Origin: Chryseosolibacter histidinae
Lineage (GTDB): Bacteria > Bacteroidota > Bacteroidia > Cytophagales > Cyclobacteriaceae
NCBI RefSeq assembly: GCF_018598225.1
Contig: NZ_JAHESF010000056.1
Location: forward strand, 1-35,122
DNA: 35,122 nucleotides
Direction of reading: 5' to 3'
Shown piece after piece: positions 1 to 35,122 of the stretch. The notes under the pieces were generated by a model that saw nothing but the letters and a program-made list of their open reading frames with translations, was not told the origin of the DNA and did not search any database. Made by a program: the position numbers and the translations under genes. Within the stretch, counting starts at the first letter, position 1. Each line of letters starts with the position of its first letter.

Positions 1-523
1 CGCTTCCGCCGTTGCCCCCGGTGCCCCCACTGCAATATTTGGTGCCGGGGCTACCGCCAGCGCCTGTTCCGCCATTGCCACCATCGCCACCATTACCTCC
101 TGAAAGATCGATGATGAGGCTGCCGATGGAATTCAACTTATCAATATAAAGAAAAAGATTCAGCCCCGCGGTGCCGTCCAGTCCACGCCCACCATTCCTG
201 CCATGCGCTCCGTTCTGGCATGGGCCTGACGGTGCGAGCGATGTGACGCCGTTGGTACCTTTCTTTCCCTGCGTACCTCTGCCATCGATCCTGCAGTGTT
301 TCCCGATGATCACAACCTGGGCGCGAATATAGTTTTCCGTTTTTAAATTGTTCAGCCTGATGCACGACGAGTCCATCATAATCAACGTATCGGACACAAT
401 AATGTCAGAAGGTGTTAGCGTATAAACTTCCCTGGGTCTGATCACAAGTTTTTCAAATCGTACCTGCGCAAAACATGAAAGCGATAACGTTCCAAGGAGC
501 AATAGACAAAGGGTCCTTATCAT
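1..523 (-). CDS. Secreted glycine-rich protein, partial (C-terminus beyond window edge)
   Basis: An open frame runs from an ATG at 523 to the window edge, about 174 codons, with no stop. The first 19 residues form a signal peptide (MIRTLCLLLLGTLSLSCFA followed by Q), the usual Bacteroidota Ala-Gln type, so export to the periplasm or cell surface is expected. After about 75 ordinary residues with many beta-prone stretches come short Gly-rich clusters (such as GTQGKKGTNG), an ordinary stretch, and then a dense run of GG-N/D/T repeats that continues past the edge. The Gly-x-x spacing resembles loose collagen-like or glycine-rich surface proteins of the phylum. I recognise no catalytic domain. 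The frame is supported by unbroken reading, the signal peptide and the terminator upstream that separates it from the next gene. Function unknown. Confidence 0.75.
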   Translation of the reverse strand, partial: MIRTLCLLLLGTLSLSCFAQVRFEKLVIRPREVYTLTPSDIIVSDTLIMMDSSCIRLNNLKTENYIRAQVVIIGKHCRIDGRGTQGKKGTNGVTSLAPSGPCQNGAHGRNGGRGLDGTAGLNLFLYIDKLNSIGSLIIDLSGGNGGDGGNGGTGAGGSPGTKYCSGGTGGNGGS

Positions 524-613
524 AGCGGGGGTTTTTCTGAAAGGGTTTTTGAAGATAATACATTCTTTCGCCAAAGCATAACTGCGAGCGCGGGGAGTTA
601 CCCCGATTACAGC

Positions 614-640
614 AAAAAAGCAGTACAAGAATACTGCTTT
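614..640 (-). terminator. Intrinsic terminator of the SPOR-domain gene
   Basis: Perfect 9-bp inverted repeat: AAAGCAGTA at 617-625 pairs with TACTGCTTT at 632-640 across a 6-nt loop. Read on the minus strand the stem is followed directly by a run of T (complement of 614-619). It lies about 75 nt past the stop of the SPOR-domain gene and before the start of the glycine-rich gene. Confidence 0.8.
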
Positions 641-714
641 CTGATCTTTTTATCTGTAACCGAATCTATTACGCTATGCTTCTCAGGGAGAAGTGCTATC
701 AGGCTTGCACGATG

Positions 715-1353
715 TTAGTTGGTTCCTTCCGCGGGCTTGTCACCCACTACACCTTCCAGCACATCTTTGATCTCCACGCGCTGGCCATCGCGGTAGGGAA
801 CGATCCACGCATCTTTCACACCCATTTCGCGCATGTACTTTTTGAAGGTATCGGCTTCCCAATAATCGCGGAAGATGCCGATGGTGATTTTTTGAGGTTC
901 ACCTTCTTTTACTTCGCCACCGAAGTTCGGGTTGTTCTCGAAGTATTTGGCAAGATCCTTATTCTTGAAAGCGCCGATCTGAACTTTGAACACCACACCT
1001 TTGGAGAAGTCCATCGGGTTGATCACCGGTGTTTCTTTCAGCTGCGTGAGCTCTGCTTTGGCAGTGGTGAGCTGTGCCCTGGTTTGTGAAAGCTGGTCTT
1101 CAAGCTCTGCGAGACGCGCATCTTTATCGCTTACGCTGGATTGAAGCTGGGTGAGCTTCTGGTTCAGCGATGCCACCTGACTTTCTGCGGCTGCTTTTTC
1201 CTCGGTCAGGCTCTTGAGGTTAGCAGGATTTTTGGAGAACTCCTTGGCTTTTTTCTTCCACTCCTTTTTTTCCTGTTTTGACAGCTGTGCGAAAGTGTTG
1301 GTAGTTGAAAAAATTAAAGCCAGACAAAAAAATAGAATCAGTCTGTTATTCAT
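715..1353 (-). CDS. Exported coiled-coil protein with C-terminal SPOR-like domain
   Basis: This 212-residue protein begins with a signal peptide (MNNRLILFFCLALIFSTTNTFAQ). The frame stays open for 21 codons further upstream, but the ATG at 1353 is preferred because the signal sequence follows it directly. Residues about 25-55 are highly charged (KKEWKKKAKEF). Residues about 50-110 are a heptad-rich coiled coil of Glu, Ala, Leu and Gln. The last 90 residues, from VVFKVQIGAFKN to the segment ending DAWIVPYRDGQRVEI, have the beta-alpha-beta pattern of SPOR domains, which bind denuded peptidoglycan glycans at division sites. A periplasmic cell-wall role is therefore likely (inference). It lies downstream of fumC in the same direction, 143 nt away with a weak terminator between them, so it is probably expressed separately. 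Confidence 0.8.
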   Translation of the reverse strand: MNNRLILFFCLALIFSTTNTFAQLSKQEKKEWKKKAKEFSKNPANLKSLTEEKAAAESQVASLNQKLTQLQSSVSDKDARLAELEDQLSQTRAQLTTAKAELTQLKETPVINPMDFSKGVVFKVQIGAFKNKDLAKYFENNPNFGGEVKEGEPQKITIGIFRDYWEADTFKKYMREMGVKDAWIVPYRDGQRVEIKDVLEGVVGDKPAEGTN

Positions 1354-1487
1354 ATGTTTAAAAAATTGATGTTCGCATGAACACGTGCAACGTCTGTTTT
1401 CAATTCCAATCCACACAAACTTCCATGCCTGGACGTTTCACTCGCTAAAAATCTCAAATAAAAGTACAAATATTTTTTTGAATTCGT

Positions 1488-1512
1488 AAAAAAGCCCTAT
1501 TTCTCAAGGCTT
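1488..1512 (-). terminator. Weak intrinsic terminator overlapping the fumC stop codon
   Basis: On the minus strand AAGCC and GGCTT form a 5-bp stem, extendable by two G-U pairs, around an 11-nt loop. A run of T follows. The fumC stop codon TAG lies in the loop, so the terminator is partly inside the coding sequence. The short stem keeps confidence moderate. Confidence 0.4.
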
Positions 1513-2897
1513 CCTACCATCTTTTCAGGCCTTACCCACTGATCGAACTGCTCTGAAGTAAGGTAGCCCAGGCCGATGGCAGCTTCGCGCAGGGTCTTGT
1601 TTTCCTTGTGCGCTGTCTTGGCGATCTTGGCTGCTTTCTCGTAGCCGATGTGGGTGTTGAGCGCCGTTACCAGCATGAGCGAGTTCTCCAGGTGCTGCTG
1701 AATGATATCCTTGTTGGGCTCAATGCCAATCGCACATTTTTCGTTGAACGATACGCAGGCATCACCAATCAGGCGGGCAGACTGAAGCACGTTGGCGGCG
1801 ATCACGGGTTTGAACACGTTCAGCTCAAAATGACCGTTGGCGCCACCTATTGACACCGCTACATCGTTGCCCATCACCTGTGCGCATACCATGGTAAGCG
1901 CTTCGGGTTGTGTGGGATTCACTTTTCCGGGCATAATAGAAGAGCCCGGCTCATTATCAGGGATCAGGATCTCTCCGATGCCGCAACGGGGACCGGAGCT
2001 CAGCATGCGGATGTCATTGGCGATCTTCATCAGCGCCACGGCTGCGCGCTTCAGGGCGCCCGAGAGCTCAACCATGGCATCGTGCGCCGCCAGTGCTTCG
2101 AACTTGTTGGGGGCCGTAACGAAAGGGTAGCCTGTGAGGTCGGCGATCTTCTTCGCCACCAGTACATCATAACCTTTCGGTGTATTGAGGCCTGTGCCCA
2201 CGGCCGTACCACCCAGCGCCAGCTCGCGCACTGCTTCAAGCGCATTTTTGATGGTGCGCAGGCTGTTGTCGATCTGCTGAACGTAACCTGAGAATTCCTG
2301 ACCCAGCGTGAGGGGTGTGGCATCCATAAAATGCGTACGTCCCGTCTTCACAATGTTCTTGTACTCGGCAGATTTCCTGGCCAGCGTATCGCGCAGCTTC
2401 TGCATACCGGGAATGGTGATCTCCACCGTCTGCTTGTAGGCCGCGATGTGCATGGCCGTAGGGAATGTATCGTTAGAAGATTGCGACTTGTTAACGTCAT
2501 CATTGGGGTGAAGGATCTTTTGCTCGTCTGTGAGCTTGCCTCCGCTCAGCACATGGGCGCGGTAGGCGATCACCTCGTTCACGTTCATGTTGCTTTGGGT
2601 GCCGGAACCTGTCTGCCAGATCACCAGCGGGAATTCTCCATCGAGTTTGCCGGCCAGAATCTCATCGCATACTTTGCCGATCAGGTCCTTTTTCTCCGCC
2701 GGAAGTACACCAAGCTCATGGTTAGCCAGCGCCGCAGCTTTCTTCAGGTAGGCGAAAGCGTAGATGATCTCTTTGGGCATGCTGGCCTCAGGGCCAATCT
2801 TAAAATTGTTCCGTGAGCGTTCGGTCTGTGCACCCCAGTACTTGTCTGCCGGCACCTGAACTTCTCCCATGGTATCCTTTTCAATGCGATGGTTCAT
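1497..2897 (-). CDS. fumC: Fumarate hydratase, class II
   Basis: This enzyme of the TCA cycle interconverts fumarate and L-malate in the cytoplasm without an iron-sulfur cluster. The 466-residue length is normal for the homotetrameric class II family. The fumarase/aspartase signature [11 protein letters not shown] is present near residues 317-327. The substrate-binding segment [17 protein letters not shown] lies near residue 187, and [12 protein letters not shown] marks the N-terminal active-site loop. The family opening ([25 protein letters not shown]) supports the ATG at 2897. Aspartase and argininosuccinate lyase are related, but the overall motif set fits fumarase. A perfect -7 box lies about 20 nt upstream of the start, and its -33 box falls inside a CGCAAAG repeat. 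No truncation or frameshift is seen. Confidence 0.97.
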
Positions 2898-2915
2898 AGT
2901 TCTGAATTATGGGAG

Positions 2916-2947
2916 CAAAAATAGTAGGTTCACGCAAAGGGCGCAAA
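2916..2947 (-). promoter_or_regulatory. Candidate fumC promoter (Bacteroidota type)
   Basis: On the minus strand TATTTTTG (2923-2916) matches the TAnnTTTG -7 consensus exactly. TTTG at 2947-2944 serves as the -33 box with a 20-nt spacer. The predicted transcript would start roughly 15 nt before the fumC ATG. The -33 TTTG is part of one CGCAAAG repeat unit (2942-2948). Confidence 0.6.
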
Positions 2948-2969
2948 GAAATGCGCAAAGGCCGCGAAG
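2933..2969. repeat. CGCAAAG heptamer-core repeat array
   Basis: Four heptamer cores start at 2933, 2942, 2954 and 2963 (CGCAAAG three times, then CGCGAAG), separated by 2, 5 and 2 nt. The array lies directly upstream of fumC. From general familiarity, cgcaaag arrays of this kind recur between genes in Bacteroidota genomes; I cannot search for copies here. The remaining sequence up to about 3046 shows nothing recognisable. Confidence 0.7.
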
Positions 2970-3046
2970 TTATTTCAGGAATGGGCGGGCTTTTAGAAAG
3001 AGGGTATCGTCAAGATCAGGACCACCGTGACTTAGGCCGTCCCCTC

Positions 3047-3069
3047 CTGACTCCTTACTTCTGACTTCT
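3047..3069. repeat. Degenerate heptamer array (CTGACTC/CTTACTT/CTGACTT)
   Basis: Three consecutive 7-nt units, CTGACTC, CTTACTT and CTGACTT, are in strict 7-nt phase and followed by CT. The array ends 2 nt before the stop codon of the PorE-like gene (3072-3074). It has the same period as the other short arrays of the window but a different unit sequence. Confidence 0.55.
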
Positions 3070-3071
3070 TC

Positions 3072-5108
3072 TCAATTATTCCCGTCCGACTTGAAGTACT
3101 TATCCTCGTCAAACTCCTCTTCCTCTTCAATGGTCTTGGGTATCACCCCTACCTCGAGGATCTTGAATTCAGTACGCCTGTTCCGGTCACGGCCTTCGGG
3201 ATTGTCGGTGCCGTCGGGGTTGGTGTTGCGGGCAATAGGCCTCAGCTCGCCATATCCTTTCGCCACGAGGCGGTCAGGCGAGATACCGTTGTCGACCAGG
3301 TACTTCACGGCAGATTCGGCCCTGCGCTGCGAAAGGTCCTGGTTGTACTCCACCGTAGCGATGCTATCTGTGTGTGAGCTCAGCTCGATCTTGATCTCCG
3401 GGTTATCGATCAGCAGCTGCACCAGCTTGTCAAGCTCTTTTGCCGCATCCGGGCGGATATTGGCCTTATCGAGGTCGTAGTAGATGTTATCCAGTACAAA
3501 GTACTTGTTGAGGTCGATCTTATCCAGCACCACCATGGTATCGAGGGTAATGTTCGTCACCAGCTCTTTCAATGTGGAAGGATCCACGCCACGGCCGCGT
3601 GTAGTGTAAGCTTGCCGCTTCACCAGGTAGCCGTCTGTCTCGGCAATGAGGTTGTAATCTTCATTCTCATAGATGCGGAAAAGGAACTTGCCATCATTGC
3701 CGGTCACAAAATCCTGCATCACATCGCCGTTGTGATCGATCAGCGACACCTTTGTATTCGGCAGGATGCGAAGTTTGCCTACGCTGTCAGGCGTATAGGT
3801 AACTCCCTGCAGATAATAATTGACAACCTTGAGGTTCGGGTCTTCATTGATGAAGGTATAGATATCGTCATCACCTTTGCCTCCGTCGCGGTTGGAGGTA
3901 AAGAATCCACGGTCTGCGCGGAACAGGAAAATAGCGAAGTCGTCACCGTTAGAGTTGACGGGTTGCGCGAGGTTCTCGATCACGGTCTTGCCGTTGACGC
4001 GTTTCACCACAAACAGGTCAAGTCCACCATAGCCGGGATGTCCGTCTGATGCAAAGTACAGTTTGGCATCTTCTGCCACGTAGGGGAACAGCTCATTTCC
4101 TGCCGTGTTGATCTCAGGGCCGAGGTTCCTGACGCGTGAAAAACGTCCACGTGAGTCCATCTGTGCAGAGTAAATGTCCGTGCCGCCATAACCTGCGCGT
4201 TCCCTTGCCCTGCCCTTGCGGTTAGAGGCAAAATATAACGTACGGCCATCGGGGCTGAAGGCCGGAGAAGAATCCCAGGCATCGGGGTCGTTGATGTTCA
4301 GGGCAACCGGCTCCGTCCACGCACCATTTCTGAACCTCGTCAGGTAAAGATCAACATCGTTGGTGCCTTTTCTTTTGCCTGAGTTGCCTTTTGCAAATAC
4401 CATGATCTTGCCGTCGGGCGAGAAGGTGATGCAACCGTCATTGATATTTTCTGAGTTGATACCTTCGGGCAACGTGGCCACGGTAGCCAGGTCTACATTG
4501 GCGCCGCGCGATGCTACCTTATAAATATCGGTAAAGGGTGTGCCGGTAGCTTCATAAACTTTTCCGTTGCCGCGCGAAGAGGTGAAGTACAGCTCGTTGT
4601 TGAGGAACACGGGTGAATATTCTGCCGATGGCGTGTTGATGAGCTCCAGGTTCTTTACCTTATAATAGCTGCGGCGCTCGTTGAGCTTTTCGAGGTAGTC
4701 GATGCCATTCAGGTATGCTTCTAACCGGTTCTTGAATTTCTCATCGGGTGTGCTGGCGATCACGGCTTCCAGTGTCTTGCGTGCCTCGTCATATTTGCCA
4801 TTGGCTTTTTGTGCCTCGGCAAGGAAAAACTGGATCGAATCTTTCAGCAGACCGCGGCCCCCGGCCTTTGCGTAATAAGGCTCGGCTTCCTTCAGCCTGT
4901 TAGACAACCGGTACGACTCCGCCACGTAAAAATTGGCTTTGCCATCGTTGGGATCGTTGGCCAGCTTTTTCTTATAGATATCGATAGTGTTCTGATATTT
5001 ACCGAGACGGAAAGCTTTGTTTGCCTTTTTTTCGGCACTGCAGGCCGCAAGCAGAACAATGATCAATAATGCAAAACCGGTGTACCTCATAAATTGCTGA
5101 AATAGCAT
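3072..5108 (-). CDS. PorE-like outer-membrane lipoprotein: TPR, PD40 propeller, CRD, OmpA domain
   Basis: The 678-residue protein has a lipoprotein signal (FALLIIVLLAAC, lipid-bearing Cys near residue 23), then TPR-like helices (about 28-130). A WD40/PD40 beta-propeller follows (about 150-425) with repeats such as TFSPDGKIMVFAKG and AFSPDGRTLYFASNRKG. Next is a carboxypeptidase-regulatory-like beta domain (about 430-510), and last a C-terminal OmpA peptidoglycan-binding domain (about 535-650: YYDLDKANIRPDAAKELD, SSHTDS, NQDLSQRRAESAVKYL). This order is the known architecture of PorE, which anchors the type IX secretion machinery to peptidoglycan. Bacteroidota carry several paralogues of this layout, so the exact identity is uncertain. 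ATG 5108 is used; ATG 5090 would give a more typical short lipoprotein N-region. It is the last gene of a tightly spaced minus-strand unit, 21 nt after its neighbour. Confidence 0.85.
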   Translation of the reverse strand: MLFQQFMRYTGFALLIIVLLAACSAEKKANKAFRLGKYQNTIDIYKKKLANDPNDGKANFYVAESYRLSNRLKEAEPYYAKAGGRGLLKDSIQFFLAEAQKANGKYDEARKTLEAVIASTPDEKFKNRLEAYLNGIDYLEKLNERRSYYKVKNLELINTPSAEYSPVFLNNELYFTSSRGNGKVYEATGTPFTDIYKVASRGANVDLATVATLPEGINSENINDGCITFSPDGKIMVFAKGNSGKRKGTNDVDLYLTRFRNGAWTEPVALNINDPDAWDSSPAFSPDGRTLYFASNRKGRARERAGYGGTDIYSAQMDSRGRFSRVRNLGPEINTAGNELFPYVAEDAKLYFASDGHPGYGGLDLFVVKRVNGKTVIENLAQPVNSNGDDFAIFLFRADRGFFTSNRDGGKGDDDIYTFINEDPNLKVVNYYLQGVTYTPDSVGKLRILPNTKVSLIDHNGDVMQDFVTGNDGKFLFRIYENEDYNLIAETDGYLVKRQAYTTRGRGVDPSTLKELVTNITLDTMVVLDKIDLNKYFVLDNIYYDLDKANIRPDAAKELDKLVQLLIDNPEIKIELSSHTDSIATVEYNQDLSQRRAESAVKYLVDNGISPDRLVAKGYGELRPIARNTNPDGTDNPEGRDRNRRTEFKILEVGVIPKTIEEEEEFDEDKYFKSDGNN

Positions 5109-5129
5109 ATAAAACTACAAAATATTGCG

Positions 5130-5633
5130 TCAGCTAGCTACTTTGGGAGCAGGCACATATCGTTTCAGCCACGTATTTCCGGCAGGAACAACCCACGAAG
5201 TTTCCAACTGACCTTTTTCCGAGACCAAATTATTGAACGTAGGGGTGGCCTCGCTCCATATACCTTCCATGTATTTTTGTTTCAGGTCCTGGAGCCTCAC
5301 CAGCTTGATAGCATTCCCATCCTTAAAAGCTACCAGGTTCCGGTCAAACAGATCGAGCCCAAGCTGCTGCCCAATTTCTTTGATGGCCCTTACCGAGCTG
5401 TCGATGGAACAGCCGCTGGCACCGTAATGCGATTCATCCGCCGCCAGAATAATGAAATGATCGTGGGGGATCAGGAAGGAGGTTTTCAGGCCCTGGCCGT
5501 GTGCCGCCCATCCCCGGGTAAACGAATCGAGGTGTGCAGCAATCATTTCGCTCTCCTCCGGGGTAAATTTTCTGCTGGACTGATAAACCCAGATCCGGGA
5601 TGAGGGTGAAATGGAATCGAACGGAACGTACAT
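5130..5633 (-). CDS. Conserved Bacteroidota protein of unknown function (often mislabelled ABC transporter ATPase)
   Basis: This is a 167-residue soluble protein with no signal peptide or membrane segment. It starts MYVPFDSISPSSRIWVYQSS and contains a central HDHFIILAADE segment followed by GASGCSIDSSVRAIKEIGQQLG. From memory, homologues are commonly labelled ABC transporter ATPase, but I see no Walker A, Walker B or LSGGQ motif, so that name is unsupported. The single Cys in GCSID and the His/Asp-rich stretch before it could be functional (inference). It sits between the CCG-domain Fe-S protein (20 nt upstream) and the PorE-like lipoprotein (21 nt downstream), so it is probably co-transcribed with both. 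Function unknown. Confidence 0.8.
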   Translation of the reverse strand: MYVPFDSISPSSRIWVYQSSRKFTPEESEMIAAHLDSFTRGWAAHGQGLKTSFLIPHDHFIILAADESHYGASGCSIDSSVRAIKEIGQQLGLDLFDRNLVAFKDGNAIKLVRLQDLKQKYMEGIWSEATPTFNNLVSEKGQLETSWVVPAGNTWLKRYVPAPKVAS

Positions 5634-5653
5634 GCTGTTTTTGGTTTTTCTCT

Positions 5654-6439
5654 CTAGCGTAAACCTTGAGCCTCAGCAATTAGTTCTGCAATGTCTTTTA
5701 CCTTGACCTCGGCCTCGCGCTCTTTGTTCTTAACGCCATCGCTCATCATGGTCATGCAAAAAGGGCATGCCACGGCTATGGTGGTGGCCCCGGTTCCCAG
5801 CGCTTCTTCCGTACGCTCTACATTGATGTCTTTACGACCCGCTTCGGGCTCCTTGAACATCTGTGCCCCTCCGGCCCCGCAGCAGAGTCCTGTGGTACGG
5901 CATCGTTTCATTTCCACGAGGTCTGCATCCAGCGCTTCGAGCACGGCCCGCGGCGCTTCATAGATATTATTGGCGCGGCCCAGGAAACAGGAATCATGGT
6001 ACGTGATCTTTTTTCCTTTAAAAGACCCGCCTTCCGTCATTTTGATCTGCCCGCTTTCGATAAGCTGCTGCAGGAAAACCGAATGGTGGATCACCTCATA
6101 GTTACCGCCCAACTCGGGGTATTCGTTCTTCAGGGTATTGAAGCAGTGCGGGCAAGCCGTAACGATCTTCTTTACGCCGTAGCCGTTCAGCACCTGGATA
6201 TTGTTCATGGCCTGCATCTGGAACAGCAGCTCATTGCCAGCCCTGCGCGCGGGATCACCCGTACAGGTTTCTTCTGTGCCGAGCACCGCGAACTTGATAC
6301 CCACGGCGTTGAGGATGCTGACGAACGACCGGGTAACGCGTTTGTAACGATCGTCAAACGAGCCGGCACAACCAACCCAAAAAACTACTTCCGGGGTCTC
6401 TCCCCTTGAGGTCATTTCGGCGAGCGTAGGAACATTCAT
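5654..6439 (-). CDS. CCG-domain (Fe-S)-binding protein, HdrB/HdrD C-terminal-like
   Basis: The 261-residue cytoplasmic protein is built from two cysteine-rich (CCG) domains. In heterodisulfide reductase, LutA and GlpC such domains hold an unusual [4Fe-4S] site. Visible cysteines are C24 (WVGCAG), C59 (ETCTGD), C96/C99 (ACPHC), C151 (HDSC), C180, C186/C187 (LCCGAGG) and C225/C228 (ACPFC). The second domain has the intact CCG motif. The first has TCTG at the corresponding place, so the two halves differ. It is encoded 38 nt after the membrane Fe-S protein, and together they look like a split HdrD-type oxidoreductase coupled to a membrane cytochrome-like part. The electron partner cannot be read from the sequence. 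ATG 6439 follows the neighbour closely, with no better alternative. Confidence 0.88.
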   Translation of the reverse strand: MNVPTLAEMTSRGETPEVVFWVGCAGSFDDRYKRVTRSFVSILNAVGIKFAVLGTEETCTGDPARRAGNELLFQMQAMNNIQVLNGYGVKKIVTACPHCFNTLKNEYPELGGNYEVIHHSVFLQQLIESGQIKMTEGGSFKGKKITYHDSCFLGRANNIYEAPRAVLEALDADLVEMKRCRTTGLCCGAGGAQMFKEPEAGRKDINVERTEEALGTGATTIAVACPFCMTMMSDGVKNKEREAEVKVKDIAELIAEAQGLR

Positions 6440-6477
6440 GCTGATATGTCTGTAAGTTGTTTAGCTGTATTTTTGAT

Positions 6478-7779
6478 TTAGTCTTTTGACCAGTTGAAGC
6501 GGTCTGAAGGCGAGAACTTCCATGGGGCAAAGTTGGTCTCGATATTCTGGTACATCGAGTTCCATGACGACGGCGCGCCTGACTCTTCCATGGAAACATA
6601 TCGGCGCAGCTCCAGGATGATCTCCAGCGGGTTGATCAGCACCGGGCAGGCCTCCACGCAGGCATTGCAGCTGGTACAGGCATTGATCTCTTCTTTAGTG
6701 ATGTAGTCATTCAGCAGGGTCTTGCCATCCTGCAGGCCGGGGCCACCTTTGTCGAGGCTTTTCCGAACATCCTCCATCCGGTCGCGCGTGTCCATCATGA
6801 TCTTGCGGGGCGACAATTTTTTTCCCGTGAGATTGGCCGGACACTCTGCTGTGCAGCGGCCACATTCGGTGCATGAATAAGCGCCCATGAGACTGGTTGA
6901 CGGAAGGTCGTTGATATCTTTGGCGCCAAACCTGCCGGGTTCGGCGGGTGGTGCGGCGGTCGCGTCCTGTAAACCCAGCATCATCTTCACTTCATTGGTC
7001 ACCACCGGCATGTTGTTCATATGCCCTTTGGGCTCAATTTTGGCGAAGTAGGTATTGGGAAATGCCAGGAAGATGTGCAGGTGTTTGGAGTAGGTGACAT
7101 ACACGGCAAAAGCGAGAATGCCGATGATGTGAAACCACCAGGCGAACCGCTCTATAAATAAGAGTGTTGAAACGGGTAACGAGTCAAAGATGGGCATCAG
7201 CATGGAGCTGAAGTACAATTTACCGGTAGCCGCATAGTGAGGATCTGACTGCTGAAGTATTTGGTCTGTGGCGTTCATGGTAAGGATGGCCAGCATGAGC
7301 ACGATCTCCGTAAAAAGAATGATGTTGGCATCCAGCCGGGGCCATTTTGTCATCTCGTACATCCAGAACCTTTTGACCTTCAGGATGTTCCTACGGATAA
7401 GGAAGAACACGCACGAAAGCAGCACCGCCACGGCAAGGAACTCAAAGATATTCATGAGCACACCGTAGAAACCGCCGAGGTAAGGGGCAAAAATGCGGTG
7501 GGTACCGGCAAGGCCATCGATCACAAACTCAAGCACTTCCAGGTTGATCACTACAAATCCCACGTAAATAAAGAGGTGGAGTATGGCCGGGATAAACTTT
7601 TTGAACATCTTTTTCTGACCAAAGGCCACCAGCATCATATTGCGTAGGCGAACCTGTGGCTGATCGGTACGAAAAGTGTTCTTTCCCAGTCCGATATTCT
7701 TGCGGATGCCTGAAACACGCCGGCTGATGAAGTAGACGGCGGCGGCAAGGGTGGCGATAAAGGCTATTTGTTGTATCAT
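6478..7779 (-). CDS. Membrane (Fe-S)-binding oxidoreductase subunit with NarI-like helices and two [4Fe-4S] motifs
   Basis: The 433-residue protein has about five membrane helices (around 3-20, 62-85, 108-128, 151-170 and 205-240). These are followed by a soluble C-terminal domain with two CxxCxxCxxxCP motifs: C303, C306, C309, C313 and C368, C371, C374, C378. The helical part resembles the nitrate reductase gamma / HdrE type, with His residues in helices (HLFIYVG, WWFHIIG, SKHLHIFLAF) that could ligate haem b. The arrangement fits a quinone-linked membrane subunit passing electrons to the CCG protein encoded next (inference). It is the first gene of a four-gene minus-strand unit. Upstream is a compact divergent promoter region shared with tRNA-Phe. 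The start at 7779 is the only sensible ATG before helix 1. Confidence 0.88.
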   Translation of the reverse strand: MIQQIAFIATLAAAVYFISRRVSGIRKNIGLGKNTFRTDQPQVRLRNMMLVAFGQKKMFKKFIPAILHLFIYVGFVVINLEVLEFVIDGLAGTHRIFAPYLGGFYGVLMNIFEFLAVAVLLSCVFFLIRRNILKVKRFWMYEMTKWPRLDANIILFTEIVLMLAILTMNATDQILQQSDPHYAATGKLYFSSMLMPIFDSLPVSTLLFIERFAWWFHIIGILAFAVYVTYSKHLHIFLAFPNTYFAKIEPKGHMNNMPVVTNEVKMMLGLQDATAAPPAEPGRFGAKDINDLPSTSLMGAYSCTECGRCTAECPANLTGKKLSPRKIMMDTRDRMEDVRKSLDKGGPGLQDGKTLLNDYITKEEINACTSCNACVEACPVLINPLEIILELRRYVSMEESGAPSSWNSMYQNIETNFAPWKFSPSDRFNWSKD

Positions 7780-7821
7780 GCGAACTATTATCGCTGTAAT
7801 CTTAATAATTCAAAGTCATAT

Positions 7822-7852
7822 TTTGCACCAAATATAAATTTATCTACTTTTG
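7822..7852 (+). promoter_or_regulatory. tRNA-Phe promoter (Bacteroidota consensus)
   Basis: TTTG at 7822-7825 and TACTTTTG at 7845-7852 match the Bacteroidota -33 and -7 boxes (TTTG and TAnnTTTG) with a 19-nt spacer. It is the best promoter match I found in the window, and it lies 35 nt before the tRNA. Confidence 0.75.
7829..7836 (-). promoter_or_regulatory. Candidate -7 box for the Fe-S/PorE-like gene unit
   Basis: On the minus strand TATATTTG (7836-7829) matches TAnnTTTG exactly, 49 nt upstream of the membrane Fe-S gene start. No good -33 box is visible at 19-21 nt, so it is tentative. It lies between the -33 and -7 boxes of the divergent tRNA promoter, so the two promoters would overlap physically. 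Confidence 0.4.
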
Positions 7853-7887
7853 TGGCCCCCTGCTTATGGCGGGTGATGGTTTTTTAA

Positions 7888-7960
7888 GGTGATGTAGCTC
7901 AGTTGGTAGAGCAAAGGACTGAAAATCCTTGTGTCGGGGGTTCGATTCCCTCCATCACCA
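7888..7960 (+). tRNA. tRNA-Phe (anticodon GAA)
   Basis: The 73-nt cloverleaf folds completely. The acceptor stem is GGTGATG (7888-7894) with CATCACC (7953-7959), followed by discriminator A. The D arm contains TAGCTCAGTTGGTAGAGC. The anticodon stem AAGGA/TCCTT encloses loop CTGAAAA with anticodon GAA. The T arm GGGGG-TTCGATT-CCCTC has one G-U pair. The CCA end is not encoded (CAA follows). A consensus promoter precedes it and an intrinsic terminator follows immediately, so it is a single-gene transcript. Confidence 0.97.
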
Positions 7961-7961
7961 C

Positions 7962-7992
7962 AAGCCTTCTTCTTCCGGAGAAGGCTTTTTTT
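7962..7992 (+). terminator. Intrinsic terminator of tRNA-Phe
   Basis: A perfect 9-bp stem, AAGCCTTCT (7962-7970) with AGAAGGCTT (7979-7987), has an 8-nt loop and runs directly into seven T (7986-7992). It begins 2 nt after the tRNA and separates it from the convergent propeller-sensor gene. Confidence 0.9.
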
Positions 7993-8036
7993 ATTTCCCT
8001 TTTATCAGGAGCCGGCGGGGTACGCCGATACAGCGG

Positions 8037-10793
8037 TCATTTTTTATTCTGGCCCGAGGTCTCTTTTTCTTTCTCTACAATGAATTTTTCAGGTTTCCCG
8101 CGCATATGCATGGGCGACGCCTGGGGAACAATGAACTTATAGAGCTTGCCACTTGAATCGAGCGACTTCAGCATCAGGTTGCGCAGGTAGCCTTCCACCG
8201 GCAGTACCAGCAGCGCCACCACCACCTGGATGAAAAAGTCGATCACGGGACTGCTGTTCTTCAGGCTGATGGTTGCGCCGATGGCGGTCTGGAGCAGCTC
8301 GATCAGCAAAATGATGGTGAGCAGCGACAACACCCGGCTTACAATTCTGTAACGTGTGCTCAGCCTGAACGAGAGCATCACCAGGGAAGCAAACACGGCA
8401 AATTCCAGCCCATAGAACCATGAACGTTTCCAGTATGGCGGCAATACTTCGAACGACAGCGGCTCAAGGGTGCTGATCTTGCCAAAAATATTCCTCGCCT
8501 CCACCTGCAGGGTGTAGTTACCGGTGGGCAGATACGGAAAATCGATCACATCATTGTTGCTCGCCCACTCAGACCACGTGTCCTGCATGCCTTTGAGCAG
8601 GTACCGGTACTCAACGGCCTGCGGATTGATATAGTCGGGCTGCACCACTTCAAACTTGACAGAGCTGTGCTCCTGATCCATAACGATCTCGCTGAGCTTC
8701 ACGATCCGCTTGTCCTGGTTGACGATGGATTTTAAAAAGAGAGGAAAGGCATCCCCTACCGGTATATCTTTGTCGCCAAAGAATTTGAACAGCTCGTTGC
8801 CTCCGCTGATCAGCCACAGGTTGGGTGAATTCTTGTCGGAAGTGATGAAGCGCAGGTCCTGAAATACATTCAGCAGCTGCAGGTTGTTGCCGGCTGCGGC
8901 CGATCCAAGAAAATTCCAGCCGTGGCGATCGCGGTAAACAACGCTTCCATTATGCGCAAAATACTGCGAGGGCTTCGGAAGCGAATCGATCTTTACAAGC
9001 GCGCTCTTCTGTCGCTCCACCAAATAAAAACCGTCGGCATTCGCCAGCACGATCTGGCCATTCCATACGGCGCCCACGGTCCGGTCTGTATTGTGCAGCT
9101 GTGCTTCGATGGTTTGTTTGTGGCGTACATCACCTCCCTTTACATCGGCACGATAGATCTTGTTGATGCCGCAAAGCCACAGCTCGTTGTTCACACCTTC
9201 AAAGATGTAGTTGATCTGGTCAGCCACATTGTTGAAAAGACTTGAGTTCTCGATGGTGTTGCCCGTGAACCGCAGCGTGCGCACTTCATCGTTGTAGGCC
9301 GACACGATCACGAAGTCGCTGTTGGAAGGCGCATACAGGTAACGCACCGGTACTTCCATGATCGGTTTGGCTGCCAGGTTGTTGATCTCAAAAAGACCAC
9401 CCAGGCCCGAGGCCAGCAACCTGCCCTGCACTTCCACAAGGTGGGTGACCTTGGCATCGATGCCCTTCACTTTTTTGAATTCGTACTGCGATGAGCGCAG
9501 TATTTTTTCTGTTCGTTTCTGCCGGCGGAATTTTGGCTGAAGCGGGGGGCTGGGCTGCACCTCTTCCGTGGCACTCGCGTCTTCGGCCGGAGCGTTCTTC
9601 TTACGTTTCAGAAATCCGAAGAGCCCGCTTTTTTTCGATTCACCGCTGGGTGTTTCCTGCTTCGGTGCGGTCATTGCAGGCTGGCTTCTTCCGGCCGTGG
9701 GCTTAACCTCCACATCTACATAATAGACCAATTCATCATACACATCGGTCTTCTCAAGCTTGAACAGGCCGAGCGATGTGCCTACATATACGGTTTGTTG
9801 TGACGAGAGCGCGCAGAGCAGGTTTCCCTGCAGACCGGTATAGTGGCTGAAGGAACGCAAGGGCAGGTAAGGCGCGATCTTCGTGAATCCGTAGTCATGC
9901 GCCACCCACACATTCTGCTTGGCATCGGTCATCAACTCAAAAACTTCATTATCGGGCAAGCCTGTACCATAGTTGATGATCTCCTGCGTAACACCGTTGA
10001 TGGGATTGATAAAGATGACACCCCCGCGCAACGTGCCCAGTGCCAGCAGCTGACGGTTGAGCCAGCTTCCGCTCACGATCACACTGGCATCGATGTATGC
10101 CTGATCCTGAAGCACCACCTGTCTGAGCTCCGGCGTTTCGCTGCAGGTGTACAGTTTGTTGCTGGCTGTGCCGATCACATAGCTGTTATCGATCCTGGAA
10201 AAGAAAACCACTTCTTCATTCAGGTTAAGACCTGAATCGATGAGCTTGTTCTGGTCGATCTTAAAAGTGCCATGATCGGTGTTGACGTAGACCGATCCGA
10301 ACAGCTCAAACACTTTGAGGAAAGTATGCTCCGAAGAAAGGGGTTTGATGCTGGCGGTTGTTTGCTTCTGCGCATCGAATATGTACACGGCCTCTTCTGT
10401 GAGGAAGTAAACCTGATCTTTTACGAGGAGCGTTTGAAAAACATTGACAATGGTGGAGTCTGATAAATATACCGCCTGCTGAAACCCGTGTTTATCGGGA
10501 CTCACCTTGCCGAAACCTTTTGCGCCGGCCCAGTAGATCTCGCCTGCAGCATTCACTTCTATATTATAGACTGCAGACAAACCGGGAAGCAGGTCCCAAT
10601 CGCGGCCATCGAATTCGAGGATGCCGGCCTTGGTGGCGAAATACAGCACACCCTTCGAATCCTGGTCCATGTCAAAACACACATAGTCGAATCGTTCTTC
10701 GCTGGGCGAGTAGTGCGACAGAAAATAGTTACCAGCCTGGCCCCACAACGTCAATGCACAGCACGTGAATAAAATGGAAAAGAGTGGTCTCAT
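8037..10793 (-). CDS. Two-component-regulator-propeller (Reg_prop/Y_Y_Y) membrane protein lacking an output domain
   Basis: The 918-residue protein has a signal peptide (MRPLFSILFTCCALTLWGQAG). Reg_prop-like propeller repeats follow (about 30-345 and 430-720), then a Y_Y_Y immunoglobulin-like domain (about 725-790: EYRYLLKGMQDTWSEW, LPTGNYTLQVEARN). Three C-terminal membrane helices follow (about 795-885), with a short basic tail of about 35 residues. Hybrid two-component sensors with this ectodomain normally continue into a histidine kinase or DNA-binding part; here none exists. The propeller is interrupted by a low-complexity linker (about 360-420) rich in Pro, Lys and Glu (SKKSGLFGFLKRKK). 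It may be an accessory sensor or may signal through a partner (inference). A perfect -7 box (TAAATTTG, 10818-10811) lies upstream. Confidence 0.85.
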   Translation of the reverse strand: MRPLFSILFTCCALTLWGQAGNYFLSHYSPSEERFDYVCFDMDQDSKGVLYFATKAGILEFDGRDWDLLPGLSAVYNIEVNAAGEIYWAGAKGFGKVSPDKHGFQQAVYLSDSTIVNVFQTLLVKDQVYFLTEEAVYIFDAQKQTTASIKPLSSEHTFLKVFELFGSVYVNTDHGTFKIDQNKLIDSGLNLNEEVVFFSRIDNSYVIGTASNKLYTCSETPELRQVVLQDQAYIDASVIVSGSWLNRQLLALGTLRGGVIFINPINGVTQEIINYGTGLPDNEVFELMTDAKQNVWVAHDYGFTKIAPYLPLRSFSHYTGLQGNLLCALSSQQTVYVGTSLGLFKLEKTDVYDELVYYVDVEVKPTAGRSQPAMTAPKQETPSGESKKSGLFGFLKRKKNAPAEDASATEEVQPSPPLQPKFRRQKRTEKILRSSQYEFKKVKGIDAKVTHLVEVQGRLLASGLGGLFEINNLAAKPIMEVPVRYLYAPSNSDFVIVSAYNDEVRTLRFTGNTIENSSLFNNVADQINYIFEGVNNELWLCGINKIYRADVKGGDVRHKQTIEAQLHNTDRTVGAVWNGQIVLANADGFYLVERQKSALVKIDSLPKPSQYFAHNGSVVYRDRHGWNFLGSAAAGNNLQLLNVFQDLRFITSDKNSPNLWLISGGNELFKFFGDKDIPVGDAFPLFLKSIVNQDKRIVKLSEIVMDQEHSSVKFEVVQPDYINPQAVEYRYLLKGMQDTWSEWASNNDVIDFPYLPTGNYTLQVEARNIFGKISTLEPLSFEVLPPYWKRSWFYGLEFAVFASLVMLSFRLSTRYRIVSRVLSLLTIILLIELLQTAIGATISLKNSSPVIDFFIQVVVALLVLPVEGYLRNLMLKSLDSSGKLYKFIVPQASPMHMRGKPEKFIVEKEKETSGQNKK

Positions 10794-10810
10794 AAAATTC
10801 GGGCAGATTT

Positions 10811-10818
10811 CAAATTTA
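10811..10818 (-). promoter_or_regulatory. Candidate -7 box for the propeller sensor gene
   Basis: TAAATTTG on the minus strand (10818-10811) matches TAnnTTTG, 18 nt before the ATG at 10793. The -33 region has only a weak TTTC (10838-10835) with a 16-nt spacer. Confidence 0.45.
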
Positions 10819-10863
10819 AACTAATATGGCTTTCGAAAAAACCCGGAAGGTGTTTAGTTTTTA

Positions 10864-12963
10864 TTACGATATCCGGCTCCAGTTAACGGTGCTGTTACGC
10901 GAGGATTCTATTTGCGTTCTGATCACGCTGTTTTCAGGCTTTTGCAGGTCAGGGTCGTCATCCAGCACATCGATAGCACTTTGCCGCGCCTGCTGCAGCA
11001 CAGGCCCATCTTTGCCCAGGTCAGCAATGAGCAGGTCGAGCACACCACTCTGCTGTGTTCCCATGAGGTCGCCCGGACCGCGCAGCTGAAGATCTGTTTC
11101 AGCGATCTCAAAACCGTTGTTGGTTTTCACCATCGTTTCAATGCGCGCGCGCGACTCCTTGCCCAGCTTAAAGTTGGTGATGAGGATACAGTACGATTGT
11201 TCTGCCCCCCGGCCCACACGGCCCCGCAGCTGGTGAAGTTGTGACAAGCCAAAACGTTCGGCGTTCTCGATCACCATCACCGAGGCATTGGGAACATCCA
11301 CGCCCACTTCAATTACCGTGGTGGCAACCATGATCTTGGTCTCATCTTTTATGAAACGGGCCATCTCGTAATCTTTGGCCTCGGGTTTCATTTTGCCGTG
11401 CACAATGCTTATCGCGATATCGGGAAACGCGCGGCTGATGCTTTCGTAACCGTCCATCAGGTGTTTGAGGTCGAGTTTCTCCGATTCATCGATGAGCGGG
11501 TACACCACATATACCTGTCTGCCGGCCGCGATCTGGTTGCGCAGAAACTGGTTAACCTGCAGCCTATGCGAATCATACTGATGAACGGTTTTGATGGGCT
11601 TGCGGCCTGCGGGCAGCTCGTCTATCACAGATACATCCAAATCCCCGTAAAGGGTCATGGCCAATGTTCTCGGAATGGGCGTGGCGGTCATCACCAGCAC
11701 ATGCGGATAAGCTTCGTTGTTCTTCTGCCAGAGCTTCGATCGTTGCGCTACGCCAAACCGGTGCTGCTCATCTATGATGGCCAGGCCAAGGTTGCGAAAC
11801 TGCACCTCTTCTTCCAGCAGCGCGTGTGTGCCGATCAGGATGTTGAGCGAGCCATCCCTGAGTGATTCGTGAATACGTTTGCGGTCAGATTTTTTGGTGG
11901 AGCCGGTGAGCAGCTCGATCGTAAGCTGCATCTTGCTGGCATGTTTCCTGAGGTTGTTGAAATGTTGTTGCGCGAGAATTTCGGTGGGCGCCATCAAAGC
12001 GTTTTGCGCACCGCTTCCGGCCGCAAGCAGCATGCAGATGAAGCCAACGATGGTTTTACCACTTCCCACATCGCCCTGCAGTAACCGGTTCATCTGCTGG
12101 CCCGACCGCAGATCGGCATAGATCTCTTTGATCACTTTTTTTTGTGCCTGCGTGAGCGCAAACGGAAGGTGATCATTGTAGAATTTTGTAACCAGCGATG
12201 CATCGTTGAAAACCTGGCCCCTGAACTTGTCTTTCCGCACAAGCTTCATTTTGAGCAGGCGCAGCTGAATGTAGAACAGCTCTTCGAACTTCAGTCGCGC
12301 CTGTGCCTGGGCCAGCGCCTGATGATGCTGGGGAAAATGGATGTTGCGTAACGCGTCTTGCTTGGAGATGAACTTGTGCTGGCTGAGCAGGCGGGCAGGC
12401 AAAGTTTCACGGATCCTGTCTTTGGCCAGTGTGAGCAGCTCGTGAATAAGCTTTGACAATACTTTGCTGTCGAGATGTTTGCCGCGCAATTTTTCTGTGA
12501 GCGGATAAACCGGATGAAGGGAGCTCTCTTTTTCATTGCGGGCGGAGAGCGGTTCGAGCTCGGGATGCGCCAGGCTGAAACGGTTACCGTATTTTGCCGG
12601 CTTGCCAAAAGCAACGTAGTCGACACCGGTTTTGATCTTCTCGTTGATCCAGTTGATGCCCTGGAACCATGTGAGCTCCACTTGCCCTGTGTCATCGGCA
12701 AAATGTGCCACCAATCTTTTTTTTACGCCGGCACCGATCAGCTCTTTACCGGTGATCCTGCCTTTGATCTGAACATAAGGCATCTCTTCTTCGATCTCGC
12801 TGATCAAAAAAAATCTTGTGCGGTCTTCGTAACGAAAAGGATAGTGCTGTATAAGGTCTCCGAACGTAAAAATCTTCAGCTCCTTGTTCAACAGCACAGC
12901 ACGTTGCGGACCTACTCCTTTGAGGTATTCAACAGGTGTATCGAAAAACGCGCGCGTGGCCAT
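10864..12963 (-). CDS. recG: ATP-dependent DNA helicase RecG
   Basis: The 699-residue superfamily 2 helicase remodels stalled replication forks and recombination intermediates. The N-terminal part holds the wedge/OB-fold region (about 50-150, PFRYEDRTRFF, VQIKGRITGKEL). Helicase motifs follow: Walker A GDVGSGKT near residue 300, the RecG-typical DEQHRFG box near 397, MTATPIPRTLAMTLYGDLD, and motif VI QLRGRVGRG. Near the C-terminus TDLQLRGPGDLMGTQQSG is typical of RecG. The frame is open to a TTG at 12981, but the ATG at 12963 (MATRAFFDTPVEYLKGVG) matches the family start better. A TAAATTTTG sequence overlapping the TTG resembles a -7 box with one extra base, which also argues for the shorter form. 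Complete and not degraded. Confidence 0.97.
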   Translation of the reverse strand: MATRAFFDTPVEYLKGVGPQRAVLLNKELKIFTFGDLIQHYPFRYEDRTRFFLISEIEEEMPYVQIKGRITGKELIGAGVKKRLVAHFADDTGQVELTWFQGINWINEKIKTGVDYVAFGKPAKYGNRFSLAHPELEPLSARNEKESSLHPVYPLTEKLRGKHLDSKVLSKLIHELLTLAKDRIRETLPARLLSQHKFISKQDALRNIHFPQHHQALAQAQARLKFEELFYIQLRLLKMKLVRKDKFRGQVFNDASLVTKFYNDHLPFALTQAQKKVIKEIYADLRSGQQMNRLLQGDVGSGKTIVGFICMLLAAGSGAQNALMAPTEILAQQHFNNLRKHASKMQLTIELLTGSTKKSDRKRIHESLRDGSLNILIGTHALLEEEVQFRNLGLAIIDEQHRFGVAQRSKLWQKNNEAYPHVLVMTATPIPRTLAMTLYGDLDVSVIDELPAGRKPIKTVHQYDSHRLQVNQFLRNQIAAGRQVYVVYPLIDESEKLDLKHLMDGYESISRAFPDIAISIVHGKMKPEAKDYEMARFIKDETKIMVATTVIEVGVDVPNASVMVIENAERFGLSQLHQLRGRVGRGAEQSYCILITNFKLGKESRARIETMVKTNNGFEIAETDLQLRGPGDLMGTQQSGVLDLLIADLGKDGPVLQQARQSAIDVLDDDPDLQKPENSVIRTQIESSRNSTVNWSRIS

Positions 12964-13024
12964 GTTCCAGGCAATATTCAAAATTTAGTAATACTGGAAG
13001 TGTCGCACAGAAATAATTTGTTGT

Positions 13025-13032
13025 TATTTTTG
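13025..13032 (+). promoter_or_regulatory. Candidate -7 box for the small protein at 13089
   Basis: TATTTTTG matches TAnnTTTG exactly, with no strong -33 box 19 nt upstream. It is 56 nt before the ATG at 13089. Confidence 0.4.
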
Positions 13033-13088
13033 CATCCCCCGTTGGTTACAACACGTAACAAATCATTATTTAAGTGTAGTTGTTGTCT

Positions 13089-13358
13089 ATGAAGGCTGAT
13101 CGTAAAATATTTAAGGGGATCGAGTATGTTCAACTCCAGGAGCTACCCCTCGCACAGCAGGATAAACTGGTGTCACGAAATGATCTTTTCATCAAGATCA
13201 TGATCGAAGGCAAAGTTGTTGGCCAGTGTATCCAGTATAAAGATTACAATTTCTGGTATGAAAACGTCTTCCGCACCAGGATTACTCCGGTTAAGGAAAC
13301 GATTGTTAGTGAGGTTGCGCGAGACATGGAGCCTGACCTGGCTTTGGAAAAGTATTAA
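13089..13358 (+). CDS. Small conserved-looking protein of unknown function
   Basis: An 89-residue protein without a signal peptide or membrane helix, starting MKADRKIFKGIEYVQLQELP. The frame also opens at a TTG 9 nt earlier, but the ATG is preferred. It has a mix of alternating hydrophobic and charged residues (LFIKIMIEGKVVGQCIQY, then YNFWYENVFRTRI), suggesting a small beta-rich fold, and an acidic end. Evidence for it being real: a -7 promoter box upstream, the whole gap otherwise empty, and a convergent neighbour whose stop codon interlocks with its own in the shared TTAA (13355-13358). I do not recognise the family. Confidence 0.7.
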   Translation: MKADRKIFKGIEYVQLQELPLAQQDKLVSRNDLFIKIMIEGKVVGQCIQYKDYNFWYENVFRTRITPVKETIVSEVARDMEPDLALEKY

Positions 13359-13747
13359 TCCCAAATACCTGCATCCGGTACAATTTCAAGGACGTTGCCT
13401 TCAGGGTCGTTGAAATAGAACGATGTTTCACCACCTTTCCAGGTAACCTCATCTATCAAAGCAACACCTTTTGAGATGATCTCTGCCTTCGCTGCAGCAT
13501 AATCTTCTTTGCTTACTTCAAACGCAAAATGTTGTTTGCCTCCGCCGAAGTGCGCCGGTGGAGAATTTTTTAATTTAGAATCTTCAGGATTGAACAACAG
13601 CAACACCGAGCTGCCCGCGCGAAGGAACAGGTGTTTGCCCGGCACGTAACTGATCAACGGCAACTCCAGCACCTCATGATAAAAGACTTTTGCTTTTTCC
13701 AGGTCATGAACATACAGGCACGTCTCTTTGATCTTGGTATACCTCAT
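13355..13747 (-). CDS. VOC (glyoxalase/bleomycin resistance) family protein
   Basis: The 130-residue protein has two beta-alpha-beta-beta-beta modules of the vicinal oxygen chelate fold. The first starts with ETCLYVHDLEKAKVFYHEVLELPLI and the second with HFAFEVSKEDYAAAKAEI. The closing FNDPEGNVLEIV supplies the usual C-terminal metal-ligand Glu, and His residues near the N-terminus and in HFAFEV are candidate ligands. Family members act as lyases, dioxygenases, isomerases or thiol transferases on small molecules; the substrate cannot be inferred. Its stop codon overlaps the stop of the convergent small gene within TTAA. The upstream oxidoreductase is 61 nt away on the same strand, so the two may be co-transcribed. 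Confidence 0.88.
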   Translation of the reverse strand: MRYTKIKETCLYVHDLEKAKVFYHEVLELPLISYVPGKHLFLRAGSSVLLLFNPEDSKLKNSPPAHFGGGKQHFAFEVSKEDYAAAKAEIISKGVALIDEVTWKGGETSFYFNDPEGNVLEIVPDAGIWD

Positions 13748-13807
13748 GTGTTAAAAAGTTAATGTTAGCGTACACACAGGATAACAACTTCTTGTCCCGT
13801 CACATCT

Positions 13808-14770
13808 TCACGTGCAAAGTGTTTTTCTGAGGCTCACATACTGCTGCCACATTTCCTGCAGGATCTCTGCCGCCGGCTGGATCTTTCTGATGGCCGCAGC
13901 CACCTGGCCTATCTCCAGTTCGCCTTCTTCAAGGTCACCTTCAAAGATACCACGCTTTGCCCGGCGTGTGCCCAACAAAGTGCTCAGCTCGGTTGCACTG
14001 GCGCCCCGCTGCTCCGCCTGCTGTACCTGCTGAAAAAAATTGTTCTTGATCAGCCTTACAGGTGTTAGTTGCTTTAAAGTGAGCATCGTGTCTCCTTCCG
14101 CAGCGCTGGTCACTTTTTCTTTGAACGATCGATGCGCAGACGATTCTTCACTGGCGGCGAACCTGCTGCCTACCTGAACACCTTCCGCACCCAGTACCGT
14201 TGCCGCGAGCATAGCCCTACCGTCGGCAATGCCACCAGCGGCGATCAGCGGAAGAGAAACTGCATCGCGCACCATCGGTATCAGCACCAGGGTTGTTGTC
14301 TCTTCACGACCGTTGTGCCCGCCCGCTTCAAAACCTTCTGCCACAATTCCATCAACGCCCGCCTGCTCAGCCTTGCGCGCAAATTTCGTACTGGACACCA
14401 CATGCACTACGGTAATACCTTTCTCTTTTAAAAAACCGGTCCATGTACCCGGGTTGCCTGCCGATGTAAAAACAATTTTCACTTGCTCTTCTGTGATGAT
14501 CTTCATCAGGGTGTCTATCTCCGGGTACAGCAGCGGAACATTTACACCGAAGGGCCGGGTTGTTGCTGCCTTGCACTTACGGATGTGCTCGCGCAGTACT
14601 TCAGGATACATAGAGCCTGCGCCAATGAGGCCGAGGCCACCGGCGTTGCTCACAGCAGAAGCAAGGCGCCACCCGCTGCACCAGACCATGCCCGCCTGAA
14701 CGATTGGAAACTCGATAGAAAAAAGATCGCAGATACGATTGCCGCTTTTACTCATCGTCTTTAAAGTCAT
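13808..14770 (-). CDS. NAD(P)H-dependent flavin oxidoreductase (nitronate monooxygenase / FabK-like)
   Basis: The 320-residue TIM-barrel flavoenzyme belongs to the nitronate monooxygenase / 2-nitropropane dioxygenase family. FMN-binding features are visible: FPIVQAGMVWCSGWRLASAV at the N-terminus, SNAGGLGLIGAGS, FGVNVPLLYP, and the phosphate loop IAAGGIADGRAMLAATVLGA followed by GVQVGSRFAASEES. The family oxidises alkyl nitronates or, as FabK, reduces enoyl-ACP; I cannot decide which from the sequence. ATG 14770 is used; ATG 14755 (MSKSGNRICDLF) is equally possible. It borders the largest intergenic region of the window and is divergent from the thioredoxin genes. The VOC gene lies downstream on the same strand. 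Confidence 0.88.
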   Translation of the reverse strand: MTLKTMSKSGNRICDLFSIEFPIVQAGMVWCSGWRLASAVSNAGGLGLIGAGSMYPEVLREHIRKCKAATTRPFGVNVPLLYPEIDTLMKIITEEQVKIVFTSAGNPGTWTGFLKEKGITVVHVVSSTKFARKAEQAGVDGIVAEGFEAGGHNGREETTTLVLIPMVRDAVSLPLIAAGGIADGRAMLAATVLGAEGVQVGSRFAASEESSAHRSFKEKVTSAAEGDTMLTLKQLTPVRLIKNNFFQQVQQAEQRGASATELSTLLGTRRAKRGIFEGDLEEGELEIGQVAAAIRKIQPAAEILQEMWQQYVSLRKTLCT

Positions 14771-15078
14771 TTTGTGCTATTTACAAAAAGCTGAAAAAGC
14801 CTGTGCATTGCTGTTGTAACTTATGTTTGAAATAAGTTGTCCACAAAGAAATGATTTATAAAGCAGCTCGTAAATTACTATAAATCAGTTACTTAAATGA
14901 CAATATTACGGTAATGTGGATAACTGCTTCATTTTGTTGATATCTTTTTTGCTAAAATCGCCGACTTTCTAAGTATCTGAAATTGAAGTTTTTATTGTCG
15001 CCTGATCAGCGTCGGAATTTTTCATTTCTTACCCGGGTTTATAGTTATTTTGGATGAATTATTGTCTTATTGTTTAAT
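14771..15078. other. 308-nt AT-rich divergent intergenic region with inverted DnaA-box-like sites
   Basis: This region has no gene. It contains TTGTCCACA (14837-14845, one mismatch to the DnaA box TTATCCACA) and TGTGGATAA (14915-14923, an exact match on the minus strand), facing each other across 69 nt of AT-rich sequence. A T-rich stretch follows (14933-14951). Promoters for the two flanking divergent genes must also be here, but I find no exact TAnnTTTG box; TTATTTTGG (15045-15053) is close. Whether this is a replication origin, a DnaA-regulated promoter or chance is open. Confidence 0.4.
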
Positions 15079-15555
15079 ATGAAGAAGAACATCATTGCAA
15101 TGATCATGAGCTGTGTGGTCTTTGGAGCTGCCGCTCAGAAGGCCGAAGTGGTTAAGCTCGACAAGCTTCAGCAGATCATGGAAACCAAGTCTGACAAGAT
15201 CAGGGTAATCAATTTCTGGGCTACCTGGTGCGCCCCCTGTATTAAAGAGTTGCCGCTCTTCGAGAAGCTGCATGCCGAAAGATCTGACGTGAAAGTAACG
15301 CTGGTTTCGATGGACCTGGACCTGGATCCCAATCCTGAAAAGGTGTATAAATTCCTCGACCGTAAAAAATTGCAATCGGAAGTTTTATTGCTGAATGAGC
15401 AGAACGCCAACAGCTGGATCGGTAAGATCGACAAGAGCTGGTCTGGCGCCTTACCGGCTACCATTGTGATCAATCCGAAAACCGGTCAAAGAAAATTCAT
15501 TGAAAGGCAACTGCACGAAGGCGATCTTGAGAAGCTCATTGCAGAAGTTCAATAA
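15079..15555 (+). CDS. Secreted TlpA/ResA-like thioredoxin
   Basis: The 158-residue protein has a signal peptide (MKKNIIAMIMSCVVFGAAAQ) and one thioredoxin domain. The redox motif WCAPC has C51 and C54 (FWATWCAPCIKELPLF). The cis-Pro region is ALPATIVINPKTG near residue 130. Such periplasmic thioredoxins reduce disulfides, for example in cytochrome c maturation or for outer-membrane proteins; the client here is unknown. A TTG lies 9 nt upstream in frame, but the ATG at 15079 directly precedes the signal sequence. The second thioredoxin-fold gene begins 34 nt after its stop, so the two form a likely operon of secreted redox proteins. Confidence 0.9.
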   Translation: MKKNIIAMIMSCVVFGAAAQKAEVVKLDKLQQIMETKSDKIRVINFWATWCAPCIKELPLFEKLHAERSDVKVTLVSMDLDLDPNPEKVYKFLDRKKLQSEVLLLNEQNANSWIGKIDKSWSGALPATIVINPKTGQRKFIERQLHEGDLEKLIAEVQ

Positions 15556-15589
15556 CTTATTCCAGCCCTTTGCGTAAACACGTTTTACT

Positions 15590-16204
15590 ATGAAACTTAT
15601 AAAACCCATTCTATTGATGCTCTGCTTTGCTGCGCTGACGGCCGGCAGAACTGCAGCCCCCAATTACGGGGTAGGCGATACCGTGGCTGATTTCAAGCTG
15701 AAAAACGTTGATGGAAAAATGGTGTCGCTTTCTGACTACAAGAGTGGTAAAGGCGTCATTGTGATCTTCGATTGTAATACGTGTCCCTATTCTAAAGCTT
15801 ACAACGACCGCATTATCGCCCTGAACAAAAAGTACGCGGCCCAGGGTTTTCCCGTGATCACCATCAATGCCAACGACCCATCAGATTCAGAGGGTGACTC
15901 TTTCGATGAAATGGTAGCCCTGGCCAAGAGGAAGAAATACGACTTTCCCTACCTGGTAGATGAAACACAAAATGTTGCCCGGGCCTTCGGTGCCACCAAC
16001 ACACCCCACGTGTTTGTGCTGAAGAATGAAGGAGGCGCTTTCACGGTAGCCTACATCGGCGCCATTGACGACAACGCCAGGGATGCCAGCTCGGCCAGTA
16101 AAAAATATGTAGAAGATGCCGTTGACGCGCTGCTCAGCAACAAGGCCGTGCCCGCCGCCAAGACCCGGGCTATCGGCTGTGGCATCAAATGGAAAAATGC
16201 CTAG
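15590..16204 (+). CDS. Secreted peroxiredoxin/thioredoxin-family protein with CNTC motif
   Basis: The 204-residue protein has a hydrophobic N-terminal signal (MKLIKPILLMLCFAALTAGR). An AhpC/TSA-type redoxin domain follows: VGDTVADFKLKNVDGKMVSLSDY, then DCNTCPYSKAYNDR with C62 and C65, and ATNTPHVFVL with the cis-Pro. CNTCP sits where thioredoxins have CGPC and peroxiredoxins have TxxC. A further Cys close to the C-terminus (GCGIKW) could act as a resolving Cys (inference). The substrate is unknown; family members are annotated as thioredoxin-family or redoxin-domain proteins. It lies 34 nt after the TlpA-like gene and is followed by a clear terminator. Confidence 0.87.
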   Translation: MKLIKPILLMLCFAALTAGRTAAPNYGVGDTVADFKLKNVDGKMVSLSDYKSGKGVIVIFDCNTCPYSKAYNDRIIALNKKYAAQGFPVITINANDPSDSEGDSFDEMVALAKRKKYDFPYLVDETQNVARAFGATNTPHVFVLKNEGGAFTVAYIGAIDDNARDASSASKKYVEDAVDALLSNKAVPAAKTRAIGCGIKWKNA

Positions 16205-16276
16205 TGCGCCGATCGGCAACCAACCGGCGATTTACAACGGATCATAAAGCAATAGCAATTATTTTAGCGCATACTT

Positions 16277-16303
16277 AAAGCTGTCTCCGGGCAGCTTTTT
16301 TTT
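16277..16303 (+). terminator. Intrinsic terminator after the thioredoxin pair
   Basis: AAAGCTG (16277-16283) pairs with CAGCTTT (16292-16298) across an 8-nt loop, followed by a T run to 16303. It lies 73 nt after the stop codon at 16204. Confidence 0.85.
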
Positions 16304-16332
16304 ATGGATTTATAAAAGTCAGCGTTAAAGCT

Positions 16333-16340
16333 TATTTTTG
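16333..16340 (+). promoter_or_regulatory. Candidate -7 box for the GH3-family gene
   Basis: TATTTTTG matches TAnnTTTG, 17 nt before the GH3 ATG and just after the upstream terminator. No clear -33 box. Confidence 0.45.
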
Positions 16341-16357
16341 AAATCGCCTCAAACCGG

Positions 16358-17881
16358 ATGGGACTGATTAATTCTATATTGACCTGGGTGATGAAAAAGC
16401 GCATTCATCAGATTGAGCTTTTTATGAAGTACCCCCATGACGTTCAGGACGAGCTTTTCAAAAAGCTGGTTCAGAACGGCGAGACCACCCAGTTCGGAAC
16501 CCAGTTCGGGTTCAGGGACATACAGACCTATGCGCAATACCAGGAGCGTGTTCCCATTTTCACTTATGAGAAGATGTTTCCCTACATTCAGCGGCTGATG
16601 CGGGGCGAGCAGAATATTCTCTGGCCTTCGGAGATCAAATGGTTCTCTAAATCGTCGGGTACCACCAGCCAGCGGAGCAAGTTCATCCCCGTATCGCAGG
16701 AAGCCCTCGAAGAATGCCATTTCAAGGGAGGGAAAGACCTGATCTCCATCTATGTAAACAATTACCCGGACTCGAAGCTGTTCGACGGCAAGGGGCTGGC
16801 CGTGGGCGGAAGCCACCAGATCAACGAGTATGATTCAAGCGCCTCGTCGTTCTATGGCGATGTATCGGCAGTGATCATGCAGAACCTTCCCCCCTGGGCG
16901 CAGTTCATCCGCACGCCAAGCCTGGAGACGGCACTCATGGGCAACTGGGAAGAGAAGATCGAAAAAATGGCCGCCGAAACCGCCGAGGTCAACGTGACCA
17001 ATATTGCCGGTGTTCCCACGTGGACGGTGCTGCTCATTCAACGCATCGTGGAGCTTCAGAAAAAAAATCACATCCTTGAAGTGTGGCCAAACCTAGAAGC
17101 CTTCTTCCATGGCGCCGTGGCCTTCAAACCTTACCGCAACCTGTTTGAGTCGCTGATCCCCAAAAGCGATATGCATTACTGGGAAACCTACAATGCCAGC
17201 GAAGGATTCTTCGGCATTCAGGATCAGAAAGATTCGGAAGAGCTGCTGCTGATGCTCGACTATGGAATATTCTACGAGTTTATTCCCGTAGAATCGATGG
17301 ATGAAGAAAATCCCAGGGCCCTGCGTTTGTCTGAGGTAGAGCTCGGGAAAAATTACGCCATGATCATTTCCACCAATGCGGGGCTGTGGCGTTACAACAT
17401 CGGCGATACTGTAAAATTCACTTCCGTCAATCCTTATCGCATCAAGATCACGGGAAGGACCAAACACTTCATCAACGCGTTCGGCGAAGAGATCATCATC
17501 GAGAATGCCGAAGCTGCCGTGACCAAGGCATGCCAGCACACCAACGCCATCATCGATAATTTTACAGCAGCGCCCGTGTTCCTGGAAAAAGGGAAACGCG
17601 GCGGTCACGAGTGGATCATCGAATTCAAAGTACAGCCTAAAAGCCTCCACGACTTCACGCGCATCCTCGACGAAAGCCTGCGCCAGGTAAACTCCGACTA
17701 CGATGCCAAACGCAAGCACGACCTCGCCCTGGTAGGCCCCAAGATCCACAGCGTGAAAGAAGGAACATTCTACAACTGGATGAAGAGACGCGGCAAGCTC
17801 GGCGGACAAAACAAGGTTCCGCGGCTGTTCAACTCCCGCGAATACGTGGATGATATTTTGAAGATGATCGCCGAAAGTTAA
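16358..17881 (+). CDS. GH3-family acyl-acid amido synthetase-like protein
   Basis: The 507-residue protein belongs to the GH3 branch of the adenylating (ANL) superfamily, best known from plants, where it conjugates auxin or jasmonate to amino acids through an acyl-AMP. The ATP-binding P-loop-like motif SKSSGTTSQRSKFIPVS lies near residues 98-113. The second motif, ETYNASEGFFGIQD, is near residue 276, and the third, YRIKITGRTKHFINAFGEEI, near 366. Together they support an intact adenylation domain of family length. Bacterial homologues, common in Bacteroidota, have no firmly assigned substrate that I know of. It has its own promoter box and faces the convergent UPF0316 gene, so it is probably monocistronic, and the neighbours give no hint of substrate. 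Confidence 0.92.
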   Translation: MGLINSILTWVMKKRIHQIELFMKYPHDVQDELFKKLVQNGETTQFGTQFGFRDIQTYAQYQERVPIFTYEKMFPYIQRLMRGEQNILWPSEIKWFSKSSGTTSQRSKFIPVSQEALEECHFKGGKDLISIYVNNYPDSKLFDGKGLAVGGSHQINEYDSSASSFYGDVSAVIMQNLPPWAQFIRTPSLETALMGNWEEKIEKMAAETAEVNVTNIAGVPTWTVLLIQRIVELQKKNHILEVWPNLEAFFHGAVAFKPYRNLFESLIPKSDMHYWETYNASEGFFGIQDQKDSEELLLMLDYGIFYEFIPVESMDEENPRALRLSEVELGKNYAMIISTNAGLWRYNIGDTVKFTSVNPYRIKITGRTKHFINAFGEEIIIENAEAAVTKACQHTNAIIDNFTAAPVFLEKGKRGGHEWIIEFKVQPKSLHDFTRILDESLRQVNSDYDAKRKHDLALVGPKIHSVKEGTFYNWMKRRGKLGGQNKVPRLFNSREYVDDILKMIAES

Positions 17882-17889
17882 ATGCACGG

Positions 17890-17964
17890 TTCCCGCTGAT
17901 TACGCAGATCAACGCAGAATCTGCACATCATCTTATCTGCGTCTATCTGCGAGATCTGCGGGAA
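17890..17964. repeat. Inverted CGCAGAT heptamer element
   Basis: Two inverted arms each begin TTCCCGC and hold three heptamer cores. The left cores start at 17894, 17903 and 17913 (CGCTGAT, CGCAGAT, CGCAGAA). The right cores on the minus strand end at 17960, 17951 and 17941 (all CGCAGAT). Both arms have 9 nt then 10 nt between successive cores. The element fills the gap between the convergent GH3 and UPF0316 genes, starting 8 nt after the GH3 stop. Confidence 0.75.
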
Positions 17965-17974
17965 ACAAAGCGTA

Positions 17975-18583
17975 CTACTCTCTTTTGATGCTCCTCAACC
18001 ATGAGCCTATGCTCCAGCGCGTGGTCTCCTGAACTACGGTGCCGCTTTCTCCGGCGCGGTTCACTTTTTCAACGGTATAAAAAGCAGTGGGGAGGATCTC
18101 TTTGAGCTTCCGCAGCAGGTCTTCCAGCGATTCTCTTTCCAGCACCGTGAACACGAGGTTCTCATGACCATCGGGCCCTTCTGCATTCACGTGTGTGTAA
18201 CGGTACTGACGGCTGCCGAGGAACCTGAGCAGCTCACCCACATCCTTGCGTGTGATGATCCGCACGATCACCTTGCCATAGGCGATGCGCTCTTCGATGA
18301 TCATGCCCACGAAGATGCCCGTGGCAAATCCTCCCGGATAGGCAACATAGCAGATCCAGTTGTCCATGTGCTCGAAGATCTGCCGGATGGCCATGAGCCA
18401 GATGAGCGATTCAAAAAAACCCAGCAGCGTGGCGGTAGCCTTGCGTCCGCCGAGAACATAGATGATCCGAATGGTGTTGATGGAAACGTCTCCGATGCGC
18501 GCCATAAAAATGAACAGTGGCAGCAGCACGAAGCTGAAAACATTTTCAGAGATGCCGAGGGTATCGATAAAGAATTGTTCCAT
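17975..18583 (-). CDS. UPF0316 membrane protein (DUF5698 plus DUF2179)
   Basis: The 202-residue protein has three membrane helices in its first half (about 15-35, 45-68 and 75-100; LLPLFIFMARIGDVSINTIRI, LGFFESLIWLMAIRQIF, GFATGIFVGMIIEERIA). A soluble alpha-beta DUF2179 domain follows (about 105-180; KVIVRIITRKDVGELLRFL). This two-domain layout is the UPF0316 family, widespread in bacteria and of unknown function; the C-terminal domain may sense a small ligand (inference). It ends in a charged tail. It is convergent with the GH3 gene across a CGCAGAT repeat element. radA lies 91 nt upstream on the same strand with a heptamer array between them. Confidence 0.9.
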   Translation of the reverse strand: MEQFFIDTLGISENVFSFVLLPLFIFMARIGDVSINTIRIIYVLGGRKATATLLGFFESLIWLMAIRQIFEHMDNWICYVAYPGGFATGIFVGMIIEERIAYGKVIVRIITRKDVGELLRFLGSRQYRYTHVNAEGPDGHENLVFTVLERESLEDLLRKLKEILPTAFYTVEKVNRAGESGTVVQETTRWSIGSWLRSIKRE

Positions 18584-18640
18584 GGAATATTCTTTAAGTT
18601 GTCAAAACAAACTTCACTAATCCGTTTCGAGAGGCTGTAC

Positions 18641-18680
18641 TACCGAATACCGATTACCGTCTACAGATTATCGACTAACC
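18641..18680. repeat. TACCGAA/TACCGAT heptamer array at the radA stop codon
   Basis: Tandem 7-nt units in strict phase from 18641: TACCGAA, TACCGAT, TACCGTC, TACAGAT, TATCGAC, then TAACC. Decay from a TACCGAT consensus increases toward radA. The array runs into the radA stop codon (18675-18677). Confidence 0.65.
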
Positions 18681-20051
18681 GAACAGGTCTTCAAATACCT
18701 CGGTAAGCTTGCCGAATGCTTTCACCTGGATCTTTGATTTTACAGCGCCGATCGCTTTCTGGTTGTATTTCGAAATATAGATCTCGCCGAAGCCGAGCTT
18801 CTCCGCCTCTGATATGCGCTGCTCGATGCGATTCACGGCGCGCAGCTCGCCACCCAGTCCTACCTCTGCGGCAAAGCAAAATTTATCAGACACCGGGATC
18901 TCTTCCAGCGACGAGATGAGCGAGATGCAAACCGCGAGGTCGATGGCCGGATCTTCAACCCTGATGCCACCCGCCATGTTGAGAAAAACATCTTGTACGC
19001 CCATTCTGAATCCGCAGCGTTTCTCCAACACCGCCAGCAGCATGTTGAGTCGTTTCTGATCAAAACCGGTAGGCGTACGTTGCGGCGTGCCATACGATGC
19101 CGGGCTCACCAGCGACTGGATCTCGATCAGCAGCGGGCGGTTGCCCTCGATGGTAGCCCCGATGGTGATACCGCTGAGGTTACTGTCTTTCTGCGAGATG
19201 AGGATCTCCGAAGGGTTTGTTACTTCGCGTAAGCCTGTGCCCAGCATTTCGTAGATGCCGATCTCTGACGTGGAGCCGAACCTGTTCTTTGTTGTGCGCA
19301 GGATGCGGTACGCCAGGTGACGGTCGCCTTCAAACTGAAGTACAGTATCAACCATATGCTCGAGCACTTTCGGTCCTGCCAGCATGCCATCTTTGGTGAT
19401 GTGGCCGATCAGGAAAACAGGGGTGTTGGTTTCCTTGGCAAAACGCATGAGCTCGCCGGCGCACTGCCGCACCTGCCCGATGCTTCCCGCCGCAGACTCC
19501 ATCTGGCTGGAGTATAACGTCTGGATCGAGTCGATGATGACCACGGATGGTGAGAGCGACTCGGTCACCTGAAAAATATTTTTTGTGTTGGTCTCCGTCA
19601 GGATAAAAAAACCTGGTGAAGAGTCGTTCAGTCTTTCGGCGCGCATCTTGATCTGCTGCTCGCTTTCTTCACCTGAGACGTAGAGCACTTTCTGCTCTTT
19701 CAGGCGCAGCCCGGCCTGTAGCATGAGCGTGGACTTGCCGATGCCCGGCTCACCACCGATGAGGATCAGCGAGCCCGGCACCACGCCACCGCCCAGCACA
19801 CGATTCAATTCCTGGTCGCCGGAGTTCCAGCGGATATCGTGCGCGGTTTCGATCTCATCAAGCGTGCGCGCTTTGCTCTGACGTTGCTTGGAAGAAGACT
19901 CCTGGCGCCACTCGTTCTTCGCACTCCCTTGTTTGGTGATCACTTCTTCGGCAAACGTGTTCCAGGAATTGCACGCAGGACATTTCCCCAACCACTTTGC
20001 CGACTCATATCCGCAGCTCTGACAATAAAAAACTGTTTTCGATTTTGCCAA
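18675..20051 (-). CDS. radA: DNA repair protein RadA
   Basis: The 458-residue RecA-like ATPase promotes branch migration in homologous recombination. A C4 zinc finger is at C10, C13, C24 and C27 (CQSCGYESAKWLGKCPAC). Walker A GGEPGIGKST is at 99-108, Walker B near VVIIDSIQ (170-177), and the RadA-specific KNRFG motif at 255-259. The C-terminal Lon-like domain follows, with GTPQRTPTGFD and FLNMAGGIRVEDPAIDLA. All parts are intact and the length is normal. It is divergent from the DUF3857 gene pair over a 100-nt gap in which I see no exact promoter box. A heptamer array overlaps its stop codon. Confidence 0.97.
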   Translation of the reverse strand: MAKSKTVFYCQSCGYESAKWLGKCPACNSWNTFAEEVITKQGSAKNEWRQESSSKQRQSKARTLDEIETAHDIRWNSGDQELNRVLGGGVVPGSLILIGGEPGIGKSTLMLQAGLRLKEQKVLYVSGEESEQQIKMRAERLNDSSPGFFILTETNTKNIFQVTESLSPSVVIIDSIQTLYSSQMESAAGSIGQVRQCAGELMRFAKETNTPVFLIGHITKDGMLAGPKVLEHMVDTVLQFEGDRHLAYRILRTTKNRFGSTSEIGIYEMLGTGLREVTNPSEILISQKDSNLSGITIGATIEGNRPLLIEIQSLVSPASYGTPQRTPTGFDQKRLNMLLAVLEKRCGFRMGVQDVFLNMAGGIRVEDPAIDLAVCISLISSLEEIPVSDKFCFAAEVGLGGELRAVNRIEQRISEAEKLGFGEIYISKYNQKAIGAVKSKIQVKAFGKLTEVFEDLFG

Positions 20052-20151
20052 TGGTGATGCTTTGTTACAGGGGTTAAATAAAACATAAAATTCCAGATAA
20101 TCTCTAGGAATTTTTTTTTAACATTACACAATTTACCTAACGTCTCTCTCT

Positions 20152-22092
20152 ATGAAACCCCTCGCAATCAGCCTGTTTGCAGGCCTTATCACGTTCACCG
20201 CCGCTGCGCAAAAATCACCCGTCAAATACGGAGAAATTCCCATGGAAGATATGCAGATGACTTCCTATGCGCTGGATTCATCTGCCTCAGCCGTGGTGCT
20301 GGTCGATTACGGTGAAGCGTATGTCACCGTGAATACCGTGAGCGCATCACTGAAATTTGAACGGCACGTTCGCATCAAGATCCTGAAAAAAGAAGGCTTG
20401 AGTTGGGCGGATGCAACAATACCGCTGCACTTCTCCGGCAGTGCCGAAGAAAAAGTGTCTGGCCTGAAGGCTACGAGTTATAACCTTGAGAATGGAAAGA
20501 TCGTGGAGACAAAAATGTCGAAAGACGGTGTGTTCAAGGAAAAGTTCAACAATTACATGAACCTGCAAAAGTTCACCGTACCCGGCGTGAAAGAAGGCTC
20601 CATTGTTGAATATTCCTATACGGTCAATTCAGATTTCATCCAGTACTTTCCCAACTGGCAGTTTCAATATACCGTACCGGTGCAGCATAGTGAATACTGG
20701 GCGATGATCCCCGAGTTCTTCTTTTTCGAGAAATATATGCAGGGTTATGTGCAGGTTACAGATTATGAGGTGAAGCACAAGTCTATGGGGCAGTTCCAGA
20801 CGGAAGCACATCACTGGACATTAAAGAACGTGCCTGCTTTCAAGGAAGAGCCTTATATGACCAGCGAAACGGATTACATTTCCAGGGTCAATTTTGCGCT
20901 CTCGCACGTGAAGTGGCCCAATCAGCCCGTACAGGAGATCATGGGGTCATGGACGAAACTGAATGAAAACCTGCTGGAAAGCGAATCCTTCGGAAGAACC
21001 ATCACCGGAAACGGCTTCCTGAAAAAACAGGTGGAAGAGATCACGGCAGGCATTACAGAACCGTTAAAAAAAGTAACCGCCATCCATGATTATGTGCGCA
21101 AGAACCTGGAGTGGGATGGCACCAAGGATTATTACGCCGATCCGCTGAAAAAAGTGTTCGAGAAAAAGAAGGGAACCGCTGCCGATATCAACCTGGCGCT
21201 GGCGTCGATGCTTGAAAAAGCGGGCATCGATGTAGACATGGTGCTGCTCAGCACACGCGACCACGGATTTGTGCGGCAGTCGTATCCCATAGCGCGGCAG
21301 TTCAACTACGTGGTGTGCCTGGCCTTTGTCGATGGCAAACCTATCTATCTGGATGCCACGGAAAAATACCTGCCCGTAAATGTGCTTCCCGAACGTTGTC
21401 TTAACGGCCAGGGCCTCGCCATTTCAAAAAAGAGACACGGATGGGTAGACCTCCTGACCAAGACAAAATCAAAAACAACGATCTCGGCAGACCTGACGCT
21501 GAAAGAAGATGGCGCTTTGCAAGGCAAGCTCAATTTCACCCGCGACGGATACGATGTCCTCAGAATGCGAAAAGACTATGTCGCGAAAGGAGAGGAAACT
21601 TATCTGAAGGAAGTTACCAAAAGTCGGCCGTGGCAAATCGAAAAAAGTGAGTTCAAAGATGTCGCCGACCTGAACGTTACCGCAAAAGAGAGCCATGAGC
21701 TCAGCATCCAGGAGCACGCCACTGTGGCCGGAGATGTGATTTACATCAATCCGTTTGTGATCACGCAGCTGGAGGCCAATCCTTTCAAAATAGAAAAGCG
21801 CGAATATCCTGTTGATTTCGGAAGCGCGATAGAAAAGGTATACATGTGCAAGCTGACTCTACCAGAGGGCTACGCCGTGGATGAGCTGCCCCAGAGCAGG
21901 CTGATGATGTTACCGGGCAACGCCGCCAAGTACGCATTCAACGTGACACAAAACGGCAACAGCATTGTAGTCACCAGCAGCATGCAGATCAACAAGAACC
22001 TGTTCACACAAGAGGAATATCCGAATCTGCGCGAGTTCTATACCCAGGTAGTAGCCAAACAGGCCGAGCAGATCGTGTTGAAGAAAAAATGA
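20152..22092 (+). CDS. Secreted DUF3857/transglutaminase-like protein, catalytic Cys and His replaced
   Basis: The 646-residue protein has a signal peptide (MKPLAISLFAGLITFTAAAQ), an N-terminal DUF3857 beta domain (about 60-230), a transglutaminase-like core (about 300-410) and a C-terminal DUF3858-like beta domain. By alignment with its neighbour, the catalytic Cys position is Ala343 (in KKGTAADINLAL) and the His position is Tyr386 (in FNYVVCLAF). The Asp is kept at D401 (YLDAT). The protein should therefore have no transglutaminase or protease chemistry of the usual kind, and may be a binding or scaffold protein. I recall this Cys-less variant recurring in Bacteroidota, so it is probably not decay. 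The downstream paralogue starts at ATGA overlapping this stop codon, indicating translational coupling. Confidence 0.9.
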   Translation: MKPLAISLFAGLITFTAAAQKSPVKYGEIPMEDMQMTSYALDSSASAVVLVDYGEAYVTVNTVSASLKFERHVRIKILKKEGLSWADATIPLHFSGSAEEKVSGLKATSYNLENGKIVETKMSKDGVFKEKFNNYMNLQKFTVPGVKEGSIVEYSYTVNSDFIQYFPNWQFQYTVPVQHSEYWAMIPEFFFFEKYMQGYVQVTDYEVKHKSMGQFQTEAHHWTLKNVPAFKEEPYMTSETDYISRVNFALSHVKWPNQPVQEIMGSWTKLNENLLESESFGRTITGNGFLKKQVEEITAGITEPLKKVTAIHDYVRKNLEWDGTKDYYADPLKKVFEKKKGTAADINLALASMLEKAGIDVDMVLLSTRDHGFVRQSYPIARQFNYVVCLAFVDGKPIYLDATEKYLPVNVLPERCLNGQGLAISKKRHGWVDLLTKTKSKTTISADLTLKEDGALQGKLNFTRDGYDVLRMRKDYVAKGEETYLKEVTKSRPWQIEKSEFKDVADLNVTAKESHELSIQEHATVAGDVIYINPFVITQLEANPFKIEKREYPVDFGSAIEKVYMCKLTLPEGYAVDELPQSRLMMLPGNAAKYAFNVTQNGNSIVVTSSMQINKNLFTQEEYPNLREFYTQVVAKQAEQIVLKKK

Positions 22093-24023
22093 TGAGCGAC
22101 TTAAAAGCACAGACCATGATCCAAAAATTGCTGGTCATATACACCATGTTATTTTCATCGATCGCGGTGGCCGGCGATCCGAAGTATCCTGTGAACACAA
22201 TACCCGAGGCGCTGAAGAATAATGTCAACGCGGTGGTTCGCGAAGATCGCATGGTGTTCAGGATCCTCTCCCGGAGCAAGGCTTCACTTTACATTCACCA
22301 GGTGGTTACCATCTTCAACGACAAGGGGAAGGAACATGCTTCCATGTATGTTGGTTATGACAAGCTTAGCAAGATCAAAGACCTTAACGGAACCGTTTAC
22401 GATGTCAACGGCAAACAGCTGAAGCGGCTCAAGAACAGCGAGATCTATGACCAGAGTGCTTTCGACGGTTTCAGCCTGTACGGGGATGCTCGTTTCAAAA
22501 TGGTTGACCTCGCACAAGGTGTTTATCCTTACACCGTTGAGTTCGAATACGAGCTCGAGTTCAAGTACCTCTTCTATATTCCCACGTTTACCGTGTCTAA
22601 CAAAGACAGGGTTTCCGTTGAGCATGCCGACTGCGTGCTGCAATTTCCGCCAGACCTCGCACCCCGCTACAGGGTCATCAACACAGATGTGAAGCCTAAA
22701 AAGGAAACCATTGAAGGTTTTGAATCGCTGAGCTGGCATTTTGAAAATCTGACTCCCGTACATGGCGAGCCGCACGGACCGTCAGAAAAATTGCTCGCAA
22801 CCATTTCCGCGGCGCCATCGCAGTTCGAATACGATAGCTACTCCGGTACCATGGGCACGTGGGACGAGTTCGGCCGGTGGATCATTTCCCTGAACAAGGG
22901 CCGAAACGTTTTACCAGAGGCTACTAAAGCAAAGATCAAAGAATTGACGGCATCGCTGAAAACGCGCGAAGAAAAAGTGAAGGCCGTGTACGAATACCTG
23001 CAGAACAAAACCCGCTACGTGAGCATTCAGCTGGGCATCGGCGGATACCAGCCGTTTGAAGCTTCGGTAGTGGATGAGACCGGCTATGGCGATTGCAAAG
23101 CCTTGTCTAACTACATGGTCGCCATGCTGGAAAGTATTGACATTAAAGCGAACTATGTGCTGATCCGCGCAGGCGAGGATGCCAGGGATCTCGTTACCGA
23201 TTTTCCAAGCTCACAGTTCAATCACGCCATCGTAGCCGTACCCAACGGTGCGGATACACTCTGGCTTGAGTGCACAAGCCAGTTGAACCCGTTCGGTTAT
23301 CAGGGAACATTCACAGGCAACCGCAAAGCCCTGCTGATCACTGACAACGGTGCCAAGGTGGTGAACACCATCCGCTATACAGCCGAGCAGAACATGAAAT
23401 CGCGCAGCGCCGAGGTGCATATTACACCTACCGGGGATGCCCGCGCCACCATCAGCACTACTTATGCTGGACTTCAGTATGAGAACGGCGATCTCTACGC
23501 CAAGCTCAACAACCGGTACGACGAGCAGAAGAAATGGATCGAAGAGAACACCGGCATTCCCAGCTTCGATATCAACGCGTTCTCGATGACCAACCACAAA
23601 GACAAGGTCCCTTCGGCAGAAGTAAAGCTTGACCTTCAGCTGAGACGGTACGCCACCATCAGCGGCAAGCGCATCTTTCTCACGCCAAACCTGATGAACC
23701 GGTTTACCTACATTCCCGAAAAGGTTGAATCGCGCAAGACGAACGTGATCAGAAAAACAGCCTATACCGATCTCGATACAATACGGTATCACCTGCCCGA
23801 AGGTGTGTATCCAGAATTTCTGCCTGAGCCGGTAAAGATCAAAAACAGGTTCGGCGAATATGAGGCCACCTATAAAGTAGATCAGGGCAGCCTGGTATAC
23901 ACCCGGAAGTTAAAGATGAACAAAGGCGAGTTTCCGCCTGAGAGCTACCAGGAAATGGTGGATTTTTTCAAAAGCATGAACAAAGCCGACAACACCAAAC
24001 TTGTTTTCATGAGCAAGACCTGA
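22089..24023 (+). CDS. Secreted DUF3857/transglutaminase-like protein with Cys and His present
   Basis: The 644-residue paralogue of the preceding protein has the same order: signal peptide, DUF3857, transglutaminase core, C-terminal beta domain. Here Cys336 (YGDCKALSNYM) and His379 (FNHAIVAV) are present, while the third position is Glu394 (WLECTS) instead of Asp. It may be active as a transglutaminase-like or peptidase-like enzyme acting outside the cytoplasm. ATG 22089 overlaps the upstream TGA (ATGA). The ATG at 22116 (MIQKLLVIYTMLFSSIAVAG) would give a cleaner signal peptide and could be the real start. Its stop codon ends at the base next to the convergent SDR stop codon, so the two 3' ends have no gap and no room for a terminator. 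Confidence 0.9.
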   Translation: MMSDLKAQTMIQKLLVIYTMLFSSIAVAGDPKYPVNTIPEALKNNVNAVVREDRMVFRILSRSKASLYIHQVVTIFNDKGKEHASMYVGYDKLSKIKDLNGTVYDVNGKQLKRLKNSEIYDQSAFDGFSLYGDARFKMVDLAQGVYPYTVEFEYELEFKYLFYIPTFTVSNKDRVSVEHADCVLQFPPDLAPRYRVINTDVKPKKETIEGFESLSWHFENLTPVHGEPHGPSEKLLATISAAPSQFEYDSYSGTMGTWDEFGRWIISLNKGRNVLPEATKAKIKELTASLKTREEKVKAVYEYLQNKTRYVSIQLGIGGYQPFEASVVDETGYGDCKALSNYMVAMLESIDIKANYVLIRAGEDARDLVTDFPSSQFNHAIVAVPNGADTLWLECTSQLNPFGYQGTFTGNRKALLITDNGAKVVNTIRYTAEQNMKSRSAEVHITPTGDARATISTTYAGLQYENGDLYAKLNNRYDEQKKWIEENTGIPSFDINAFSMTNHKDKVPSAEVKLDLQLRRYATISGKRIFLTPNLMNRFTYIPEKVESRKTNVIRKTAYTDLDTIRYHLPEGVYPEFLPEPVKIKNRFGEYEATYKVDQGSLVYTRKLKMNKGEFPPESYQEMVDFFKSMNKADNTKLVFMSKT

Positions 24024-24830
24024 TCATTTGATCGGGGCATTGGCTTCCTTGGCCATCACATTGTAAACCATCTTGTCGGCAAAACCCGGCAGCCACTTGT
24101 TGAGGAATACTGCCAGCTTTCCCTGCGTGGTGAGGATCAGCGTTCTTTTGCGCGAACGTGTAGCGTTGTAGATATGACGGGCGCATTCTTCCGCGCTCAT
24201 CATCTTTTCCTCGTTGCGGGGCGATTCACCCTGCGCCGTTCCGTTTTTGGTGAGCGAGCGTTTGCGGATGTTCGAGGCCGTGAAACCGGGGCATGCCGTG
24301 AGCACATGCACACCCGTCTTCAGCAGCTCTGTGCGCAACACTTCCAGAAAACCGTTGAGCGCAAACTTTGAAGCAGAGTAACCGGTGCGGCCGGGCAGGC
24401 CACGATAGCCCGCAATAGAAGAGATGCCTACTACGGAACCCAGGTTCTTTTTGATCTCAGGAAGACAGTATTTGGTGGCGTACAGCACACCATAGAAATT
24501 GATGTCCATTACTTTTTTCACCACATCGAGGTCTACCTCTTCAAACAATGCACGCATGGAAATACCGGCGTTGTTGATCAGGATGTCGATCCGGCCATAA
24601 GCCTGCAGGGCGGCTTCCGCCATTCGTCGGTTGTCGTCTTCCCGGCTTACGTCGGCCTGAAATCCGGTGATCGTAATTCCTTTTTGCCGGACTTCCGCTA
24701 CCGCTTTGTCAAGCTCTTCCTTGTTCCTGCCGGTGATGAGGATTTTCGAGCCCTTGCTCCCGAACTCGATGGCCATGGCCTTTCCGATGCCCGAAGAGCC
24801 GCCGGTGATGATTACGACTTTGTTTTCCAT
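24024..24830 (-). CDS. Short-chain dehydrogenase/reductase (SDR)
   Basis: The 268-residue classical SDR has the cofactor motif TGGSSGIG (9-16), NNAG (86-89), a catalytic Ser in ISSIAG (near 138), and YxxxK with Y151 and K155 (YSASK). It is an NAD(P)-dependent oxidoreductase; Arg35 after the second strand (ITGRNKEE) leans toward NADP(H). The C-terminal part (RKRTLILTTQGKLAVFLNKWLPGF) is typical of the DHRS7-like or lipid-associated SDRs, and it is divergent from a lipid A-type acyltransferase, which would fit lipid metabolism (inference). A -7 box lies only 5 nt upstream of the ATG, so the mRNA may be leaderless. Confidence 0.93.
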   Translation of the reverse strand: MENKVVIITGGSSGIGKAMAIEFGSKGSKILITGRNKEELDKAVAEVRQKGITITGFQADVSREDDNRRMAEAALQAYGRIDILINNAGISMRALFEEVDLDVVKKVMDINFYGVLYATKYCLPEIKKNLGSVVGISSIAGYRGLPGRTGYSASKFALNGFLEVLRTELLKTGVHVLTACPGFTASNIRKRSLTKNGTAQGESPRNEEKMMSAEECARHIYNATRSRKRTLILTTQGKLAVFLNKWLPGFADKMVYNVMAKEANAPIK

Positions 24831-24835
24831 AACGC

Positions 24836-24843
24836 CAAAAATA
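24836..24843 (-). promoter_or_regulatory. Candidate -7 box immediately upstream of the SDR start
   Basis: TATTTTTG on the minus strand (24843-24836) matches TAnnTTTG but ends 5 nt before the ATG at 24830. If used, transcription would begin at or next to the start codon. No clear -33 box. Confidence 0.35.
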
Positions 24844-24882
24844 ACAATACTTGCTTAACTTGCGCCGAGGAAAATTTTTGAA

Positions 24883-25734
24883 ATGTTTTTTCTGCGACTG
24901 CTATCACGTTTGCCCCTGTCGTTTTTATATGCCTTTTCGGATTTTCTCTTTTTTGTCAGCTTTCACGTGGTGCGCTACCGCAGAAAACTGGTAGCGAAGA
25001 ACCTGAAAAACTCCTTTCCCGATAAAACCGAGCACGAGCTGAAGGCGATCGAAAGAGCGTTCTACTGCAATCTGTGCGACTATGGCGTGGAGATGCTCAA
25101 GCTGCTCACCATGTCTAAAGATGAGCTGTCGCGCAGAATGGTTTTCAAAAATCCCGAAGTGCCCGAGAGCTTTAAACAAAACCACCAGTCCATACTCTTT
25201 CTGGCCTCACACCAGTTCAACTGGGAGTGGCTGCTGGTATCTGCCAGCATCAGCTTCCCCATGGCCATCGATTTTGTTTACCAACCCGTGAAGAGCGAAT
25301 TTTTCAACAAGCTCTCGCTGCAATCGCGCACCAGGTTTGGCGCCTATGCCATCAAACGCGATGAAGTGGCCCGCGAGATCATCAAACGAAAAAACGTGCT
25401 GCGGGGCATCGCTATCGTAGCCGACCAGTATCCCGGCTATGGGCGCGATAAGAAATATGTCACAAACTTCCTGAACCAGGAGACAGCTTTCTTCTACGGA
25501 ACCAACCAGCTTGCGCAGCTTACACAGTATCCGGCCATTTATTACAAGATCAAAAAGATCAGGCGCGGGTATTACGAAGCCTCGCCCTTCATTGTCTCCA
25601 CACCGCCCTACGAGAAGACCAGCGATACCGCCATTGAAAGTTACGTGAGAATTGTTGAGGACATGATCCGCGAGCATCCATCCGGCTGGCTCTGGTCTCA
25701 TAATCGTTGGAAGAAGAGGCACCTGAAGAATTAG
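24883..25734 (+). CDS. LpxL/HtrB-like lysophospholipid or lipid A acyltransferase
   Basis: The 283-residue protein has an N-terminal membrane anchor (about 10-30). The HX4E catalytic motif of the family is H110 and E115 (LASHQFNWEW). Conserved downstream features are IAIVADQYPGYGRDKK and the closing PSGWLWSHNRWKKR, which matches the WxHxRWK end of lipid A lauroyl/myristoyl acyltransferases. It should transfer an acyl chain at the inner face of the cytoplasmic membrane, to lipid A or an aminolipid. Length is typical. GAGG at 24867-24870 may serve as the ribosome binding site. The stop codon TAG lies on the first bases of the intergenic element that follows. Confidence 0.92.
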   Translation: MFFLRLLSRLPLSFLYAFSDFLFFVSFHVVRYRRKLVAKNLKNSFPDKTEHELKAIERAFYCNLCDYGVEMLKLLTMSKDELSRRMVFKNPEVPESFKQNHQSILFLASHQFNWEWLLVSASISFPMAIDFVYQPVKSEFFNKLSLQSRTRFGAYAIKRDEVAREIIKRKNVLRGIAIVADQYPGYGRDKKYVTNFLNQETAFFYGTNQLAQLTQYPAIYYKIKKIRRGYYEASPFIVSTPPYEKTSDTAIESYVRIVEDMIREHPSGWLWSHNRWKKRHLKN

Positions 25735-25881
25735 TTGACAGTTGACAAACCCCGATGGTCATCGGGGGCAATTGACAAAGTCTAGAGCAAACTTCACAGA
25801 CGTGTTATTAATTTAGAATTGAAAGAAGCACTTAGACATTGCTGCACTTGTTGTCAATTGACTGGTTGTCAACTGTCAACT
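25733..25881. repeat. Structured inverted heptamer element, copy A (149 bp)
   Basis: The left arm (46 nt) is AGTTGACAGTTGACAA (25733-25748), a 21-nt spacer with hairpin CCCCGAT-GGTC-ATCGGGG (25750-25766), then AATTGACAA (25770-25778). The right arm (31 nt, inverted) is AATTGACAA (25859-25851), a 6-nt spacer, and AGTTGACAGTTGACAA (25881-25866). The centre is 72 nt with no recognisable content. The left end overlaps the acyltransferase stop codon; the right end runs into seven T and the SNF2 gene stop at 25886. It fills the gap between two convergent genes. Confidence 0.9.
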
Positions 25882-25885
25882 TTTT

Positions 25886-28828
25886 TTAAGCGAGCATCTG
25901 CGCTATGTCTTCTCGCGTCAGCTGTTTCATGAAGCTCTCTTCGTTCATGATGAGCTCGTTGGTAAGCTTGAGCTTCTTCTGCTGAAGCGTGAGGATCTTT
26001 TCCTCCACCGTATTGCGGGTGATGAATTTGTAGGTGAATACTTTTTTCTTCTGGCCGATGCGGTGTGCCCTGTCGATAGCCTGTGCCTCCACCGCCGGGT
26101 TCCACCACGGATCGAGAATGAACACATAATCGGCTTCCGTGAGGTTAAGACCAAGGCCGCCGGCTTTGATGGAGATCAGAAAGATCTTGAGGTTGGGGTC
26201 TTTGTTGAACCGTTCAACCTGTTCTTTCCTGTCTACGCTCGAGCCATCGAGGTATGCGAAATCTATCTTGTTGTTCTTGAGGTATGCTTTCACCAGGTCG
26301 AGGTGCTTTACAAATTGGCTGAACACAAGCACCTTGTGGCCCTCCGCCATGGCGTTCTCCAGCATATGGGTGATGTCTTCAAGCTTGCCCGAATCTCCGG
26401 TGTAACCCTGCTCGATCATTTTAGGGTGATTGGCCAGCTGCCTGAGCTTCGTTAAACCTTCCAGGATCATGAACCTGCTGTTGCCAAGTCCCTCCTGCTC
26501 GATGAGCTTGAATATCTTCTCGCGGTACAGCGTCTTCACTTCTTCATAACGCTTCTCCTGTTCCGCTGTCATTTCAGAATATTGAACGTTCTCCACCTTT
26601 TCGGGAAGCTCCGTTGCCACCTGCGATTTATGCCTTCTTAGAATAAACGGTTTGATGATCGCCCCAAGTTTTTTCGAACGCGCTTCGTCGGCCTTTTTCT
26701 CTATTGGGTTCTGGTATTCATTCCTGAAATAGGTCTGCGATCCGAGAATACCCGGGTTGATGAACGACATCTGTGACCATAGGTCAAGCGTTGTATTCTC
26801 GATGGGCGTACCGGTAAGCACCAGCTTGTGCCGCGACTTCAGCTCACGAACTGCTTTGGCGATGTTGGAGGTGGGATTCTTGATCACCTGCGACTCGTCA
26901 AGGATGATGTAGTTGAAATAGAATTTCTGCAACAGCTCCACATCCAGGCGGGTGATGCCATACGACGTGAGCACCAGATCGTATTTTTCGAAACGTGTAA
27001 TGTCTTTGTTGCGCAGCGTACCTGTATAGTTGAGGATGCGCAGGCCCGGCGTAAATTTGCTCGACTCCATCTCCCAGTTGTAGATGAGCGATGTAGGCAT
27101 AATGAGCAGCGACGTTCCCGCACCCGAATCTTTTTCGGCCTGCAGCAAGGTCAACGTCTGCACGGTCTTTCCAAGACCCATATCGTCGGCAAGGCATCCG
27201 CCCAGCTTGTATTCATTCAAGAACCTGAGCCAGTTATAACCTGCCCGTTGATAAGGTCGCAGCTCGCCGTTGAAGCCCTCAGGCAACGGATATTGTTTAA
27301 TGCCACTGAACGAGCTCAGCGAACGCAGCTTCTCACTGAGGTGCACCTTGGCCAGGTTGCCTTCTTCCAGCTCTTTCACCAGGTTAAGGTGATGCTTGCG
27401 CAGCACAGGTTTTTCATGCGCGCCTTCTGTTTCGCTGAGCGCAAACAGGTCTGCATATTTGGTGAGCCATATCTCGGGGATGATGGCGATCTCTCCATTG
27501 GGAAGTTTGAACTCCACCTTGCGCCGGAGAATGAGCTTGCGCAGATCTTTGAATGGAATCTCGAATTCTCCAAAGCGGATCTTGGCATGGATGTCGAACC
27601 AGTCGATGTTCTCTTTTACCTCCACCTCGATCACCGCCTTGCCCACAAAATATTTTTTGTCGCGGCTCTCGGGCTGGCTCACTTCAAAGCCCAGGTTGAG
27701 CAGGTTCACACGATTCTCATTCAGCCAGGAGAAGGCTTCTGATTTTGGAACGGCCACCCTGAAACCTTTCATGGGCAATCCCAGCTTCTGCAAGGTGTTG
27801 AGAAAATTCTTCTCCACATCGCTCTTGCGGGCCACGCGGTGGAAGATGTATCCTGTATCCTGTTTTTCAACGGTAACGCTGACAGGACCGATGTTATCGC
27901 CACGGAAACGGTGCTTGCCGTATTTGAAAGAAAGGTCGAACACGATCTTGCCCGATTCATCCGTCGTATCTTCGGTAGCGGTGCCATTATCAAAGAGCGA
28001 AGGTACAGCCGTGGTCTGCGCGGTATGCAGCTCAGACAACGTGAGCACTGGATGCGGATCGTACGTGCTTTTATTGATCTCGAAGCCACTGGCCTCCACG
28101 TCGTCAAACGAAGCGATCAGCGGCGCAACAAATCGGTTGTAATAGGTCTCCTCTACATTCTTAGGAATGACCACATATTTTTTGCTGAGGAAGGGGATCA
28201 GCTTTTTGCCATCCACATATTTTTCAAATCCGTAGAGGTTTCCGTTCAGCACCATCCACGCAGGATTCTTGCAGACCAGGTATGCCGATTCGTTGGGCAG
28301 GTCAAGCTTCTTTCCCTGGTGAAAAATTGTAGGGTAATAGTTGGTGTGATCGTTGGTGCGCATGAAATGGAACTGGATCGTGGCACGTTTGTCAACCACC
28401 TCGATCTTGCGCCAGGTAGGCTCTCCGTCGTTTCCCATCTCGAAGAGCATTTTGCCTCTCATTTTCTCCAGGATCTTCGCCCTGCGCTTCTCCATGTAGT
28501 CTTCGATCTGCTCCTGAAGCATTTCGTTGCCCTTCGCTTTATCGTAGGTCTTGGTGAGGAACTCTTCAGGCTTGACGATCTTGGGCGAGAATTTTTTCAC
28601 GATGGTGTCCTGATGCATCGAGTCCATGATCTCGATCAGCTCGAAGTCGCGGTCGTCTAGCCCACGCGTGAATTCTCTCGCATTTTTCGAAGAGATGTTC
28701 TGATGTTGGTACGTGAGTTTACCTTTATCATCCAGATGAACGATATAACATTCGAAAATAAATCCCAGGTATTCGTGCTGATACAACGAATAAATGATCT
28801 GGAATGGTTGTGAGGCGGAGACTTTCAT
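25886..28828 (-). CDS. SNF2/HepA-family DEAD-like helicase
   Basis: The 980-residue Swi2/Snf2 ATPase has an uncharacterised N-terminal region of about 510 residues, then the SNF2_N and helicase C domains. Motifs seen: Walker A DMGLGKT (near 547), motif II DESQ (near 642, in place of DEAH), motif III TGTPIEN, motif V ISIKAGGLGLNLTEADYVF, and motif VI QAIDRAHRIGQ (near 914). Such proteins translocate on double-stranded DNA to remodel nucleoprotein complexes; bacterial HepA/RapA recycles RNA polymerase, but this N-terminus does not resemble RapA to my eye. It is preceded by a tandem ACGTA dyad and, upstream on the same strand, the LolC/E-like gene. The start at 28828 is the first ATG of the frame. 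Confidence 0.93.
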   Translation of the reverse strand: MKVSASQPFQIIYSLYQHEYLGFIFECYIVHLDDKGKLTYQHQNISSKNAREFTRGLDDRDFELIEIMDSMHQDTIVKKFSPKIVKPEEFLTKTYDKAKGNEMLQEQIEDYMEKRRAKILEKMRGKMLFEMGNDGEPTWRKIEVVDKRATIQFHFMRTNDHTNYYPTIFHQGKKLDLPNESAYLVCKNPAWMVLNGNLYGFEKYVDGKKLIPFLSKKYVVIPKNVEETYYNRFVAPLIASFDDVEASGFEINKSTYDPHPVLTLSELHTAQTTAVPSLFDNGTATEDTTDESGKIVFDLSFKYGKHRFRGDNIGPVSVTVEKQDTGYIFHRVARKSDVEKNFLNTLQKLGLPMKGFRVAVPKSEAFSWLNENRVNLLNLGFEVSQPESRDKKYFVGKAVIEVEVKENIDWFDIHAKIRFGEFEIPFKDLRKLILRRKVEFKLPNGEIAIIPEIWLTKYADLFALSETEGAHEKPVLRKHHLNLVKELEEGNLAKVHLSEKLRSLSSFSGIKQYPLPEGFNGELRPYQRAGYNWLRFLNEYKLGGCLADDMGLGKTVQTLTLLQAEKDSGAGTSLLIMPTSLIYNWEMESSKFTPGLRILNYTGTLRNKDITRFEKYDLVLTSYGITRLDVELLQKFYFNYIILDESQVIKNPTSNIAKAVRELKSRHKLVLTGTPIENTTLDLWSQMSFINPGILGSQTYFRNEYQNPIEKKADEARSKKLGAIIKPFILRRHKSQVATELPEKVENVQYSEMTAEQEKRYEEVKTLYREKIFKLIEQEGLGNSRFMILEGLTKLRQLANHPKMIEQGYTGDSGKLEDITHMLENAMAEGHKVLVFSQFVKHLDLVKAYLKNNKIDFAYLDGSSVDRKEQVERFNKDPNLKIFLISIKAGGLGLNLTEADYVFILDPWWNPAVEAQAIDRAHRIGQKKKVFTYKFITRNTVEEKILTLQQKKLKLTNELIMNEESFMKQLTREDIAQMLA

Positions 28829-28872
28829 GCAAATCAGGCCCTTTCAAGGAAACAGAATCCCTAATTTAGGTA

Positions 28873-28910
28873 TTTCTACGTAGAAAAATATAGTATTTTC
28901 CACGTATAAG
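28873..28910. promoter_or_regulatory. Paired ACGTA dyads upstream of the SNF2 gene (operator-like)
   Basis: A perfect 14-bp palindrome, TTTCTACGTAGAAA (28873-28886), is followed by a related site, TTTCCACGTATAAG (28897-28910), 24 nt centre to centre. They lie in the 93-nt gap before the SNF2 start at 28828. No T run follows, so they are not terminators. Confidence 0.4.
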
Positions 28911-28921
28911 GTACATGATTC

Positions 28922-30148
28922 TTACAGGTGCTTAACAGCCGCAAACCGCGACGCCAGCTTGGCCGGATAAGCCGAGAGCAGAAAAGTAACAATTGTTACA
29001 ACAATCAATGTGTAGAAAAAGTCGGTTAATTTCACTTGTACCGGATAACCTTGCATGACAGCCGTTTCCATTCCCATAGAAATGAGGCCGTAATTCAATT
29101 GCAGCCAGCAGAAAATTCCGCCCAACGCAAGGCCTGTGCAGGCGCCCAACAGCGCGATGAGACCACCTTCAGCAATAAAAACATTCCGGATCTGGCTGGT
29201 ATCGGCGCCCATGGCCGAGAGAATGGAAATATCTTTTTTCTTCTCCAGCGCCAGCATCATAAGGCTGAAGAAAATGTTGATCGAACCGATCACCAGCAGC
29301 AGTGTGAGCGCCAGAAAGGTGAAGAGCTTCTCCATTTTCAACAGCTTATACAGGTCCTGATGCTGCTCTTCATAATTGAGCACGGTAAAATTTGTTCCAA
29401 GCAGGTTCTGAATGGCCGCTTCCACGGCAAATACATCGGCGTTCTGCGATGTTTTTATTTCCAGTGACGTACGTTTGTCTCCATAGTCGAGCAGCTCGCG
29501 GGCAAATCCGAGCGGTACGATAATGTAGTTCTCGTCAAAATTCTGAACGATCGAAAACACACCCCGGGGCATGATGTTCTTCTTCGCGTAAAGCTTGGAG
29601 GGATCGAGACCTACCGATTTTGCATTCTTGATGTAATACACCTGCAGCGGATACATCGGCTCATTCACAGCGATAGAAAGCGTATACTGAACACCGCGGC
29701 CCACGATGGCATACGGAATGTTGTTCTCTTCCAGCTTCAGCTCGCCTTCAACCATCGCCTCCGGAGGAATACGGTTCTGCTTCAGGAAATTATCGCCAAC
29801 ACCTTTTAAGGTAACTACCTGCACAGCATCGCGGTAACGCACGTAAGCGTAATCTTCGATCACGTCGGTCACCACCTCCACACCGGGTATCGCACTGATC
29901 TTAGCCAGCATCGAATCTGACACCTCGAAAGATTTACCCACGCTTGCCTGCACCTTGATCTCGGGATCGAACGAGTTGTTCAGCGATCGCAACAGATCTT
30001 CCAGACCATTAAAAACAGAAAGAACGATGATGAGCGCCGCGGTGATAAAGGCTACGCCACCCATGGAAAGAATGGAAATGACGTTAATGAAATTCGCCTT
30101 CCTCTTCGAAAACAGATAACGCCGGGCGATGAAAAAGGGTAAGTTCAA
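28922..30148 (-). CDS. LolC/LolE-like lipoprotein-releasing / FtsX-family permease
   Basis: The 408-residue ABC transporter permease has four membrane helices: one near 25-48 (FINVISILSMGGVAFITAALIIVLSV, opening with the typical RRYLFSKRK) and three after 275 (LFTFLALTLLLVIGSINIFFSLMMLAL, LIALLGACTGLALGG, FFYTLIVVTIVTFLLSAYPA). A large periplasmic domain lies between them. This is the FtsX-like layout of LolC/LolE, which extract lipoproteins from the inner membrane with the ATPase LolD; no ATPase gene is nearby. It lies 33 nt after rbfA on the same strand, so the two form a likely operon. Identity as a Lol subunit rather than another MacB/FtsX permease is probable, not certain. Confidence 0.88.
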   Translation of the reverse strand: MNLPFFIARRYLFSKRKANFINVISILSMGGVAFITAALIIVLSVFNGLEDLLRSLNNSFDPEIKVQASVGKSFEVSDSMLAKISAIPGVEVVTDVIEDYAYVRYRDAVQVVTLKGVGDNFLKQNRIPPEAMVEGELKLEENNIPYAIVGRGVQYTLSIAVNEPMYPLQVYYIKNAKSVGLDPSKLYAKKNIMPRGVFSIVQNFDENYIIVPLGFARELLDYGDKRTSLEIKTSQNADVFAVEAAIQNLLGTNFTVLNYEEQHQDLYKLLKMEKLFTFLALTLLLVIGSINIFFSLMMLALEKKKDISILSAMGADTSQIRNVFIAEGGLIALLGACTGLALGGIFCWLQLNYGLISMGMETAVMQGYPVQVKLTDFFYTLIVVTIVTFLLSAYPAKLASRFAAVKHL

Positions 30149-30181
30149 GCGCTGAGATTTTGTTGAGCGGTTCTGTTGATG

Positions 30182-30547
30182 TTATTCTTTCTCCGGCGGA
30201 ATATTCAGGTTTTTGATCAGGTCGTCGATTCGCTGGGCATTTTCCTCCACTTCATCGATGATAAAGATCAGCTCGGGTATGATCCTCACCTGCTTGCCAA
30301 TGACTTCTCCCAGCGATTTTCTGATCTCACGTTTATGCAGGTTGAGATTTTCCAGCGTCTTTTCCTTGTTTTTGGCCAGCATCATGCTGATGAACACCTT
30401 GGCTACGCTTAGATCTGGGCTCATCTTCACATCGGCAATGGTGATAAACGCGTTATCAAGTATGCCACGCCTGTCTCTCTGAAAGATCGAGCTGAGCTCT
30501 TTCTGGATCAACCGGCTGAATTTCTGCTGTCTGGTGGTGCCTGCCAT
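30182..30547 (-). CDS. rbfA: Ribosome-binding factor A
   Basis: The 121-residue single KH-like domain protein assists late maturation of the 30S subunit and the 5' end of 16S rRNA. The family pattern is clear: RQQKFSRLIQKELSSIFQRD at the start, ITIADVKMSPDLSVAKVFIS in the middle, KREIRKSLGEVIGKQVRIIPELIFIIDE, and the ERIDDLI-like end (AQRIDDLIKNLN). Length is typical. It is the first gene before the LolC/E-like permease and is divergent from the DUF6427-like gene. The 113-nt gap upstream has only 7-of-8 matches to the -7 box on both strands. Confidence 0.95.
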   Translation of the reverse strand: MAGTTRQQKFSRLIQKELSSIFQRDRRGILDNAFITIADVKMSPDLSVAKVFISMMLAKNKEKTLENLNLHKREIRKSLGEVIGKQVRIIPELIFIIDEVEENAQRIDDLIKNLNIPPEKE

Positions 30548-30660
30548 GGTGATGTGCTTAAACGTACTAATGAAGGATTAACGTAGATAAAAAACAATAG
30601 ATTCCGCTTTAAACTTCAGAAATACTACTCTAATTTTCTGACAAAACTAAATCTGCTGAC

Positions 30661-32058
30661 TTGCTCCGTTATTTCCGAATAAACGACCCGTATCGCCTGG
30701 TAGGCCTGTTGGTATTACTGCTCATTCTTTACCTGCCTTTGTTCCTCGATATGCCTGGCCTGACCGTTCCTGAGCTGAAAGGTATGGTGATAGGCGAAAA
30801 GCTCAATGAGGATCATGACCTGTATACGGGCATTGCTGACAATACGGCTCCGCTGGCTGCCTGGTTCCATGAGCTGGTCGATTCTGTTTTCGGGCGCTCG
30901 TTGATGGCCCGGCACATCGTAGCTTTTATATTGATCTTTTTACAGGGCGCATACCTGGGCATCATGTTCATTGTGCGCAAGGTCTTCAACGAGAACACCT
31001 ATATTCCATCCCTGCTTTTTTGCCTGCTCTGCCTGTTCTCTTACGATACGTTGACGCTTTCTGCCGAGCTCGTTGGTCTCACGTTTCTGATGCTGGCGCT
31101 GAACAACATGTTCAAAGAGATCGAGTTCAGGGTGCAGCGTGATGAGACCATTTTCAACCTGGGTCTTTACATCAGCATTGCGTCGCTGTTCTCTTTCGCC
31201 TACGTTGTATTCCTGTTGTGTGTGATGGTGATCCTTTTCTTCTTCACCAGAACCACACCGCGTAAGTTCATGCTGCTGATCTTCGGTTTCCTGCTGCCGC
31301 ACCTGGTGGTGATCAGCATCGGTTACCTGAACGGTTCGCTACCACAGCTCTGGCAATACTATTATGTTGCCAACCTCATTCCCTCACGCGAGGTGTTCAT
31401 CTCAACCCACGCCCTGCTGGTGTTGGGCGGCGTGCCGCTGTTCTATTTTATCATTTCCGTTTTTATGCTTCAGCGCGAAGCAAGGTTCAGCAAATACCAG
31501 TCGCAGCTGCTGCAGGTCATGTTTTTGTGGATCGGCTTCTCGTTGCTTTACATCTTCTACTGCAAAGACCTGCGCCCCCAGAACCTGATCGTGTTTGCAC
31601 CGGCGCTCGCATTCCTGTTCACGCATTTCTTCCTGTTCATCAGAAGGAAAAAATATGCTGAGATGAACATCTGGCTGCTGATCATAGGCATCGTTACTGT
31701 GAGTTACCTGGCGCGTTACAGCAAGCTTGACTCGGCAAGCTACAGCCTGCTCACAACACCGCCAGTGAACGACAACGCTCCGAAAAATAAACGGATCCTG
31801 GTGCTGGAAGACAACCAGGCGTACTTTCAGCAAAACAAGCTGGCAACACCTTATCTGAACTGGAGCCTTTCAGAAGAGATCTTCCGCAACCCCGGCTACT
31901 ACGAAAATGTTACGGCTGTTTACCACGCGCTGAAAACCGATCCACCCCAGGTGATCATTGACCGCGAAAATCTGATGAAACCCTTCTTTGAAAGAATGCC
32001 CGAAGTGAAGAAGCAGTATAGGAGGATGGGAGACGTGTATAATAAAATTGACAATTGA
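30661..32058 (+). CDS. DUF6427-like polytopic membrane protein
   Basis: The 465-residue protein has about ten hydrophobic segments from residue 12 to about 345 (such as LVGLLVLLLILYLPLFL, HIVAFILIFLQGAYLGIMF, FMLLIFGFLLPHLVVISIGYL). A soluble C-terminal part of about 110 residues follows. It starts from TTG at 30661; the next Met (residue 31) would delete the first helix, and the opening RYFRINDPYRL looks like the family start as I remember it. Function unknown; the layout recalls membrane glycosyltransferase-like proteins, but I see no catalytic motif. The last codons, coding ID-N and the TGA stop, lie inside the repeat element that follows (from 32046), so the C-terminal end has been shaped by the repeat. 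Confidence 0.82.
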   Translation: MLRYFRINDPYRLVGLLVLLLILYLPLFLDMPGLTVPELKGMVIGEKLNEDHDLYTGIADNTAPLAAWFHELVDSVFGRSLMARHIVAFILIFLQGAYLGIMFIVRKVFNENTYIPSLLFCLLCLFSYDTLTLSAELVGLTFLMLALNNMFKEIEFRVQRDETIFNLGLYISIASLFSFAYVVFLLCVMVILFFFTRTTPRKFMLLIFGFLLPHLVVISIGYLNGSLPQLWQYYYVANLIPSREVFISTHALLVLGGVPLFYFIISVFMLQREARFSKYQSQLLQVMFLWIGFSLLYIFYCKDLRPQNLIVFAPALAFLFTHFFLFIRRKKYAEMNIWLLIIGIVTVSYLARYSKLDSASYSLLTTPPVNDNAPKNKRILVLEDNQAYFQQNKLATPYLNWSLSEEIFRNPGYYENVTAVYHALKTDPPQVIIDRENLMKPFFERMPEVKKQYRRMGDVYNKIDN

Positions 32059-32194
32059 CAATCCCGATGGTTATCGGGAGCAATTGACAACATGTGAGAT
32101 GATATTCCCTGTCGGGCTTTTATTCCGAGATTGGAAACGAACTTTTTAAGTTTACACCAGACGTTGTCAACTGTTTCATTGTCAACTGTCAACT
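32046..32194. repeat. Structured inverted heptamer element, copy B (149 bp)
   Basis: The left arm (45 nt) is AATTGACAATTGACAA (32046-32061), a 20-nt spacer with hairpin TCCCGAT-GGTT-ATCGGGA (32062-32079), then AATTGACAA (32082-32090). The right arm (31 nt, inverted) is AGTTGACAA (32172-32164), a 6-nt spacer, and AGTTGACAGTTGACAA (32194-32179). The centre is 73 nt and by eye unrelated to that of copy A. The left arm overlaps the last codons of the membrane-protein gene; the right arm ends 7 nt from the rpiB stop. It lies between two convergent genes. Confidence 0.9.
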
Positions 32195-32201
32195 GATTCT
32201 C

Positions 32202-32636
32202 TCAGCAGCTGATCTTACTCACCCTGCGCTCATGCCGGCCACCTTCGAAGCTTTCGTGCAGAAAACGATCGGTGATCTTCTCGGCCAGCTCGTAGCTCAC
32301 GAAGCGGGAGGGCAGGCAAACTATGTTGGCGTTGTTGTGCTGGCGCGCCAGTGATGCAAGCTCTTCGTTCCAGCAGATGGCAGCGCGTACGCCCTGGTGT
32401 TTGTTGGCCACGATGGCTACACCGTTAGCACTTCCGCAGATGAGAATGCCGAGCTCGGCCTGCTTCTTCTCCACACAGTCCGCTACCGGATGTGCAAAGT
32501 CAGGATAGTCTGTCGACTCACTGCTGTGCGTGCCAAAGTCTTTGGTTTCATAACCGTTGCTGACAAGCCACTTCTTGAGGGCTTCTTTGTATTCGTATCC
32601 TGCATGATCGCAGCCGATGGCTATTTTGGGCATCAT
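32202..32636 (-). CDS. rpiB: Ribose-5-phosphate isomerase B
   Basis: This 144-residue enzyme interconverts ribose 5-phosphate and ribulose 5-phosphate in the pentose phosphate pathway. Family signatures are GCDHAGYEYK with D10 and H11, HSSESTDYPDFAHPVA, the catalytic Cys67 in ILICGSANGVAIVANK (usually CGTGxG; here CGSANG), and RQHNNANIVCLPSR with H100. The related galactose-6-phosphate isomerase is less likely given the single-subunit context. The ATG at 32636 overlaps the tatC stop by 4 nt (ATGA); the ATG at 32633 is an alternative. It is the last gene of the glyA-tatC-rpiB unit, and element B follows its stop. Confidence 0.95.
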   Translation of the reverse strand: MMPKIAIGCDHAGYEYKEALKKWLVSNGYETKDFGTHSSESTDYPDFAHPVADCVEKKQAELGILICGSANGVAIVANKHQGVRAAICWNEELASLARQHNNANIVCLPSRFVSYELAEKITDRFLHESFEGGRHERRVSKISC

Positions 32637-33496
32637 GATGCAGATTGTTGTTCTTTCAATTTTTCTTCAGCTTCTTCCTTCTCCTTTTTCCTCACCACGT
32701 TGGATGATATCAAGATACTGATTTCATACAACAGGTACAACGGAATGGAGATCAGCGCCTGACTCAGCGGGTCTGCCGAAGGTGTTACGATAGCACCGAT
32801 GATCAGGATCACGATCACGGCATGCTTGCGCGATTTCCGCAGGAATGTAGGTGTCACAATACCGATCTTGGTAAGGAAATACATCACCACCGGCAGCTGG
32901 AACAGAACGCCGCTTCCGAACACCACCGTTACGATCGTTCCTACGTACGAGGTGATGTCGAACTCGTTCACGATCATGTCGCTGATCTGGTAGTTGGCCA
33001 GGAATGAGATCATCATCGGGCACATCACATAATATCCGAACAGCACACCGGTGAGAAACAAAAAGGAGACCGCTGCCACAGCACCTTTGGAAGACCTGCG
33101 CTCGGTAGTATAAAGTCCTGGTCTTACAAAACGCCACAGCTCCCAGGCAACGTAAGGAAAGGCCACAATAAGTCCGATGACCACCGAAGCGGTAATGTGC
33201 ATGGTGAACTGCCCCGTCATGAGGCGGCTTTGAACCTTAAAAGGAATTTCTTTTACGCAAAAGGCATCTTCCGATCCCAGCCACTGGCCCAGCTGGCAAA
33301 GCCACCTGAACGTGGGGAAGTCTACCCGGCCGGGTGCAAAGATGATGTTGTTGAAGATCCAGTCGCCATAAACAAATGCCAGGATGGTGAAGATGAGAAT
33401 GGCCAACAGCGACCGCACCACATGCCATCTCAACTCCTCGAGGTGGTCGAGGAAACTCATCTCTTTCTCTTCAATCGGATCCTGGTCTAACGGCAT
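32633..33496 (-). CDS. tatC: Sec-independent protein translocase TatC
   Basis: The 287-residue inner-membrane protein is the receptor component of the twin-arginine translocase, which exports folded proteins. The family start MSFLDHLEELRWHVVRS is clear (residues 13-29) and six membrane helices follow, with FPYVAWELWRFVRPGLYTTERR and the RKSRKHAVIVILIIGAIVTPSADPLSQ segment typical of TatC. A 30-residue, highly charged Lys/Glu C-terminal tail is cytoplasmic. An extended loop between helices 1 and 2 (about 55-85, two Cys) is somewhat longer than in Proteobacteria, as I remember them from Bacteroidota. It is 42 nt after glyA and overlaps rpiB by 4 nt. No tatA gene is in the window. Confidence 0.95.
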   Translation of the reverse strand: MPLDQDPIEEKEMSFLDHLEELRWHVVRSLLAILIFTILAFVYGDWIFNNIIFAPGRVDFPTFRWLCQLGQWLGSEDAFCVKEIPFKVQSRLMTGQFTMHITASVVIGLIVAFPYVAWELWRFVRPGLYTTERRSSKGAVAAVSFLFLTGVLFGYYVMCPMMISFLANYQISDMIVNEFDITSYVGTIVTVVFGSGVLFQLPVVMYFLTKIGIVTPTFLRKSRKHAVIVILIIGAIVTPSADPLSQALISIPLYLLYEISILISSNVVRKKEKEEAEEKLKEQQSAS

Positions 33497-33538
33497 GGCT
33501 GAATTTCAACGTTTAAGGTAGGTATCGCTTTCCCTTTT

Positions 33539-34807
33539 TTAGTAGAGCGGGAATTTTTCCATAAACCGGTTCACTTTACGTTTCACCGCTTTAAGGTGTT
33601 TCTGATCTTCGGGCTTCTGAAGGGCCTCGTCGATGAGATCAACAACTTTGAGCACGTCCTTCTCTTTCAGGCCGCGCGTAGTAATGGCCGGCGTGCCGAT
33701 GCGCATACCCGACGTTACCATGGGCGACTGCGTATCGAACGGAACCATGTTCTTATTGATAGTGATGTCTGCCTGGATCAGCGACTCTTCGGCCTGTTTG
33801 CCGGTGAGCTTCTTCGAACGAAGGTCGATTAGCATCAGGTGGTTGTCTGTTCCACCGGAGATGATCTTGTATCCTTTTGCCAGGAATCCTTCTGCCATCG
33901 CTTTGGCATTTTTCGAAACCTGAACCACGTATTCGAGATATTCATCAGACAAAGCTTCCTGGAAAGCAATGGCCTTGGCGGCGATCACGTGCTCGAGCGG
34001 ACCTCCCTGCGTTCCGGGAAACACACCTGAATCCAGCACGGAGCCCATCTTCCTGATCTCTCCTTTGGGCGTTTTTAGTCCCATCGGGTTATCGATATTT
34101 TTTCCCACCATGATCATTCCGCCGCGGGGTCCGCGAAGCGTTTTGTGTGTGGTGGTGGTGATCACGTGGCAATATTCCATCGGATCGTTCAGCAGGCCGC
34201 GGGCGATCAACCCTGCAGGGTGCGCAATGTCGGCCATCAATATCGCTCCAACGCTGTCGGCTGCTTCGCGAAGCTTTTTATAATCCCAGTCGCGGCTGTA
34301 AGCAGAGGCACCGCAAATGATCATCTTCGGTTTTTCACGCTGCGCTGTTTCTATTACCTTATCGAAATTGATGGTGCCGGTTTCTTGCTCCACACCGTAG
34401 AACACGGGCTGGTACAGCTTACCTGAAAAGTTCACCGGCGATCCGTGCGTGAGGTGGCCACCATGAGAAAGGTCGAAGCCGAGTATCTTGTCACCCGGTT
34501 TCAGGCAGGCCAGCATCACCGAGGCATTGGCCTGTGCACCTGAATGGGGTTGTACGTTGGCCCACTCTGCGCCAAACAGTTCCTTGGCCCTGTCAATCGC
34601 CAGTTGTTCGATCTCATCCACCACCTCGCAGCCACCGTAGTAACGTTTGCCCGGAAGTCCTTCGGCATATTTGTTCGTCAGTACCGTGCCCATGGCTTTC
34701 ATCACCTGCTGGGAAGTGAAATTCTCCGAGGCAATGAGCTCGATGCCATTTTGCTGGCGTTCTTTTTCTTTTTCGATGAGATCAAAAATGACTTTATCTT
34801 TTTTCAT
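33539..34807 (-). CDS. glyA: Serine hydroxymethyltransferase
   Basis: The 422-residue pyridoxal-phosphate enzyme converts serine and tetrahydrofolate to glycine and methylene-tetrahydrofolate, the main source of one-carbon units. The cofactor-binding Lys lies in [16 protein letters not shown] (near residue 222). Other family features are [11 protein letters not shown] near the start, [15 protein letters not shown], and [18 protein letters not shown]. The length and all motifs are normal. It heads a minus-strand unit with tatC (42 nt) and rpiB, and a good promoter lies 23 nt upstream of the ATG. Confidence 0.97.
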
Positions 34808-34829
34808 GGACGGGTTTTAAAAGAAGGCT

Positions 34830-34861
34830 CAAAAATAAACCATCAGCCGGAGGATTAGCAA
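34830..34861 (-). promoter_or_regulatory. Candidate glyA promoter
   Basis: TATTTTTG on the minus strand (34837-34830) matches TAnnTTTG. TTG (34861-34859) serves as -33 with a 21-nt spacer. The predicted transcript starts roughly 18 nt before the glyA ATG. It would drive glyA, tatC and rpiB. Confidence 0.55.
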
Positions 34862-34895
34862 TCTTGGGAAGATTATTTTAAGACAGGCGGGAATT

Positions 34896-35077
34896 AGTAG
34901 GCAGTAGGCAATGAACCAGTAGGCAATTGACAAATAGACAGTAGGCAAAGTGCGGGCGTTGAGGTACAAGACTGTACTACGTTCAGGAAGCCAATAAATG
35001 AAACTTAACAGAATTGGCTGTAACCCGTCCTTTGCCTACTGCCCCCGATTTATCGGGGGATTTGCCTACTGCCTACT
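34896..35077. repeat. Structured inverted heptamer element, copy C (AGTAGGC type, 182 bp)
   Basis: The right arm, read on the minus strand (46 nt), is AGTAGGCAGTAGGCAA (35077-35062), a 21-nt spacer with hairpin CCCCCGAT-AA-ATCGGGGG (35059-35042), then AGTAGGCAA (35040-35032). The left arm (31 nt) is AGTAGGCAGTAGGCAA (34896-34911), spacer TGAACC, and AGTAGGCAA (34918-34926). An extra piece, 34925-34948, joins AATTGACAA and a fourth AGTAGGCAA. The hairpin arm begins next to the stop codon of the gene at 35079. The rest of the centre (34949-35031) shows nothing recognisable. Confidence 0.88.
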
Positions 35078-35078
35078 A

Positions 35079-35122
35079 TTACCAGGATCCGCTGCTGCCG
35101 CCGCCGCTGAAGCCACCGCCAC
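35079..35122 (-). CDS. C-terminal end of a TPM-domain-like glycine/serine-rich protein, partial
   Basis: The last 13 codons are visible, GGGFSGGGSSGSW and TAA. A glycine-rich tail ending SGSW is the characteristic C-terminus of TPM-domain (DUF477/YgcG-like) membrane proteins, in which a periplasmic TPM domain is followed by a membrane helix and this tail. The domain itself lies outside the window, so the assignment rests on the tail alone. The stop codon is followed, after one base, by repeat element C. Confidence 0.5.
   Translation of the reverse strand, partial: GGGFSGGGSSGSW

Follow-up and report, generated by a model that had tools for sequence, protein, structure and literature searches.

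Inverted heptamer-repeat elements with a fixed arm plan and an exchangeable unit abut gene 3' ends in Chryseosolibacter histidinae

Results

Elements A, B and C in the window

The DNA analysed, called the window below, is a stretch of 35,122 nt comprising contig C74 (NZ_JAHESF010000056.1) of the Chryseosolibacter histidinae genome (G000; 8.04 Mb, 122 contigs). Gene ends throughout are taken from our own ORF caller and not from annotation. Three elements, each consisting of two inverted arms around a centre, lie between genes in the last third of the window. The left arm of element A (25733–25778, + strand, 46 nt) comprises two AGTTGAC units and AA, a 21-nt hairpin spacer (25749–25769) and AATTGAC followed by AA. 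A centre of 72 nt (25779–25850), which aligns weakly with other centres, separates this arm from a plain right arm of 31 nt with a 6-nt spacer (25851–25881, − strand). The ORF of the upstream + strand gene ends at 25734, within the left arm, and the next ORF, on the − strand, ends at 25886. Element B is built in the same way with a left arm (32046–32090, + strand, 45 nt) of two AATTGAC units and AA, a 20-nt hairpin spacer (32062–32081) and a third AATTGAC with AA, a 73-nt centre (32091–32163) and a plain right arm of 31 nt (32164–32194, − strand). The TGA stop codon of a + strand ORF at 32056–32058 lies within its left arm and the next ORF, on the − strand, ends at 32202.

Element C is of the AGTAGGC type and has its plain arm on the left (34896–34926, + strand, 31 nt) and its hairpin arm, with a 21-nt spacer, on the right (35032–35077, − strand, 46 nt). 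Its centre (34927–35031) begins with extra heptamers, to about 34948 as read by eye, and continues with a core shared with other elements. The TAA stop codon of the adjoining − strand gene, also read by eye, occupies 35078–35080. The coordinates of element C were read from the sequence; the automated pairing began it at an inner arm, at 34933. All three copies listed in the initial annotation of this DNA are therefore present where it placed them and with the arm plan that it described.

A family with a fixed arm plan

The double heptamer RRTWGRCARTWGRCAA was found at 271 places in the 8.04-Mb genome compared with 5 for the reversed pattern, so a chance origin is excluded. The arms were studied in the stretches around most of the matches listed (the first 100 of the 271 places, plus 86 and 100 places matched by narrower patterns, the sets overlapping) together with the window, giving 229 distinct outer arms. 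At least 77 inverted pairs were read from the stretches examined, by joining a − arm to the + arm most closely preceding it, a rule which starts a few elements, C included, at an inner arm. An exact inverted partner lay within 600 bp for 165 of the 229 outer arms and, with three mismatches allowed, for 181, the value for random places being 1.3%. A third unit, which the search did not demand, was present in 185 of the 229 arms (0.1% expected by chance).

The plan of an arm is N7-N7-AA, a spacer and then C-N7-AA, where C is the last letter of the spacer; this letter was C in all 129 spacers measured. Arm spacing that varied at random elsewhere in the genome was named at the outset as evidence against a fixed geometry. 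The spacer lengths proved instead to be bimodal, with 85 of 4–7 nt, 41 of 18–26 nt and just three of 12–14 nt. Using RNA parameters, 40 of the 41 long spacers fold to a hairpin with at least five pairs. Their stems differ and several are unrelated (CCCGAT/ATCGGG, GATCGC/GCGATC, GATAGC/GCTATC). The hairpin spacer is the one part of the element that is kept by structure, as its stems vary yet pair.

The combination of one plain and one hairpin arm, originally described as part of the plan, was seen in 24 of the 55 elements with both arms complete but 25 were short/short and 6 hairpin/hairpin. All six heptamers were of one type in 40 of these 55 elements, compared with 4.4 predicted for independent draws. 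Centre length was 61–79 nt in 32 of 49 centres (those of 40–140 nt between complete arms). Whole elements, 77 in number, range from 72 to 449 bp, and the identical 149 bp of elements A and B, to which significance had been attached, is nothing out of the ordinary. As the arms were detected by near-exact patterns, decayed arms are missed and the contrast between conserved arms and unconserved centres is partly built in, the third unit excepted. A single unpaired AGTAGGC arm was observed near position 1501 of L027, just upstream of a gene that is, from its reading, presumably recA.

The heptamer is exchangeable under one plan

The initial annotation had proposed a fixed geometry with an interchangeable repeat unit, and this proposal stands. 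Some related centres are enclosed by AGTTGAC arms in one element and by AGTAGGC arms in another, and further heptamers are found in other elements. With a profile made from 15 TGAC-type centres, 4 of 18 AGGC-type centres outscored every one of 360 shuffled controls, and with a profile from the AGGC type, 7 of 21 TGAC-type centres outscored 420 shuffled controls; these cross-type scores were weak, at 8.3 bits at most. A 19-nt centre core is identical in L086, with AGTTGAC arms, and L041, with AGTAGGC arms. The centre of element A (TGAC type) scored 29 against that of L001 (AGGC type), compared with 27 for the best of 5880 shuffled pairs.

Other inverted elements use RGTCCAC, RGTCCAT, RGTTGCC, RGTTTAA, RGTAATC, RGTACGA and more; this class was listed as 33 elements, including a few decayed copies of the two main types. 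Of 31 such elements counted, 26 have RGT in tandem in the left arm and none has ACY, with RGT expected in 21% of random circular heptamers, a test weaker than it appears since the 31 elements represent perhaps eight families. The RGTACGA family seems also to hold a TCCCGAT...ATCGGGA-like hairpin between its units (L022 and L130, by eye). Nested elements, with the RGTCCAT or RGTCCAC family inside AGTTGAC arms, were observed at L028 1501–1760 and L042 1501–1770.

The period of seven was examined by counting inverted tandem-unit pairs outside the two main heptamer classes. In the stretches of the C. histidinae genome examined, which were chosen for heptamer arms, there were 507 pair counts at period 7 and 16, 0, 1 and 0 at periods 6, 8, 9 and 10, where a count is a pair of positions rather than an element and the mismatch limit is stricter per base at long periods. 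The 113 pair counts at period 5 in the same stretches were taken as chance. Unselected DNA of the relative G002 (16 stretches, 318 kb) contained three outer arms and showed no enrichment of period 7, its inverted elements numbering 6 at period 6, 1 at period 7 and 2 at period 8. Across 80 loci of relatives (1.35 Mb) there were 44 inverted elements at period 6 and only 8, partly spurious, at period 7. Both counts weigh against a general occurrence of period-7 elements. Inverted elements whose unit is eight bases long (by eye like RATTAGCC; also ATTAGTTG-like) were observed in G002 at L229 2920–3260 and L232 12710–12821, the former at the place orthologous to that of the AGTTGAC element in L042.

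Some centres are shared between unlinked elements

The centre of element C matches those of L037 and L017 with scores of 68 and 67, and L037 matches L017 with a score of 54, the best shuffled pair scoring 31. These three elements lie on three contigs and their centres are clean. The same core is also present in L077, L127 and L131, where the arms were incompletely parsed. Among the 49 elements with both arms complete, six of the 1176 centre pairs scored above the best of 5880 shuffled pairs and the other 1170 fell inside the shuffled range, thus recent kinship is shown for a minority only. With 69 centres, some containing leftover arm sequence, 54 of 2346 pairs scored above the sixth-best shuffled pair. 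The centres of A and B had been called unrelated, yet both are among the 25 centres, of 49 tried, that could be weakly aligned as a group.

Two of the six top-scoring pairs, the L115 pair and L111–L112, are each on a single contig. The near-identical elements of L115 (1501–1655 and 4226–4380) are 2.6 kb apart on either side of a gene of the MacB/FtsX type encoding 810 amino acids, and are probably the result of a recent local copy.

Recognition of the arms is probably by sequence

Left and right units are identical at 92.0% of positions, compared with 92.1% when the right arms are shuffled within their type. For elements between tandem genes, read on the transcribed strand, G.U pairs were not favoured over A.C mismatches (23 versus 31). 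These two results indicate that pairing between the arms did not guide their letters and that each arm seems to be recognised alone; recognition of structure alone is not supported, where the initial annotation had suggested a mechanism recognising structure or spacing. The sequence of each arm is probably what is read. Since the linker is 5 nt long in some arms and a hairpin of differing length in others, an arm would work, in part at least, without being paired to its complement.

As single strands, elements A and B fold much better than shuffled sequences (z of −6.3 and −5.0, DNA parameters). The mean z of 41 centres was −0.48 and −0.31 for the two strands and that of 40 coding pieces −0.17, which is little above chance. 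The two halves of one centre match with a score of 6.5, compared with 5.8 for halves of different centres and 5.5 for shuffles. A reading of the whole element as an RNA structure was rejected, as RNAalifold gave no consensus on the 25 alignable centres of the 49, the centres fold little better than chance and the letters of the arms have not changed as pairing would require. An Rfam search of positions 25500–35122 gave two sub-threshold matches, both outside the elements. TTTT was found within 8 nt of the outer end in just 19 of 154 cases, and a scan of the window for terminator-like sites listed none at the three elements.

Elements abut gene 3' ends

The abutment of the elements on stop codons is a new observation which the initial annotation had missed. 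We could place 73 of the 77 elements between two genes, 38 between tandem, 33 between convergent and 2 between divergent pairs; of the remainder, two lay within an ORF and two at an edge. The closest gene 3' end is at −26 to +23 nt for 67 of the 73 placed elements. Between convergent genes, the median residual gap, at 6 nt, compares with 94 nt in 39 element-free gaps (p 2e-5), and it is no more than 20 nt in 24 of 33 cases against 0.4% under length-weighted random insertion. Between tandem genes, the element lies within 20 nt of the upstream stop codon in 34 of 38 cases (17% expected). A second placement count with other element limits agrees. For the other-heptamer class, 22 of 33 elements were placed, three of them truly of the main types, and 19 had a flanking gene 3' end; this end was within 20 nt for 13 and within 22 nt for 15. 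Integron attC sites also abut stop codons.

Random insertion followed by purging of harmful cases would leave survivors mainly in long gaps, a pattern that was not seen, thus the elements are either targeted to gene ends when they insert or favoured by selection at such places. Truncation of genes by stop codons within the arms was rejected as the cause of abutment, as the genes end at about the same residue in the relatives G001 and G002 (A, B and three more sites, by eye).

Matching sites in relatives lack the arms

No outer arm is present in G002 at any of seven mapped elements (A, B, C, two in L041, L042 and L126), nor at site A in G001 or G017, nor at site B in G017. The flanking DNA of the relatives compared is about 66–81% alike, so exact empty sites cannot be read. 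At site A in G001, 6 nt separate the two stop codons, and at site B in G002 and G017 the stop codons overlap. The 85 loci of relatives examined gave 46 rows with both site A genes adjacent, in which the gap is at most 0 nt in 22 and at most 30 nt in 34; the other 12 rows have gaps of 105–1487 nt and no outer arm in any. The genes at site B overlap in 32 of 41 rows. Some records are counted twice in these rows (L213/L253, L214/L282, L215/L258). About 1.5 kb of three similar repeats, each roughly 0.5 kb by eye, occupies site A in G002 (L213 5500–6970), and some of the 11 other long-gap rows, one of which is the same G002 record, start alike as if an extra gene were there.

Among the 80 loci, only L312 of G019, which is outside the site A rows, has an inverted element of period 7 just past the stop codon of the same helicase gene as at site A. 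Its arms read 7+7+AA+5+7. The far-side gene did not match the neighbour of element A, so L312 shares the gene end but not demonstrably the junction.

Given that some unlinked copies share a centre and that seven sites in a relative are without arms, copying and mobility of the elements are likely on these comparisons. The copying mechanism proposed initially is thus supported in part, by the shared centres at unlinked places and by the arm-free sites; the majority of centres are without demonstrable kinship. These conclusions draw on draft genomes, our own gene calls, near-exact arm matching and comparisons between different species.

The search for a mover, and distribution

Following the suggestion in the initial annotation that a RAYT or Y1 transposase might act in trans, the C. 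histidinae genome was searched and four Y1_Tnp genes were found. Three of them resemble TnpAREP subclass 2.6, having SNHIH or SSHVH, WQ, and YVHNNP or YIHNNP; the signature given for this subclass in the available text of PMC6006769 is NH[LIV]H, WQ, YIH[QN]NP. No tandem AGTTGAC or AGTAGGC arm was found within about 1.5 kb on each side of the four genes, and in L032–L034 other repeats adjoin them. In L032, an inverted pair of the RGTACGA heptamer lies at 954–1042, downstream of the RAYT-like ORF, which ends at 1126. Repeated palindromes with GGAAGTTTCTTCC were observed upstream of the same gene (1855–2150) and are perhaps its own REPs. The genome of G011 has 48 arms and no Y1_Tnp match at E≤0.001, and across 59 genomes including that of C. 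histidinae the correlation of arm count with Y1 count was rho 0.22, p 0.09. A RAYT as the mover is therefore not supported by the flanks, by G011 or by the correlation, though it is kept as a rival below because of the RGTACGA pair in L032.

No autonomous copy was found in a scan of 10 proteins, six of them from 17 inter-arm intervals; only one of these intervals, in L094, has a + arm at its start and a − arm at its end, as expected of an autonomous copy, and its ORFs had no transposase match. No target-site duplication was recognised by eye in the flanks of the 77 pairs, where the base make-up is biased.

The arms are patchy in distribution, being present in 24 of the 59 genomes. In G038, from another family of the same order, there are 295 arm matches in 4.2 Mb, but its units are AGTTGGC and AATAGAC and the layout differs from that in C. 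histidinae, the tandem heptamer runs often being longer. Palindromes of CCCGAGTACTCGGG were observed near some arms in the G038 loci L183–L212. The inner TGAC-type motif is found in 36 of 395 genomes of the phylum, nearly all with 1–4 copies, and is rich in two, G000 (149) and G402 (44); many of the low counts may reflect chance matches or arrays of another kind.

Comparison with known repeats

In the literature text accessible to topic and sequence-string searches, no description of this arm plan was found; the string search gave two papers, both with titles in human or mouse biology. The closest arrangements in print are the inverted GGGAATC repeats of Xanthomonas near stop codons and the REPINs. 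According to the available text of Rehm et al. (2015, PMC4692102), the Xanthomonas heptameric GGGAATC repeats are intergenic, form inverted pairs in 70 (Xcc) and 75 (Xac) cases, lie near or overlap stop codons, are under-represented between divergent genes and reach arrays of up to 14 units in Xcc; the Nostoc heptamer is given there as GGGGA(C/T)T. The present elements are like the Xanthomonas repeats in their heptamer unit, intergenic location, inverted pairs and proximity to stop codons. The complement of the Nostoc unit, when rotated, becomes A(A/G)TCCCC, in the same A(A/G)TNNNN register as the present heptamers. Unlike the Xanthomonas and Nostoc repeats, as far as these are described there, the present family has the 2+1 plan, AA/C punctuation, a hairpin spacer and exchangeable heptamers. 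Neither AGTTGAC nor AGTAGGC has the run of three G, with its quadruplex potential, of the Xanthomonas heptamer.

The resemblance to REPINs and BIMEs with their RAYT, as these appear in the available text of PMC3116915 and PMC6006769, lies in inverted conserved ends, a variable middle, many intergenic copies and presumed mobilisation in trans. The ends differ in being heptamer direct repeats, where REPINs have a hairpin with a GT[AG]G foot, and no Y1 gene lies beside arms of the two heptamers. As for the foot, GTAG occurs inside AGTAGGC and is absent from AGTTGAC, and in arms that have a hairpin this begins some bases further on. In the parts available of PMC6006769, TnpAREP subclass 2.6 is reported without a GT[AG]G foot and the Bacteroidetes genes of this subclass are flanked by atypical structures. 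The TAACTGA heptamers of Beggiatoaceae, Cyanobacteria and some Bacteroidetes (MacGregor, PMC4679880) are similar, in the text available, in being direct repeats, intergenic and patchy across phyla; unlike the present elements, those of the main genome treated there lie for the most part immediately before start codons, and only a single indirect repeat is among them. MITEs are likewise short, non-coding and dispersed with inverted ends, but neither a target duplication nor a matching transposase was found here.

Discussion

We somewhat favour the view that these are small non-autonomous mobile elements with a REPIN-like plan, copied by a factor acting in trans. Each arm presents its heptamer three times, twice in tandem and once set off by a short linker or by a self-pairing hairpin. 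The arms would be read as sequence by a trans factor with specificity for the heptamer, and the centre between them would drift. The arms may stay intact through a kept role, either for the trans factor or as 3' ends that protect and insulate the messages on either side. The position at stop codons would have its source in targeting, or in selection acting on a role of this kind, and not in purifying selection on random insertions.

It is rather unlikely that the elements serve the host as transcription terminators or as hairpins at mRNA 3' ends, having spread by gene conversion and been kept for that function. In favour of this are their location at stop codons, for the greater part between convergent or tandem genes, and the strong single-strand folding of A and B, but few outer ends carry TTTT, no terminator-like site was listed at A, B or C, the arms pair no better than when shuffled within type and G.U is not favoured over A.C. 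The seven sites without arms in G002 also indicate that a terminator role is not conserved there.

The elements could instead be REPINs of the resident Y1 (TnpAREP/RAYT) enzymes, belonging to the Bacteroidetes subclass 2.6 with its atypical flanking structures, which we regard as unlikely. REPINs also pair repeats in inversion, three of the four Y1_Tnp genes resemble subclass 2.6 and one has an RGTACGA pair downstream. Set against these points are the absence of AGTTGAC and AGTAGGC arms within about 1.5 kb of the Y1 genes, the other repeats which adjoin those genes, the 48 arms of G011, a genome without a Y1_Tnp match, and the weak correlation between arm and Y1 counts. Origin of the heptamer tandem repeats by replication slippage, with inversion by chance or by hairpin-templated repair and no mobility at all, seems very unlikely. 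Heptamer repeats are over-represented in many bacteria (the available text of PMC4692102 and PMC4679880), the period is 7, scarcely 6 and not 8–10 in stretches which were chosen for heptamer arms, and most centres have no demonstrable kinship, points which speak for slippage. Against it are the exact 2+1 plan with C before every third unit, the centres shared by C, L037 and L017 on three contigs and the arm-free matching sites in relatives.

Beyond the favoured view of non-autonomous elements moved in trans, a bolder reading can be offered, tentatively, which we regard as unlikely. The elements might belong to an undescribed mobile system which inserts non-coding DNA precisely at gene 3' ends, even at overlapping convergent stop codons. 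Its recognition word would be an RGTNNNN heptamer, replaceable as a set in all arms while the plan, the hairpin module and some centres persist, and related words would underlie the repeats of Xanthomonas, Nostoc and Beggiatoa. If so, it is as if the element swapped partner proteins, or a templated writer, with its architecture unchanged. Whichever reading holds, the present family turns the scattered reports of heptamer repeats in unrelated bacteria into a testable class defined by inverted arms, an exchangeable word, fixed punctuation and placement at stop codons. If insertion targets gene ends, it would be a way to add DNA without breaking genes; if selection places the elements, they would offer crowded genes a mobile supply of boundaries at their ends.
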